From Prochlorococcus sp. AG-409-M05 (GTDB lineage Bacteria; Cyanobacteriota; Cyanobacteriia; PCC-6307; Cyanobiaceae): a DNA stretch of 64,000 nt. A model generated the notes under the pieces. That model worked only from the letters and a program-made list of their open reading frames with translations. It made no database searches and was not told where the DNA came from. The translations under genes were made by a program, and so were the position numbers. Of the stretch, positions 1 through 64,000 are shown one piece after another; the stretch's first letter is position 1; each line of letters opens with the position of its first letter. The stretch is taken from NCBI GenBank assembly GCA_003215435.1, contig QCKJ01000003.1:1-64000 (forward strand), given 5' to 3'.

Positions 1-248
1 AATTTATATTCAAATCTGTGACAGATAAATCATTGGTTAATTTCCAATTAAACAATATGGTGTAGCAAATGAGACATTGTTGTTGCTCTTTGGGGTTTGA
101 TCCTTAGCCTTTACTTCTCAATCTATAGCCAATTGTCCCTAGAAAAACATTAGATTTAGGCACATTGAGCAAGAATTTATGGCTTTTGCTATATATCTTC
201 AGGCAAACTAAATACCAATACAGATCACTACCTCCTCCAAGAGAAGAT

Positions 249-1910
249 ATGCCAGCCTTCAAGCCCAGGCCGTCGCATTTTCAAACACTTCAGAATCAAT
301 TTAAGACAGAGGCTCCTCTTCTAGGGCTATTAATTTTGTGGGTTTTAGCATGCTGCCTTGCCCTTATTGGTCTAGGTAGTCTCGCTATTAGAGACTTTGA
401 TGAAGCCATAGTTGCAAGAGTGGCATATGAACTATCACAAGCAAATGGCATTGATCAATTTTTGCCTACTCTTTGGGGCTCTCAATATTTAAATAAGCCG
501 CCAGGTCTTCATTGGCTAATAGCCTCCACCATCAACCTTGTTGAGCAAATTAATCCTTCTTCATCTAGTCCACCAAATGAATTTGTAATCAGATTTATTC
601 CAGCCTTGATATCGACTTTAGTTGTTCCTATCGGAGGGCTTTTGCAATGGCAACTTCGCCCAAATGACCGCAATGCATGCTTGGCCACAGCAGGAATCCT
701 GCTCACTATTTTGCCCATAGCTCGACATGGTCGACTAGCGATGCTGGATGGTCCTTTTTTGAGCTTAATGGCAATGCTATGGCTATTAATTTTAGTGAGT
801 GAATTTAAACGGCCGAATCGCTTGCAAGCTCTTGGGATCGGACTAGTTTGCAGCGCAATGCTTTTGCTAAAAGCTCCGCTCTTAATTCCTGCAGCTCTCG
901 CCGCAATTTGTCCAATTATTTTTGGGAGAGGCTTAAAGACATGGCTACATATTGAACCCCTTTCATTGCTAAGTCTTGGCTTACTCCCTGGAGTTTCGTG
1001 GCATTTTTTCCATTACCTTCGACGCGGCGGCGATGCTCTCTGGCTATGGGGAGGTGATGGTGCAGCAAGAGTTTTATTTCAGGCTGGTGAAGGGAGTGAC
1101 CTGGGATGGAAAGTCCCTCTTATAGAAATGATGGAAGGAGGGTGGCCATGGCTATTAATCTGGCCAATTGGAATTCTCTGGGCTTGGCACTCTCGTAATG
1201 AATTGTGGGGGCGATGGGTTATTGGAACCCATGCCATTTTGGCTCTAGCCATAATGCCACTCAAAACTCAATTACCTTGGTACAGTCACCCTTTATGGCT
1301 ACCATTCGCACTTGCCTGTGGCCCCCCACTCACATGGTTGATCAACCGTGACAGCACCAAGAAATTTCCTGGTAAAAAACTATTAAAAAAAATTCCTTTG
1401 CTTTTAATATTCATATCAATCACACTAATTATTTTTGCTCTTTTAGGAGCTTCAGGTTTGGTCGGTAATATTCGTCCTTACAGCACAATTGCACTAACCA
1501 CTGGAGTTGGATGGGGAGTAGGGAGTTGGTTAATAAGAAAAAAATCAAAAACAAAAAGAATACAAGGAATTATAAGCATTTTTTTAGGCAGCTTAGCGGG
1601 TCTTTTTTTGCTTATGATGAGCTCCTTCTGGTTATGGGAATTAAATGAAAGCTGGGCAGTCAAACCAGCTGCTGAACTTATTGGAGGTGTTACAAGCGAA
1701 CAAATAGCAATCGATGAAAAAGAAGATCGGCCTAGTCTAAATTGGTACGCTAATCAACAAATACGTCCTCTCCAAAATCTCGCAAATCCAAAATGGATTT
1801 TGACACGAAATCCAGAATTACTCCTTGACAAGCCACTACATCAGAATTGTCTGGTGTCAAAGCAAAAGAAAGAATGGAGCCTACTTTTTTGTGAGTCAGA
1901 AAGGCGTTAA
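249..1910 (+). CDS. GT39-family (ArnT-like) membrane glycosyltransferase
   Basis: Integral membrane protein of about 553 residues with many hydrophobic segments, the first at about residues 22-45. The sequence RDFDEA at about residues 48-53 follows the first membrane segment and matches the acidic motif of the first external loop in GT39/ArnT-type enzymes, which transfer a sugar from a polyprenyl-phosphate donor. Substrate and acceptor cannot be read from the sequence. The open frame extends upstream to a TTG at 165, but the ATG at 249 places the first membrane helix near the N-terminus and is my choice. It is followed 9 bp later by a GT2-GtrA gene on the same strand, which could make its lipid-linked donor (inference). 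Family assignment is firm, exact function is not. Confidence 0.85.
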   Translation: MPAFKPRPSHFQTLQNQFKTEAPLLGLLILWVLACCLALIGLGSLAIRDFDEAIVARVAYELSQANGIDQFLPTLWGSQYLNKPPGLHWLIASTINLVEQINPSSSSPPNEFVIRFIPALISTLVVPIGGLLQWQLRPNDRNACLATAGILLTILPIARHGRLAMLDGPFLSLMAMLWLLILVSEFKRPNRLQALGIGLVCSAMLLLKAPLLIPAALAAICPIIFGRGLKTWLHIEPLSLLSLGLLPGVSWHFFHYLRRGGDALWLWGGDGAARVLFQAGEGSDLGWKVPLIEMMEGGWPWLLIWPIGILWAWHSRNELWGRWVIGTHAILALAIMPLKTQLPWYSHPLWLPFALACGPPLTWLINRDSTKKFPGKKLLKKIPLLLIFISITLIIFALLGASGLVGNIRPYSTIALTTGVGWGVGSWLIRKKSKTKRIQGIISIFLGSLAGLFLLMMSSFWLWELNESWAVKPAAELIGGVTSEQIAIDEKEDRPSLNWYANQQIRPLQNLANPKWILTRNPELLLDKPLHQNCLVSKQKKEWSLLFCESERR

Positions 1911-1919
1911 GTTCTATTC

Positions 1920-3062
1920 ATGGGAGCCACTAAAAGCCATGAACAGAATATGAATATGACTACTCCAAAAGAGCGGCTTTCAATTATTCTCCCTAGCTAC
2001 AATGAGCGTGAAAACATCATCCCTTTAATCAAAAAGCTCCTAAATTTCGACGAGATTTTTGATTTAGAGTTGTTAATAGTGGACGACGACTCATCAGATG
2101 GTACATCCACTGTTGTTAAAGAGCTATGTAAAGCAGACCCACAAGTCAGATTAATACGTCGTGTAGGAAGATCAGGTCTGGCTAGTGCCATAAAGGAAGG
2201 TCTACTTGATGCGACTGGCGACTTAGCAGTTGTAATGGACAGCGACGGTCAACATGAGCCTAGTGCAATCAAAGATGCCTTAATAAAGCTCAAGAAAAAC
2301 AACCTAGACTTGGTTAGCGGGAGTCGCTTCCTAAATGACTCTGAAATTCTCGGTCTAAGTCAAAGAAGAGCAGATGGATCATCTTTAGCTAATAAGTTTT
2401 CTCGTATCAGTCTGTCGAGGAACTATTACCATTTAACAGATTATATGAGTGGTTTTCTTGTCCTCAATCTTCAAACTTGCCTCCCAAGTATTTACAAAGT
2501 TGATGTAGGTGGGTTTAAATTTTTATATGAATTGCTTGCAGTAAGCAAAGGCAATTTGAAGACAGGAGAGATACCTCTGAGATTTCAGCCAAGAACATAT
2601 GGAGATTCAAAACTCGACCTATCAATCTTCTGGGATTTCCTAATCTCTCTACTCCATTCTCTTAGCTTTAGGCTTCTTCCAAGAAGAGCAATCAGTTTTG
2701 CTCTTGTTGGACTAAGTGGTGTCATTGTTCAACTAACAACTACGACAATACTGATGACGATGTTGAATATGAGTTTTCGACATTCACTTACAGTGTCTGT
2801 AATAGCAGCAGCTACATCTAATTACCTAATCAATAATGCACTCACCTTCAGATCAAATCGCCTAAGTGGACAGGCATTATTAAAAGGATTAATGAAATTT
2901 CTCTTAGTAGCTTCCTTACCAGTCATAGCGAACATCTCTTTAGCAACTACTTTCTATAACGTTGTGGCGCGTAATGAGTTTTGGGCTCAACTCATAGGAA
3001 TAGTTGTTGTTTTTGTATGGAATTATGCGGCCTCCTCGCGTTTCGTCTGGAATACCCCTTGA
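1920..3062 (+). CDS. GT2 polyprenyl-phosphate sugar synthase with C-terminal GtrA domain
   Basis: The N-terminal half is a family 2 glycosyltransferase of the dolichol-phosphate mannose synthase type: it has SIILPSYNERENI near the start, VDDDSSDGT and then DSDGQHEP, the metal/nucleotide-binding acidic motifs. From about residue 255 the protein becomes a GtrA-like domain with about four membrane helices. Such fusions are known in bacteria and are thought to make, and possibly flip, a polyprenyl-phosphate hexose. Starts at ATG 1920, 1950 or 1956 are all possible; the catalytic domain begins just after the last. It lies between two GT39 genes that would use this kind of donor, so a shared pathway is likely (inference). 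Confidence 0.85.
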   Translation: MGATKSHEQNMNMTTPKERLSIILPSYNERENIIPLIKKLLNFDEIFDLELLIVDDDSSDGTSTVVKELCKADPQVRLIRRVGRSGLASAIKEGLLDATGDLAVVMDSDGQHEPSAIKDALIKLKKNNLDLVSGSRFLNDSEILGLSQRRADGSSLANKFSRISLSRNYYHLTDYMSGFLVLNLQTCLPSIYKVDVGGFKFLYELLAVSKGNLKTGEIPLRFQPRTYGDSKLDLSIFWDFLISLLHSLSFRLLPRRAISFALVGLSGVIVQLTTTTILMTMLNMSFRHSLTVSVIAAATSNYLINNALTFRSNRLSGQALLKGLMKFLLVASLPVIANISLATTFYNVVARNEFWAQLIGIVVVFVWNYAASSRFVWNTP

Positions 3063-3078
3063 TTAAAAGAACCTTCTA

Positions 3079-4626
3079 ATGACAAAAGCTCAATCGTCTT
3101 GGCCCCCCAATACGTGGATACCACCATTTATCGGATTACTCCTTCGATTAATTCAACTACAAGTACCCATAGTTGGTGTACACAGCTGGCGCCAAGCAGA
3201 CACTGCTGCTATGGCAAGGCATTTTGCAATCGAAGGAACACCTATATGGATGCCACAAATTGACTGGGGAGGTGCAAGTGCGGGTTATGTGGAATGCGAA
3301 TTCCCTTTATTCCCATATCTTCTTGGACAAATCTACAAAATCGTAGGCGTTCATGAATGGCTAGGTCGAGGACTTGCTGTAATCTTCAGTACGCTAACAA
3401 TCATTTTAATTATTCGTATTGGACAACATTTTTTTGATCCTATTAGCGGATGGTGGGGAGGACTCTTTTTCGCCATATTGCCACTAAATGTCTACTACGG
3501 TCGTACATTCCAAGCCGAGTCACTACTCCTACTCTTATCAGCACTAAGTATAGAAAGACTTATTGCCTGGAAAAGGAACAATTCTTTACTAGCCCTTTTA
3601 ACAAGCTGGTTAACATTTTGCCTTGCATGCTTAATCAAAGTGTTGCCTCTGATTTGGCTTGGAATACCTTTATTAGTGTTGCTATCTCAAAGCAAAGGCC
3701 TACATGAAGTTTCAACACCAAGGCGCTTGATCCGAAATGTAATAACCTCTTTGAGATCTCCATGGCCTTGGGTCTATGGAACCACTACTCTTCTAGCTGG
3801 CGCTATTTGGTATCTCCACTCCTACCACTTAGGACAACAAAGTGGCTTTAGCTTTGGTTTTTGGGGAGAGAGTTCTGATAGGAGCAGTTTAAAAATGCTC
3901 TTCGAACTGCGGTTATGGCTCGATTTATTTTTGCGCATAGTCATCCGAAATCTAGCAATAATTGGTCTACCTCTAGTCTTATTAGGCTTATGGAAATCCC
4001 ACAAGCAAGAAGGTGGGCAAGTTTTGATATCGGGCCTATTAGGAATTTTTTTATGTACAGCAATTGCCCTTAGAGCAAGCACAATCCATGAGTACTACCA
4101 ATTACCGATTCAACTTTTTGCATGTCCACTTATTGGCAAAGGTTGGTTAGTCCTTAAAAACTCCCAAGCCACAAATTTTATCCATGCAGTATTTCAAGTT
4201 GGATCTCTCACCCTACTAATTTCAATCAGTATGATTGTTCTAAATTTTGATTATTGGGCAATTGAAAGGGAACAAGCCAAAGTATGGGTACCCTTAGCAG
4301 AATTAATTCGTAAAGAAGTTCCGGCTAATGAAACAATCGTAAGCGTTACTGGGTCAGACCCAACTTTACTGAACTTGGCACGGCGAAAAGGTTGGCTTAC
4401 AAATGCAAATAGTGTAAACAAAACTAGCCTTAAGGTTTGGTCGAACCAAGGAGCAACAAAAATTGCAGGTAGCCTGAATTGGGAAGAGATTCATATAGCC
4501 CGTACTGATGAGAAAATAAAGGATCAATTAATCAACATTCTTTGTAAAAAGAAAAATACATCTTCTTGTATTAATAAGCAAAGCCAGACCTATTTATTAT
4601 CTATAAAAGATTTAATAAATGATTAA
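3079..4626 (+). CDS. GT39-like membrane glycosyltransferase
   Basis: Protein of 515 residues with roughly ten hydrophobic segments. After the first membrane stretch it has HSWRQADTA at about residues 35-43, which matches the first-loop motif of the dolichyl-phosphate-mannose mannosyltransferase-like (PMT_2/GT39) branch, with Asp41 in the position of the catalytic acid. The C-terminal region, about residues 405-515, is soluble and is probably the external domain. Its stop overlaps the ATG of the following DUF2079 gene by 8 bp, so the two are probably translated together. Donor and acceptor are unknown. Confidence 0.8.
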   Translation: MTKAQSSWPPNTWIPPFIGLLLRLIQLQVPIVGVHSWRQADTAAMARHFAIEGTPIWMPQIDWGGASAGYVECEFPLFPYLLGQIYKIVGVHEWLGRGLAVIFSTLTIILIIRIGQHFFDPISGWWGGLFFAILPLNVYYGRTFQAESLLLLLSALSIERLIAWKRNNSLLALLTSWLTFCLACLIKVLPLIWLGIPLLVLLSQSKGLHEVSTPRRLIRNVITSLRSPWPWVYGTTTLLAGAIWYLHSYHLGQQSGFSFGFWGESSDRSSLKMLFELRLWLDLFLRIVIRNLAIIGLPLVLLGLWKSHKQEGGQVLISGLLGIFLCTAIALRASTIHEYYQLPIQLFACPLIGKGWLVLKNSQATNFIHAVFQVGSLTLLISISMIVLNFDYWAIEREQAKVWVPLAELIRKEVPANETIVSVTGSDPTLLNLARRKGWLTNANSVNKTSLKVWSNQGATKIAGSLNWEEIHIARTDEKIKDQLINILCKKKNTSSCINKQSQTYLLSIKDLIND

Positions 4627-6274
4627 TAGAATACTCCCAAAAACTGATCACTCTACTGAGAAGGTAGTAGTTAACTGGATACTCTTTTTCTTTCTAGCAA
4701 CTTTATCTCTTCAATGTTGGAGAATTTTCAGTCTTAATGCAACCTATGATCAAGGTCTTTTTCTCCAAGAGATATGGAATGGTCTACAAGGTCATGCTTT
4801 TGAAAGTACCCTCGCAGCAGAGCTATCAGCGCCAGTAAAGTTCAACTCTGCAATTCCTGCAATTGGCTACAGACATCTTGCACAGCACTTCACACCTCTG
4901 CTTTATTTCTGGACTCCTCTAGTAGGAATATTAGGAGTTTGGGCTCTTCCTTTAATTCAAGTGAGCCTAGTTTCCCTAGCAGGTTGGGTACTATATCTAC
5001 TTGGGAAAGAGCACCTGCCTAAGAAACTTGCAGGTTGGATCACATGCAGCTTCTTTGCTACTGGGACAGTAATCGGTCCGACTCTAGAAAATTTTCACGA
5101 TCTATGTTTAGTCCCATTAATAGTATTCAGCCTACTGCTAGGAATCAGTAAAGAAAATAAGTTTCTTTATTTTTTCCCAGCTCTTTTACTTCCATTAATT
5201 CGAGAAGATGTTGGTCTACTAGCCTTTGGTATCGGGTTTTGGATGATTCTTAGAAGGACAAATTGGCGGATATGGGGTATTGGACTATGTATTTATTCGG
5301 TTATTTCAGTTTTAGTGATAACAAACTTTGTAATGCCGCTTTTTGGCACAGAGCTTACAGAAAGATTTATGCAGGAAAGGTTCAGTCAATACCTTAATGG
5401 GCAACATGGTGGGCCCATTGATGTTCTAATTGCAATGTTAAAGAACCCAATACTTTTAATTAGTGAGATTATTTCTCCAGGCAGAAAAACGATTAGCTTT
5501 CTTATTACATTAGGCTTACCATTAGCATTTGTACCTTTTTTATCACCCGATACCTGGCTATTGATAGGAGTCCCATTATTTGTTGCTCTCAGTTCCCAAG
5601 GTGGCAATGCCCTTGCCGTACATTTACGATTTGTACTTTACCTAGTGCCTGGAATATTCGCAGGCTCTATTTTCTGGTGGAGGGATCACACTTATATATA
5701 TAAGAAATTATCTTTTAAAAGACTATGGAAAGTTTGTCTAAGTACTGCATTGATCTTCGCCATTATAGGGAATCCACATCGTTCATTCTCAGCATTTATC
5801 CCAGACAGTGTCAATCCATGGGTCCATGTGCCAATTCAAAAACAATTTTCCAGGGGAATAAATACAAGAGAAATTCTAAGCCTGATACCTAAAGAGGCCT
5901 CAATAGCTTCTGAGACTCATTTGATTCCCCAACTAGCAACTAGACGAGTATTAATGCGATTTCCTGAAAATTATAAATACATTGATACTCATAAAAATAT
6001 CAAAGAAGTTGACTTAATTGTCAGTCAACCCAGATTTAATGCTGATTACTTGCCAGCTTTTCACCACCATGGGCTTTGGTTGAAAAACAGTATTTTCAAA
6101 ATTCAAGAGTTAGTATTTAAGAAAAATAATTATGGAGTTCTTTACTGCAGTCCTAAAGGGATAATACTTAAGAAAGGACTTGTTAGCTCAGCCAAAAATA
6201 TTAATTGCTTACAAGAAGAAATTAACTTTGGGATTAATAGGCTTCAAAGAAATAAACATAAAAAATATTTGTAA
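4619..6274 (+). CDS. DUF2079 multi-pass membrane protein (first paralogue)
   Basis: Protein of 551 residues with many membrane segments and a soluble C-terminal tail of about 150 residues. It carries the DUF2079 hallmarks: TYDQGLFLQEIWNG at about residues 42-55 just after the first membrane helix, and RHLAQHFTP in the following loop. The acidic residue after helix 1 resembles the layout of GT-C glycosyltransferases, a superfamily to which I believe DUF2079 has been linked. No member's reaction is known to me. It is closely similar to the gene at 8194-9813 and less so to that at 6400-7800. Translation is coupled to the upstream GT39 gene by an 8-bp overlap. Confidence 0.85.
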   Translation: MINRILPKTDHSTEKVVVNWILFFFLATLSLQCWRIFSLNATYDQGLFLQEIWNGLQGHAFESTLAAELSAPVKFNSAIPAIGYRHLAQHFTPLLYFWTPLVGILGVWALPLIQVSLVSLAGWVLYLLGKEHLPKKLAGWITCSFFATGTVIGPTLENFHDLCLVPLIVFSLLLGISKENKFLYFFPALLLPLIREDVGLLAFGIGFWMILRRTNWRIWGIGLCIYSVISVLVITNFVMPLFGTELTERFMQERFSQYLNGQHGGPIDVLIAMLKNPILLISEIISPGRKTISFLITLGLPLAFVPFLSPDTWLLIGVPLFVALSSQGGNALAVHLRFVLYLVPGIFAGSIFWWRDHTYIYKKLSFKRLWKVCLSTALIFAIIGNPHRSFSAFIPDSVNPWVHVPIQKQFSRGINTREILSLIPKEASIASETHLIPQLATRRVLMRFPENYKYIDTHKNIKEVDLIVSQPRFNADYLPAFHHHGLWLKNSIFKIQELVFKKNNYGVLYCSPKGIILKKGLVSSAKNINCLQEEINFGINRLQRNKHKKYL

Positions 6275-6327
6275 GGTTGTGTTTTAACCACAACCTTACC
6301 AAAACTTGAGACATAATCCTCAAGTTT
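6271..6327 (+). repeat. two perfect hairpins in tandem after the DUF2079 gene
   Basis: Arms 6271-6281 and 6289-6299 are an exact 11-bp inverted repeat (GTAAGGTTGTG and its complement) around a 7-nt loop. It starts inside the last codons of the DUF2079 gene. Immediately after, 6302-6310 and 6319-6327 form an exact 9-bp inverted repeat (AAACTTGAG) around an 8-nt loop. Neither is followed by a strong T run, so this is either a weak transcription terminator or an RNA-stabilising or processing structure. No homology claim is made. Confidence 0.6.
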
Positions 6328-6399
6328 CAATAATAAATGTGCAACATGTGCAAGCAGACCTCAATATAAGGACTAACTAGTTGTTTTGAGTTTTCTAGA

Positions 6400-7800
6400 T
6401 TGAAAGAAAAGGCACAGCCACCTCTTCAGCTAAGCATTGCTTCGTTAGCTATCTTTTTCCTGTTATGGGGGTGTGCTGCAATTCGCCACGCCCTTTTACA
6501 AAGTAATGCCTATGACCTTGGCCTGTTTGATCAGTGGATCTGGCTTACCAGTAAAGGACTTCCACCCTACTCATCAATGGAAGAAGGCGTCCACATGCTT
6601 GCCGATCATGGTGCATGGGCACTCTATTTAGCTTCTGTTCCATATCTTCTACACAGCAGTGTGCAATGGCTTTTTGCCACCCAAGCTGCTGGCCTTAGTT
6701 TTACAGCTATACCTCTTTGGTGGGTCAGCAAGCAAGCTGGTTTAAAAGAAAGTCTTTGTTGGGTGATCTGTGGTCTTTGGTGGCTGCAACCAGTTGTATT
6801 TAATGCAAACTTATTTGACTTCCATCCAGAAGTATGGGTCATGCCAATTCTGGCCAGTTGCTACTTAGCAAATAGAGCAAACAAAGGATGGTTATGGTTT
6901 TTTCTACTATTACTTTTGCTCAGCTGTCGTGATGGTCTCACTCTTGTCGTAGCCGGTCTAGGCCTTGAACAACTAATTAAAAAGAAATGGATATGGGCAT
7001 TTAGTGCAATCGGGCTCTCAATGACTTGGTTGGCACTACTCAATCGATGGCTTTATCCTTTACTTACTGGCAACAAGGGTGGTCCAAAGGCAGCAAGTGG
7101 TCTGTTCTCATATTTAGGAAACAGCTTTGATGAAGTTGTCCTAAATGTATTAACAAAACCGCATCTTCTAATTGAGAACGTTGATTGGATAAGCGGTATA
7201 TTTTATCTGATACTAATTTGCATTGCCATCGTACCTTTCTGGCAACAAGCATCACTCCCCGTTCTTACAGCAGGTATACCATTAATTCTGGTCAATCTTT
7301 TGTCAGAGAGTAGTTCTCAAAGGACATTAATTCATCACTACAGTCTCCCTCTAGCAGTAATTGCCGTTGTAGGAGCTATTGATGGACTAGCCCAAAAACC
7401 ATCTATTCGCTTGCCCTTTAGAAGACTTGCATGGGCAGCTCTTTGTTGGGCAGCGCTTGCAAAGCCCTGGTTTTTTACAGGACCCTACTTAAATCGGCTG
7501 AATGCAATTGAACCTGCTCAAGAAGCAATGAGCTCTATAGATGTATCAAGCCGAGTGTATACAACTAGTTATCTAGTACCACATCTCAGTCATAGGAAGA
7601 TCATAAGCTTTCCAAAAGAAATGAAGCAAGCACCCAATATTGATGATTTTGATGTGCTTTTGCTAAATCCTATCGATCCAGGATGGGGATCAACTAGCAG
7701 CCTTCAAAAACGACTTCTTTCAGACGCTAAAAGAGAAAAGTGGGAATGCAAATCTTGGGAGAATGGTCTAGAGCTTTGCAAAACCCCAACAGAGTTGTAA
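6400..7800 (+). CDS. DUF2079 multi-pass membrane protein (divergent paralogue)
   Basis: Protein of 466 residues with many membrane segments. It has AYDLGLFDQWIW at about residues 38-49 after the first helix and a DHGAWALYL segment in the next loop, matching the DUF2079 pattern of an acidic residue followed later by a His-containing motif. It is shorter and more divergent than the two flanking paralogues (4619-6274 and 8194-9813). The start is TTG at 6400; no in-frame ATG lies nearby upstream. It is separated from the preceding gene by 125 bp containing two hairpins, so it may have its own promoter. Function unknown; membrane-embedded sugar transfer is an inference. Confidence 0.82.
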   Translation: MKEKAQPPLQLSIASLAIFFLLWGCAAIRHALLQSNAYDLGLFDQWIWLTSKGLPPYSSMEEGVHMLADHGAWALYLASVPYLLHSSVQWLFATQAAGLSFTAIPLWWVSKQAGLKESLCWVICGLWWLQPVVFNANLFDFHPEVWVMPILASCYLANRANKGWLWFFLLLLLLSCRDGLTLVVAGLGLEQLIKKKWIWAFSAIGLSMTWLALLNRWLYPLLTGNKGGPKAASGLFSYLGNSFDEVVLNVLTKPHLLIENVDWISGIFYLILICIAIVPFWQQASLPVLTAGIPLILVNLLSESSSQRTLIHHYSLPLAVIAVVGAIDGLAQKPSIRLPFRRLAWAALCWAALAKPWFFTGPYLNRLNAIEPAQEAMSSIDVSSRVYTTSYLVPHLSHRKIISFPKEMKQAPNIDDFDVLLLNPIDPGWGSTSSLQKRLLSDAKREKWECKSWENGLELCKTPTEL

Positions 7801-7822
7801 CGCTCATAGCGGTTTACAAAAC

Positions 7823-7851
7823 AAAGCCCTCGACAAAAAGTCGAGAGCTTT
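7823..7851 (+). terminator. hairpin, possible terminator of the DUF2079 gene
   Basis: Arms 7823-7834 (AAAGCCCTCGAC) and 7840-7851 (GTCGAGAGCTTT) pair over 12 positions with one mismatch and a five-A loop. The right arm ends in TTT but no longer T tract follows. It lies 22 bp after the stop codon at 7800, a normal position for a terminator. Confidence 0.5.
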
Positions 7852-8164
7852 GCCGGGCTTGCAATGAAGCGAAACCTATGATTACGAAGTCAATGTCTGA
7901 ATCAGGAGGCGTACTCCGCGTTCAAAAGACCCTGGATACAAAAACTAGAACTCATTAACACCTCCTCCTGAAGGGGTAAAGACAACTCGCAGAGCATGCG
8001 ACCACTTCTATTCCTAGAGGATCACTCAGCTATTGCCAGATCATCAAAATCTTAGCGGTGAAAGGGCTAATGTTCTACCCAGTATGTCTAAAGAAGATCT
8101 CTATAAAGAAAATAAAGATAGTTTTTTGAGCCTCTACAGGTGAAATAGCTATTCACAAGGAATC

Positions 8165-8170
8165 TATAAT
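8165..8170 (+). promoter_or_regulatory. candidate -10 box before the third DUF2079 gene
   Basis: A consensus TATAAT occurs 24 bp before the ATG at 8194, with AGGA at 8183-8186 as a well-spaced ribosome binding site. No good -35 match lies at the usual distance. If used, the leader would be under 20 nt. Weak call based on sequence only. Confidence 0.3.
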
Positions 8171-8193
8171 TATTTTTTTTACAGGAATATTGA

Positions 8194-9813
8194 ATGCCTA
8201 ACATTCAATATCGAAAACTTACTACCAATCAACAAGTCTGGATAACTGCAGCACTTTTCTTTATTACCTGCCTTGCGCTGCAATGGTGGCGGATGGAAAG
8301 TCTTACAGCTTCAATGGACCAAGGTATCTTATATCAGGTTCTTTGGAATGGATTAAGAGGCCATCCATTTGAAAGCACATTATCATCACAACTTTCTACA
8401 AATGTTGTCCATAGTGGTGAATTTCCAGCAATTGGTTATCACAGGTTAGGTCAACACTTTACTCCTGTTCTCGCACTTTGGATTCCCCTAGTAGGTTTAC
8501 TTGGTAAGTGGGGTTTACCATTTCTACAAGTCACCTTAATAACCACAGCTGGAATAATACTTTATGAAATTGGTAAAGAAAGATTAACCAAAGACTTAGC
8601 TGCAATGATTACATTTGCATTCTTTGGAGCAAACGCTGTTATTGGACCTTGCTTAGGTAACTTTACTGACCTTAGTCAACTACCTATTTGTATATTTGCA
8701 CTAATTCTAGGGATAGAGAAAAGGGTAAAATGGATGACTATAGTTTTTGGAATATTAATACCGCTTATTCGCGAGGATGCAGGGATATTGCTAATAGCGG
8801 TAGGTATCTGGCTAATAGTTAAACAACGGAAATTATGGACTCTTGGAATTCTATTTATACTCTATGGCGGGCTATGGGCTATTACAGTAACTAATATTTT
8901 GATGCCAATATTTAGTGATGATAATTCAAAGCGATTTATGGTAGAAAACTTCGGTCAATATATAATGGGTAAAGATCAAGCAAGTAGTATTGATGTAATC
9001 AAACTAGGAATTCAACAGCCATTAATTATTCTAAAAGAATTAATCTATCCACTTGGAAAGACACTGAGATATCTGGGTGGTCAGGGCTTGCCATTAGTAA
9101 TGATACCATTCATTTCTATTGATAGCTGGCTGCTGATGGGACTTCCCCTACTAGGGTTACTTCTAGCGCAAGGGAATCCATTAGCGATAAACTGGCGCTA
9201 TACATATCTGGTAGTTCCTGGACTCTTCGCAGGAAGCATTTATTGGTGGGAAAATCATACTAATCTGTTCAAGATTAGATATTTGCGTAGAGTTTGGACT
9301 GGCTGCATAATACTTTCTTTATTATTTACAATTACAAGCAATCCAAATAGAACCTTGTCATGGATGATGCCACAAAGTATAAATCCATGGATTTATACTT
9401 CACCAATAAAGCAATATAAACATGGTCAAATTGCTCTAGAAGCCTTAAAATTTATCCCAAAGAATGGAACAGTCTCCGCAAGTTCAAGCTTGGTTCCCCA
9501 TTTAGCAGGTAGGGAGGTTATAATTCGCTTCCCTGACAACACAAGATATCAAGACAGGCAAGGGAATGTTAACGCAACAGACTGGATTATTATAGATCTA
9601 GATCATCATCAAAAATATGCACATGCATTCAAAAATGAATGGTTAGATCTTCAGGAGATACTTTCTCTTATGAGAGATTTAGAGGATAAATATAATCCAG
9701 TATTTGTCAAAGATGGCATATTAATCCTTAGTTTAAATGATAATTTTGATTCAAGCCTAAATGCTAGTTATGAAAGCCTAGTTAGAAATGCATTCAATAT
9801 AAAAGCTCCATAA
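8194..9813 (+). CDS. DUF2079 multi-pass membrane protein (second close paralogue)
   Basis: Protein of 539 residues, clearly paralogous to the gene at 4619-6274: both share DQG followed by a WNGL segment, then FESTL and a QHFTP segment, and later a PLIRED motif. Asp42 follows the first membrane helix. About ten membrane segments precede a soluble C-terminal region of about 130 residues. The ATG at 8194 has AGGA 8 bases upstream. It may be transcribed alone, because 393 bp separate it from the previous gene. Biochemical role unknown; by context it belongs with the lipid-linked sugar genes upstream. Confidence 0.85.
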   Translation: MPNIQYRKLTTNQQVWITAALFFITCLALQWWRMESLTASMDQGILYQVLWNGLRGHPFESTLSSQLSTNVVHSGEFPAIGYHRLGQHFTPVLALWIPLVGLLGKWGLPFLQVTLITTAGIILYEIGKERLTKDLAAMITFAFFGANAVIGPCLGNFTDLSQLPICIFALILGIEKRVKWMTIVFGILIPLIREDAGILLIAVGIWLIVKQRKLWTLGILFILYGGLWAITVTNILMPIFSDDNSKRFMVENFGQYIMGKDQASSIDVIKLGIQQPLIILKELIYPLGKTLRYLGGQGLPLVMIPFISIDSWLLMGLPLLGLLLAQGNPLAINWRYTYLVVPGLFAGSIYWWENHTNLFKIRYLRRVWTGCIILSLLFTITSNPNRTLSWMMPQSINPWIYTSPIKQYKHGQIALEALKFIPKNGTVSASSSLVPHLAGREVIIRFPDNTRYQDRQGNVNATDWIIIDLDHHQKYAHAFKNEWLDLQEILSLMRDLEDKYNPVFVKDGILILSLNDNFDSSLNASYESLVRNAFNIKAP

Positions 9814-10028
9814 AAAGTACAGAGTTGATGAATTACGAAAAGACTTAAGAAGGTCAAATATTTTTTATCGAATAGAAGAAAAATACACTAAATGTGAGGG
9901 AAAGTTTATTCAAAACGAGAACTCCTCCAAAAACGAATAAGCCTAGGTATTATTACTCAATAAAGTACTTGTTTTCAGGTTCCATTGGTTTAATTGGCAA
10001 GAATAGGAAAGTTCTTAATGGATTAAAC

Positions 10029-10292
10029 GTGTACGTAATTGAGCTGGCACTCAAGCTAAGCCCACTAACTTTATCGGTGGAGCGGAAAGGTTCTAATGAT
10101 GCCGAAACGCTATATCAAAGAATCCGGCAAGCAATGGTAAAAGGCGATCCTCGCCTTTTAGAGCTGACCTGTGAAAATGTTGAAGATAAAAAGGTATCTG
10201 TATTAACAACTGAGGTGATTGGTGTTCAGCTATACGAAAAAAACACTTCCTCCTTAGGCAGTAAAAAACCTGGCTTCTCATTTGGACCCTAA
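10029..10292 (+). CDS. UPF0367 family small conserved protein
   Basis: An 87-residue protein of the cyanobacterial UPF0367 family. The N-terminus [19 protein letters not shown] and the segments [18 protein letters not shown] and [15 protein letters not shown] match what I recall of the family. The open frame extends 45 codons further upstream to 9894, but that part has no family similarity, so I choose GTG at 10029. Function is unknown. The next gene, an ABC ATPase, begins 4 bp after its stop, so the two are probably one transcript. Confidence 0.85.
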
Positions 10293-10296
10293 GGGA

Positions 10297-11010
10297 ATGA
10301 TTCCGACAAAGACCAACGAGACATCAAAACTTCAAACTCCATGTCTCCGCCTAGAGGAAGTTACTTATACGTGGCCCTGTGGCACAAAGGCCATTGATCA
10401 ATGTAGTTTCACGATTCCTAAAGCTGGACTATGGATGCTCGTTGGCAAAAATGGGAGCGGAAAAAGTACTTTATTCAGAATAATCAGCCGCCTAATCAAG
10501 GAGGAAACAGGGCAAGTGGATTGTCCGTTAAAAACGGCTTTGGTATTTCAAAATCCAGATCATCAATTATTGCTGCCCACTTGCGTATCAGACCTAATGC
10601 TTAGTGTCCCAAAAAACTTAAACAAAAAAGCCCAAATTGACCTTATAAAAGAAAGTCTTGCCCAGGTTGGCATGGCGGAAATGGAATCTCGGCCAATACA
10701 CACACTGAGTGGCGGCCAAAAACAAAAACTTGCTATAGCTGGTGCATTGGCAAGTCAAGCGAAACTGCTTCTTCTTGATGAGCCAACAGCCCTTCTAGAC
10801 CCTACAAGCCAAACAAATGTCCTGGAAACAGTTTGGAGGTTATGTCACCGCTCACACTCGCCAATAACTGCACTTTGGGTAACCCATCGACTCAGTGAAC
10901 TTGACCTTGCAGATGGCGCCGCAACCATGCAAAAAGGAAAGGTTGGTGCTTGGAAAAGTGGCATTCAAATAAAAAGGGCCTTACAACCACTTGCAGCAAG
11001 GAGGGTATGA
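10297..11010 (+). CDS. ABC transporter ATP-binding protein (energy-coupling type)
   Basis: A single ATPase domain of 237 residues. It has the P-loop GKNGSGKST, a Q-loop in FQNPDHQLL, the signature LSGGQKQK, Walker B LLLLDEPTA and the switch histidine in VTHRL. The FQNPDxQ motif is typical of CbiO/EcfA-type energy-coupling factor ATPases for cobalt, nickel or vitamins. No membrane partner is adjacent, so the substrate is unknown. I choose ATG 10297, preceded by AAGGGA; a TTG at 10282 would overlap the upstream gene. Confidence 0.85.
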   Translation: MIPTKTNETSKLQTPCLRLEEVTYTWPCGTKAIDQCSFTIPKAGLWMLVGKNGSGKSTLFRIISRLIKEETGQVDCPLKTALVFQNPDHQLLLPTCVSDLMLSVPKNLNKKAQIDLIKESLAQVGMAEMESRPIHTLSGGQKQKLAIAGALASQAKLLLLDEPTALLDPTSQTNVLETVWRLCHRSHSPITALWVTHRLSELDLADGAATMQKGKVGAWKSGIQIKRALQPLAARRV

Positions 11011-11032
11011 AGGGTAAGTTCATCAAGTGCAA

Positions 11033-11104
11033 TCCTCGGTAGCTCAGCGGTAGAGCGGTCGACTGTTAATCGATTGGTCGCAGGTTCGAATCCCGCCCGG
11101 GGAG
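11033..11104 (+). tRNA. tRNA-Asn (GTT anticodon)
   Basis: A 72-nt cloverleaf can be drawn by hand. The acceptor arms TCCTCGG (11033-11039) and CCGGGGA (11097-11103) pair with one T-G wobble. The D stem is GCTC/GAGC, the anticodon stem GTCGA/TCGAT, the anticodon loop CTGTTAA with anticodon GTT, the T loop TTCGAAT and the discriminator base G. The 3' CCA is not encoded. The T stem GCAGG/CCCGC contains an A-C mismatch at its middle pair (11082 with 11094), which is unusual. Confidence 0.95.
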
Positions 11105-11108
11105 TTTT

Positions 11109-11138
11109 ATAAGTCACGGCTTCAAAGCTGTGACTTAT
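11109..11138. terminator. hairpin after tRNA-Asn
   Basis: Thirteen base pairs, including one G-T wobble, form between 11109-11121 and 11126-11138 around a 4-nt loop, starting 4 bp after the tRNA. No T run follows on either strand, so it may be a processing or stability element rather than a classical terminator. Confidence 0.5.
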
Positions 11139-11183
11139 CAATGAAGTAGGGAATCCACAACAGAGCGTGGACTGAATTGGAAG

Positions 11184-11207
11184 ACTTCCTAAAGAGAAGC
11201 AGGAAGT
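11184..11207 (+). other. small hairpin in the spacer before rpaA
   Basis: ACTTCCT (11184-11190) pairs exactly with AGGAAGT (11201-11207) around a 10-nt loop. A shorter pair TCCAC/GTGGA lies at 11154-11158 and 11167-11171. The 275-bp spacer between tRNA-Asn and rpaA otherwise shows no gene; it probably holds the rpaA promoter and leader. Confidence 0.35.
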
Positions 11208-11379
11208 TTAAAGACCTCACACTGGTAAAAACCCTTCTACGACAAGGATTCTTACTGAAAAAACTAAAAGCCCTATAAAGAACTTATTAATACAACCCAA
11301 AAAAATCTTGAGAGAATCCTTAAATTAATCACGTAACAGCGCTGAGCTGCTTACACAACACAACTCAGAGTCGCATCTA

Positions 11380-12177
11380 ATGAAGCCCTGCATCCTGCTG
11401 ATCGAAGACGACCAGGACATGCGCGAACTTGTTGGTGGTCATTTGGAGCACTGCGGTTTTGATGTGCAAAAAGCAGAAGATGGCATAAAAGGGCAAGCCC
11501 TTGCACTTCAATACAGCCCAGATCTAATTGTTCTTGACCTAATGCTGCCTAAAGTTGACGGTTTAACACTTTGCCAGCGATTAAGGAGAGACGAGCGCAC
11601 AGCAGGAATTCCAATTCTTATGCTTACTGCATTAGCCGGAACAAAGGATAAGGTGTCTGGCTTTAATTCTGGAGCAGATGATTACCTTACAAAGCCTTTT
11701 GATCTAGATGAGTTGCAAGTAAGAATCAAAGCACTCTTAAGAAGAACAGATAGAGCACCTTTAGGTACCAGCAGTCATCAAGAAATACTCAGCTACGGGC
11801 CACTAACCTTGGTACCGGAAAGATTTGAAGCTATCTGGTTTGAGTGCCCAGTTAGGTTGACTCACTTGGAATTTGAACTCCTTCATTGTCTTTTGCAAAG
11901 GCATGGTCAAACAGTTGCGCCTTCTTTAATTCTTAAAGAGGTATGGGGTTATGAACCTGATGATGATATTGAGACAATCCGAGTTCATGTAAGACACTTA
12001 CGCACGAAGCTTGAGCCAGACCCTCGTAAACCACGTTTTATTAAAACAGTATATGGAGCTGGCTACTGCCTAGAACTACCAACGACTGAACAAATTGCCC
12101 TGCATAAAGATGTAGTTACACAAGCATGGAAAGCAAGAAAAGAGATTTCGGACCAAGAAGAACGAGCCACTGCTTAA
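11380..12177 (+). CDS. rpaA: response regulator RpaA
   Basis: An OmpR-class response regulator of 265 residues. The receiver domain covers about residues 3-120, with acidic pair Glu9/Asp10-Asp11, phosphoacceptor Asp53 in LIVLDLMLP, and LTKPFD. A winged-helix DNA-binding domain follows at about 140-235. The linker and effector sequences ([16 protein letters not shown], then [19 protein letters not shown]) closely match cyanobacterial RpaA, the output regulator of the SasA/Kai clock pathway. Downstream genes run on the opposite strand, and its last 4 bases overlap the 3' end of holB. The same rpaA-holB-tmk order occurs in related picocyanobacteria as I recall. Confidence 0.95.
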
Positions 12178-13154
12178 ACCTCAGAAACTATCTCTAATAG
12201 AGCAACTTCCCATGCAAGTCTTGGCTGAACATAGCGGCGAAGATGGATTCTCAACCTATCTAATCGTCTAATTGACCCAGGGTCATAGTCTTTTCTCCAC
12301 AGATGCTGTTGTAAACGGTCAAGCATCCACAGTTGCTGCTCACCATTTAATTCCTCCGTAAGATCCCTCGCAAGAGTCATAGCTTCTAAAGGCTTTTTTA
12401 CTGGCCTCCGAAGTCGCAGAAAAAGCTCTTTAGGAATCTCTTCCAAAACTCTTAGATGGTGTAAAAGTGCTCCTGGTGATCCACCTGCTAATGCAAAAAG
12501 TTCTGATTGATCTATGCCTAAACCCTCAAAAGAATTCTCATCTTCAATTTGTTTTGCTAAAACCTTACCAAATGATTCAGAATCCAAACGGTTAAATGGG
12601 ATTTTCTGACAACGTGATTTAATCGTCGGCAGAAGTCGTTCAGGATTTGTAGAGAGAAGAATTAATAAGCCATTTCCTGGTTCTTCAAGAGTTTTCAATA
12701 ATGCATTTGAAGCTGATTCTGCCATTGCTTCAACAGATTCAATAACCACCATTCCTCTGGAAGACTCAATTGGTTGTCTACCAACAAATTCAGTAACTCC
12801 TCTTATCTGTTCAAGTCGAATTTGGGGAGGACTACGTCTACTAATGCCCTCTTCATCTACATTTGAGGCAGGGACAAGCTTCCCTTTATGAAGATAAGTG
12901 GGTTCAACCCAAAGCAGGTCAGGGTGATTGTATTCCTTTAATCGTCGACGTTCACGTTTGTCAGGATGTCCACCAGTTAGAACTCCTTCAAGAAAGCGAA
13001 GTGCCGCCAAGCCACGTCCGACCCCTTCTGCTCCTGAAAACAAATATGCAGGCGCAATGCGTTTAGTTAGAAGCACAGCCTGCAACATAGAAACAGCAAG
13101 CGACTGGCCAATCAAGTCATCAAAAAGCAATTCAGGCTCTAAAAGAGAGCTCAT
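12174..13154 (-). CDS. holB: DNA polymerase III delta-prime subunit
   Basis: A clamp-loader AAA+ protein of about 326 residues. It keeps the sensor/arginine-finger motif TIKSRCQK and the segment [12 protein letters not shown]. The P-loop position reads [11 protein letters not shown], lacking the Lys-Thr pair, as expected for a delta-prime subunit that does not hydrolyse ATP. The zinc-module cysteines of many delta-prime proteins are absent. I choose ATG 13154, which forms an ATGA overlap with the tmk stop; a GTG at 13160 is also possible. It is probably co-translated with tmk. Confidence 0.9.
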
Positions 13155-13801
13155 GCACACTGATCCTTTTTAGAAGCAAAGAAATTTACAAGTTCGTCCT
13201 TAAGCATTTCACTTACCATCTCAGGTTGCTGATTGGCATTAATAGAAACCCATTCGCGCTTAGTCGCTAGAAAAGAGAATCCCATGGCAACTCTTGATAA
13301 AAAAGCATGTCCTTCAGCCTCGATTCGATCATCAACCATTGAAGCTCTACGTCCAATACTTTCCTCAATAGGGATATCTAAAAAAAGAGTAAGGTCAGGC
13401 GTGATTCCAGAAGTAGCAATTTCTTCTAGTTGCTCAATAATTGTGACGTCTAAATTTCTACCAAAGCCTTGATAGGCAAGTGTAGAGCCACTAAAACGAT
13501 CGCTAAGAACCCAATCTCCTTTCTCTAAGGCAGGAATGATCAATTGACTAACATGCTGCGCTCTATCAGCTGCATACAATAAAAGTTCCGTGGTTGGCTC
13601 TGGCCAATTTGCTCCTGGAGGATGCAATAAAAGATTTCTGATTGCCTCTCCTAAGGAAGTCCCGCCTGGCTCACGTGTGATATGCAAAATCGATTCTCTA
13701 GGCATTAGCCCACTAGTTGGCAACCATTGAGCCAGGTAGTCGAGCTGAGTGGTCTTACCACAACCATCGATTCCTTCAAGCACCAGAAATCTTCCGCTCA
13801 T
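13151..13801 (-). CDS. tmk: thymidylate kinase
   Basis: A 216-residue kinase that converts dTMP to dTDP. P-loop GIDGCGKTTQ at about residues 10-19, the DR motif in LSDRFSGSTLAYQG, and an REPGG motif after strand 2 fit bacterial Tmk, and the length is normal. The start codon overlaps the stop of the copper ATPase gene (ATGA, 13798-13801), and its stop overlaps holB, giving a tight three-gene minus-strand operon. Confidence 0.95.
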   Translation of the reverse strand: MSGRFLVLEGIDGCGKTTQLDYLAQWLPTSGLMPRESILHITREPGGTSLGEAIRNLLLHPPGANWPEPTTELLLYAADRAQHVSQLIIPALEKGDWVLSDRFSGSTLAYQGFGRNLDVTIIEQLEEIATSGITPDLTLFLDIPIEESIGRRASMVDDRIEAEGHAFLSRVAMGFSFLATKREWVSINANQQPEMVSEMLKDELVNFFASKKDQCA

Positions 13802-16122
13802 GGTTTTCGAAGAGATAAAGCATTAACGACAACAGTTATTGAGCTAAAAGCCATTAACAGTGAGGCAATAGGAGGAGAAAGTAACAAGCCATAGCCAGGA
13901 AGGAGAGCTCCAGCTGCAATAGGTAATGCAATCAAGTTATAGCCAAAAGCCCAGGCAAGGTTTTGTCGAACTTTATTCATTGCTCGACTTGCCAAGCGTA
14001 AAGCCTCGGGAACACTCTCTAGGCGATCACCTAACAAAATCAAATCAGCTGACTCCTGTGCAATCTGAGTGCCCGTTCCAACTGCAATACCAAGATCTGC
14101 TGAAGCCAAAGCAGGTGCATCGTTTATCCCATCTCCAACCATTGCAAGGGCACCATCTTGCCGTAAAGATTCCAATTTCTGAAGCTTTTGGTCTGGGAGA
14201 AGTTGCCAACCAAGTTGCTTTGATTCAAATCCAAGCAACGTCCCAAGTCGTTCAACAGCCTCACGCCTATCTCCACTAAAAATAAACATTGAGACACCTT
14301 GTTCTTTTAATCGATCCAGAGCAAAAGAAGCATCAGGGCGTAATCGATCCTCTATTGAAACAAAACCCAAAAAGATACTCTCTTGAGCAACACCAACCAA
14401 TGACTTGCCATCGAGGCTCTCTTGATTGATTTCATCGTTGATCTTTTTATCCCACTGGACACCTTCAGCTTTGAGCCATTCAGGAGTGCCTACACGAATA
14501 GTTCCTTCAACTCCCTCAAGCTCTCCAGCAACGCCTGCTCCTGGGAAAGTCCTCACTGCAAGGGAAGAGACAAGAGGTAACTTAAGTCTTTGAGCCTCTT
14601 GCAAAACTGCATGAGCCAAAGGGTGACGACTGTTTTGCTCCAGACTTGCTGCCAGAACAAGCATTAATTCCTTGTCTTCCGTTGCCAGCAAATTTGAGAC
14701 CAAAGGTCGGCCAAGAGTAAGAGTGCCAGTTTTGTCAAAAACTATTTGACTAATATTGGCAGCTCTTTCAATAACATCACCACCTCGAAAAAGCCACCCA
14801 TGTCTTGCCGCTTGACCAGTGGCAACTGTAATAACAGTTGGAGTAGCTAATCCAAGTGCACAAGGGCAAGCAACTACCAGAACCGCAATAGAAAGCTGTA
14901 AAGCAAGCCCTAGGGGGGTTTCAGCGCTAGTACCAAGAGACCCATGCAAAGCATGTGCATGAAAAAACCCCTGGCCTGAAGCATTCAACGCCTGAGGCCA
15001 CCATCGTGCTCCTAACTGCCACCAGAACATAAAGGTACATATGGCGAGAGTAACGACCCCATAACAAAAACTGCCAGCGACCCTATCTGCTAAACCCTGA
15101 ATCGGAGCTTTTCGGGCCTGTGCTTGTTCAACCAAACTAATTATCCTCGACAATGCAGTCTCAGCTCCTACTCTCTTGACTTCCATAACCAAAGTCGCCT
15201 CTAAATTAAGAGTGCCTGAAGCAAGTTCTGAACCAGGAGAGGCTTCTAAAGGCAAAGGCTCACCTGTAAGACTCGACACATCCACAGCTGAATTCCCCTG
15301 TAATACAACTCCATCCACAGGGATGCGATCGCCTGCTAAGAGCTGAATTTTTTCACCAGGCCTTAAAGCACCAACTCTTATCTCTCTGATCACTCCTTTA
15401 TCTACAATCAACCTTGCTCTTTCTGGCTGCAACTTAGCCAATTGCTTCAAAGCCCTCCCTGTTCTATAGCGTGCTCTCTCTTCCAAAAATCTCCCCAATA
15501 ATACAAATCCTAAAAGCATTACAGGTTCATTAAAAAAGCAAGGCCAACCAACAGATGGCCAAATCAAAGCAACCAGGCTCGCAAGATAAGCACTACTCAC
15601 ACCAAGACCAACGAGGGTATCCATCGTTGGCGTTAAAGCAATTCCAGCTCTCGCACCACTAACAAGAATTTTCAATCCAGGCCCGAACAAAGCAACAGTT
15701 GCAAGCGCAGCATGAAATGGTAAAAGTCCCAAAAGAGGGATATCAATCTTTCCTCCCTCTGCAAGATGTCCTAAAACAGAAAATATCAACAAGGAAATAG
15801 CTACCATCAATTGGCGCCATTGACTCCACCATTCACTTAATGACTCAGGATCTGAATCCTCTGAATTATCTAACTGAGTTGCTTTCCTAAGCTGAGCAGG
15901 GAAACCCCTATCCGAAAGTGCTTGGAGTATGGGTTCTAAAGGTTGGTCTGGATCTTTTATCGCAATCCAAGCAGTCCGCGCAACCAAATTAACGCTCGCA
16001 GTTAGTACACCTGACTGCTGCAAGAGTGTTTGCTCAACAGATCTGACACACCCACCACATTTCATCCCACCAACGTCAAGCAAGACGGATTGTTCCTCAG
16101 ATAAAAGATTGCTTTGGCTCAC
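13798..16122 (-). CDS. copper-translocating P-type ATPase
   Basis: A P1B-type ATPase of 774 residues. The N-terminal heavy-metal domain has GGMKCGGC with Cys22 and Cys25. Eight predicted membrane helices follow in the usual P1B arrangement. The ion-binding motif is CPC in VACPCALGLATP, the actuator motif is TGEP, the phosphorylation site is DKTGTLT, and the hinge is GDGINDAPAL. CPC indicates Cu(I). Cyanobacteria use CtaA and PacS to load copper to plastocyanin in the thylakoid; which of these this is cannot be decided here. The start is GTG at 16122. It is transcribed away from ycf3. Confidence 0.93.
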   Translation of the reverse strand: MSQSNLLSEEQSVLLDVGGMKCGGCVRSVEQTLLQQSGVLTASVNLVARTAWIAIKDPDQPLEPILQALSDRGFPAQLRKATQLDNSEDSDPESLSEWWSQWRQLMVAISLLIFSVLGHLAEGGKIDIPLLGLLPFHAALATVALFGPGLKILVSGARAGIALTPTMDTLVGLGVSSAYLASLVALIWPSVGWPCFFNEPVMLLGFVLLGRFLEERARYRTGRALKQLAKLQPERARLIVDKGVIREIRVGALRPGEKIQLLAGDRIPVDGVVLQGNSAVDVSSLTGEPLPLEASPGSELASGTLNLEATLVMEVKRVGAETALSRIISLVEQAQARKAPIQGLADRVAGSFCYGVVTLAICTFMFWWQLGARWWPQALNASGQGFFHAHALHGSLGTSAETPLGLALQLSIAVLVVACPCALGLATPTVITVATGQAARHGWLFRGGDVIERAANISQIVFDKTGTLTLGRPLVSNLLATEDKELMLVLAASLEQNSRHPLAHAVLQEAQRLKLPLVSSLAVRTFPGAGVAGELEGVEGTIRVGTPEWLKAEGVQWDKKINDEINQESLDGKSLVGVAQESIFLGFVSIEDRLRPDASFALDRLKEQGVSMFIFSGDRREAVERLGTLLGFESKQLGWQLLPDQKLQKLESLRQDGALAMVGDGINDAPALASADLGIAVGTGTQIAQESADLILLGDRLESVPEALRLASRAMNKVRQNLAWAFGYNLIALPIAAGALLPGYGLLLSPPIASLLMAFSSITVVVNALSLRKP

Positions 16123-16177
16123 GGGTTAGGAAGAGTGACTTGGAAGTGAAGAAAAGGAAGATGGTAAAAACCAAATA

Positions 16178-16256
16178 TTCATTTCAACTAAGCCTAAAAA
16201 GAAAATTAACTGCTTTATAAGGTAAAACTAGGGGGAAAATAGATTTCATTTCAACT
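16178..16256 (+). repeat. direct 12-bp repeat in the ycf3 upstream region
   Basis: TTCATTTCAACT occurs exactly at 16178-16189 and again at 16245-16256, 67 bp apart, in the 148-bp spacer between the divergent copper ATPase and ycf3 genes. The second copy lies 15 bp before the ycf3 start. No known binding consensus is recognised. Confidence 0.45.
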
Positions 16257-16270
16257 GTTTCCTAGAAGAC

Positions 16271-16792
16271 GTGCCTCTAAATCAGAAAAAAGACAATTTC
16301 ATCGACAAAGCTTTCACAGTGATGGCGGAATTAATTGTGAAGGTTATGCCTATCGATGAAAAAGAAAAGCGTGCATACATTTACTACAGAGATGGCTTAG
16401 CAGCTCAAGACTGTGGAGATTATTCAGAAGCACTTGAATGCTATGAGGAAAGCTTAAAACTTGAAATGAATTCTGTAGACAGAGGTGAAACCCTCAAAAA
16501 TATGGCAATTATCTATATGAGTAATGGCGAGGAAGACCGAGCCTTGGCAACGTACGAAAACTCTTTGAAAGAGAACCCTAAACAACCCTCTTGCCTCAAA
16601 AACATGGGGCTTATATACGAAAAGCGAGGACGGATGGCTCAAGAAGCTGGAAATCAAGCCGAATCAGATAGCTGGTTTGATCAAGCCGCAATGGTTTGGG
16701 CGAAAGCAGTGAGGTTATATCCAGGAGGTTATCTAGATATCGAAAACTGGCTTAAGACAAGTGGAAGAAGCAACGTAGACGTTTATTTCTAA
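16271..16792 (+). CDS. ycf3: photosystem I assembly protein Ycf3
   Basis: A 173-residue TPR protein. [19 protein letters not shown] near the start and three TPR units (about residues 35-68, 72-105 and 120-153) match Ycf3, a thylakoid-surface chaperone needed to assemble photosystem I. The start is GTG 16271, which agrees with the family N-terminus. It stands alone between opposite-strand genes and so should have its own promoter in the 148-bp upstream spacer. Confidence 0.96.
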
Positions 16793-16826
16793 GCTTGAGC
16801 AAAATCTTTATTCCAACATCTTAGAT

Positions 16827-18203
16827 TTACTCACCCAAAGCTAAATTAATAGCCTCTCTTAAATTGGAAGCTTCTAATAATTCCAAATTCAATTTGCCTT
16901 TGGAGGTGCGAATAGCATTACCAAAAGGCAATATTGCGCGAGAGAACCCCAGCCTTTCAGCTTCCAATAAACGCTGCTCTATTTGACCAACTGGTCGAAG
17001 CTGTCCTCCTAGACCCAGTTCACCAATGAGAACTGTGCCAGCGGGCAAAATCTTTTCTCTAAAACTAGAAGCAACGGCGACGGCAATGCCTAGATCTGAA
17101 GCAGGTTCTTCTACCTCTAGCCCCCCAGCGACGGCCAAGTAACAATCAAAACGTGATAGTGGCAATCCAAGATGCTTCTCTAGAACAGCAAGAATTTGAT
17201 GCAGTCGGCTAGTTCCAATCCCAGTAGCGGTTCGTCTTGGACTTGCATAACTAGTAGCACTAACCAAAGCCTGGAGATCAACCACTAATGATCTTGATCC
17301 TTCACTCGCGACAATTGTTGCGACTCCAGAAGCAGATTGGCCACTCAAAAATAATTCACTTGGATTCAACACCTCCACTAGTCCATGCCCTTGCATTTCA
17401 AAAACACCTAATTCGTGGGTTGCTCCAAATCGATTCTTCACAGCTCTTAGAAGTCTGTGAGTTGCAAAACGGTCACCTTCAAAAGTTAGGACAGCATCAA
17501 CTAAATGTTCTAAAACCTTTGGCCCAGCAAGGATCCCTTCCTTTGTGACATGTCCAACAATTAATAGTGCAATTTCCTGTTTTTTAGCCAAATGCTGCAA
17601 AGCAGCTGCGCATTCCCTTACTTGGGCTACTGAACCAGGAGCGCTAGCTAAATTTTCATCATGTAAAGCTTGGATACTGTCAATGATTGCTACAGCAGGC
17701 CTCAGAAGATCCAATTCCTCAAGTGCCACAGTCAAGTCAGTTTCTGCAAGAAGCTTTAACTGAGAATCGTCACCATCTAAGCGCTTACAGCGAAGTTTTA
17801 CCTGTTGAGCAGATTCTTCAGCGCTGACATAAAGCACTGATGTATTACATGCCATAGAGATGGCACTTTGCAAAAGGAGGGTACTCTTACCAATACCTGG
17901 ATCTCCACCAACCAAAACAAGTGAGCCAGGCACAAGTCCGCCACCTAAAACTCGGTCAAATTCTCCACAGCCAGTTACTATTCGCTCCAATGGTGTCTCA
18001 CCTAACTCAGCCATTGGCACTGCCCTCCCAGCCTTTGGTTCGCTTTTCACCCTCGAATTCCCAAATCGACTTCGACTATTTACAGGCTTTTCGATCTGTT
18101 CAACTAGTGAATTCCAGCTTCCACAACTTGCACATCGGCCGAAAAACTGCCGTGTCTTTGCTCCACAGCTCTGACATACATAGAAAGAAACAATTCGAGT
18201 CAC
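16827..18203 (-). CDS. radA: DNA repair protein RadA
   Basis: A RecA-like branch-migration ATPase of about 458 residues. It begins with a four-cysteine zinc finger (CQSCGAKTRQFFGRCASCG), then the P-loop GDPGIGKST, the RadA-specific KNRFG motif, and a C-terminal Lon-protease-like domain from about residue 290. I choose GTG 18203, seven codons before the zinc finger region, because the frame upstream to TTG 18251 adds residues not expected in RadA. The gene is divergent from rpaB across about 80 bp. Confidence 0.93.
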   Translation of the reverse strand: MTRIVSFYVCQSCGAKTRQFFGRCASCGSWNSLVEQIEKPVNSRSRFGNSRVKSEPKAGRAVPMAELGETPLERIVTGCGEFDRVLGGGLVPGSLVLVGGDPGIGKSTLLLQSAISMACNTSVLYVSAEESAQQVKLRCKRLDGDDSQLKLLAETDLTVALEELDLLRPAVAIIDSIQALHDENLASAPGSVAQVRECAAALQHLAKKQEIALLIVGHVTKEGILAGPKVLEHLVDAVLTFEGDRFATHRLLRAVKNRFGATHELGVFEMQGHGLVEVLNPSELFLSGQSASGVATIVASEGSRSLVVDLQALVSATSYASPRRTATGIGTSRLHQILAVLEKHLGLPLSRFDCYLAVAGGLEVEEPASDLGIAVAVASSFREKILPAGTVLIGELGLGGQLRPVGQIEQRLLEAERLGFSRAILPFGNAIRTSKGKLNLELLEASNLREAINLALGE

Positions 18204-18224
18204 TTGATTTAATAGAAGGGCGAG

Positions 18225-18253
18225 CTTTAAAGAAGTCCAGTATTTCTTCAAAG
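18225..18253. promoter_or_regulatory. dyad in the radA-rpaB divergent spacer
   Basis: CTTTAAAGAA (18225-18234) and TTCTTCAAAG (18244-18253) form a 10-bp inverted repeat with one mismatch and a 9-bp centre, in the spacer between the divergent radA and rpaB starts. The geometry suits a dimeric regulator, but no known consensus is matched. Confidence 0.35.
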
Positions 18254-18284
18254 ATGCAGGGTGGTTATCTAATATCTAATCCTT

Positions 18285-19049
18285 GTGACTAATCAAGACG
18301 TCTTGACGGCTACCAGTCCATCAAAAGAAACGATCCTTGTGGTCGATGATGAGGCAAGCATTCGCCGCATCCTCGAAACCCGTCTTTCAATGATTGGGTA
18401 CCAAGTGATCACTGCTAGTGATGGCAAAGAAGCTCTTGTTCGTTTCCGGAAGAACGAACCTGATCTAGTCGTACTAGATGTGATGATGCCAAAACTAGAT
18501 GGTTATGGAGTAATCCAAGAGTTACGAAAAGATTCAGATGTCCCAATTGTCATGCTCACTGCTCTTGGAGATGTAGCTGACAGGATTACTGGGCTTGAAT
18601 TAGGGGCTGATGATTATGTAGTAAAGCCTTTTAGCCCAAAAGAACTTGAAGCAAGAATTAGATGTGTCCTAAGAAGGGTTGAAAAAGAACATGTCGCAGG
18701 GATTCCTAATTCAGGAGTCATCCAAGTCATGGAGTTAAAGATCGATACCAACAAAAGACAAGTTTTCCGTTGCGACGAACGAATTCGTTTAACAGGGATG
18801 GAATTCAGTCTCCTTGAGTTGTTAGTCAGTCGCTCTGGTGAACCATTTAGTCGTGGAGAAATTCTCAAAGAGGTTTGGGGATATACCCCTGAGCGACATG
18901 TAGATACAAGAGTTGTAGATGTTCATATTTCCAGGCTGAGATCAAAACTTGAAGACGATCCTGCTAATCCAGAATTAATCCTCACAGCACGAGGAACAGG
19001 CTATCTTTTCCAACGAATCGTGGACGCCATTGCCTCCGAAGGACCCTGA
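18285..19049 (+). CDS. rpaB: response regulator RpaB (Ycf27)
   Basis: An OmpR-class response regulator of 254 residues. The receiver has DDE at about residues 21-23, phosphoacceptor Asp65 in LVVLDVMMPK and VVKPFSPKELEARI. A winged helix follows from about 145, with [17 protein letters not shown] and HISRLRSKLEDDP. This matches RpaB/Ycf27, the essential cyanobacterial regulator that binds HLR1 elements of high-light genes and pairs with NblS. The start is GTG 18285. plsX follows with a possible 20-bp overlap. Confidence 0.95.
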   Translation: MTNQDVLTATSPSKETILVVDDEASIRRILETRLSMIGYQVITASDGKEALVRFRKNEPDLVVLDVMMPKLDGYGVIQELRKDSDVPIVMLTALGDVADRITGLELGADDYVVKPFSPKELEARIRCVLRRVEKEHVAGIPNSGVIQVMELKIDTNKRQVFRCDERIRLTGMEFSLLELLVSRSGEPFSRGEILKEVWGYTPERHVDTRVVDVHISRLRSKLEDDPANPELILTARGTGYLFQRIVDAIASEGP

Positions 19050-20388
19050 TATTTCACTGACACCAGATGCCAGGAACAAGTCCAGCCGGCCTAGAGCTAT
19101 AAGGCGGCTTGTGATTTGGTACCGCAGGAATGCGGCGGTAACTTCCTTAGTAGATACTGCTGCTAACTCTGCCTCTGCAGCAAGCAATGTCGCAGGCTCA
19201 GTGGTTTCCAGTGCAGGCTCAGTGGTTTCCAGTGCAGGCTCCGTAGTTACAAGTGCAAGCTCAATGGCTGGCAGCATGCTCCAGCCACTAGTTTTCGACC
19301 CCTTACGAAGGCTTCAGAATGTCGACACAGACAATCAATCCAATGAGGTCTCCGATCAAGAGAGACTATGGGTTGCAGTTGATGGCATGGGGGGCGATCA
19401 CGCACCAGGCCCAATACTGGAAGGTTGTCTGAAAGCAGTTGAAAGGCTTCCAATAAAAATCAAATTCGTTGGCGAGCTAGAAAAAGTTAAAGAATCAGCT
19501 AAGTCCCTAGGCCTCACTGAACTTGTAGATCAAGCACAAAAAGCTGGCAATTTAGAACTGATAGGCAGTGGAGTATCAGTTGGAATGAATGAAGAGGCAA
19601 CTGTAGTAAGGCGTAAGCGTGACGCCAGCATTAATGTTGCAATGAATCTGGTGAAAGAAGGCAAAGCTCTTGCAATGTACTCTGCAGGAAATTCTGGGGC
19701 TCTCATGGCCTCAGCAATCTTTAGGCTTGGGCGTTTAACTGGGATTGACAGGCCAGCAATCGGAGCCCTTTTCCCTACCAAAGATCCTGGTCAACCAGTT
19801 CTAGTTCTTGATGTAGGAGCCAATATGGATTGCAAACCTAATTATCTCCACCAATTTGCCCTACTTGGCAATATCTATTCAAGGGATGTTCTTCAAGTAA
19901 ATCAACCTCGTATCGGGCTCTTAAATATTGGGGAAGAGGATTGCAAAGGTAATGACTTATCGCTCCAAACATATTCTCTTCTCAAAGGTGAAGATCGAAT
20001 CCACTTTGCTGGGAACTGTGAAGGAAGAGATGTCCTCTCAGGGAATTTTGATGTTGTTGTATGTGATGGATTTACTGGAAATGTACTTCTGAAATTTCTT
20101 GAATCAGTAGGAAGTGTTCTTTTAGATGTTCTACGCGCTGAACTACCACGTGGGCGCCGTGGAAAAGTTGGTTCTGCATTCCTTAGAAGCAATCTCAAAC
20201 GAATCAAAAAGCGGCTAGATCATGCTGAACATGGAGGTGCTTTACTGCTTGGTGTTAACGGAATTTGTGTAATTGGTCATGGCAGCAGTAAGTCTCTGTC
20301 TGTTGTAAGTGCACTTCGCTTGGCTCATTCAGCCGCAAGTCATGGAGTTATGGAGGACCTGGCCAAGCTTAAAATCATCCAGCAATAA
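19030..20388 (+). CDS. plsX: phosphate acyltransferase PlsX with long N-terminal extension
   Basis: PlsX makes acyl-phosphate from acyl-ACP for phospholipid synthesis. The conserved domain starts at about residue 113 with VAVDGMGGDHAPGP and continues through MYSAGNSGALMA and VLDVGAN to the C-terminus. Before it lies an unusual extension of about 112 residues containing RRLVIWYRRNA and three heptapeptide repeats (AGSVVSS, AGSVVSS, AGSVVTS). The start is uncertain: TTG 19030 overlaps rpaB by 20 bp, while GTG 19111 and ATG 19264 or 19276 are in frame. It heads a lipid cluster with fabH, fabD and plsC. Confidence 0.9.
   Translation: MPPKDPDISLTPDARNKSSRPRAIRRLVIWYRRNAAVTSLVDTAANSASAASNVAGSVVSSAGSVVSSAGSVVTSASSMAGSMLQPLVFDPLRRLQNVDTDNQSNEVSDQERLWVAVDGMGGDHAPGPILEGCLKAVERLPIKIKFVGELEKVKESAKSLGLTELVDQAQKAGNLELIGSGVSVGMNEEATVVRRKRDASINVAMNLVKEGKALAMYSAGNSGALMASAIFRLGRLTGIDRPAIGALFPTKDPGQPVLVLDVGANMDCKPNYLHQFALLGNIYSRDVLQVNQPRIGLLNIGEEDCKGNDLSLQTYSLLKGEDRIHFAGNCEGRDVLSGNFDVVVCDGFTGNVLLKFLESVGSVLLDVLRAELPRGRRGKVGSAFLRSNLKRIKKRLDHAEHGGALLLGVNGICVIGHGSSKSLSVVSALRLAHSAASHGVMEDLAKLKIIQQ
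19192..19254 (+). repeat. three tandem 21-bp repeats inside plsX
   Basis: The 21-bp units 19192-19212 and 19213-19233 are identical (GCAGGCTCAGTGGTTTCCAG plus T); the unit 19234-19254 is a diverged third copy. They encode AGSVVSS, AGSVVSS and AGSVVTS in the N-terminal extension of PlsX. Identical neighbouring copies suggest recent slippage and possible copy-number variation. Confidence 0.9.
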
Positions 20389-20455
20389 GTATCAGTATCT
20401 AAATCAGCACTTAAGAAAGAGCTGTGATTGACTGAGCAGTACAGGACAAAAACTC

Positions 20456-21475
20456 TTGGATAAAACCTCCAAAATCTTTGAAGGTTCCGCCCTGGTAGGC
20501 AGCGGAAGTTGTTTACCAACTCAAAGTCTTACAAATGAGCAGATAAGCCATCGAGTGGAAACCAGTGACTCATGGATCAAAAGTAGAACTGGTATTGGGA
20601 CAAGGCGGGTAGTCGGAGAAAACGAAAGCTTGACAACTCTGAGCAGCAATGCGGCCAAAGCTGCTATCGAAATGGCAGGTTGGAGTCCAAAAACTATCGA
20701 TTTAATTGTCCTGGCGACCTCAACCCCTGACGACCTTTTTGGTTCAGCCCCACAAGTACAAGCCCAGATTGGTTCGAAGAATGCTGTCGCATTTGATCTC
20801 ACAGCAGCATGCAGTGGATTCTTATTTGCTCTTATTACGGCAGCCCAATTCCTTCGTAATGGAACAATGAAAAGAGCTGTAGTTATTGGAGCAGATCAAC
20901 TCAGCAGCTGGGTTGATTGGGATGATAGGAGGACCTGTGTTCTTTTTGGAGATGGTGCTGGGGCAATTGCTCTTGAAGCAACAGAACACGAAAAGAATGG
21001 CATCCTTGGCTTTGAGCTGAAGTCAGATGGCAGCAGAGGTGAATGTTTAAGGCTCTCCAAAACCAAAAACCATCTAACCCTTGTGGATGGGAGCACCTAC
21101 CAAAAAGGGGAATTTCAACCAATTGCAATGAATGGGCAAGAAGTGTACAAATTTGCTGTTAGGGAAGTTCCCGCAATCCTCCAAAAACTCTTAGACAAAG
21201 AAAACACCTCGCCTGCAGACCTTGACTGGCTTCTTCTACATCAGGCCAATCAGAGAATATTAGATTCAGTGGCAGAGCGGTTCTCAATACCCCACTCCAA
21301 AGTCCTTAGTAACCTAAAGAACTATGGCAATACTTCAGCAGCAACTATTCCAGTAATGCTTGACGAAGCTATTCGAGACTCGAGAATTAAACCAGGAAAT
21401 CTAATTGCCACGAGCGGCTTTGGAGCAGGCCTAAGCTGGGGAGCAGCTTTGATCAAGTGGCAAGGGCCAACGTAG
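20456..21475 (+). CDS. fabH: beta-ketoacyl-ACP synthase III
   Basis: A 339-residue condensing enzyme that starts type II fatty acid synthesis by joining acetyl-CoA to malonyl-ACP. The catalytic triad is visible: Cys119 in DLTAACSGF, His262 in LLLHQANQR and Asn292 in NYGNTSA. The start is TTG 20456 with AGGA about 9 bases upstream. It follows plsX by 67 bp and precedes fabD by 28 bp, fitting a lipid operon. Confidence 0.95.
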   Translation: MDKTSKIFEGSALVGSGSCLPTQSLTNEQISHRVETSDSWIKSRTGIGTRRVVGENESLTTLSSNAAKAAIEMAGWSPKTIDLIVLATSTPDDLFGSAPQVQAQIGSKNAVAFDLTAACSGFLFALITAAQFLRNGTMKRAVVIGADQLSSWVDWDDRRTCVLFGDGAGAIALEATEHEKNGILGFELKSDGSRGECLRLSKTKNHLTLVDGSTYQKGEFQPIAMNGQEVYKFAVREVPAILQKLLDKENTSPADLDWLLLHQANQRILDSVAERFSIPHSKVLSNLKNYGNTSAATIPVMLDEAIRDSRIKPGNLIATSGFGAGLSWGAALIKWQGPT

Positions 21476-21503
21476 GCTCCAACAAAATGATCTGGAAAGT
21501 TTT

Positions 21504-22400
21504 ATGTCAATAGCCTGGGTTTTCCCTGGTCAGGGCTCGCAGAAAGTTGGGATGGCTGACTCAGTACTTAGCTTGCCAGGTGCTGAAAAACGCTTCGAAC
21601 TTGCCTCAGAAATCATAGGTAGAGACCTAATCGCTGTTTGCAATGGCAATAGTTCTAATAACATCGAACCGAGTGATCTCAATGACACTCGTAATACTCA
21701 ACCTGCACTTTTCGTAGTTGAGTCCCTGCTAATTGATGACCTTAGGAAACAAGGTCGTGAAGCATCATTAGCAGCAGGACACAGCCTTGGAGAACTAGTC
21801 GCCCTATATGCCGCGGGTGTTTTCGATGCAAAAACCGCACTTTTGCTTCTTCAACGGAGATCAGAACTTATGGCCTCTGCTGGGGGTGGTGCAATGACGG
21901 CAGTAATAGGGTTTGACAGAACAGAGCTTGATGAGCTCATAGCGGTAACTCCAAACGTGGTAATCGCAAATGACAATAGTTCCACGCAGGTTGTTCTATC
22001 CGGAACCCCTGAAGGGGTAAACAAAGTCAGCAAAAACTTGAATTGCAAGCGAGCTGTGCCGCTTCAGGTCTCCGGTGCTTTTCATTCTCCGCACATGGCA
22101 GAAGCTTCCGATGCCTTTTCAAAAGAACTTGATCAAATCACTTTTCAGGATGCTCGTATTCCTGTACTAAGCAATTCCGAGCCAACACCCAGTCGTGATG
22201 GAGAGCTTCTCAAACAACGTCTAAAGAAACAAATGACTTCAGGGGTTCGTTGGAGGGAAACCATGAATATCATCGCCCAAGAAGGCATTAATACCGTTGT
22301 AGAGATTGGCCCAGGAAACGTTCTAAGTGGATTAATCAAACGTTCAATCAACGGTATTACGACAAGTCAAATCGCAAATTCAAAAGACCTTGGTCATTAA
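21504..22400 (+). CDS. fabD: malonyl-CoA:ACP transacylase
   Basis: A 298-residue enzyme that loads malonyl groups onto acyl carrier protein. It begins with WVFPGQGSQ, has the nucleophile Ser94 in AGHSLGELVALYA, and the catalytic His194 in SGAFHSPHM, all as in FabD. It sits between fabH and plsC on the same strand, and only 1 bp separates its stop from the plsC ATG. Confidence 0.96.
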   Translation: MSIAWVFPGQGSQKVGMADSVLSLPGAEKRFELASEIIGRDLIAVCNGNSSNNIEPSDLNDTRNTQPALFVVESLLIDDLRKQGREASLAAGHSLGELVALYAAGVFDAKTALLLLQRRSELMASAGGGAMTAVIGFDRTELDELIAVTPNVVIANDNSSTQVVLSGTPEGVNKVSKNLNCKRAVPLQVSGAFHSPHMAEASDAFSKELDQITFQDARIPVLSNSEPTPSRDGELLKQRLKKQMTSGVRWRETMNIIAQEGINTVVEIGPGNVLSGLIKRSINGITTSQIANSKDLGH

Positions 22401-22401
22401 A

Positions 22402-23085
22402 ATGAATGCCTCAATTCAAGCCTCAAAAAAGGTAATTAGTCGACAACAAGTTCCTGAATCGAGTTTCATTTATAAAATCATTAGCCATCTAATTGTTTTC
22501 CCTATATACAAGATTTTATTTAGAGGAACCACATCAGGAATTGAAAATGTTCCAACTCAAGGTTCCTGCATTGTCGTGGCGAACCATGGATCACATATTG
22601 ATCCCCCGCTGCTAGGCCATGTACTTAGGCGACCAGTGGCTTTTATGGCCAAAGCGGAGCTTTTCAGTGTGCCTTTAATTGGAAGAGTGATTCGTGCTTG
22701 CGGCGCCTATCCAGTAAAGCGCGGAGCAAGTGATCGTGAAGCGATACGAAGTGCTACAAAGCGATTAGATGAGGGCTGGGCTATAGGTGTCTTTCCTGAT
22801 GGGACTCGACAAGAAGATGGAAGAATGAATCTACCTATGCCCGGGGCAGCACTACTTGCAGCACGAAGCGATTCAGTTTTACTCCCTGTAGCAATAATAA
22901 ATAGTCATAGAGCACTAGGCACAGGTCAACGGTTCCCAAGAGTGTTACCAATACATGTACGGATCGGCAAGCCAATTCAGCCCCCTACAAGTCGCCGTAA
23001 AGAAGATCTGATGGAAACCATGAAAGAAATCCAAAGGCAAATCAATTCACTTCTTGATAAAGGGTTAATAGATTCAATGTGCTAG
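22402..23085 (+). CDS. plsC: 1-acyl-sn-glycerol-3-phosphate acyltransferase
   Basis: A 227-residue membrane-associated acyltransferase. The catalytic NHxxxxD motif appears as ANHGSHIDPP (His62 to Asp67), followed by AKAELFSVPLIG and the FPDGTR motif that binds the glycerol phosphate. It makes phosphatidic acid, the step after PlsX/PlsY. ATG 22402 is preferred over TTG 22390, which would overlap fabD. It ends the plsX-fabH-fabD-plsC cluster. Confidence 0.93.
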   Translation: MNASIQASKKVISRQQVPESSFIYKIISHLIVFPIYKILFRGTTSGIENVPTQGSCIVVANHGSHIDPPLLGHVLRRPVAFMAKAELFSVPLIGRVIRACGAYPVKRGASDREAIRSATKRLDEGWAIGVFPDGTRQEDGRMNLPMPGAALLAARSDSVLLPVAIINSHRALGTGQRFPRVLPIHVRIGKPIQPPTSRRKEDLMETMKEIQRQINSLLDKGLIDSMC

Positions 23086-23115
23086 GTCTGATTTATATTT
23101 TTAGTAAATGATCAA

Positions 23116-23685
23116 CTAAAGCTGATTATAAATCAAAATCTTCAGGTCTATCTTTGCAACCACCCAAACAATTGACCTAATCCCATCGAAGATCCTTTTG
23201 TAAAGGCTCTCTTTTTGACAAAGAGGTGCACATGAAACCGCTACTCCTGAAAGGCGAATGCCTTTGCTTCCAGCAATCACTTGGCCAACTGAAATAGCTC
23301 TTGCGAAATGATCTGAACTAGTGACAAGTATTAGATGAGTCACTCCTTTCTTATACAAATCATCAACTAAAGATGTAAAATTACCAAAAGTGTCAGAAGC
23401 TCGATAGTCAAGTCTTACTAAAGATCTAGGGATACCAAACTCATCAACTAACCACTCCGCATGTTCTGGATTACTACCTCCGCTAATTAACAAAGGTAGT
23501 TTGAGTTCATTTGCCAACTTCAATCCAACATATTCCCGATCCACATCTCCACCTAATACCAAAATCACTTGAGCTGGTTCGTTGTTAAAAAAAGACTGAT
23601 AATAAAGTCTGAAAGACCCAGAAACCAACCCCCAAAGGGAAAGGACTCCTATAACTATCCCTCCAGGGCCCCTGAGACGCATCAA
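23116..23685 (-). CDS. YdcF-like (DUF218) protein
   Basis: A 189-residue protein with an N-terminal membrane segment (about residues 8-28) followed by a DUF218 domain: VILVLGGDVDREYVGLKLANE, LLISGG, and VTSSDHFARA. DUF218 proteins such as SanA, ElyC and YdcF act at or near the cell envelope, and the precise reaction is unclear. Its start overlaps the tsaB stop by 4 bp (ATGA), so it is the last gene of a ycf34-tsaB-ydcF unit. Confidence 0.85.
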   Translation of the reverse strand: MMRLRGPGGIVIGVLSLWGLVSGSFRLYYQSFFNNEPAQVILVLGGDVDREYVGLKLANELKLPLLISGGSNPEHAEWLVDEFGIPRSLVRLDYRASDTFGNFTSLVDDLYKKGVTHLILVTSSDHFARAISVGQVIAGSKGIRLSGVAVSCAPLCQKESLYKRIFDGIRSIVWVVAKIDLKILIYNQL

Positions 23686-24356
23686 CGCTGATCAACCGGC
23701 GATGTTGGGTACAAAGGTAAAACTTGACTCCAAGGGCTTCGATGGCCTGCCTCATGGGACTCCAAGCAATGATCCAAAAGACAAGCGACATCCTTAGCGA
23801 CATCTTCTTTCGCTGCAATATGAGGTTCAAACTCAGTCCTGTTAGAGAAGAGACGCGGCGCCTCAAGCTCCAGAAAATCATTTAAAGCAAAAACTGAATC
23901 TGCCGTTTTCAGCTGATAACAACCAGCCACCACTCCCCTACGTGGGACTTCTTGGACAATCCAAAAAGGCTTTTGCAATTGATCTGAATTCAAAACTGAA
24001 GAGAGGCGAGGCGCCATTAAAGAAAAACTATTAACACCATCTAGAGAACACCCAAGCTGCTGGGACAAGGTTCTTGCCATAACAACCGATAACCGCGTTC
24101 CTGTAAAACCACCTGGTCCAGTTGCTACTGCTATGCGAACAATCTTGTACCAAGCTTTTGAAGGGAGAAGGTCATTAACACAACTCAAAAGACTTTTCGA
24201 CAACTTTCTACCCAATGGGAACGTAGAAACCTTTTTAGAAGTATCTAGCTCTCGATAATTAAGGCAAGCCACCCCAAAGGTTTCTGAAGTGCTATGTAGA
24301 GCAAGTAAAAACTTTGCCGGTTGATTATTCCCACCATCTCCTTGCGAAAAACTCAT
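23682..24356 (-). CDS. tsaB: tRNA threonylcarbamoyladenosine biosynthesis protein TsaB
   Basis: A 224-residue protein of the YeaZ/TsaB family, partner of TsaD in making the t6A modification of tRNAs reading ANN codons. It has LLALHSTSETFGVAC near the N-terminus and the family motif ATGPGGFTGTRLS. ATG 24356 is chosen because it forms an ATGA overlap with the ycf34 stop; an in-frame extension to 24392 would lie inside ycf34. Its stop overlaps the ydcF-like gene in the same way. Confidence 0.92.
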   Translation of the reverse strand: MSFSQGDGGNNQPAKFLLALHSTSETFGVACLNYRELDTSKKVSTFPLGRKLSKSLLSCVNDLLPSKAWYKIVRIAVATGPGGFTGTRLSVVMARTLSQQLGCSLDGVNSFSLMAPRLSSVLNSDQLQKPFWIVQEVPRRGVVAGCYQLKTADSVFALNDFLELEAPRLFSNRTEFEPHIAAKEDVAKDVACLLDHCLESHEAGHRSPWSQVLPLYPTSPVDQR

Positions 24357-24604
24357 CTGGGTAGCTCCTGGCCAGGACACAAACTCAGCCAACGGCCGTA
24401 ATCTTCAAAAAAGCTTCCACAAGCTCTTACGTCCCATTCAATCGCTGCTTCTCCAGTATCAAGTCCATTCACGCTGACATGTATAAGTGGGTCCTTTGGC
24501 TCTAAATCAGGATTCATATTGAGATGGGTCACACCATGTTGACGTTCTACAGCGTGATAGGTCTTACAACGATCAACCCAGCGGCAGTTCACACAAATGC
24601 ACAT
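24353..24604 (-). CDS. ycf34: Ycf34 family protein
   Basis: An 83-residue protein with the family N-terminus CICVNCRWVDRCKTYHAVE. Cysteines lie at 2, 4, 7, 13, 62 and 76; in Synechocystis, Ycf34 has been reported to bind an iron-sulfur cluster and to support photosynthetic electron transport. The frame is open for another 107 codons upstream, but that part has no family match and lies antisense to cca. The start codon lies within the first codons of the divergent cca gene, and the stop overlaps tsaB. Confidence 0.93.
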   Translation of the reverse strand: MCICVNCRWVDRCKTYHAVERQHGVTHLNMNPDLEPKDPLIHVSVNGLDTGEAAIEWDVRACGSFFEDYGRWLSLCPGQELPR

Positions 24605-25841
24605 GCCTAAATCTGCTGCAACTTCAATTTTGAATAATGAGCTCTCACAAGAAGCTATTGAACTATGGAATCGTTTAAACCCACAAAGATGGCCTTTCCA
24701 AACTGAAGAGCTTCCTGCAGGAACTGTATTGGTAGGAGGGGCAGTAAGGGATGCGCTCCTCAATCGGGTCTCCCCACCCCTTGATATAGACCTTATTGTT
24801 CCATGCAATGCTCTTAAAGTAAGTGAAGACCTTGCAAAAAAACTTGGGGGGAAAGTTGTAGTCCTCGATAAAAAGAGAGAAATTGCTCGACTAGTTATCA
24901 ATAAATGGACAATCGATATTGCCAATCAAGAAGGCAACCATCTAGAAGATGACCTATTCCGACGAGATTTCCGCATTAATTCAATAGCTCTTAGCTTTGA
25001 GAGAGTCCCTAGGATTATTGATCCTACCGGCGGCCTGAAAGACATTAAAACTAAAACTCTTGTGGCTGTAAAAGAGCAAAACCTTCGCTCTGACCCACTC
25101 AGACTCATCAGAGCTTTCCGGCTCATGGCTGAAATGCTGCTCACCCTTGAACCCCAAACTAAAAAATGGATCAATACTCATAAAAAGCTTTTATCTACAG
25201 TTGCCCCAGAAAGAATCCAGTCAGAAATACTGAAAATAATTTTTGCTCCATGGGCCGAAGAAGCAATTAAAAAGCTCAAGAAAACAGAGCTTTTAGCAAA
25301 ATGGCAAAACCCAGCGGCTGCATTTAGAACAAGCCCTTCATTCACAAGCAATGCTGAACTATTTAATGATTCTGAAAAATCAATAGCTGTTCCTTTAGCT
25401 CGTCTAACTGATCTTTTAAGTGATAAAGGGTTAAGCGAGTTGCGCTTTAGCAAAAAATACCAACAACGATGCCATGCTTTGCGTTATTGGCAGAGAAAAT
25501 CTGCAGACATAGGTTTTGAAAATCTTGATGAAGCCAATCGCCTGAAGTTACACAAAGATTTAGAGGATGATCTACCAGCCCTCATTCTGCAACTAAAGTC
25601 CTCTGAGCAAGCCATTTGGCTTGATAATTGGCGAGATCCAAATCATCCACTTTTTCACCCTGCATCGCCTTTAGATGGCCATACACTTCAGCAATGCCTT
25701 AATCTCTCTTCCAGTAAAGAGCTAGGTCAGTTAATTCACCATCTTTGTCATGAAAGAGCCTTTGGTCGTGTTACTAGCAAAGAAGATGCTCTGTTTACAG
25801 CACGAAGCTGGTGGAAACAAAATAGCCCTAACTGTGATTAA
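24597..25841 (+). CDS. cca: CCA tRNA nucleotidyltransferase / poly(A) polymerase family
   Basis: A 414-residue class II nucleotidyltransferase. It has LVGGAVRDALL, the catalytic DIDL pair and RRDFRINS at about residues 42-135, then an RNA-binding head at 150-220 and a variable C-terminal half. It adds CCA to tRNA ends or, in some species, polyadenylates RNA. The tRNA-Asn in this window lacks an encoded CCA, consistent with the need for such an enzyme. ATG 24597 or 24603 would overlap the divergent ycf34 start by a few bases; a TTG at 24633 is an alternative. Confidence 0.9.
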   Translation: MHMPKSAATSILNNELSQEAIELWNRLNPQRWPFQTEELPAGTVLVGGAVRDALLNRVSPPLDIDLIVPCNALKVSEDLAKKLGGKVVVLDKKREIARLVINKWTIDIANQEGNHLEDDLFRRDFRINSIALSFERVPRIIDPTGGLKDIKTKTLVAVKEQNLRSDPLRLIRAFRLMAEMLLTLEPQTKKWINTHKKLLSTVAPERIQSEILKIIFAPWAEEAIKKLKKTELLAKWQNPAAAFRTSPSFTSNAELFNDSEKSIAVPLARLTDLLSDKGLSELRFSKKYQQRCHALRYWQRKSADIGFENLDEANRLKLHKDLEDDLPALILQLKSSEQAIWLDNWRDPNHPLFHPASPLDGHTLQQCLNLSSSKELGQLIHHLCHERAFGRVTSKEDALFTARSWWKQNSPNCD

Positions 25842-25865
25842 CTTAGACTGCATTAGCAGTTAATC
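25836..25865 (+). terminator. hairpin overlapping the cca stop codon
   Basis: GATTAACT (25836-25843) and AGTTAATC (25858-25865) are exact inverted copies around a 14-nt loop, and the TAA stop of cca lies in the left arm. No T run follows, so a terminator role is only possible. Confidence 0.4.
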
Positions 25866-25909
25866 AATTGATCGACTGAACCGTATCGTCTGTACTTTCC
25901 CTCCCTTTC

Positions 25910-26338
25910 ATGAGCGTCCGCCTTTACATCGGCAATTTGCCACAACAATTCGATAGCAAGGAATTCGAATCCCTGCTCAACCAGATTGGGGAAGGGATTC
26001 GTTTTAAAGCTGTACGAGATAAGGAGACAAACACTTGTCGAGGATTTGGCTTCGCAAGTGTAAACAAGGCAAAAGTTGCCGAGGCTGTGATCGATCAGCT
26101 CAACGGCAAAGAATTTAATGGTAATAACTTGCGAGTAGAGCGCTCAGAGCGCAAAGACTCAAATGGTAATTCCAGGCGAGGGAACAATTCCAAAGTGAAT
26201 GGGAAGGGTTCTAATCGGAAAGAAACTAAAAAGTTTGTTCATAGTGAAGCTCCTAACGAAGCTGCACCGGATCCGAGATGGGCTGGTGAACTATCAAAAT
26301 TAAAAGACCTGCTAGCTGATCAGAAGACTGCTGTCTGA
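25910..26338 (+). CDS. RRM-type RNA-binding protein
   Basis: A 142-residue protein with one RRM at about residues 3-80: RNP2 is LYIGNL (5-10) and RNP1 is RGFGFASV (44-51). A basic, Ser/Asn/Gly-rich linker follows, then a short conserved tail with PDPRWAGELSKLKDLL. It is like cyanobacterial Rbp proteins, which are often cold-induced and bind mRNA. It is a single gene, convergent with phytoene synthase. Confidence 0.92.
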   Translation: MSVRLYIGNLPQQFDSKEFESLLNQIGEGIRFKAVRDKETNTCRGFGFASVNKAKVAEAVIDQLNGKEFNGNNLRVERSERKDSNGNSRRGNNSKVNGKGSNRKETKKFVHSEAPNEAAPDPRWAGELSKLKDLLADQKTAV

Positions 26339-26374
26339 ATAAAAATTTTAAGAGTGACTTAATTCTCGTTAAAA

Positions 26375-27295
26375 TTAACGACTCTGAGCAATCAAGTAAG
26401 AAAAAGGTAAATCGATAATTTTTTGCCAGGTCTTTACATATGCCCGATTGTTAAATACGTCATAATCCAACTTCTCAATAGCATCAAGAATTCCCCTATA
26501 AAGCCTTAAGGAGGTCCATACAGGCCATCTAGCGTCAGCAGAGAGCCATCTAACTCCTTCTTCGGATAAAGCAAACCATTCTCTAGCTCTAGTCAACTGA
26601 AAAGTCATTAATTCTGTCCAATTGCCATTCAACTTCCCATTCATTAGATCTTCCTCTGAATAATCAAATCTTTGCAGGTCTTCCTGAGGGATATAAATCC
26701 GACCTCGCCCCCTATCTTCCCCAACATCCCTAAGAATATTTGTTAACTGATTTGCGATGCCCAAAGCAATTGCTGATTCAGAGGGATCTGGGATAGAACT
26801 CCACGGGGCATTTGTATAAGCAGGATCTAATCCAAGAACTTTCTGAGTCATCAACCCTACAGTTCCCGCAACCCGGTAACAATAAAGACGCAACTCCTCA
26901 AAATCTGCATATCTATGTCGATTTAGATCCATACGTTGCCCAGCAATCATGTCTAAATATGGAGAGATCTCTTGGGGATAACGCTCGATGGTATCTGCCA
27001 TGACTGCATCCAAGTCATCCTTAACAACTCCAGAAAAAATAGCTTTTGTTCGTTCTTCCCACATATCCAACCGGTCTGAAAGCTCAGCCACTGAACATTG
27101 CTGAGCTTCCCTACTATCCATAAGCTCATCGGTCCTACGGCACCAAACATAAATGGCCCATATCGCCTGACGCTTGTATTTTGGAAGCAAAAGTGTTCCT
27201 AAATAAAAAGTCTTTGCCCACAGAGCAGTCTCTTGCCTGCAGGCTTCATAAGCCTCCTCAAGATTTAATTGGGAATCGGAATTTAAAATTTTCAA
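26375..27295 (-). CDS. crtB: phytoene synthase
   Basis: A 306-residue enzyme that joins two geranylgeranyl diphosphates to phytoene. The two aspartate-rich motifs are DELMD in the first third and DVGED in NILRDVGEDRGRG, and the IYIPQEDL segment is typical. The frame starts with TTG at 27295, but the ribosome binding sequence AAAGGAG abuts it directly, so the true initiation codon is uncertain. It follows phytoene desaturase by 40 bp on the same strand. Confidence 0.93.
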   Translation of the reverse strand: MKILNSDSQLNLEEAYEACRQETALWAKTFYLGTLLLPKYKRQAIWAIYVWCRRTDELMDSREAQQCSVAELSDRLDMWEERTKAIFSGVVKDDLDAVMADTIERYPQEISPYLDMIAGQRMDLNRHRYADFEELRLYCYRVAGTVGLMTQKVLGLDPAYTNAPWSSIPDPSESAIALGIANQLTNILRDVGEDRGRGRIYIPQEDLQRFDYSEEDLMNGKLNGNWTELMTFQLTRAREWFALSEEGVRWLSADARWPVWTSLRLYRGILDAIEKLDYDVFNNRAYVKTWQKIIDLPFSYLIAQSR

Positions 27296-27335
27296 CTCCT
27301 TTCAAAAAAGTTCTTAATGATTCGTCTCATGAGGT

Positions 27336-28745
<1,410 letters not shown>

Positions 28746-28833
28746 TCAAAACCAACATTAAAAGGTGTTATGCCCCTTTGCTGCCTAGAATTCTTAAAAT
28801 AAATTCTCGGCCGGATAAAAAGCTCTAAATGCT

Positions 28834-29181
28834 ATGACCGAGACACAGCTGAAATGCACCACGCGACACGTCCGATTATTCACTAGTCGACTGGATAATG
28901 GTGAATTAGTCCCTGATCCCAGCCATATAACTCTTGACCTAGATCCCGATAATGAATTTGTCTGGACTGAGTCAGTGATCAAAAAAGTACATGTTCGATT
29001 AGAAGAATTAATTTCATCTCAATCAGGACAGGAACTAACCGAATACAAACTGAGGAAAATTGGTTCTGATTTGGAGGGAATCATTCGTGAACTAGTTCAG
29101 GCAGGTGAATTGAGCTACAACCCTGAGTGTCGAGTACTGAATTACTCAATGGGATTACCAAGGACCCCTGAATTATTGTGA
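28834..29181 (+). CDS. ndhM: NDH-1 complex subunit M
   Basis: A 115-residue soluble subunit specific to oxygenic phototrophs. [18 protein letters not shown], the LDLDPDNEF segment, and the C-terminal [19 protein letters not shown] match NdhM. It belongs to the peripheral arm of the thylakoid NDH-1 complex. Its stop overlaps the GTG start of the DUF3172 gene (GTGA), so the two are translationally coupled. Confidence 0.95.
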
Positions 29182-29825
29182 CTGGATCCTCCTATAACCA
29201 AAACCGCCGCAGGCGTGAATTCCGCAGCGATAAAAGCAGGAATGATAAAAACCGCTACAAACCAAATAGTCCATATGGAGCTAAAGGCCCAGCTCGGTCA
29301 TATAGCAATCAGCCCCCCAACCCACCAGGTAGCGGTGGATTGAAATTCAACTCTGGAAATATTGCTGTCATAGCAGGTGTACTCGTAGTAGGAATTGGCA
29401 TAGGGAGTGCAATCACTAGTACTACGCAAGGCGGTCAAGGGAATATCGCTAGCCAACAACAACTGGATATGGCAGTCCCGGATCCAGAATTTTGTAGGCA
29501 ATGGGGAGCCAGTGCATTTGTAATCGATGTTGAAATGTATACAACCTTGAATCCGTCAACCAGCTTCGTTACACAACCAGCCCTTCAACCAGGTTGTGTA
29601 ATAAGAAAAGAAAATTGGACAGTTTTACAAAAACAAGGTGCGATCACTAATGAAGACGTAAGAGAGTGCAAGCAACGCATGAATACATTCGCATACATAG
29701 GCTCAATTCGTGACAACCCAATTGTGCGTTGTGTTTATCAAACAGACGTTACAGAAAATAAATTTATCAACAAAGGAGTGACAGATGAAAATATCAACGT
29801 AAATCAAGAGGCTGTGCAATTCTAA
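29178..29825 (+). CDS. DUF3172 single-pass membrane protein
   Basis: A 215-residue protein that begins with about 55 polar, Arg/Asn/Pro-rich residues, then one glycine-rich membrane segment (about 61-80) and a globular domain with [25 protein letters not shown] and NPIVRCVYQ, typical of the cyanobacterial DUF3172 family. Four cysteines in the globular part might form disulfides if it is lumenal or periplasmic (inference). Function is unknown. The start GTG overlaps the ndhM stop. Confidence 0.85.
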
Positions 29826-29848
29826 TCCTCCCAAATATTTAAACTCTT

Positions 29849-30802
29849 TTACTTATTTTTATCCTTGCAAATTGGGCTATCTGAACTAGCAAATAAAGGA
29901 AGTATGTCTTCCTCAAAAGCTTCTGCAGCCCTAGAGGAATATCTTGCCGGATGACTAATCAATTTAAGTTCACGACTTACTTGCAAATCTGTAACCACAG
30001 CCTTATGGACTGTTCCTGCAGTTAACTCCCTCTCGATTGAAACCACCGGTAAGAATGCAGCCCCTAAGCCTGATTGCACCGCATTCTTTATAGCTTCTAG
30101 AGAATTCAATTCCATTTCAATCCTCAATCGCTGCACATCTAAACCTGAACTTGCCAAAAGCTTATCTAACATTTTCCTGGTTGTTGACTGAGCATCAAGA
30201 CATACAAAACCCAATCTATAAAGATCTTCCTTAGTTAGTTCTAAAAGCTTTGAAAGAGGATGCTTTATCGGGAGGACCAGCGCTAATTCGTCACTGGCAT
30301 AAGGTACGACTTTAAGTAGCTCACGTAAATCCGGAGGGAGCTCCCCACCAATAATTGCAAGATCTATCTGACCATTAGCAACACTCCACCCAGTACGCCT
30401 GGTGCTATGAACTTGAAGTTGTACAGCAACATCCGGGTATTTTTGGCGAAACAAACCAATCATTCTTGGCATAAGGTATGTCCCTGTGGTCTGGCTAGCA
30501 CCTACAACAAGAGATCCGCCCTTAAGATTGTTTAAATCATCAAGAGCTCTACACGCTTCCTGACAATTAGTCAAAATCCTCTCGCAATAACTCAACAAAA
30601 GCTGTCCAGCCTCGGTTAATTGGGCTTTCCTGCCTCCTCGATCAAATATCGCAACTTCTAACTGCTTCTCAAGATTTTGAATCTGAAGACTTACAGCAGG
30701 CTGAGTGACATAGAGGCTATCTGCAGCTTTCTTAAAGCTACCTTCCCTAACAATCGCTCTTAGAATTCTGAGCTGATCAAGGGTGAAGGGTAGATCAGCC
30801 AT
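29849..30802 (-). CDS. rbcR: LysR-type regulator RbcR
   Basis: A 317-residue LysR-family regulator: an N-terminal winged helix-turn-helix (about residues 7-66, with [20 protein letters not shown]) and a periplasmic-binding-like effector domain from about residue 95. Sequence such as [20 protein letters not shown] matches the RbcR/Ycf30 and CmpR/NdhR group, which controls RuBisCO and carbon-uptake genes. In small marine genomes this is usually the RbcR member. It is divergent from the Z-ISO-like gene. Confidence 0.88.
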
Positions 30803-30900
30803 ATTGACCTACCGATCCCGAAATAACAACAAAAAAACTTTAGGCGGGAAAGGGCAAGAACTCAGAATAAAGAAATCAATAGGGGTAATCAGTCGGCAAA

Positions 30901-31638
30901 ATGTCATCACCGGATCTTCACCACAGCAGCTTAGTAATGCTTTGCCTGCTAATAGCATTTGCAATTTTCCATAGTGGGGGAGCTGCTCTTCGTGATCGGG
31001 CAGAATCTCTAATAGGGCCAAGAGCTTGGAGATTAATTTTTGCAGCAATCAGCATCCCGTCAGCGGCCCTGATTATTGGTTATTTCGTCCCTCATCGCTA
31101 TGACGGAATTCGCCTTTGGAATATACAAGGTGTCCCAGGAATAATCCCTTTGGTTTGGATTCTTACTGCAGTGAGCTTTCTTTTCCTTTACCCCGCCACT
31201 TACAACCTTCTTGAAATCCCTGCAGTTCTGAAGCCTGAAAAACGTCTTTACACAGAAGGGATCATTCGAATAAGTCGACATCCACAAGCAATTGGACAAA
31301 TTCTTTGGTGCATAAGTCATGCGCTTTGGATAGGAAGCAGCTTCATGCTCATTACATGTCTTGGATTAATTGGTCATCATCTTTTTGCGATTTGGCACGG
31401 AGATCGAAGACAAAAGGAAAAATTTGGGGATTTATTTGAAGAGGTAAAAGCAAAAACCTCCGTGATTCCATTTTTGGCCGTAATTGAGGGTAGACAAAAA
31501 CTGATCTGGAAAGAGTTTGCTAGACCTGCACAAATTGGGATTTTCATAGCTATAGCTGTGTTGTGGTGGCTTCATCGGTTCATTCCAATCAGCAGCGAAG
31601 CATTTCTTAAATCGTCATTCGCAGATCTACTGGGATGA
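30901..31638 (+). CDS. 15-cis-zeta-carotene isomerase-like (NnrU/Z-ISO family)
   Basis: A 245-residue protein with about six membrane segments. Usual annotation would be NnrU, but it has the features I recall from plant and cyanobacterial Z-ISO: AIFHSGGAALRDRAE at the start, YFVPHRYDGIRLW, LYPATYNLLEIPAV, GIIRISRHPQAIGQILWC, and GHHLFAIWHGDRR. The histidines in HPQ and GHH are candidates for haem ligands. Z-ISO isomerises the 15-cis bond of the PDS product. pys and pds lie 2-4 kb away. It precedes ndhF closely, so the two may share a transcript. Confidence 0.78.
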   Translation: MSSPDLHHSSLVMLCLLIAFAIFHSGGAALRDRAESLIGPRAWRLIFAAISIPSAALIIGYFVPHRYDGIRLWNIQGVPGIIPLVWILTAVSFLFLYPATYNLLEIPAVLKPEKRLYTEGIIRISRHPQAIGQILWCISHALWIGSSFMLITCLGLIGHHLFAIWHGDRRQKEKFGDLFEEVKAKTSVIPFLAVIEGRQKLIWKEFARPAQIGIFIAIAVLWWLHRFIPISSEAFLKSSFADLLG

Positions 31639-31672
31639 AATGCCTACACTCGCAGGAGTGTTTGTAAAAAGG

Positions 31673-33685
31673 ATGCCATCGGCAGCTGAAATTGCATGGT
31701 TAATCCCTGTTCTCCCCCTCATTGGGGCTGTGATAACTGGGCTTGGATTAATTACTTTCAACAAAACCATCAATCGACTAAGAAAACCTGTTGCGGTTCT
31801 TCTTGTGACTTGTCTAGGAAGTGCTGCAGTCATTAGCTATGCAGTGCTCTTTGAACAAATAAATGGCTCACCCCCACTTGAGCATCTTTTTGTTTGGGCA
31901 AGTGCGGGGAATTTCATTCTCCCAATGGGTTATGTCATAGACCCATTAGCGGCCTTAATGCTCGCCTTGGTAACAACCATCGCACTACTAGTCATGATCT
32001 ACTCGCATGGCTATATGGCACATGACAAAGGGTATGTACGTTTTTTTACATATCTCGCCCTCTTCAGTAGCTCAATGTTGGGACTAATAGTTAGTCCAAA
32101 TCTTCTAGAGGTATATGTTTTCTGGGAATTAGTTGGGATGTGTTCATATCTACTTGTAGGTTTTTGGTATGACCGAGAAGGTGCTGCCCATGCTGCTCAG
32201 AAGGCATTTGTTGTAAATAGAGTTGGGGATTTCGGACTACTTTTAGGGATTCTTGGACTTTTCTGGGCAACAGGTAGTTTTGATTTTCAAAATATTGCTC
32301 TTGGGCTTTCAGAAGCAATTTCTTCTGGTGACGTTCCAACTTGGGCAGCTTTAACTCTGTGCCTTTTAGTTTTTATGGGGCCGATGGCAAAGTCAGCTCA
32401 ATTCCCTCTTCACGTCTGGCTACCTGATGCTATGGAGGGACCAACCCCAATTTCTGCTCTTATTCATGCTGCAACCATGGTGGCAGCGGGTGTATTCCTT
32501 GTAGCAAGGCTAGAACCCATTTATACCCAATTCCCCTCTGTTGGCTTAGTAATAGCGGTTGTAGGAACCATTACATGCTTTTTAGGTGCCTCTATCGCCC
32601 TTAACCAAATGGATCTAAAAAAGGGATTGGCCTATAGCACTGTCTCGCAGCTTGGTTACATGATGCTAGCCATGGGATGTGGAGCGCCAGTTGCAGGGAT
32701 ATTCCATCTTGTAACTCATGCCTTCTTTAAAGCAATGCTCTTTCTCGGCTCAGGGTCAGTTATACATGCAATGGAAGAAGTTGTTGGACATGAACCAGTA
32801 CTTGCCCAGGACATGCGGCTAATGGGCGGTCTCAAAAAGAAAATGCCAATCACTGCAAATACTTTCCTAATTGGATGTATCGCAATTAGTGGTATTCCTC
32901 CTCTTGCAGGATTTTGGAGCAAAGATGAAATCCTTGGTCAAGCCTTTAATACATTCCCTTTGCTTTGGTTCATAGGGTTCTTAACAGCTGGGATGACTGC
33001 GTTTTATATGTTCAGACTCTATTTCTTAACCTTCGAAGGAACTTTTCGAGGGGAAAATAAGGAGCTCCAAAAACAATTACTTTCATCTGCGGGCAAAGTT
33101 GATGATGATCAAGAACATCACAACCCTGGAGAACTGCATGAATCACCTTGGCCAATGACAATGCCTCTGGTGACCCTTGCGATCCCATCAATAGTTGTTG
33201 GCCTCTTAGGGACTCCTTGGGATAGCAAGTTTGCTGCTCTTCTAAACCCTCAAGAAGCCATTGAAATGAGCCAATCATTCCAATGGGGCGAATTCCTGCC
33301 CCTTGCGCTCGCATCAGTCGCTATTTCTAGTAGTGGTATCGCCCTAGCAGTAATGGCATATTTCTTAAATCGGATAAAGCTCTCAGAGGTCTTTGCTAAT
33401 AGATATCCAGCAATCGATGAGTTCTTAAAACGAAAGTGGTATTTAGATGAAATCAATGAGAAAATTTTTGTTCAAGGAAGCCGAAAGCTTGCCAAAGAAG
33501 TCCTTGAAGTGGATGCAAAAGTTGTAGATGGAGTAGTTAATTTAACTGGGCTCCTCACCCTAGGAAGTGGAGAAGGTCTGAAATATTTCGAAACGGGTAG
33601 AGCACAGTTTTATGCACTTATCGTTTTTGCTGGAGTGATTGGGCTAGTAGCTCTTTTTGGCGTCCTAGGCACACCGCCTATCTAA
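31673..33685 (+). CDS. ndhF: NDH-1 subunit F (NAD(P)H-quinone oxidoreductase chain 5)
   Basis: An integral membrane subunit of about 670 residues, antiporter-like, with the NuoL/NdhF core (LLVGFWYDREGAAHAAQKAF, HVWLPDAMEGPTPISALIHA) and a long C-terminal region. ATG 31673 gives the N-terminus MPSAAEIAWLIPVLPL, matching in length the Synechocystis NdhF1 start I recall. An upstream in-frame ATG at 31640 follows the Z-ISO stop by 1 bp and is possible. It pairs with ndhD downstream to form the NdhF1/NdhD1 type of NDH-1. Confidence 0.94.
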   Translation: MPSAAEIAWLIPVLPLIGAVITGLGLITFNKTINRLRKPVAVLLVTCLGSAAVISYAVLFEQINGSPPLEHLFVWASAGNFILPMGYVIDPLAALMLALVTTIALLVMIYSHGYMAHDKGYVRFFTYLALFSSSMLGLIVSPNLLEVYVFWELVGMCSYLLVGFWYDREGAAHAAQKAFVVNRVGDFGLLLGILGLFWATGSFDFQNIALGLSEAISSGDVPTWAALTLCLLVFMGPMAKSAQFPLHVWLPDAMEGPTPISALIHAATMVAAGVFLVARLEPIYTQFPSVGLVIAVVGTITCFLGASIALNQMDLKKGLAYSTVSQLGYMMLAMGCGAPVAGIFHLVTHAFFKAMLFLGSGSVIHAMEEVVGHEPVLAQDMRLMGGLKKKMPITANTFLIGCIAISGIPPLAGFWSKDEILGQAFNTFPLLWFIGFLTAGMTAFYMFRLYFLTFEGTFRGENKELQKQLLSSAGKVDDDQEHHNPGELHESPWPMTMPLVTLAIPSIVVGLLGTPWDSKFAALLNPQEAIEMSQSFQWGEFLPLALASVAISSSGIALAVMAYFLNRIKLSEVFANRYPAIDEFLKRKWYLDEINEKIFVQGSRKLAKEVLEVDAKVVDGVVNLTGLLTLGSGEGLKYFETGRAQFYALIVFAGVIGLVALFGVLGTPPI

Positions 33686-33750
33686 GTTCTATTCCTAACT
33701 TTTTTCACACCACTTATAAATAAGGTGCTAGAAACAAAAAAATTTGTCCA

Positions 33751-33769
33751 TTCTCATAAGTAGTGAGAA
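33751..33769 (+). other. small hairpin before ndhD
   Basis: TTCTCA (33751-33756) and TGAGAA (33764-33769) are exact inverted copies around a 7-nt loop. The right arm overlaps GAGAAG, the likely ribosome binding site for the TTG start at 33779. Short arms make this a weak call. Confidence 0.3.
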
Positions 33770-33778
33770 GCTCTGTAA

Positions 33779-35449
33779 TTGCTGGAGTTTGTCGGTAATG
33801 AAATTTTCACCCCTGTCTCTGGAATCATGACAGAACAGGTAACTGCCAATTTCCCATGGTTGAGTTTATCGATTCTCTTCCCAATTGTTAGCGCATTTCT
33901 TATCCCATTTATTCCGGATCAAGGAGAAGGCAAACAAGTGCGCTGGTTTGCCCTAGGAATTGCCCTAGTCACCTTTCTAATAACTGTTGGAGCCTATCTA
34001 AATGGATATGACCCAAGCAAAGAAGGACTGCAACTAGCTGAACGTGTGAACTGGCTTCCTGACATTGGCCTGACATGGGCAGTCGGTGCAGATGGCCTCT
34101 CTATGCCATTAATACTTTTAACAAGCTTTATCACTGCTTTGGCAGTCTTAGCAGCATGGCCAGTTTCTTTTAAACCAAAGCTATTTTTCTTTTTACTTCT
34201 GGCGATGGATGGGGGGCAAATAGCTGTATTCGCTGTTCAGGACATGCTGCTTTTCTTTTTGGCATGGGAACTTGAACTTCTACCTGTATATCTATTACTG
34301 GCAATCTGGGGTGGGAAAAAGCGTCAATATGCAGCTACTAAGTTCATTATCTATACAGCAGGAAGTTCATTATTCATTTTACTAGCTGCACTTGCAATGG
34401 GCTTCTTTGGAGGTGGTTCTCCAAACTTTGAATTTACCCATCTTGCTCAACTAAATTTTGGAACCGGTTTTCAACTTTTTGCATATGCAGGACTACTAAT
34501 TGCCTTCGGCGTGAAATTACCAATAGTGCCTTTGCATACTTGGTTGCCCGACGCACATGGTGAAGCGACGGCACCAGTTCATATGCTTTTGGCAGGAATT
34601 CTTCTGAAAATGGGGGGTTACGCATTACTCAGGTTTAACGCACAACTTTTACCAGAGGCACATGCTCAATTTGCACCTCTACTAATAATTCTTGGTGTCG
34701 TAAATATTATTTATGCAGCTCTTACATCATTTGCACAACGAAACTTAAAAAGGAAGATTGCCTACAGCTCAATAAGTCATATGGGCTTTGTTTTAATAGG
34801 TATTGGTAGCTTTAGTTCTCTTGGTACAAGTGGCGCAATGCTCCAGATGGTTAGTCATGGATTGATTGGAGCAAGTCTCTTCTTTTTAGTTGGTGCAACC
34901 TATGATCGAACTCACACCTTGCAACTCGATGAGATGGGAGGTGTCGGTCAAAAAATGAGAATTATGTTTGCGTTGTGGACAGTCTGCTCACTTGCCTCCT
35001 TAGCACTCCCAGGAATGAGTGGATTCGTATCCGAATTAATGGTTTTTGCAGGATTTGTAACTGATGAAGCTTTCACATTAACCTTCAGAATAGTTATTGC
35101 AGGATTAGCAGCAATAGGAGTAATCCTCACTCCTATCTACTTACTTTCTATGCTTAGAGAAATTTTCTTTGGTAAAGAAAATGTGGAGCTTGTTTCTCAA
35201 ACAAAGCTGATAGACGCGGAACCCCGGGAGATTTATATTATTGGCTGTCTGCTGGTGCCAATAATAGGTATTGGTCTATATCCTCGTCTAATAACAGATA
35301 GTTATATCGCTTCAATCGAAGCACTAGTAAATCGTGACTTATTGGCTATGGAGAGAGTTGGTCACCCTTCTTCGCCAGTAATAAGCAAAACAAAATTAAT
35401 TCCTGCAGTAATCAAGGCACCGGCAATTTCAACAAGCCTTACTACGTAG
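33779..35449 (+). CDS. ndhD: NDH-1 subunit D (NAD(P)H-quinone oxidoreductase chain 4)
   Basis: A 556-residue antiporter-like membrane subunit. It has the NuoM/NdhD pattern: [37 protein letters not shown] and [12 protein letters not shown]. The start TTG 33779 has GAGAAG 7 bases upstream and gives an MLEF start as I recall for picocyanobacterial NdhD1; ATG 33827 is an in-frame alternative without a clear binding site. It follows ndhF by 93 bp and is followed by a strong hairpin. Confidence 0.94.
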
Positions 35450-35463
35450 TAAGTCGAATTACT

Positions 35464-35505
35464 GGCATCCTTTTAGCAAAATCGATATTTTGCTAAAAGG
35501 ATGCC
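35464..35505 (+). terminator. perfect 19-bp hairpin between ndhD and scpA
   Basis: Arms 35464-35482 and 35487-35505 are exact reverse complements of 19 bases each (left arm starts GGCATCCTTTTAGC) around a CGAT tetraloop. It begins 15 bp after the ndhD stop and is the strongest hairpin I saw in the window. No T tract follows. The right arm contains AAAAGGA, the likely ribosome binding site of scpA, and also the TTG codon at 35490. Confidence 0.85.
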
Positions 35506-35513
35506 ACTCTCCC

Positions 35514-36404
35514 TTGCAAGATGACAGGCAAAATCTAAGAGCTGATTCGGGAGCACGGCTTGCTATTCGTCTTTTACAAGACGCAGCTCAAAGTGGTGAA
35601 TTAGACCCATGGGATGTGGATGTAATTGCTGTCATAGATGGGTTCCTGGATCAACTTCGGCAGAGAATTGAAGTTCCTAAAAAGATTGCTTTCCAAGCGA
35701 ATCATCAAGGAGGAAGCTTCGAACAAGATCTCGCCGAAAGCAGTGAGGCCTTCCTTGCAGCATCAGTTCTACTTGGGATAAAAGCAGAAATCTTGGAAGC
35801 AGATACTTTCCCTCAAGAGCCAATCCTTGATGATTTCCTTGAGCCAGAGCTTTCTGAACAAGGTTGGTTAGATCCTAGTTTCGCATTGCCAAGAAAACCA
35901 GAATTGCATCTCCTGCGTAGACCTGTAGCACCACCACCTTTAAGAAGGCCAGTCACTTTAGGAGAGCTGATAGAGCAACTCGAAACAATTGCAGAGCAAC
36001 TTGAATCTGACGAGCTCCTACAAAGACGACGTCAAAGACAAAAGCGATTAAGCAATAAAGAAGCCATTGCACAAGTCTCTGCTTTAGCTCACAGGGAAAA
36101 GCTTCCAGAAACAACAGCTGCTTTAGGAGTATTTATAAAAGACTGGGATCAGGCAATGCACTGGGTCGATTTCGAGCATTTGGTAGACCATTGGCAACAA
36201 GTCGCTAAATCTGATCTTGATACTGACCGTGTTGGAGTCTTCTGGGCTCTACTTTTTTTATGTTCCCAAGGGAAAATCGAACTAGAACAACAAGGGTCTC
36301 TCTTTGCACCTCTAAGGCTTAAACGCATACTTGCACCAGGGACAATTGCTCAAATTCCCTTACAAGTTCTTAACGTGCCAGATGCGACGCCGGCTGTCGC
36401 ATAG
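35514..36404 (+). CDS. scpA: segregation and condensation protein A
   Basis: A protein of about 296 residues of the ScpA kleisin family, which links SMC heads in chromosome condensation. ARLAIRLLQDAAQSGELDPWDVDVIAVIDGF near the N-terminus and AESSEAFLAASVLLGIKAEIL are typical, and the C-terminal winged helix (SLFAPLRLKRI) is present. Two TTG starts are possible: 35490, inside the hairpin arm, and 35514, just beyond it with AAAAGGA at a suitable distance. I prefer 35514. Confidence 0.88.
   Translation: MQDDRQNLRADSGARLAIRLLQDAAQSGELDPWDVDVIAVIDGFLDQLRQRIEVPKKIAFQANHQGGSFEQDLAESSEAFLAASVLLGIKAEILEADTFPQEPILDDFLEPELSEQGWLDPSFALPRKPELHLLRRPVAPPPLRRPVTLGELIEQLETIAEQLESDELLQRRRQRQKRLSNKEAIAQVSALAHREKLPETTAALGVFIKDWDQAMHWVDFEHLVDHWQQVAKSDLDTDRVGVFWALLFLCSQGKIELEQQGSLFAPLRLKRILAPGTIAQIPLQVLNVPDATPAVA
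36382..36402 (+). terminator. hairpin at the end of scpA
   Basis: ATGCGAC (36382-36388) and GTCGCAT (36396-36402) are exact inverted copies around a GC-rich 7-nt loop overlapping the scpA stop, and TTTT follows at 36408-36411. A second small hairpin (CGGC ATA GCCG) lies just after. Possible Rho-independent terminator. Confidence 0.4.
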
Positions 36405-36461
36405 AGGCTTTTCGGCATAGCCGTCTATGTTGTCTGTCAAGAAAAGGACTAAAGGACGCCT

Positions 36462-37640
36462 ATGAAGGCGATGATCCTGGCCGCAGGGAAAGGAACACGA
36501 GTTCAGCCGATCACACATGTGATCCCTAAACCGATGATTCCAATTCTCCAGAAGCCCGTAATGGAGTTCCTACTTGAACTCCTCAAAGAACATGGCTTCA
36601 AAGAAGTTATGGTCAATGTCTCCCATTTAGCTGAAGAGATTGAGAACTACTTTCGTGATGGGCAAAGATTCGGTGTTGAAATCGCATATAGCTTCGAAGG
36701 AAGAATTGAAGATGGAGAATTAATTGGAGATGCTCTTGGTTCTGCAGGTGGCTTAAAAAAAATTCAAGATTTTCAAAAGTTCTTCGACGATACATTTGTT
36801 GTGTTATGTGGAGATGCACTAATCGACTTGAACCTTTCTGAAGCAGTGAGGCGACATCGAGAGAAAGGAGCCTTAGCAAGTCTAGTTACTAAAAGAGTCC
36901 CGAAAGATCAAGTCAGTAGTTATGGAGTTGTAGTTACAGATGAAGAAGACAGGGTAAAAGCATTCCAAGAAAAACCTTCTGTTGACAAAGCACTTAGCGA
37001 CACAATTAACACTGGTATCTACTTATTTGAACCGGAAATCTTTGATCACATACCTTCAAACGAACCTTTTGATATTGGTTCCGATCTTTTCCCACGATTA
37101 GTAGACATTGGAGCACCATTCTTTTCACTTCCAATGGACTTTGAATGGGTAGACATAGGCAAAGTTCCTGATTACTGGCAAGCAATCAGAAGTGTACTTC
37201 AGGGGGAGGTTCGGCAAATTGGAATCCCTGGGAAGCAGATCAGACCAGGAATCTTTACAGGTTTAAATGTTGCTGCAAATTGGGATAAAATAAACGTCAA
37301 AGGTCCTATTTACGTTGGAGGAATGACTCGAATAGAAGATGGAGCCACAATTATTGGGCCCTCAATGATTGGCCCTAGTTGCTGTATATGCGAAGGAGCA
37401 ACAATAGACAATTCAATCATCTTTGATTATTCAAGAATTGGTCCAGGCGTCCAGTTAGTTGAAAAACTTGTCTTTGGAAGATACTGCGTTGGGAAAAATG
37501 GAAATCATTTTGACCTGCAGGAGGCAGCTTTAGATTGGCTCATCACTGATGCAAGACGGCAGGACCTTGTTGAGCCTTCTCCTCAACAAAAAGCCATGGC
37601 TGAATTATTAGGAAGTGATATCACTTCTGCTGCAAATTGA
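36462..37640 (+). CDS. sugar nucleotidyltransferase (mannose-1-phosphate guanylyltransferase-like)
   Basis: A 392-residue protein. The N-terminal Rossmann nucleotidyltransferase domain starts MKAMILAAGKGTRVQPIT, with PKPMIPILQKPVMEF and VVLCGDALIDLNL. A left-handed beta-helix follows at about 270-345 (hexapeptide-like TIIGPSMIGPSC). The family includes GDP-mannose and glucose-1-phosphate nucleotidyltransferases; the substrate cannot be fixed from sequence. It could supply activated sugars for the GT cluster at the start of the window, though the distance makes this speculative. Its 3' end overlaps metF by 20 bp, convergently. Confidence 0.88.
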   Translation: MKAMILAAGKGTRVQPITHVIPKPMIPILQKPVMEFLLELLKEHGFKEVMVNVSHLAEEIENYFRDGQRFGVEIAYSFEGRIEDGELIGDALGSAGGLKKIQDFQKFFDDTFVVLCGDALIDLNLSEAVRRHREKGALASLVTKRVPKDQVSSYGVVVTDEEDRVKAFQEKPSVDKALSDTINTGIYLFEPEIFDHIPSNEPFDIGSDLFPRLVDIGAPFFSLPMDFEWVDIGKVPDYWQAIRSVLQGEVRQIGIPGKQIRPGIFTGLNVAANWDKINVKGPIYVGGMTRIEDGATIIGPSMIGPSCCICEGATIDNSIIFDYSRIGPGVQLVEKLVFGRYCVGKNGNHFDLQEAALDWLITDARRQDLVEPSPQQKAMAELLGSDITSAAN

Positions 37641-38514
37641 GTCCAGACAAGTCCAGAATCTTTGGAATTAGGTGTTCTGCTTTTACTGCCATCATATGCA
37701 CTCCTTGCGCAAAATCTAAATATTGTTTGACCTGCTCAGCAGCTATAGCTACCCCCTCCGCAATCGGCTGTGGTGATTGATCTAATCTTGAAATAATCTC
37801 GTCTGGAATACAGGCCCCAGGAACAACCCTATTAATAAACTCAGCATTCCGCGCGGATTTCAACAAAAAAACACCAGCCAATACTGGTAATTCCAAAGGG
37901 TCTGCGACTTCTTTGCAAAAACGCCTTAACACCAATGGATCCATAACCATTTGTGTCTGCAAAAACCTAGCGCCTGCATCACGTTTCCGCTCTAACCTCC
38001 TAGTCAATCCACTAAAACTTTTGCAATTTGGATCGGCTGCAGCACCTGGGAAAAAAGTTGTTCCGCCATCTGGCAAAAGACGAGAGACGGGATCCTGCGA
38101 TCGATTAAAAGAAGAGACCTGTTGCAAAAGTCTTACAGACTCGAATTCATTAACTGGTCTTGCATCTGGCTGGTCGCCAGCTCTAACAGGGTCACCAGTA
38201 ATACATAGCAAGTTTTTTATGCCTAACGCATGTGCTCCTAGCAAATCTGCTTGCAAAGCAATACGGTTACGATCCCTGCAAGCAACCTGCAAAACAGGCT
38301 CGATGCCACTTTCATGAAGCAAACGACATAAAGCCAAACTGCTCATTCTCATTACAGCTCTGCTTCCATCTGTAATGTTTATTGCATGCACGCGTCTTTT
38401 GAGAACCCTAGCTATATCAAGAGCCTTAGATGGATCACCACCTCTAGGAGGCATTACCTCCGCTGTAATTGTTGTGGTTCCAGCCTCTAATGAGCGTTGT
38501 AAATCTGATATCAA
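37621..38514 (-). CDS. metF: 5,10-methylenetetrahydrofolate reductase
   Basis: A 297-residue TIM-barrel flavoprotein. Motifs include AEVMPPRGGDPSKALD, AINITDGSRA, LLCITGDPVRAGDQP and GARFLQTQMV, which fit the MetF family. It makes 5-methyl-THF for methionine synthesis. It is divergent from pedR across 88 bp and overlaps the nucleotidyltransferase gene at its 3' end. Confidence 0.9.
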   Translation of the reverse strand: MISDLQRSLEAGTTTITAEVMPPRGGDPSKALDIARVLKRRVHAINITDGSRAVMRMSSLALCRLLHESGIEPVLQVACRDRNRIALQADLLGAHALGIKNLLCITGDPVRAGDQPDARPVNEFESVRLLQQVSSFNRSQDPVSRLLPDGGTTFFPGAAADPNCKSFSGLTRRLERKRDAGARFLQTQMVMDPLVLRRFCKEVADPLELPVLAGVFLLKSARNAEFINRVVPGACIPDEIISRLDQSPQPIAEGVAIAAEQVKQYLDFAQGVHMMAVKAEHLIPKILDLSGLNLQQK

Positions 38515-38602
38515 AACACTTAACCAATAAGGTACTTACATTGAAAGATGGACTAGACGATCTGTCCGCTTAAGATAGTGCCTGAGGAATGATAGAGAGG
38601 TA

Positions 38603-38881
38603 ATGGCCACAGGCGAACTCTCCAGTTCAGCTGAGATTTCCCTCTCTGCGAGGGAAATGGAAATTATTGACTTAGTAGCTGGAGGGCTTACTAACCAAGA
38701 AATTGCTGAAAAGCTAACCATCAGCAAACGAACTGTTGATAACCATGTAAGCAACATGTTTACAAAAACAGGCTCAAAAAACAGAGTTGCTCTTCTGAAC
38801 TGGGCGATGGACCATGGGAAAATCTGTCGGGATGGATTTAATTGCTGTTCACTACCAGACGCCTCTTCTTCCGACCCCTAG
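38603..38881 (+). CDS. pedR: PedR-type LuxR-family redox regulator
   Basis: A 92-residue protein consisting of a LuxR-type helix-turn-helix (about residues 13-70, with LVAGGLTNQEIAEKL and SKRTVDNHVSNMF) and a short tail with Cys75, Cys81 and Cys82. PedR of Synechocystis senses thioredoxin-linked electron-transport state through a cysteine near residue 80 and changes expression in high light. Its last 44 bp overlap a small opposite-strand gene. Confidence 0.9.
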   Translation: MATGELSSSAEISLSAREMEIIDLVAGGLTNQEIAEKLTISKRTVDNHVSNMFTKTGSKNRVALLNWAMDHGKICRDGFNCCSLPDASSSDP

Positions 38882-39026
38882 CCTGAAGAATAGCCTTCTG
38901 CTCCGGCAACGCAATTAAAGAGCATGCGGCTGAATGTAAACCAAATAATTCAGCGTAAGCAAGACAAGCTTCCCTATCTCGACCTGTAAAGCGGAGAATG
39001 CCATCTGTGTCGTACAAACCAAACAA
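38838..39026 (-). CDS. small conserved picocyanobacterial protein, function unknown
   Basis: A 62-residue frame beginning MFGLYDTDGILRFTGRDRE and continuing ACLAYAELFGL, which resembles small conserved proteins I recall from marine Synechococcus and Prochlorococcus. The start is TTG 39026 with GGAGAAG about 7 bases upstream. No domain is recognised. It overlaps pedR by 44 bp on the opposite strand. Real gene status is likely but not certain. Confidence 0.6.
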   Translation of the reverse strand: MFGLYDTDGILRFTGRDREACLAYAELFGLHSAACSLIALPEQKAILQARGRKKRRLVVNSN

Positions 39027-39118
39027 AATATCTTCTCCTGCAGAAAGGCTGCCTGAAGAGCCAGCTAAAAACTGACTTCAAATATAAAGAGAATCTAAAG
39101 GATTATGAGGTGTTTTTG

Positions 39119-39616
39119 CTAAATACGCATTTTTTGTCGTAACTCATTTGACCATGTTGAGATTGGAAAACTGGATAATGAGGCGTTACTCAAGCTCAAC
39201 TCCCCAGTGATCTCCTTATCGCACCAGTCAGGAATATCCAGCGGGTCTTCTAAAGAAGAAACCTCAACTTCTGCAAGAACCAGTGGATAATTAAGTCCTT
39301 CAAAACAATCCACAACCCATTTACCACCACCTAAGTGAAGTTTATATCGGGTCTTCAATAACCGCTGAGATGAAAGCTCCCATAAGGCCTGAGCATCCTG
39401 AATCGGGATCGAATATTCAAACTCATTTTGAGCAATCCCTTCAGCGGGCGATTTAATGGTTAACCAAGCCTGTAGATCACCATTGATTCGAACACGAACA
39501 ATCAACCCATTAGAAGCTATAACTAGATACCCCTGCCTTAGGTGCAAAGCTTGACCTGCAAGCTCTTTCCATCGCTCTCCCCTCACAAGAAACCGACGTT
39601 CAATCTCAAGACTCAT
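39119..39616 (-). CDS. CYTH-domain protein (triphosphate tunnel metalloenzyme)
   Basis: A 165-residue protein with the diagnostic EIERRFLV at residues 4-11 and alternating charged strands (VRVRINGDLQAWLTIKSP, NEFEYSIP, LAEVEV). CYTH/TTM enzymes act on triphosphates such as tripolyphosphate or thiamine triphosphate; bacterial stand-alone forms are often tripolyphosphatases. The substrate is not determinable. It is 5 bp downstream of nadK on the same strand. Confidence 0.88.
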   Translation of the reverse strand: MSLEIERRFLVRGERWKELAGQALHLRQGYLVIASNGLIVRVRINGDLQAWLTIKSPAEGIAQNEFEYSIPIQDAQALWELSSQRLLKTRYKLHLGGGKWVVDCFEGLNYPLVLAEVEVSSLEDPLDIPDWCDKEITGELSLSNASLSSFPISTWSNELRQKMRI

Positions 39617-39621
39617 AAAAG

Positions 39622-40533
39622 TTAATCTTTACGGGTTGGACTAGTAACAAAACATCCTGCCCAATGAAGTTTTTGAGAAAGGGTTCTGTAATAAGAAAGA
39701 CTCTGGTCAAGGACAACCATAGATACATGGTGAAGTGCTTTTTGAACCACACAGCAATCACCAGGCTCTAGTAATGCAGCAGTAGATCCATCCTTCCAAA
39801 GTTTGACTCTGTGATCTCCTACAGGCCAAATTTTTAATTTTGCAGAGGATGGAACAACAACTGGGCGACTTGACAGACTCATAGGACAAATTGGATGAAC
39901 GATTATTGCTTCTATATCAGGATGCAAAATTGGCCCTCCTGCTGCCATTGCATAAGCTGTAGAGCCAGTTGGTGTTGAAAAAATCAAACCATCACCTTTG
40001 TACTTATCAACAATCTCCCCATCAATTTCAAGCTCAAGGGTGCATGTTGGCGATACTTCATCTGTATAAGACCTCATATAAAAATCATTCAGGGCAAGTA
40101 AAGGGGCTGCAAGGGAAGTCTCTCTAAGAGGCAAATCTCTCCTTTCAACAATTGCATGTAGCATCATTCTTTTTTGAATTAAAAAAGAATCTTCACGCAA
40201 TCTTTGCCAAAGATTTTGCTCATATAAAAGCTCTCTGTCATTAGTAAGAAAGCCTAAATGACCTCCAACATTAAAACTAAGTATCGGCACATCATATGCA
40301 GCAAGGTGCCTGGCTGCACCCAAAACTGTTCCATCACCACCAAGAACAATAGCCAAGTCTGGTAGTGTTTCCCCCTTCTTTAATAAATCTGGAAAAGGAT
40401 TTTTCAATGGTCTATTTACAGCAGTAATTACTTGAACTCCTATAGATTTAAGAGTCTTTGAGCATTCAAAAGCCTCCTTTTTAGCTTGCTCGCTATCTGC
40501 ACGGAATATCACCCAAACCAAATCAAGACGCAT
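39622..40533 (-). CDS. nadK: NAD kinase
   Basis: A 303-residue enzyme that makes NADP. The GGDGT motif is in [18 protein letters not shown], and the NE/D and GSTAY motifs ([17 protein letters not shown]) are clear. I choose ATG 40533 ([10 protein letters not shown]); the frame extends 18 codons upstream into ndhE. It follows ndhE by 19 bp, so it is probably in the ndhA-I-G-E transcript. Confidence 0.94.
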
Positions 40534-40552
40534 ACTTAAAGTCTCCTCACTT

Positions 40553-40882
40553 CTACCAGCGAAGCAAATTAAAACTCTCCATATCAACAGTTACTCGATT
40601 TCGATAAAGCGATAGAAGAATAGCCAATCCTACCGCTGCTTCAGCCGCTGCAACAGTAATAACAAATACGGCAAAGACCTGTCCTCGAATTAAATCACCA
40701 TCAATAAAAGAAGAGAACGCCATTAGGTTAATATTTACAGCATTAAGCATCAGTTCAATACTCATAAGAACCCTCACTGCATTGCGACTATTAATAAGGC
40801 CCCATACACCTATGCAGAAAAGAAAAGCTGCAAGTAGCAAATAAGCCTGGAGAGGCACATGGCCATCAAATGCTTCAAACAT
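40553..40882 (-). CDS. ndhE: NDH-1 subunit E (chain 4L)
   Basis: A 109-residue protein with three membrane helices. [21 protein letters not shown] and the conserved Glu in [19 protein letters not shown] match NdhE/NuoK. It is part of the membrane arm of NDH-1 and lies 38 bp after ndhG in the ndhA-I-G-E operon. Confidence 0.96.
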
Positions 40883-40920
40883 TGGAGGTAAGGGAAAACA
40901 TAAGGCTGACCTAGATTGAT

Positions 40921-41526
40921 TCAGGAATTAGTAGGCTTATCAGCCAAAAGAGTTGGCTGAGCTTGTTCAATAAGACCTTGTTTTAAATCACTTTCTGGAG
41001 TTGATTCCAAATAAACAACATCTTTTCTAGCTAAAACTATGGCACCAATCATCGCCATCAATAAAAGTACAGAGGCTAGTTCAAATGGGAGAAGATAATC
41101 AGTAAATAGATGTTCACCTATTCTCTCTGTTGCTGCTTCTCCTATAGCAACAGGTCCTGGTAAAGACCAGTTAGTTGTGATTACAACTCTCACCAAAAGA
41201 AATAGTAAGCCAAAGCAAACTCCACCAGAGAGGATTCTTCTAAGCCTTAAAGACTTAATCACCTTCAAATCCTCTTTTTTATTGACAAGCATGATTGCGA
41301 AGAGAATCAAAACATTTACTGCGCCGACATAAACCAAAACCTGGGCAGCAGCAACAAAGCTTGCATTAAGAAGTAGATATAGACCCGCAACTGAAAGGAA
41401 AACTCCACCAAGCAAGAAAGCCGAATAAACAATATTTTCCAACAGGACAACCCCAATACTTCCTAAAACAACACCTACCCCCAATAAAAGAAAGCAAATT
41501 AACTCTGTTGAAGAAGCAATTGTCAT
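40921..41526 (-). CDS. ndhG: NDH-1 subunit G (chain 6)
   Basis: A 201-residue membrane subunit with five hydrophobic helices. The segment [21 protein letters not shown] is the NuoJ/NdhG signature. Its start shares one base with the ndhI stop at 41526, indicating coupled translation. The C-terminal tail of about 40 residues is soluble. Confidence 0.95.
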
Positions 41527-42182
41527 TAATCTGAGCCTAATGTGTCTAAATTTTCCGAATCATCAACTAATTCTTGTTTATCTTCAGAAAAAGAATCTGT
41601 CTCTTTCAATCCCTGAATAATTTCTGCAGGCAATTTACCTGCTCGTGGTTTAAGGCTATCGACATTATGCGGATCCATTGACCCCTCAGGCAGATAAGCC
41701 AATTCCCTTAAAGGCCTCACAGAAGGATCACTAGTTACACTGGTTGGGAGCCTTCCCAATGCAACATTGTCATAGTTAAGGCTATGACGATCGAAAGTAG
41801 AAAGCTCATATTCTTCAGTCATTGATAAACAATTAGTAGGACAATATTCAACACAATTACCACAAAAAATACATACACCAAAATCTATGGAGTAATTTCG
41901 AAGCTCCTTTTTCTTTGTATCCTTATTCATCACCCAATCAACTACAGGAAGATTAATAGGGCAAACACGCACACAAACTTCACAAGCAATGCACTTATCA
42001 AATTCATAATGAATTCGCCCTCGATACCTCTCTGAAGGAATCAGCTTTTCATATGGATACTGAACGGTAATTGGACGACGGCGTAGATGATCAAAAGTGA
42101 CCGCAAGACCCTGTGTTAAATAATTTGCTGCATCCAGTGCCTCTTGGGCATAATTAGCAACTTTCTTTAGGAAGCTCATCAC
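41526..42182 (-). CDS. ndhI: NDH-1 subunit I (4Fe-4S protein)
   Basis: A 218-residue protein with two 4Fe-4S motifs: [12 protein letters not shown] and [15 protein letters not shown]. An amphipathic N-terminus binds the membrane arm. It conducts electrons to the quinone site. The acidic C-terminal tail of about 50 residues is longer than in the minimal family core. The 118-bp gap to ndhA shows no gene. Confidence 0.96.
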
Positions 42183-42300
42183 GCAGAGAAAAGATGGAGA
42201 GAAAGTTTAATGGCCATAAAAATCTTACAAGCTTTTTTGAAGGCTGAAATAAAAGAGTGGATCTGGAAACCTCAAAGAAATTAATCTAGATAAAAGTCCA

Positions 42301-43419
42301 TCAACCTCCAAAAGCCACTGGAAAGACCAATTTCAGCGCAGCAGTTGCAAGCAAGTTTACTAAGGAAATAGGTAATAAAAACTTCCAACCCAAATCTAAT
42401 AATTGGTCAATACGAACCCTAGGGGTAGTCCAGCGAAGCAATATTGCCAAAAACACCAACAGATAAGCCTTAAGTATCGTCATTGAAATCCCAATAGAAG
42501 CTGTAAAAACCTGAATAACTGGAGTATCTACTTCCTGACCAAGCCATGAAGCCATCCATTCGACTGGAATTGGAAAGCCCCAGCCACCTAAATACAAAAC
42601 AGATACCAAAAGAGCAGAAAGAACGAGATTTATATAACTACCTAAATAGAACAGTGCGAATTTCATCCCCGCATACTCGGTTTGATACCCAGCAACCAAT
42701 TCCTCCTCAGCCTCAGGCAAATCAAAAGGCAGCCTCTCGCATTCAGCTAATACGCAAATCCAAAAGATTACGAAGCCAACTGGTTGACGCCAAACATTCC
42801 AACTAAGCAGGCCAGCTCCATTTTGTTGATCAACAATATCAATAGTGCTTAATGAATTACTCATCATGACGACAGCCAAAACCGACAAAGCCAAAGGTAT
42901 TTCGTAACTAATGGATTGAGCTGCCGCTCGGAGGCCACCTAAAAGGGAATACTTGTTATTAGAGGCATAACCACTCATCAACAGACCAATGGGCTGAATA
43001 CTGCTTAAGGCAATCCAAAGGAACACCCCCACTCCTACATTGCTAATAAGAAGATTCTGTCCAAAAGGAACTATTAACCACGAAAGAATGACCGGGACCA
43101 ATACAAGTACTGGTCCTAGCGTGAAAAGCATCCCATCTGCCTTGGCAGGGATTACATCTTCCTTAACCAACAACTTCAATCCATCAGCCATAGGCTGAAG
43201 AATGCCTAGCGCACCTGCATACTCAGGACCTATGCGTTGCTGAGCAGCAGCTGAAATCTTTCTTTCAAGCCAAACAGTTACCAAAACTCCAATCACTGCT
43301 GCAACTAAAACAAGCAACATTGGGAGTGGAAGCCAAAGAAGATGAGCTAACTGTGGGGTTAGACCTAAGCCTTGAAGGACTTGGCTAAAGCTAAATTCAA
43401 GATCAAGACCAGCACTCAC
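42301..43419 (-). CDS. ndhA: NDH-1 subunit A (chain 1)
   Basis: A 372-residue membrane subunit with eight or so helices. [20 protein letters not shown] and [20 protein letters not shown] match NdhA/NuoH, which forms part of the quinone-binding site. The start is GTG 43419, a few bases after a run of ten T (minus strand). It opens the ndhA-ndhI-ndhG-ndhE group, 60 bp after the gltA stop. Confidence 0.96.
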
Positions 43420-43424
43420 GATTG

Positions 43425-43467
43425 AAAAAAAAAATTCTGAAAAATATTCACCATTTAAAATAGGTGA
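43425..43467 (-). terminator. possible terminator between gltA and ndhA
   Basis: On the minus strand a short hairpin (TCACC/GGTGA, 43448-43467) is followed by a T-rich stretch ending in ten consecutive T (43425-43434). It lies just after gltA and just before the ndhA GTG. The stem is only about 5 bp, so the call is weak. Confidence 0.35.
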
Positions 43468-43479
43468 GATAAGTAGAAA

Positions 43480-44625
43480 TTAAACATTCTCCATTGCATC
43501 ACGATCTTCAAGTGGGAGCCATTCACGAACCTTCTCCCCAGTGTAAATCTGTGAAGGCCTAAAAATCCTATTTGCCCCTAATTGTTCTCGCCAATGAGCC
43601 AACCATCCAGCAACTCTTGAAATCGCAAAAACAGGGGTAAAAAGGTCGCGAGGAATTCCCAGCTTCCTATAAACCAACCCTGAATAGAAATCAACATTGG
43701 GGAAAATACCTTTTGGCCCGAGGCGATCCTGCGCTTCTTTCTCAAATGCAGTTGCCACGTCATACATCTCGTCCTTTCCAAACCTTGCAAAAAGTTCTTC
43801 CGCAAGTTCTTGGAGAATCGAAGCCCTTGGATCTTTCACACGATATTCACGATGTCCAAAGCCCATTACTTTTCGCTTTTTATCTATCGCCTGGTCAAGA
43901 TATTCAGAAGCCCGTCCAGGCACCCCTATCTCCTCTAACATTGCTATTACATCCTCATTAGCCCCGCCATGTAGAGGCCCGGCCAAGGTCCCTACAGCAG
44001 ACGCTATGACTGCATATGGGTCAGTAAGTGTGCTTGCTGTAACCCGAGCGCTAAATGTACTGGCGTTAAGGCTGTGTTCAGCATGCAGAATCAAACATCG
44101 ATCAAAAATCCTTGCAGCTAGGGGATCTTGCTCCCGCTCGGTAAGCATGTAGAGAAAATTTGCGGAATAAGCAAGATCATCTCTTGGTTGAATGGGATCC
44201 TGACCTTTTCTAATCAACTGAAAAGCCGCAACCATAGTTGGGATCTTGGCAATTAACCTGACTACCGCGTCATATACATATTGCGGGTTATCTATTGCTC
44301 GTCTGGAATAAAAAAGGCCTAGAGATGCAGCTGATGATTGAAGCGCATCCATGGGGTGACCAGTTGCAGGAAAACACTTCATCATGTCCCGAACACGAAA
44401 GCTCACTCGACGATGCATTTGTACTTCTGCTTCGAAATCACGAAGTTTCTGAGGGCTTGGTAACTCTCCCCAAATCAAGAGATACGTCGTTTCCAAAAAC
44501 GTACTATGTGCTGCCAACTCTTCAATTGGATAACCCCTATAAGTGAGCTTTCCATTTAGTCCGTCTATATCGCATATAGAAGAATGAGTAACTGGGACTC
44601 CTTCTAGACCTGGCTTAAAATTCAT
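43480..44625 (-). CDS. gltA: citrate synthase
   Basis: A 381-residue enzyme of the (incomplete or bypassed) TCA cycle, joining acetyl-CoA and oxaloacetate. Catalytic-region motifs HAEHSLNASTF, GPLHGGANEDV, GFGHREYRVKDPRA and NVDFYSGLVYRKLGIP are all present and the length is normal for the type II short bacterial form. Upstream is a 375-bp spacer likely to hold its promoter. Confidence 0.96.
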   Translation of the reverse strand: MNFKPGLEGVPVTHSSICDIDGLNGKLTYRGYPIEELAAHSTFLETTYLLIWGELPSPQKLRDFEAEVQMHRRVSFRVRDMMKCFPATGHPMDALQSSAASLGLFYSRRAIDNPQYVYDAVVRLIAKIPTMVAAFQLIRKGQDPIQPRDDLAYSANFLYMLTEREQDPLAARIFDRCLILHAEHSLNASTFSARVTASTLTDPYAVIASAVGTLAGPLHGGANEDVIAMLEEIGVPGRASEYLDQAIDKKRKVMGFGHREYRVKDPRASILQELAEELFARFGKDEMYDVATAFEKEAQDRLGPKGIFPNVDFYSGLVYRKLGIPRDLFTPVFAISRVAGWLAHWREQLGANRIFRPSQIYTGEKVREWLPLEDRDAMENV

Positions 44626-45000
44626 TGGCCTCCCTTCTTGGAGAGTTTCATGAGATTGCTCCTTCTGTACCGACTTGAAACCTCTTAATCAAAACCTAAA
44701 GCTCTACTCGAGCTGAAGGTTGGTCTTAGCTCCCTAACAGTTTAAATGGCTAAAACCTTCTTTAAGTAATGCATTAGATCTAAAAAGCTTTGAGAAAGGT
44801 TTGAAAAATATTAACTCTCTCTTATTTATGACCTAAAATATACAAACTTCTTTAAAAAAACTTTAATCTACAGAAAATATCTTCAACACCAAAGAGAGTC
44901 TTTCATCCATGTTTTTCTTCTTTGAAAACTCCTTCTTAATGATAAATCAAAAAACTCTCAGTCGCCTTACAAGAACTAGAAATTAGGCACAATAAATCAA
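44626..45000. other. 375-bp AT-rich intergenic stretch
   Basis: Between gltA and the DUF3352 gene, both on the minus strand. I see no open frame longer than about 15 codons with a plausible start, no tRNA, and no strong hairpin. It is very AT-rich and probably contains the gltA promoter, but no convincing -35/-10 pair was picked out. Confidence 0.6.
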
Positions 45001-46617
45001 TTAGCCAAGATTTAATAGAGCTCGGAAGTTAATTATTGACTCTTCAATATCCTCACTTAGATCAAAAGACAATCCTTGAACACTTTTATCCAAGGATTTA
45101 CCTGCAACAGTTTGAAAAAGAACCCAAGGGCGCCAATTGCGCAGCAGTTCCATCCCAGGCGAAGCAGAAAAAACCATCATCTGTAAATTTTGATCCAGAT
45201 CTTCCTTACGCCCTAGAGCTTTAATCTGATTTAGTCGAGGTTGTAAATTATTTACTTTCTTAGCTTCTTGAAATACCGAGAGGTTACTAGCCCATCTCAC
45301 TCTTTCAGGCTGATCAGCCAAAACAACTTCTACTTCTGTATCAAGACTTTCGTTAATTCGATTTCTTTTAGCAACTAAACGTGTCCAAGCTGCTAAGTGT
45401 CCAGAATCTGAGTCCAGCTCTGACTTTATATAGCCTTGGCCTGCTAAAACTTCACCGACTTTTTCTGGAGAAGGCTGGTTAGGAGTAGTAACAAGAAACC
45501 AACCTTGCCCTTGCTGAAGCCAAAGCAAAGGTCCTTGATCTAAGGCAAAGATAGTTTTCGCTGAAAAAGAATTCTCAACACTAGACAATTGATTAAGAAG
45601 CAATGGTCGAATCCATTGTGATATTGGATGATTATCTTCAATATCTAATAATTTCGAGGGTGAAGTCAAAAGAGCCAAAGACTCAGCATCTCCCCCCGCA
45701 AAGTTCAATAATGGAGGTAAAGTCTCTTCAAGTGAATCTTTAAGAACAAATTCAGCAATTGGTCTGTTAAATCTGAGTTTTCCCTCAACCTCAATATCCT
45801 TCCCTTTAAACTTTATAGAACTAACTAAATCTTTAATGTCCTTACGAGAAGAAAGTTCTGAGGGAAGTCCAAACCAGGAGTGAAGAGTATCAGGCGAAGC
45901 AGTCAGAAATACTTCACCAACACCAAAAGTTTTACTTATTTGACCTAACTCTTCATTCTCCAACTGATTCTCATCAGGAAATTGAGAAGCATCTAAAGAC
46001 TTTTCTATGGCCGACTTATGTGAAGCCAACAAAACCAAATCATTATTAATTAGAGCTGTTGAAATCGTCTGTGAGCTATCACCTAAAAGAGCACGTCTAC
46101 CACTAATAATGCCTATATTTCTGTATTTACTGGTTTCAAGAGCTATGCCAGCAAGGCTTCGGGTTTGCCAAAAACTTTGTAAAAATCTTTTTACGCCTTC
46201 TTGGTCATCACTTCCAAGAGCTAATACCCACTCAAATTTTGCTTCATCAGGATCTGACTTATAAAGCGTCAAACTAAGTTCAGATCCAATCCATTCAGCT
46301 AACTCATCTTGGAAATCAAGTCCCGCCAATGCAAATATGCCGTCCCGAATACGACCCACTTCTTTTCCAGCACTCTTTCTTTTACCTGATGATGCAACAG
46401 CCTCAGCAAAAGAAGGCAACTGATCAGGATCTACCATCAAATGAAAAGAAATTGCTCCCGTACGAGGCGCAAACTGAGCTGTCCTTGGAAGCACCAATGG
46501 ATGACCAACCAAATTCAAGGGACTTTGTCTACCAACAGCCCAAACAAGAGCTAAAGCCACCGAAAGTAAAACCAGCACAGTGGCAGCCAACGAAATAAAG
46601 AAGCTACGTGCCTTCAT
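45001..46617 (-). CDS. DUF3352 membrane-anchored protein
   Basis: A 538-residue protein with one N-terminal membrane anchor (about residues 8-28) followed by a large soluble region of the DUF3352 type, with SEL-rich segments and repeated alpha/beta pattern (VLALGSDDQEGVKRFL, DNHPISQWIRPLLLNQL). The family is found in cyanobacteria and other bacteria and has no known function to me. The soluble domain is probably periplasmic or lumenal. It is divergent from the rhodanese gene across 77 bp. Confidence 0.82.
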   Translation of the reverse strand: MKARSFFISLAATVLVLLSVALALVWAVGRQSPLNLVGHPLVLPRTAQFAPRTGAISFHLMVDPDQLPSFAEAVASSGKRKSAGKEVGRIRDGIFALAGLDFQDELAEWIGSELSLTLYKSDPDEAKFEWVLALGSDDQEGVKRFLQSFWQTRSLAGIALETSKYRNIGIISGRRALLGDSSQTISTALINNDLVLLASHKSAIEKSLDASQFPDENQLENEELGQISKTFGVGEVFLTASPDTLHSWFGLPSELSSRKDIKDLVSSIKFKGKDIEVEGKLRFNRPIAEFVLKDSLEETLPPLLNFAGGDAESLALLTSPSKLLDIEDNHPISQWIRPLLLNQLSSVENSFSAKTIFALDQGPLLWLQQGQGWFLVTTPNQPSPEKVGEVLAGQGYIKSELDSDSGHLAAWTRLVAKRNRINESLDTEVEVVLADQPERVRWASNLSVFQEAKKVNNLQPRLNQIKALGRKEDLDQNLQMMVFSASPGMELLRNWRPWVLFQTVAGKSLDKSVQGLSFDLSEDIEESIINFRALLNLG

Positions 46618-46694
46618 AGGCTGGCTGGAAAATATTTAGCTCATATTTATCTATAAACTCACCTCTACGCATAAAGAAAAGTCAAAATGCAGAC

Positions 46695-47048
46695 ATGCGT
46701 CAAGAAACTCCAAAACCCCTATCCGTTGAAGAGCTCAATCAATGGTTAAACAACAAAGCAATAAAGCCATTCGTGATCGATGTAAGAGAAGATGCTGAGA
46801 TTTCTATCGCGCCATTTCCCCAATCTCACCTAAATCTTCCTCTTAGCCGATCAGAGGAGTGGCTTGATTCACTGAGAGAAACACTTCCCTTTGATCGCAA
46901 AATCGTCGTTTTGTGTCACAAAGGAATTAGAAGCTGGCATTTCGGTTGCTGGCTTATTGAGCAAGACTTTAAACAAGAAATCTTGAATTTAGATGGCGGT
47001 ATTGATTCCTGGAGTTTGAAAATTGACAGCACAATCCCTCGCTATTAA
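46695..47048 (+). CDS. rhodanese-like domain protein
   Basis: A 117-residue single rhodanese domain. FVIDVREDAEISIAPFPQS gives the CH2A-like motif, and the active loop VVLCHKGIRSWHFG holds Cys74. It may transfer sulfur or act in thiol metabolism; the natural donor and acceptor are unknown. It is 76 bp upstream of hrcA. Confidence 0.9.
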   Translation: MRQETPKPLSVEELNQWLNNKAIKPFVIDVREDAEISIAPFPQSHLNLPLSRSEEWLDSLRETLPFDRKIVVLCHKGIRSWHFGCWLIEQDFKQEILNLDGGIDSWSLKIDSTIPRY

Positions 47049-47096
47049 GGCAAAAACATGTCTTGTTCACACTATGCATAGCATCTAAAAACTCTC

Positions 47097-47111
47097 TTAG
47101 GATCGTCCTAA
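47097..47111 (+). promoter_or_regulatory. short palindrome before hrcA
   Basis: TTAGGA TCG TCCTAA is an exact 6-bp inverted repeat with a 3-bp centre, ending 13 bp before the hrcA TTG start at 47125. HrcA is a dimeric repressor, but this is not the CIRCE consensus, so an operator role is only possible. Confidence 0.25.
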
Positions 47112-47124
47112 CTAACTCAAGAAG

Positions 47125-48123
47125 TTGGAGAAGCTTGCCTCTAGAGAAAAAGAAATCTTGCAAGCCACAGTGCATCACTATGTGGACACGATTGAGCCTG
47201 TCAGCAGTAAAACCCTGGTTCAACGTTTTGGTCTCAACGCTAGTTCAGCAACTGTTCGATCCACCATGGGGGCACTTGAACAAAGAGGGCTACTTACTCA
47301 ACCACACACTTCTTCCGGGCGGATTCCAAGCCCTCAAGGTTATAGGCATTACGTTGATTGCCTTTTGCCACCACCAGCCACAACTGTCCAGCACCTTGAA
47401 AGCGAACTAACCAATCTCACACTGAGATGGGCAGCACTAGATGACTTGCTCTGGATTGTCTCAAAACGGCTCACTGACTTCACTGGATTAATGAGCCTAA
47501 TCACAAAACCTACTCGAAAGAAATCAACTCTCCGAGAGATTCGCTTAGTTAAAAGTGGCGAACGACTCCTTGTAATGCTTGTAGAAAATTCAAACCAAGC
47601 AAGTCATCTAAACCTTCGACTGCCTCCAAATGCAGAAACTGAACTTGAAGCGATAGAAACTTGGACAAGACAACAACTATCCAATTCTGGCAATGGGACT
47701 CTTGACTGGAACAGCCTTCCTTCTCAACTGCATCTAAGTGGTTTTTTACTCCGTGAAGCAATTGCAAGTCATAACAAAGCTTTTGTAAAAAATGAGAAAA
47801 ATTCTGTTTTCCATGGAATCTCAAGATTGCTATCTCAACCAGAATTCAGAGATGGTCAAAGTCTTAAACCTTTATTGGAACTACTAGACAACAAACCCTC
47901 TTCAGTAGTTCCATTACCCATAAATCAGATTGGTCAGATTTTGATTGGTGCAGAACACCCTGAGCAAGCCCTAAAGAACTGCTCAGTCGTTCAAGCCTCA
48001 TATTGCACTTCAGAAAATGAAATTGGACAAGTCGCTCTGATAGGACCAATGCGAATGACTTATTCGACTGCTAGAGCTGCAGTCAAAGGAGTTGCCAAAC
48101 ATCTAACAAAGCTGTTGTCATAA
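47125..48123 (+). CDS. hrcA: heat-inducible transcription repressor HrcA
   Basis: A 332-residue repressor. The N-terminal winged helix has [38 protein letters not shown] and [18 protein letters not shown], all typical of HrcA, which represses groE/dnaK chaperone genes via CIRCE sites. The start is TTG 47125. No CIRCE element was seen in this window. Its last 6 bp overlap trpB convergently. Confidence 0.93.
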
Positions 48124-49368
48124 ATGAACCCCTATTCTTTGAGCAACAGTATTTACATCTTTATCCCCACGACCCGAACAATTAATAACAATTTCGGTCC
48201 CCTGAGAAAGTGTTGGGCAAAGTTCCTCTAACCAAGCAAATGCATGAGCAGTTTCCAAAGCGGGGATTATGCCTTCCAACTGACTAACAAGCTGAAGCGC
48301 AGTCAAGGCATCATCATCAGTAACAGAAAAATACTCTGCTCTGCCGAGATCTCGTAAATAACTATGTTCTGGGCCCACACCTGGATAATCTAAACCTGCA
48401 CTAATTGAATGAGCCTCCTGAACCTGGCCTTCATCATCCTGCAATAAAAGGCTCATTGCTCCGTGCAGAACCCCAACACTGCCTTCGGTAATAGTGGCTG
48501 CATGTCGAGAAGTCCCTACTCCTTCTCCTGCCGCTTCTACCCCAATCATACGAACTGATTGTTCTTCTACAAAGGGGTGGAATAGGCCCATTGCGTTAGA
48601 TCCACCTCCTACGCAAGCAATTAATACATCAGGAAGGCGCCCAAAGGCCTCATGGCATTGCTTCTTAGCCTCTGCACCAATAACAGCATGAAAATCTCTT
48701 ACCAACATCGGATAAGGATGGGGACCTGCAACAGAGCCAAGAATGTAGTGAGTTGACTCAACGTTAGTAACCCAATCACGAATAGCTTCACTAGTTGCAT
48801 CTTTCAATGTCGCTGTGCCAGCTGTAACCGGTTGCACCTTGGCACCAAGCAATCTCATCCGGAAAACATTCAATGCCTGACGTTTCATGTCCTCTTCACC
48901 CATATAAACAACACACTCCAATCCAAAACGTGCACAAACAGTTGCAGTAGCTACTCCATGCTGCCCTGCACCTGTCTCAGCAATGATTCTGGTTTTCCCC
49001 ATCCGCAAAGCTAAAAGAGCTTGGCCAAGGGCATTGTTTATCTTATGAGCACCGGTATGGTTCAGATCTTCCCTTTTGAGCCATATTCTTGGCCCACCAT
49101 CAGCTCTGCGGTAATGCTCAGTTAAACGTTCTGCTTCATAAAGAGGAGTAGCTCTTCCAACATAAGAATGCAGAAGTCTATTGAGCTCATCTACAAATGA
49201 ATGATCCTTCCAAGCTTCTACTGCTGCTTCCTCAAGTTCTGCAAGTGCTGGCATTAAAGTTTCTGGGACATATTGCCCACCGTAAATACCATAACGACCT
49301 AAAGAGTTAGGCCGAGCCCTGATCGCAAGATCCTCTTCATTTATTTTCTGAAAACCGATGCTAGCCAC
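48118..49368 (-). CDS. trpB: tryptophan synthase beta subunit
   Basis: A 416-residue PLP enzyme. [19 protein letters not shown] at the N-terminus, the PLP lysine in [16 protein letters not shown], and the phosphate cup [10 protein letters not shown] match the TrpB1 type. It condenses indole with serine. It is divergent from the SUI1 gene across 44 bp; trpA is not adjacent. Confidence 0.97.
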
Positions 49369-49412
49369 CTGGAATAAATTAGAAGGTATACCTCAGCCTA
49401 AGAAGTAAATCA

Positions 49413-49736
49413 ATGGCAAAAGGAAACTGGAGTGAATTTCATGATCCAAGATCAATTAAAAACATCAAATCAGAAAAAAGTAATAAGCCAACAACAACCC
49501 AGAAAATACGTGTTCAAAAAATCAAAGCAGGAAAGCGAGGAAAAATAATTACCCTCATAACAGGGCTAAGGCTTGACGATTTGCAGTCAAAATCACTGCT
49601 CAAGGAACTTAAAGCAAGTGTTGGCACTGGCGGCACACTCAAAGGAGAAGATTTAGAGCTTCAGGGTGATCAGGTAACCAAGACCCTGGAAATTCTTAAC
49701 CGCAAAGGATATCAAGCCAAAAAATCTGGAGGCTAA
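49413..49736 (+). CDS. SUI1/eIF1-like (YciH family) protein
   Basis: A 107-residue basic protein whose C-terminal 75 residues form a SUI1 domain (KIITLITGLRL, LLKELKASVGTGGTLK, LELQGDQ). Bacterial YciH-type proteins resemble eukaryotic eIF1 and can affect initiation fidelity or stress translation. The N-terminal 30 residues are charged and low-complexity. It is followed by cysC 63 bp downstream. Confidence 0.9.
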   Translation: MAKGNWSEFHDPRSIKNIKSEKSNKPTTTQKIRVQKIKAGKRGKIITLITGLRLDDLQSKSLLKELKASVGTGGTLKGEDLELQGDQVTKTLEILNRKGYQAKKSGG

Positions 49737-49799
49737 CTATTTAAACTCTTCCACGTAAAACTTCCTTTTGCAAAATCTAATCACTCTTTTCTCGTAGAT

Positions 49800-50435
49800 A
49801 TGGACAAGGCAGCTCAAGAAAAAAACACCGGCCAATCAACAAACATTGTTTGGCATCAAGCCTCTATAGGCCGACAAGAACGAGAACAGCAACAAGGACA
49901 TAAAAGCGTGATCCTCTGGTTCACAGGACTATCAGGATCAGGGAAAAGTACTCTCGCAAACGCAGTTAATTCTTCACTCTTCTCAAAGGGATGCTCAACA
50001 TATGTTCTTGATGGTGACAATATTCGACATGGTCTGTGTAAGGACCTTGGATTTTCTGACTCTGATAGAGAAGAAAATATCCGCCGAATAGGAGAATTAT
50101 CGAAACTATTTATTGACGCAGGTACAATAACTTTAACTGCTTTTGTATCACCTTTTCGAGCCGATCGACAATCTGCTAGAGAGTTAGTAGAAGATGGAGA
50201 CTTTATAGAAATACACTGTTCTGCAAACCTAGCCATCTGCGAAGAAAGAGACACAAAAGGTCTTTATGCAAAGGCAAGAGCAGGAGAAATAAAAGAGTTT
50301 ACAGGCATATCTAGCCCTTATGAAGAGCCTTTATCGCCAGAGATAAAAGTCGATACAGGAGAGCAAGGATTGGAAGAATGTGTCGAAATCATACTAAGCA
50401 AATTAATAGATATGGGAATAATCTCTAATCCCTAG
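49800..50435 (+). CDS. cysC: adenylylsulfate kinase
   Basis: A 211-residue kinase that makes PAPS from APS. The P-loop is TGLSGSGKST, and DGDNIRHGLCKDLGFS, FVSPFRADR and YAKARAGEIKEFTGISSPYE match CysC. An N-terminal stretch of about 30 residues includes IVWHQASIGRQERE, typical of the family. It acts in sulfate assimilation or sulfation. It is convergent with purE. Confidence 0.95.
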   Translation: MDKAAQEKNTGQSTNIVWHQASIGRQEREQQQGHKSVILWFTGLSGSGKSTLANAVNSSLFSKGCSTYVLDGDNIRHGLCKDLGFSDSDREENIRRIGELSKLFIDAGTITLTAFVSPFRADRQSARELVEDGDFIEIHCSANLAICEERDTKGLYAKARAGEIKEFTGISSPYEEPLSPEIKVDTGEQGLEECVEIILSKLIDMGIISNP

Positions 50436-50495
50436 AAATAAAATTTTGCTGATTTAGAGAAGATATTTCTTCAATATTGCTTCAATCATATAAGT

Positions 50496-51011
50496 TCACA
50501 TTTCAGCCAAATAATTAACTGGGCCTAATTTAACTAGGCGAGAATCCTTATTTACTACTTCATCATGCATAGCGACTCGATAAGCCTCTAATCTTTCTGC
50601 CAAATTTGGATTTGATATTGCCAAAATCTGAACAGCTAGCAACCCAGCATTCAATCCGCTTCCAATGGCCACAGTGGCTACTGGGACCCCTCCAGGCATT
50701 TGAACAATAGAACACATGGAATCAACTCCTGAAAGTGATTTCGTTCGAATTGGAACTCCTATAACTGGAAGAGTTGTCAATGAAGCCACCATCCCAGGCA
50801 AATGAGCCGCTCCCCCAGCACCAGCAATAATCACCTTCAAACCTTTGGATTTCGCTTTCTCAGCAAAGCTCACCATTTCGATGGGAGTTCTATGAGCGGA
50901 CAAAACGCGTACCTCGACTCCCACACCAAATTCCTCTAAAACCTTTGCTGCAGGAGCCAAAGCAGGCAAGTCAGAGTCACTGCCCATAACTACAGCAACA
51001 AGGTTTGTCAT
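50496..51011 (-). CDS. purE: N5-carboxyaminoimidazole ribonucleotide mutase
   Basis: A 171-residue enzyme of purine synthesis. [12 protein letters not shown] at the start, VLSAHRTP and the [14 protein letters not shown] motif are diagnostic. I choose ATG 51011 because the 24 codons upstream (to 51083) are outside the normal PurE start. It is divergent from nagA. Confidence 0.95.
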
Positions 51012-51108
51012 TTCATCAAGTACTAAAGACACATCTAATGATGCAATAGACACTATGAATAATGACGTGACTACCACAGCCACGCACTAGAACCTGCCAA
51101 TAATCCTC

Positions 51109-52266
51109 ATGCGTCGGATCACCAACATCCGCCTTCCTCAAGCTGCACCACAGGCTGATTTAAAGCAAATTTGGGGTATCTGCTTAGATAAAAGCAATCA
51201 AATAGTTGAAATTTATCCTTTAACAAAAGGTACCGACTTTCAAGGCGAAGACTGGGGAGGGGACTGGCTAAGTCCAATGGCAATAGACCTACAAATGAAT
51301 GGTGGTTTAGGTCTTTCATTCAACAAACTCTCGAGTAAGAATCTTCCTGAATTAATTTCTCTACTTGATCTTTTGTGGCTGGAAGGAATTGAAGCAATCT
51401 GTCCAACTCTTGTAACTTGTGAATTTAAGCAACTACGGCAAGCTCTTTCAGTGCTCAAGAAATGTCGAAAATATTCTGCACCTAAACGTTGCAAGCTACT
51501 TGGCGCTCACCTTGAAGGACCCTTCATTTCAGCAACCTATCGTGGAGCTCATCCAAAAGAGCATCTTTGCGAACCAACTCTCAAAGCCCTCGAGTCAAGA
51601 ATCAATGGCTTCGAAAAGGAAATCAGCCTATTCACTCTTGCGCCAGAGCTCTCAGGTTCTGAAGAGATAATTAAAAATCTAAAAAGTCTTGGAATAGTGG
51701 TTTGCCTTGGCCACTCTTCCGCTAGTGGCACTGCATGCAAACAGTTCTTCGAGCAAGGGTTAACCATGCTCACACATACTTTTAATGCTATGCCTGGTCT
51801 CCACCATAGAGCTCCTGGGCCGATTGGAGAAGCAATTAAAAATGGCGAAATTGCCTTAGGGCTTATAGCTGATGGCAAACATGTTGATCCAACCATGGCA
51901 ATGCTGCTGCAGAGGTTGTCACCAAAAAAAATTGTCTTAGTCAGTGATGCACTCTCCCCGTATGGGATGAGTAAAGGTCCATTTCGCTGGGATGAAAGAG
52001 AACTGATAGTTGAAAAAGGAACTTGCTATTTAAAAGATGGCACTCTTGTTGGGACTACCCTTCCACTCCTTGAAGGCTGCAAAAGACTTGCAAAATGGAC
52101 TGGAAATCCTTCAGCTGCCATCTGGTCAGCAACTATTAGTCCAAGACAAGTGTTAGCAGAGAAAAAATCTATCGAAAGCTATCTTCTGAACCAACCATTA
52201 ACAAAACTCCTTAGATGGCAAGGAAATCTAGATGGAGGATGTCTTAAATGGAGCCATGCTGCGTAA
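51109..52266 (+). CDS. nagA: N-acetylglucosamine-6-phosphate deacetylase
   Basis: A 385-residue amidohydrolase. IDLQMNGG, AHLEGPFIS, CLGHSSASG, THTFNAMPGLHHR, GLIADGKHV and VSDALSPYG follow the NagA order; the Glu in HLEGPF and the His and Asp residues are the metal ligands and catalytic acid. It deacetylates GlcNAc-6-P, for recycling of cell-wall amino sugars. It is 26 bp before chlM on the same strand. Confidence 0.92.
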   Translation: MRRITNIRLPQAAPQADLKQIWGICLDKSNQIVEIYPLTKGTDFQGEDWGGDWLSPMAIDLQMNGGLGLSFNKLSSKNLPELISLLDLLWLEGIEAICPTLVTCEFKQLRQALSVLKKCRKYSAPKRCKLLGAHLEGPFISATYRGAHPKEHLCEPTLKALESRINGFEKEISLFTLAPELSGSEEIIKNLKSLGIVVCLGHSSASGTACKQFFEQGLTMLTHTFNAMPGLHHRAPGPIGEAIKNGEIALGLIADGKHVDPTMAMLLQRLSPKKIVLVSDALSPYGMSKGPFRWDERELIVEKGTCYLKDGTLVGTTLPLLEGCKRLAKWTGNPSAAIWSATISPRQVLAEKKSIESYLLNQPLTKLLRWQGNLDGGCLKWSHAA

Positions 52267-52292
52267 GATCTGCAAGCGAATATTGAAGGATC

Positions 52293-53009
52293 ATGGCCAC
52301 TAAAAAGCTCACAAAGCTTAAGCAAGCTGAAAAAGCCGAAGTAGCAGATTATTTCAATGGAATGGGTTTCGACCGTTGGAATCGAATTTATAGCGAAAGC
52401 AGTGAAGTCAATAATGTGCAGAGAAATATAAGGATTGGGCATCAGAAAACTGTCGATGATGTTCTCTCATGGCTCAAAGAAACTAAAGATGTCAATCAAA
52501 AAACATTCTGTGATGCAGGTTGTGGTGTTGGGAGCATTACCCTTCCTCTTGCTTCAATGGGAGCAAAGTCAATATCAGCCAGTGATATTTCAGAATCGAT
52601 GATCGGAGAAACAAAGCGACGCGCTGAAGAAGCAAATTTAGACATGAGCCGGCTGAATTTTATTACCTCAGACCTGGAAAGCCTAAAAGGTTCATTTCAC
52701 ACAGTAATCTGTCTAGACGTTTTTATTCATTATCCTCAAGTTGCTGCCGAGGAAATGGTGAATCATCTTTGTGGCCTTTCAGAAGAAAAACTGATAGTCA
52801 GTTTTGCACCATATACACCATTTCTAGCAGTCCTGAAAAAGATTGGTCAATTCTTTCCTGGTGCCAATAAAACTACTAGGGCATACATACTTAAAGAAAG
52901 TGGAATTATTAATGCCGCTAGAAAATGTGGATTTGAAGTGACACGTAGAAAGCTTAATAAAGCACCATTTTACTTCTCACAATTAATAGAGTTTAATAAG
53001 GTAAAATAG
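52293..53009 (+). CDS. chlM: magnesium-protoporphyrin IX methyltransferase
   Basis: A 238-residue SAM-dependent methyltransferase of chlorophyll synthesis. VADYFNGMGFDRWNRIYSES at the N-terminus and the SAM-binding CDAGCGVGSITLPLA match ChlM, and the VICLDVFIHYPQ segment is family-typical. It methylates the Mg-protoporphyrin propionate. It is convergent with the response regulator gene. Confidence 0.94.
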   Translation: MATKKLTKLKQAEKAEVADYFNGMGFDRWNRIYSESSEVNNVQRNIRIGHQKTVDDVLSWLKETKDVNQKTFCDAGCGVGSITLPLASMGAKSISASDISESMIGETKRRAEEANLDMSRLNFITSDLESLKGSFHTVICLDVFIHYPQVAAEEMVNHLCGLSEEKLIVSFAPYTPFLAVLKKIGQFFPGANKTTRAYILKESGIINAARKCGFEVTRRKLNKAPFYFSQLIEFNKVK

Positions 53010-53036
53010 CTAGATTAATTTGTTAACTGTTATTAT

Positions 53037-53762
53037 CTACTTGACTAAATGATTCTCAAGAGCATATCTAACTAATTCTGTACGACTGGATGTGCCTGTC
53101 TTATTAAATAGTCTGCTAACATATTTCTCGACATTACGTATTGAGGTCTCTAGTTGTCTTGCAATTTCTTTATTCATTAATCCCTCTGCAACGAGTTGCA
53201 AAACACTAGCTTCTCTAGGAGTAAAGCTATGTAGCATTGTTTCCTTAGAAGGGGTTTCATCACCCTGAGAAAGCATCGAGCGAATTTCAGTAATCTGACG
53301 AGCCATCTGAGCAACATCAGCATCAGCAAAGCGTGCTGCTTCCATTAATAATCTTTCTTGCCGACGAACAACATTACGCACTCTTGCAACTAATTCATCA
53401 GGGTCAAAAGGTTTAGGAATGTAATCATCTACACCTGCTTGATACCCCTGAGTCCTGTCAATGGTCATGCCTTTAGCAGTAAGAAAAATTACTGGAGTAC
53501 CTGCTAAACGTTCATCCTCTCGAAGTCGTTTCAATAGACCATATCCATCGCATCTTGGCATCATCACATCAGTAATGACAAGGTCAGGGAACATCTGCTG
53601 CGCCTTCTGCCAACCCTCATCTCCATCAACAGCAGTAATGACCTCAAATCCCTCATCTTCAAGGTAAGCCTGGACAGCGGCTCTCAATCCAGGCTCATCA
53701 TCAACTAACAGTAGTTTTGGTGGAGGTGAATCCTCAATTTTCAAAGGAGTTATATCACTCAT
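53037..53762 (-). CDS. LuxR-type response regulator (Ycf29-like)
   Basis: A 241-residue two-domain regulator. The receiver spans about residues 15-135, with DDE at about 21-23, phosphoacceptor Asp65 in LVITDVMMPRCDG and IPKPFDPDEL; a linker rich in Ala/Met/Arg follows; a LuxR-type helix-turn-helix (FTPREASVLQLVAEGLMNKE) fills the last 65 residues. It resembles the plastid/cyanobacterial Ycf29/TctD-like group. Partner kinase and targets are unknown. Confidence 0.87.
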   Translation of the reverse strand: MSDITPLKIEDSPPPKLLLVDDEPGLRAAVQAYLEDEGFEVITAVDGDEGWQKAQQMFPDLVITDVMMPRCDGYGLLKRLREDERLAGTPVIFLTAKGMTIDRTQGYQAGVDDYIPKPFDPDELVARVRNVVRRQERLLMEAARFADADVAQMARQITEIRSMLSQGDETPSKETMLHSFTPREASVLQLVAEGLMNKEIARQLETSIRNVEKYVSRLFNKTGTSSRTELVRYALENHLVK

Positions 53763-53820
53763 AATAAAAAAAGATCTAAGGAAATTTAAACGTTATTTGG
53801 TTGCATATCAAAATTTAGAA

Positions 53821-54342
53821 TTAACGGCGTCGAGGGGCTCTCAAAACCTCCTGATACTCGACTAAACCAGTTGTATAACCCCTTGCGAGAGCAGCCTGTC
53901 TTAGGGTTGTAGGGTCAGCACCTGCAAGCCCTGGTTCACAAGCTGCCCACCAAACCAGATGATCTTCTTGGTTTACTTTAGTAACTTCACCTCCAGGATT
54001 GAGTCGTCTTACATAAATAGATGTTGCGTCACGTTTTACCCGAATAGGCTCATCAGGTGAACATCGCACAGTTTCAGAGTAGATGTTTAAATCATCGAAA
54101 GATTCTTGCCAGAGCTTGAAACGGCGCAAATCTGGATCCAGCTCATCCTTCTCTACTGAATACATTCCTAATACATATTCGCCACCCAGGTCAGGTTTGC
54201 GTATCAAAATCACCAAGTCAGAAGGTCGTAATTTCTTCATTCTTTCAATAACATCTTTACGTTCAATCGCCTCACTTGAATTCAAGGTAAAACAAGACAT
54301 CGCCAAGATACTCAGTAAAAAAGTCCTTTTATAGAGCATCAT
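53821..54342 (-). CDS. conserved secreted protein of unknown function
   Basis: A 173-residue protein beginning with a likely signal peptide (MMLYKRTFLLSILAMSCFT, cleavage likely after about residue 25). The mature part has KLRPSDLVILIRKPDLGGEY, RVKRDATSIYVRRLNPGG and DHLVWWAACEPGLAGADP. I recall related hypothetical proteins in cyanobacteria but cannot name a domain. The gene is upstream of, and divergent from, the cysteine desulfurase gene. Confidence 0.75.
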   Translation of the reverse strand: MMLYKRTFLLSILAMSCFTLNSSEAIERKDVIERMKKLRPSDLVILIRKPDLGGEYVLGMYSVEKDELDPDLRRFKLWQESFDDLNIYSETVRCSPDEPIRVKRDATSIYVRRLNPGGEVTKVNQEDHLVWWAACEPGLAGADPTTLRQAALARGYTTGLVEYQEVLRAPRRR

Positions 54343-54370
54343 TTAAACCCGAGCGGAGAAAAATTCAGAC

Positions 54371-55567
54371 ATGAGGTCAAGCTACCCAATCAACATACAA
54401 ACCGCTTTACCACTTCAGCTTGATCATCAAGCAACAACTCCTTGCGATAAGGAAGTGCTTGCCTCTATGTCACCTTACTGGGATAAATATTGGGGGAATG
54501 CTTCTAGTAAACAAAATAAATCTGGTATTACGGCTGCGGCAGCTGTAAGCCTCGCAAGAGAGGAATTAGCTTCTTGTTTAAAAGTAGAGCCATCACGAAT
54601 AATTTTCACAAGCGGGGCTACCGAGTCAAATAACTTGGCCCTCATTGGGCACGCTCGTGCTGTTTCACAAGAATTGGGGAAACCTGGGCACATAATCACT
54701 CTAGAGACTGAGCATCATGCAGTACTAGATCCACTAAGACAACTTAGAAAAGAAGGTTTTCGATTAACAGAGCTTCGGCCAGATTCAAACGGAATCTTGA
54801 CCACAGATCAACTAAGAAATGCCCTCCAAGATGATACATTCTTAGTAAGTATAATGATAGCTAATAATGAAATAGGGGTAATTCAGCCAATTAAAGATTT
54901 AGCAAGTATATGTAGGGAAAAAGGAATTACTTTTCATAGTGATGCTGCCCAAGCATTTGGCCATATTGACTTAGATCCATTTGAAATGGGTATAGATTTA
55001 ATGAGTATTAATGCACATAAACTTTATGGCCCAAAAGGAATTGGAGCACTCTTCATTAATCCTGGTTTAAAAATAATGCCTTTGCAGTGGGGAGGAGGAC
55101 AAGAGCAAGGTATTAGGCCTGGAACATTGCCAGTACCCTTAATTGTAGGGTTTGCAAAAGCAGCTAAAATTGCAATGAAGGATATTTCAGCTCGACAGAA
55201 AAAAATAAAGGTCTTGCGAAATGAACTTTTAAAAGGCTTAGAAGAACGAATACCTAAACTATTAATTAATGGGACACTAGAAAGGCGCCTACCACAAAAT
55301 CTAAATATTACACTTCCCGATACACTAGGCAGCCAACTTCATAAGAATTTAAGGCCATTAATATCATGCAGTAGTGGCTCAGCATGCAGCCTAGGAGAGC
55401 CGTCTCATGTATTAAAATCAATAGGCAGAAGCACAGCGCAAGCAGAAGCATCAATCAGGTTAAGTCTTGGGAAAGAAACTAATTCAGAGACCATCAAAGA
55501 TGCGATTAACATTATTGAATATATATTTTTAAAGGTTAAGCGTAATAAGGAAGAGTCAAAGATATGA
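54371..55567 (+). CDS. cysteine desulfurase (NifS/IscS type)
   Basis: A 398-residue PLP enzyme that releases sulfur from cysteine. LDHQATTPC at the start, GATESNNLALIGHA, HSDAAQAFGH, the PLP lysine in SINAHKLYGPKG and the catalytic cysteine loop SCSSGSACSLGEPSHVLK fit the NifS/IscS class. It could serve iron-sulfur cluster assembly or tRNA thiolation. No ISC scaffold gene is adjacent. Confidence 0.92.
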   Translation: MRSSYPINIQTALPLQLDHQATTPCDKEVLASMSPYWDKYWGNASSKQNKSGITAAAAVSLAREELASCLKVEPSRIIFTSGATESNNLALIGHARAVSQELGKPGHIITLETEHHAVLDPLRQLRKEGFRLTELRPDSNGILTTDQLRNALQDDTFLVSIMIANNEIGVIQPIKDLASICREKGITFHSDAAQAFGHIDLDPFEMGIDLMSINAHKLYGPKGIGALFINPGLKIMPLQWGGGQEQGIRPGTLPVPLIVGFAKAAKIAMKDISARQKKIKVLRNELLKGLEERIPKLLINGTLERRLPQNLNITLPDTLGSQLHKNLRPLISCSSGSACSLGEPSHVLKSIGRSTAQAEASIRLSLGKETNSETIKDAINIIEYIFLKVKRNKEESKI

Positions 55568-55609
55568 ATAAATTGATTCATTCAAAGTGAAAATAGAGAG
55601 GTATAAAAA

Positions 55610-56518
55610 TCAATCTCTCCTCCGAGCTATTCGCAGCTTTGCACTTCTACTTCTTGGATTATTAGCAACTTCTGATCTACTTGCAATAATTGGTTTGCGT
55701 GTAACCCTTTCTAAGCGATCATCATTCAAAAAAGAATGCTTCACCAGTCTATCTTCAAGAGAATGAAAGCTAATTACACAAAATAAACCCTCTTTTACTA
55801 ACCATTTTGGAGAGTTAATTAGCAATTTTTCCAATGCAAACATCTCATTATTAACTGCTATTCTTAAAGCTTGAAAAGTTCTTGTCGCTGGGTGAGTCCG
55901 GCCTTTACGCATTTTAGGGGGATAACACCCCGCGATAGAATAAGCCAAGTCAATAGTCCCGCTATAAGCACCATTGTTTTTTAAGTCCTGTTTGATTCGC
56001 CTTGCTATACGACGAGATAATCTTTCCTCTCCAAATTTATAAATAATGTCTGCGAGCTCATGTTCATTTAAACGTTGAATTAACTCTGAAACTGGTTCTC
56101 CCTCCACTTGATTCATCCGCATGTCTAATGGGCCGTCGTTGCGGAAACTGAAACCTCTCTCAGGAATATCTAATTGGGGACTGCTAAGGCCTAAATCGGC
56201 TAAAACCATTAAGACAGGTTCGTCGATTGAGAAATCTGAGAAATTACCCGTAACAATTTCTACTCGATCACGAAAGGGTTCAAGGTGCTGTTTAGCAGCT
56301 CTACAAGCCACTGGATCTTGATCCAACCCAATAAGACGTAGCTGCGGGTAAGCCTCGAGGATGAGTCGACTATGGCCTCCTCCCCCAAGAGTTGCATCAA
56401 TGAACAAACCACTATCAAATTCGCCAAAAGGAAGATCTGCTGTTGCTTTTAAAACCGCATCAGCCAAGACTGGTAAATGATGAAAATCAATAGCTTGAAG
56501 AGATGGATTTTCTAACAT
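55610..56518 (-). CDS. rsmH: 16S rRNA (cytosine-N4)-methyltransferase
   Basis: A 302-residue methyltransferase that modifies C1402 of 16S r[42 protein letters not shown] and the C-terminal [17 protein letters not shown] match RsmH. Start ATG 56518 lies in an 11-bp inverted repeat with the ndhH start. It is convergent with the cysteine desulfurase. Confidence 0.95.
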
Positions 56519-56566
56519 GGGTTCTGCCTAAGATCCCAACAAGAGTTCTATAACCCAGAACCCATG
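56516..56566. repeat. inverted repeat carrying both rsmH and ndhH start codons
   Basis: CATGGGTTCTG (56516-56526) and CAGAACCCATG (56556-56566) are exact reverse complements, 11 bp each, with a 29-bp centre. The left arm's CAT is the rsmH start (minus strand) and the right arm's ATG is the ndhH start, so the two divergent genes have identical CAGAACCC just before their ATG. Confidence 0.85.
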
Positions 56567-57748
56567 GCGAGGCTAGAAACACGTACAGAACCAATGGTGG
56601 TCAACTTCGGGCCCCATCACCCTTCTATGCATGGAGTACTGCGCTTAGTCGTAACACTCGATGGTGAAGATGTAATTGACTGTGAGCCAGTCATCGGATA
56701 TCTGCATAGAGGAATGGAGAAAATTGCGGAAAACAGAACAAATGTAATGTTCGTGCCTTATGTGAGCCGAATGGACTATGCGGCAGGAATGTTTTATGAA
56801 GCAATTGTTGTTAACGCACCAGAAAAGCTAGCAAATATTTCTGTGCCGAAACGAGCGAGCTATATACGCGTGATAATGCTGGAGCTGAATCGTATCGCGA
56901 ACCATTTACTCTGGCTAGGTCCATTTTTAGCTGATGTAGGAGCTCAAACTCCATTTTTCTATATTTTCAGAGAAAGAGAAATGATTTACGACTTGTGGGA
57001 AGCTGCCACAGGTCAAAGGTTGATAAACAATAATTATTTCCGAATTGGTGGCGTAGCATGTGATTTGCCTTGGGGCTGGTTAGAAAAATGCAAAGACTTC
57101 TGTAACTGGTTTGGTCCAAAAATTGATGAGTACGAAAAGCTAATAACTAATAATCCTATTTTCCGTCGCAGAATCGAAGGTCTGGGAGCAATTACGCGTA
57201 ATGAAGCCATCAATTGGAGTCTTTCTGGGCCTATGCTTCGAGCTTCAGGTGTGCCTTGGGACCTGAGAAAAGTTGATCATTATGAATGTTATGACGACTT
57301 TGAATGGAAAGTTGCCTGGGAAAAAGAGGGGGATTGCTATGCCAGATATCGGGTCAGAATTGAAGAAATGCGGCAGTCTTTGAATATCCTTCGCCAAGCA
57401 TGTGAAATGATTCCAGGAGGCCCAACAGAAAATCTTGAAGCAGACAAAATATCTAAAGGGAAAGAGAGCAAATTCTCAGGATTTGACTATCAATATGTTG
57501 CAAAAAAAGTAGCCCCCACTTTTAAAATTCCAGAAGGAGAGCTTTATACACGGCTGGAGTCAGGCAAAGGCGAGATAGGTGTCTTTCTACAAGGGAAAAA
57601 TGAAGTGACCCCATGGAGGTTCAAAATACGCGCTGCTGATCTCAACAATCTTCAAATACTTCCACATATTCTTAAAGGAGCTAAGGTTGCTGACATTATG
57701 GCAATACTTGGATCAATAGATGTGATTATGGGTTCTGTTGATCGATAA
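56564..57748 (+). CDS. ndhH: NDH-1 subunit H (49 kDa-type)
   Basis: A 394-residue soluble subunit at the quinone site. [22 protein letters not shown] at the N-terminus, [13 protein letters not shown] and the C-terminal [10 protein letters not shown] are diagnostic for NdhH/NuoD. It lies apart from the other ndh groups in the window and is followed by the thioesterase gene, whose start is just beyond or overlaps its stop. Confidence 0.96.
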
Positions 57749-57758
57749 GCTGCAATTC

Positions 57759-58226
57759 GTGAAAAATAAAAATACTAGTTTATTCTTAATATTTAAGAGG
57801 ACCATTCGTTTTGGAGATAGCGATGCAGCAGGAGTGATACATTTTCATAATTTATTTAGATGGGCTCATGAATCTTGGGAGCAAAGCCTTGAAGAATACG
57901 GAATAGATCCTCTGGAAATATTTCCTGTGGGGAAAGAAAATAACGATAAATTAACCACTGCATTACCTATTGTTCACTGCGAGGCAGACTTTTTGAAAAG
58001 AGTCAGGACTGGTGATAGATTAACCATAGAAATACAGCCTAAAAAGATAGATAAGTCCTCTTTTCAAGTAAAGACAAGCTTCCTAAGTCAAGAAGATTAT
58101 GTAGCAATTAGCCTTATCAGGCATATCGCAATTAATGTTGGGTCAAGAGAAAGGTGTCCTCTACCAGAAGGAATAGAGCGATGGCTGGAATCTGCCTCCA
58201 TCAATATTGGGCCCAGTCCAATATAG
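57759..58226 (+). CDS. 1,4-dihydroxy-2-naphthoyl-CoA hydrolase
   Basis: A hot-dog-fold thioesterase of about 155 residues. IRFGDSDAAGVIHFHNLFRWAHE is the 4HBT active-site segment with the catalytic aspartate, closest as I recall to Synechocystis Slr0204, which cleaves DHNA-CoA in phylloquinone synthesis. menE, menC, menA and menF follow at once, supporting the role. GTG 57759 is preferred over TTG 57738, which would overlap ndhH by 11 bp. Confidence 0.88.
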   Translation: MKNKNTSLFLIFKRTIRFGDSDAAGVIHFHNLFRWAHESWEQSLEEYGIDPLEIFPVGKENNDKLTTALPIVHCEADFLKRVRTGDRLTIEIQPKKIDKSSFQVKTSFLSQEDYVAISLIRHIAINVGSRERCPLPEGIERWLESASINIGPSPI

Positions 58227-58254
58227 AATTATTTATTGATTTAATTCCTATAGT

Positions 58255-59493
58255 TTAAGAGCTATTCCTTAACCAATTAAGCCATAAACTTCTATCCCAT
58301 TTTCCCAACTGGTTAGCAGCCAGGTCTGAACACAATTGCCATCTCAATGGTCGTTCATAAGGTTGCCAACTATTGGTAAAAGTTTGAACCTCTTCTAATA
58401 ATTCTAATGATTTTTTTTCATTAAACTCTATTTCTTCAAATCTCACTAAAGCAACTAATCTATGTCCCCATTCATGATCCTTAATAGGTAAAAATAGAAT
58501 TGCATTTATTGGTATTCCAGAAGCCAAACATGAATCAAATAATCGAGTTTCTAATTGTTCAGGAAAAACTGTTTCTCCACCAGAATTTATAGCTGAATCA
58601 ATCCTTCCATGAAGCTTTAGTTGAGTTATGGCTGAAGATTTGTTATCTAGAGATGCGCAATCCCCTGATCTCCACCACCCATTATCACCAGACAATTTTT
58701 CTAGGCCATTTTCATTCCAACACGCCACTGCCAACCTTGAGGTCTTAACTTCTAAGCATCTATTTGATGCAAGTCTCAATTCAACATCACCTATTGGCGT
58801 GCCACAGCCAGAGCTCCCAGAAAGAAATTCTTGTGGTGCAAGAGCTGTCACCATGGCAGCAGTCTCTGTAGCTCCATAACAAGGAGATAATCTGAGTCCA
58901 TTCTCTCTTGAAGATTCTTCCAGCTCGTCAGAGAGTGCAGCCCCGCCTACCCAAATAACAGAAAAGCTCTGCAGCCATTTCAATCCAATTTGATGAGTCA
59001 ACAAACGTTTTAATTGTGTTGGCACTAAAGAAATGATTGATTTAAGGCCCTTTTTTTCACCCTGAGATCCCAAAAAGTCCTCTAATAAAAGAGGGTCTCT
59101 CATGATTTCTGGTGAAACAGAAATATGGGCTGCCCCCCAACATTTACTTCTCCACCAAGGCATTAAACCACTTACATGATGAATAGGAAGAGGATTAAAA
59201 ATTAGACAATTTTTAGGCACAATGCCCTCTTGCTGAAGCCAATCACCTGTATCTGCCGCTGATTGATCTAGGTGAATTGATGGCTGAAGACAATATTGAC
59301 GCCCTCCTGAACTACCTCCACTGGCGACAACAACCCCAGAACCTTTCGGTAAAAAGTCTGTAGCAATTAACTCATTGTCTCCATAAGGTGGGAGCAACTG
59401 AACCCAATAACCCTCTTGGATTGCCTGCTCCAAATTTTCCAAAATCTTTTCATTATCAGTTTTTTGGCAATACAAAGGCATCAGTTGGCCCAT
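58255..59493 (-). CDS. menE: O-succinylbenzoate-CoA ligase
   Basis: A 412-residue adenylate-forming ligase. The phosphate-binding loop reads VVASGGSSGGRQY, less canonical than the usual SGTTG form; CYGATETAAMV and RSGDCASLD are present, and the C-terminal NQLGKWDRS holds the likely catalytic lysine. ATG 59493 forms a TAATG overlap with the menC stop. It activates o-succinylbenzoate for phylloquinone synthesis. Confidence 0.9.
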   Translation of the reverse strand: MGQLMPLYCQKTDNEKILENLEQAIQEGYWVQLLPPYGDNELIATDFLPKGSGVVVASGGSSGGRQYCLQPSIHLDQSAADTGDWLQQEGIVPKNCLIFNPLPIHHVSGLMPWWRSKCWGAAHISVSPEIMRDPLLLEDFLGSQGEKKGLKSIISLVPTQLKRLLTHQIGLKWLQSFSVIWVGGAALSDELEESSRENGLRLSPCYGATETAAMVTALAPQEFLSGSSGCGTPIGDVELRLASNRCLEVKTSRLAVACWNENGLEKLSGDNGWWRSGDCASLDNKSSAITQLKLHGRIDSAINSGGETVFPEQLETRLFDSCLASGIPINAILFLPIKDHEWGHRLVALVRFEEIEFNEKKSLELLEEVQTFTNSWQPYERPLRWQLCSDLAANQLGKWDRSLWLNWLRNSS

Positions 59494-60461
59494 TAAACAG
59501 CCTCCCAAACCAACTGAGGGTCTGCACTAAATAAATCACCTTCAGGACTCCAGCCAGGCGCCAAACCAGGAGCTGTAGGAGTAGGCCCTTTTTGTTGTAA
59601 AGCGGCTAAATGGCTGACCCATCTAAATCCAATACCAGTTTCAAAAGCAGTGCTCAAAGCCACATAAGCTATCCCTTCATCTAACTGTCTAAGAAGTTCC
59701 CTTGGATCACCCTCAAGCGTGGGTCTACGCACTTGCCAACCTTTCCACGTGTTCCTCAATGAAGGGTCAAAAAAAAGTGACTCATCTAAAGCAATAGGAA
59801 CTCTTTTAGCTAATTCTCTAAGACCATTAACATCATTAGCAGGAAGAGGTTGTTCAAACCATTCCAACCTGGGATCTTTTAAGAAACAATCTGCCCAATA
59901 ATTTGCACGAATCCTGTCCCATGCAGTATTTGGATCCAAGCGCAGACGATAATCACCCGGCAATCGATCCAAGAAGTTCCGAATCAAATTCTGTTCATCT
60001 AAATCTTCTCCCATACCAACCTTCAATTTGATAGTAATTGGATTTTTTTTCTCGAAAAAGGCAGTCTCCACAAAATCAATAGTCGATATCAAATCCTTAT
60101 CAACAGTCAATAAGAAAGCTGAAGTAGGTGGAGTTAACCATGCGGTTTTTGACTTAGATCCCACTAGGCCATCCAACTCAGCAAAAGCTGCACCAAAGCC
60201 AAACCCTAAGGAGCCAGGCCAAGTTGGAATCAACAACTCCAACTCTTCTCGAGTTGGTGAAGGCCTAAGACTTTGAATGAGGTTTGAACATATTTCCCAC
60301 TCAGTGCTACTCATTGGGGAAACTTCCCCCCAACCAATGTCACCAAATTCATTCTCAACTCGCAGCAACCAACCTTTTCGATGAGACAAAAGCCCCTTAG
60401 AAGTACTCAGAATTTTCTTGAGTCGAAACAAAAATGGTTTTATATCAAGGTCAAGACCCAT
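59493..60461 (-). CDS. menC: O-succinylbenzoate synthase
   Basis: A 322-residue enolase-superfamily enzyme that makes o-succinylbenzoate. The pattern TIKLKVGMG supplies the KxK lysines, LRLDPNTAW and EWFEQPL supply metal-binding Asp and Glu, and ALDESL the third ligand. It lies between menA (4 bp away) and menE (1-bp overlap), so the three are one operon. Confidence 0.92.
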   Translation of the reverse strand: MGLDLDIKPFLFRLKKILSTSKGLLSHRKGWLLRVENEFGDIGWGEVSPMSSTEWEICSNLIQSLRPSPTREELELLIPTWPGSLGFGFGAAFAELDGLVGSKSKTAWLTPPTSAFLLTVDKDLISTIDFVETAFFEKKNPITIKLKVGMGEDLDEQNLIRNFLDRLPGDYRLRLDPNTAWDRIRANYWADCFLKDPRLEWFEQPLPANDVNGLRELAKRVPIALDESLFFDPSLRNTWKGWQVRRPTLEGDPRELLRQLDEGIAYVALSTAFETGIGFRWVSHLAALQQKGPTPTAPGLAPGWSPEGDLFSADPQLVWEAV

Positions 60462-60465
60462 AAGC

Positions 60466-61440
60466 TCATGCTAGAGCAGAAATATTCATGCCACAAAAAG
60501 GTGCCAATGCCAGCCCAAAAGCCAATCCCAAACCATTCAAGGCCTGAAAACGTAACGCCAGAAACTTACTTCCATGCAAAAGATCTGGCTGATCATGATG
60601 ATATCTGAGCAAATTAATCAAAGCTGCTGCAGGAGGTATACCAATAAGCCCAATCAGTGCAGTGATAGGCCATTGTCCGCTTATTACAGGGACAACCTCC
60701 AAACCAAAGGTTAGTAAGACAAACCATGGCACAAGAGAAGCAGCCTTACGAGTACCTAATCGCACTAATGGCGAACGCTTGCCATGTGCTGCATCTTCTG
60801 CAACCTGATGAAAATGAGAACAGAAAAGTACCAACGTGGTAGCAAGAGAAGGTCCAGCTCCCAAGGTAAGTGCAGTCATCCATGGAATTGTGCTTCCAAA
60901 ATTTATATTTGGAGAAAGAACTAGAAGGGATGCCGCAGTAGCAAAAGGACCAAATGCCAACCAACACAGGGGCTCACCCAGACCCTGATAACCCAAGCGG
61001 AAAGGAGGTCCTTGATAAAGGTATCCAAGTGCACAACTACCAAGCACCAATAGCAAAACCGAAAAACTGCTTCTGATTGCAAGGAAAAACATCAAAAACA
61101 AACCCGCCGTAAAAGCTACATATGCCAAACAACCAACAGTTCTTCTATTCCCTACCAGTGCGACTACTGAATGGGGCTTGATGAGCTGATCAATACCTGT
61201 CTCATCATCAAAAAGATCGTTCGTAAGGTTTTCCCATAGCAAAAGTAAAACCGAAGCCAAAAGAAATCCAATCAACTGATCAAAACGCACTACTTGCCCA
61301 GCCCCTATGCGCCAACCAGCGGCCAAAAGCACTGGCATCACAGCCACTGAATACAACGGCCACTTAATTGCCGCCCTCCAAAGCTCTCTACGATGAGCTT
61401 TGGAAGTCTGTTGAGTTACAACAACGTGTTTATCTCGCAT
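60466..61440 (-). CDS. menA: 2-carboxy-1,4-naphthoquinone phytyltransferase
   Basis: A 324-residue UbiA-family prenyltransferase with about nine membrane segments. The first Asp-rich motif is in ENLTNDLFDDETGID, and the second region has the segment HFHQVAEDAAHGKRSPLV. In cyanobacteria it adds a phytyl group to make phylloquinone. ATG 61440 is 72 bp from the divergent menF start. Confidence 0.93.
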   Translation of the reverse strand: MRDKHVVVTQQTSKAHRRELWRAAIKWPLYSVAVMPVLLAAGWRIGAGQVVRFDQLIGFLLASVLLLLWENLTNDLFDDETGIDQLIKPHSVVALVGNRRTVGCLAYVAFTAGLFLMFFLAIRSSFSVLLLVLGSCALGYLYQGPPFRLGYQGLGEPLCWLAFGPFATAASLLVLSPNINFGSTIPWMTALTLGAGPSLATTLVLFCSHFHQVAEDAAHGKRSPLVRLGTRKAASLVPWFVLLTFGLEVVPVISGQWPITALIGLIGIPPAAALINLLRYHHDQPDLLHGSKFLALRFQALNGLGLAFGLALAPFCGMNISALA

Positions 61441-61512
61441 GAAATATCCCCCCTAGAACCTTAGTAACGGTTTATACATTTGAACAACCTTTGGAATGAT
61501 CTTGCACTGGTC

Positions 61513-62922
61513 ATGAAAGCTGAAATTACATTCAGCGAGCTTTTAACCTCAGCCAAAAGAAGCTGGGATGAAAAAAGGTGGGATGAAGTCATGCTGAGCA
61601 TGGCATTACCAATCCATGAAATAGATACTCTGCAACAACTTCCATTACTGGCAGCAAAAGAATCATTCCGTTTACTTTGGGATATATCACCAGGACGAAG
61701 CATCGCCGTTGCTGGGAAATGTCAGAATCTCGATCTAACAGGCCCCAAACGCTTTGAGATCGCCCAAAGATTTAGTGACTCCACTCTTGGTCGGATTACT
61801 GATATAACTCCTGAAACACCAGCTCAGGCAAGGCCAAAAATCTTTTTAAAGTTCTCTTTCTTTGAACAGACTGCTGAAAGAGAACGGATTCAACAGGCCA
61901 CCCCTGCAGTTCAAGCTGTACTTCCTCGGTGGCAACTAACTAATCAAGGTAGAAGTGGTTGGTTAAGAATCACAGGAATAACCACAAACCCATCAGAGGC
62001 GAGAGATCTGACAGAAGAGCTTTGGCTTATGCGTGAAAGTCTTTCTAACGAAAATGTTGCAAGAAATTTTTTCCATCTTTCTCCATTAACGGGAATCTCA
62101 CATTCAGAACATTGGCAAGACTTTTATAAACCAGCACTTAGACAAGGATTAGATCTCGTTAATAAGGGTGAGCTTCAAAAGCTTGTTCTTGCAGTCCGCC
62201 AGTCAATTCACCTGGATCACCCTTTAGAACCACTAACTCTCCTATCCAAATTGAGAAAGCAACAAGCAGGAAGTTGTCGATTCCTCTGGCAAAATTCAAC
62301 TGGAGATGCTTTTTTTGGGGCATCCCCTGAAAGACTGCTCAGTATTTATAGAGGTCAACTTCATAGTGATGCCTTAGCAGGGACTGCTGGCGAGAATGAT
62401 GATGGGGAAGCCCTAATGCAATCAGAAAAAGACCGTAGAGAGCATGAACTTGTCGTCCAATCAATCTCCGCAAAACTCATTCAGCAAGGGCTAAAGCCAA
62501 AATGTTCTAGAAAACCGAAACTGGCAAAGCATGGAAAATTACTTCATCTACATACACCAATAACAGCTAAGTCAAAAAACTATTCCCCTTTGCAACTTGC
62601 CAATGTATTGCACCCAACACCAGCGGTAGCAGGACTCCCCTTAAGAGAAGCGATGGCGTGGCTTCGCACACTTGAACCATTTGAAAGAGGCTGCTATGCC
62701 GCACCAATTGGATGGATAGATAGCTTTGGAGATGCAGAATTCCGAGTAGCGATTCGATCTGGAAAAACTCAAGGAAAAGTATTAGAAATTACTGCTGGGG
62801 CTGGTCTCGTAAAAGGATCAGTTGCAGATAGAGAGCTGAAGGAAGTTGGCCTCAAGCTTGCAGTATTAGCAGGCCAGCTTGAACTTAAAACTCAAGACTC
62901 TGTCAATAATGCAATCACCTGA
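61513..62922 (+). CDS. menF: isochorismate synthase
   Basis: A chorismate-binding enzyme of about 469 residues. The C-terminal catalytic half has the segments [44 protein letters not shown] and GCYAAPIGW typical of MenF/EntC. It starts phylloquinone synthesis from chorismate. I choose ATG 61513; the frame extends to TTG 61480. Its 3' end overlaps gshB by 31 bp convergently. Confidence 0.92.
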
Positions 62923-63812
62923 TCTGCTAAAGGAATTTGCATAAGGCTTTCAATCTCACGAATACCAGTTGGACTAGTCACATTGATTTCACTCAAGATC
63001 CCGTCAATAACATCTATACCAACAAAAAAAAGACCATGGTTTCTTAATTCAGGGCCTAGTTCTTCGCAGATATATTTATCTCTACTAGTAATTTCAGTAG
63101 CTTCAGCCTTTCCTCCTACGGCAAGATTACTCCGAAAATCACCATCCTTCGGTCTACGGTTTAAAGCTCCCAGGGGTTCTCCATTAACTAAAAGAATCCT
63201 TTTGTCACCTTCTAAGACATTCGAAATAAATTTCTGAATCATTATCGGCAATCTTTCTTGATCAGTAACCAGCTCAAATAACGCCTCAATTCCAGGTGAA
63301 CTGCTTGCACATCGCACTACACCTTGTCCAGCTTTACCTCCGAGTGGCTTTAAGACAACCTCACCCTGCTCTTTAGCAAATTGAGCGAGCTCAACAACAC
63401 TACTAGCGACCAGTGTTGGAGCCATAAGGTGACTAAAGCGCAAAGCACCTAATTTTTCATTCCAAGCTCTCAAAGAAGCCGGTCTATTTATTACTCGTAC
63501 TCCACATCTTTCTGCAAGCTCAAGCAAATGAGTGGAGTAAAGGTAAACATCATCGACAGGAGGATCTTTTCTCATCCACACAACTTCGAATTCAGTCAAT
63601 GGAAGTAATTCAGGCTTATCGACCACACACCAAGGCTCTGGTATCACTCTCGCACCCTTCACCCAAGCTTTATCACCTCTAGCCTGAAGATCTGCTGGTG
63701 TACAAGCCCACACATCAATTGATGCTCTGTAGGCAGCCTGCATAAGTGCAGCTGAAGAGTCCTTAAAAGATTTGATTTGCCCAAGAGGGTCTAGCACAAA
63801 TAAATGTCGCAT
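62892..63812 (-). CDS. gshB: glutathione synthetase
   Basis: A 306-residue ATP-grasp enzyme that adds glycine to gamma-glutamylcysteine. [20 protein letters not shown] at the N-terminus, [16 protein letters not shown], and [22 protein letters not shown] are diagnostic. ATG 63812 is chosen; four more codons upstream are open but would approach the glutaredoxin stop. It follows the glutaredoxin gene by 8 bp on the same strand. Confidence 0.95.
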
Positions 63813-63820
63813 TATTCTCC

Positions 63821-64000
63821 TCAAAGCATTAAGAGACGGTCTAAATCTCCAACCTCCTCAAGTGCATACAAATCATCGCATCCACCAATCCCTTTATCAT
63901 CAATAAATATCTGAGGAACGCTAGTTCGCCCATCTGATCTCTCAGACATTACCTTCCTAGCGGCATTGTCACCGTCAATTGAATACTCTTGATATCTCAC
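63821..64000 (-). CDS. grxC: glutaredoxin, C-terminal part (cut by window edge)
   Basis: The last 59 residues of a GrxC-type glutaredoxin: [20 protein letters not shown] matches the cis-Pro and GG(C/S)DDL region that binds glutathione. The N-terminus with the CPYC active site lies outside the window. Its stop is 8 bp before the gshB ATG, a common pairing with glutathione synthetase. Confidence 0.88.

Follow-up and report, generated by a model that had tools for sequence, protein, structure and literature searches.

A perfect hairpin, probably lineage-specific, over a conserved promoter-like element of scpA in Prochlorococcus sp. AG-409-M05

The ndhD-scpA region and its hairpin

The window (the whole stretch of DNA analysed, 64,000 nucleotides from Prochlorococcus sp. 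AG-409-M05) carries an ndhD-like gene followed by scpA on the same strand, and a perfect inverted repeat lies between them. The genes and the parts of the repeat are as follows.

33779 to 35449, plus strand: ndhD-like gene; Pfam Proton_antipo_M, E 1.8e-66 (proton-antiporter-type membrane domain)
35463 to 35482, plus strand: hairpin left arm (TGGCATCCTTTTAGCAAAAT), 20/20 complementary to 35487-35506
35483 to 35486, plus strand: hairpin loop CGAT, between the perfectly paired arms
35487 to 35506, plus strand: hairpin right arm (ATTTTGCTAAAAGGATGCCA), pairing with 35463-35482
35514 to 36404, plus strand: scpA, start codon TTG 35514, 296 aa; Pfam SMC_ScpA, E 7.4e-17

An earlier note on this DNA, made from the sequence alone, had described a 19-bp perfect hairpin from 35464. 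The perfect repeat is present; its length is 20 bp, with 20/20 pairs complementary, and it begins at 35463. The same note placed the run AAAAGGA (35495-35501) and a TTG at 35490 inside the right arm and a second TTG, at 35514, beyond the stem, and the coordinates agree on these points. The 5' edge of the hairpin is 13 nt past the stop codon of the ndhD-like gene, and its 3' edge is 7 nt ahead of TTG 35514. The stem alone, folded as RNA, reaches -29.1 kcal/mol, which supports the view that read-through RNA from ndhD would carry a stable stem; the 121 nt around the hairpin gave a folding z of -5.7.

The 20-bp stem is the sole perfect hairpin of such size in the 64 kb window. No near copy was found elsewhere in the window, and no second copy in the genome (1,692,760 bases); a genome-wide repeat or mobile element was ruled out, since the hairpin is single-copy in both. 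A structured RNA family was also ruled out, as Rfam gave no match in 33000-38000 up to E 1.

The hairpin resembles an intrinsic (rho-independent) terminator in being a stable stem just past a stop codon; whereas it differs in having an AT-rich inner stem and no T-run on either strand. The search for intrinsic terminators in 35000-36000 found none (0), and a looser rule also detected no T-run beside the hairpin on either strand. An intrinsic terminator was ruled out by the missing U-tract, and the proposal that the hairpin terminates ndhD transcription was thus not borne out.

A conserved promoter-like element upstream of scpA

A search of 201 family genomes, 174 of which gave a match, supplied loci for comparison, as did one genome-contig search (10 loci) and 40 further stretches. 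Seventy-eight loci, the window's own included, were placed between ndhD and scpA, some of them being one record reached twice; L022 and L043 were left out, having no usable ndhD match. The ndhD-scpA gap ranges from 2 to 611 nt across the 78 loci (71 distinct). Some gaps near 500-600 nt (e.g. L024, L045, L058, L062-L066) may hold an extra small gene, which is absent here. The rows were aligned ungapped, and 17 of the 70 distinct rows, scoring below 12, were excluded from the counts of columns, pairing and distances; the element may be absent in some of these, and all 17 stay in the stem survey (78 loci, 71 distinct). The nearest relatives compared belong to other genera, and the genus holds this genome alone.

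The ungapped alignment revealed a common element, CTGGCA followed after 16 nt by GATAACTTGC. Its layout in the relatives is CTGGCA, 18 nt, TAACTT, then, 7 nt later, a conserved A, and the start codon about 17 nt beyond that. The corresponding features of the window are listed below.

35462 to 35467, plus strand: -35-like box CTGGCA; columns 1, 3 and 4 identical in 52/52 aligned relatives
35486 to 35491, plus strand: -10-like box TATTTT (TANNNT), with G at 35484; both in 52/52 aligned relatives
35498, plus strand: predicted scpA transcription start, an A 7 nt past the -10 box; A in 49/52 relatives

Scores of at least 13 of 16 were obtained for 43 of the 70 distinct rows, compared with 1 of 1560 shuffled regions. 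The consensus was spotted by eye and recorded ahead of the retrieval of 40 of the loci; 21 of the 39 distinct loci retrieved afterwards score at least 13 of 16, compared with 2 of 1950 shuffles. The -10 place reads TAACTT in 25 and TACCTT in 15 of the 52 aligned relatives. This box was first read as GATAAC and changed to TANNTT by the column counts, while the start-distance counts keep the GATAAC frame. Counting the window, 52 of 53 rows have an in-frame start codon 22-26 nt past the GATAAC/GATATT hexamer, and in 50 of the 53 it comes 22-24 nt past GATAAC; by the same frame, the leader is 24 nt long in the window and mostly 23 in the family. At locus L017 only 2 nt separate the ndhD stop from the scpA match, and the element, lying within the coding end of ndhD, scores 15 of 16.

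A pattern scan of 11 genomes returned 13 places, namely scpA in 11/11 and one other place in each of two genomes; the reversed-pattern control in the same genomes returned 0. The 11/11 is not a frequency, because nearly all of the 11 genomes were picked for a known element fit, and the new result is how few other matches there are. A generic consensus promoter scan missed the scpA element, and therefore the limits of that scan are shown. Scanning this genome with CTGGCA-N15-18-GATAAC gave one unrelated place and missed the window copy, because the window carries GATATT.

Promoters of the sigma-70 type have a -10 box with the motif TANNNT. The scpA element is similar to them in having a TANNNT box whose distance from the gene is nearly constant, a G two positions upstream of that box, the -35-like CTGGCA 18 nt from TANNTT, and the purine 7 nt after the box. 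It departs from such promoters generally in its unusual conservation across genera and its near restriction to scpA; moreover, the predicted copy in the window is overlaid by a perfect inverted repeat. The element is best read, from its conservation, as the own promoter of scpA, and a promoter inside the hairpin, as the earlier note had suggested, is very likely in view of the conserved element in the relatives. No description of the element was seen among the papers found on scpA in cyanobacteria, as judged from titles and the opening parts of abstracts, and the portions consulted of a published account of transcription starts for these genera (PMC5069720) do not mention scpA.

Consequences for the scpA transcript and its start

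The boxes overlap the hairpin, and therefore the left arm corresponds to the -35 box and spacer, and the loop and right arm to the -10 box and the beginning of the leader. The scpA mRNA predicted from 35498 reads AGGATGCCACTCTCCC-TTG and keeps no more than nine right-arm bases. This mRNA could not form the stem, because its predicted start falls inside the right arm. A transcription start beyond 35487 had been named in advance as evidence against a switch, and the predicted start at 35498 does appear to lie beyond that position.

The scpA initiation site was also claimed to be locked in the stem. TTG 35490 falls in the TTGC that follows GATAAC in the element and is not the conserved start, which is TTG 35514, beyond the stem. 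AAAAGGA, of which no more than the last four bases would be within an mRNA beginning at 35498, is not a conserved feature either: the leader has an AGGA-like run in only 9 of the 52 relatives. The stem thus leaves the true start unmasked, and the claim of a locked site is not supported. The stem could still hinder ribosomes on read-through RNA, because it ends 7 nt before TTG 35514.

Conservation and frequency of long perfect stems

Position-matched pairing in the 52 relatives averages 5.67 of 20, compared with 5.79 for shuffled arms. No other perfect stem in the 71 distinct gaps (the window's own among them) is longer than 12 bp, a length reached in L050. An ancestral conserved stem was ruled out, the pairing in relatives being at the shuffled level. 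Covariation, suggested as a check, and kept pairing, whose loss in close relatives had been named in advance as evidence against a switch, are absent in these 52 relatives, all from other genera; a real regulatory hairpin could equally be lineage-specific. With the conserved start unsequestered and the pairing at the shuffled level, the proposed translation switch finds no backing in the 52 relatives.

In three first-order Markov shuffles of 864 kb each, the longest stem is 13 bp. By comparison, this genome has 11 perfect stems of at least 17 bp (864 kb examined), the single-cell relatives have 2 (400 kb) and the closed relatives 13 (800 kb). The 20-bp stem is therefore neither chance nor special, because shuffles reach only 13 bp and the genomes of the family are rich in such stems.

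Perfect hairpins of at least 12 bp deep in ORFs were counted as well: 14 in 736 kb of ORF in this genome, 6 (two overlapping) in 351 kb in single-cell relatives, and 4 in 662 kb in closed genomes. The excess in this genome over the closed ones has a one-sided p of 0.026 (own: L083-L102, L123-L142; closed: L103-L122, L163-L182), and may reflect a lineage mutation bias or an amplification artefact. Three hairpins of 17-21 bp are deep in genes of this genome (L086:17146-17190, L133:1931-1977 and L138:19104-19141); the genes bearing them are an AnmK kinase, a Methyltransf_4 methyltransferase and one unnamed gene. A homologue of the unnamed L138 gene, in L191 (G039:C9:2163-3239), has an in-frame TGA. 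In all 3 of the coding hairpins compared with homologues (out of the 14 deep ones), the protein sequence stays typical of its family.

Origin of the hairpin and alternative explanations

The two arms differ in how typical they are of the family. Columns 2-3 (GG) of the left arm are near-invariant (49 and 52 of the 52 relatives); the right-arm bases at columns 26, 27, 38, 42 and 43 are rare (T in 3, T in 4, G in 3, C in 4 and C in 4 of 52, respectively), and each is the complement of the left arm. With its rare bases complementing a near-invariant arm, the right arm appears to be derived and copied from the left. The preferred explanation, held with fair confidence, is a lineage-specific hairpin that probably arose by template switching during replication over the own promoter of scpA, the stem forming only in ndhD read-through RNA. 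The promoter DNA of this lineage would thereby have been turned into a perfect 20-bp inverted repeat. During DNA replication, the inner ATTTTGC may have paired with GCAAAAT in a fold-back and taken the left arm as template; the copy would have overwritten the beginning of the leader, with a length change of at most about a base. Transcription of scpA would start near 35498 within the right arm, and the normal mRNA would be without the stem. The stem would fold solely in RNA read through from ndhD, and if it acts there at all, it would probably do so as a 3'-end or insulating structure, lowering the translation of scpA from that RNA.

That perfect stems can arise by template switching has been described (PMC8794818). 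The hairpin is similar to template-switch or quasi-palindrome correction hairpins in having a perfect stem, a short loop and an arm that complements a conserved arm; whereas no close relative shows an imperfect precursor here. It stands against the template-switch explanation that one left-to-right copy leaves the kept TTGC and AG of the right arm unexplained, unless an imperfect repeat pre-existed or selection filtered the outcome.

The reading of the earlier note, in which the stem ends the ndhD RNA and hides the ribosome site of scpA, so that scpA is expressed from its own promoter or once the stem opens, is considered unlikely. A stable stem 13 nt past the ndhD stop and 7 nt before TTG 35514, together with the expected folding of read-through RNA, is consistent with it; however, the stem has no U-tract, the start codon and a short leader are outside it, relatives do without the pairing, and a gap varying from 2 to 611 nt is unlike that of a tightly coupled ndhD-scpA pair. 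It is also doubtful, and quite improbable, that the hairpin is one of the long perfect gene-end hairpins and, though lacking a U-tract, defines or stabilises the ndhF-ndhD RNA at its 3' end. Such a hairpin is not conserved behind ndhD in relatives. By gene calls that are simple ORF picks, 11 of the 19 perfect hairpins of at least 14 bp in this genome (864 kb) are near a gene 3' end and 7 of the 11 are without a T-run, in favour of this role; whereas in closed relatives only 7 of 25 perfect hairpins are near a 3' end, and 5 of those 7 have a T-run.

An artefact of amplification or assembly is very unlikely. The genome possibly comes from one cell amplified by MDA, a maker of inverted chimeras; AG- genome names are taken here to denote single cells, the nearest relatives are mostly single-cell genomes, and deep-ORF hairpins of at least 12 bp are commoner in this genome and in single-cell relatives than in closed genomes. 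However, the coding hairpins compared keep normal proteins (3/3), and the two promoter boxes and the spacing to the start are intact, with nothing seeming to be missing. The hairpin locus seems undeleted; whereas MDA chimeras, in the portions consulted of PMC1855051, are mostly inversions with deletions. The least probable possibility, a highly improbable one, is that the element is a dedicated scpA control site across marine picocyanobacteria and the inverted repeat here a new switch, with a cruciform or read-through blocking the promoter.

Implications

The hairpin is most likely a recent mutational by-product and not a conserved gene switch, because it overlies an apparently ordinary, conserved promoter and is missing in relatives. 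The finding is ordinary in kind. Were the inverted repeat a new switch after all, it would tie scpA, a chromosome-condensation gene, to supercoiling or to ndh transcription. By the preferred explanation, a lineage-specific template-switch hairpin, this locus shows that a conspicuous hairpin may be misleading: what is conserved would be the underlying promoter, and the stem a lineage-specific overlay. The scpA element, kept between genera even within the coding end of ndhD, is a clear target for promoter mapping.
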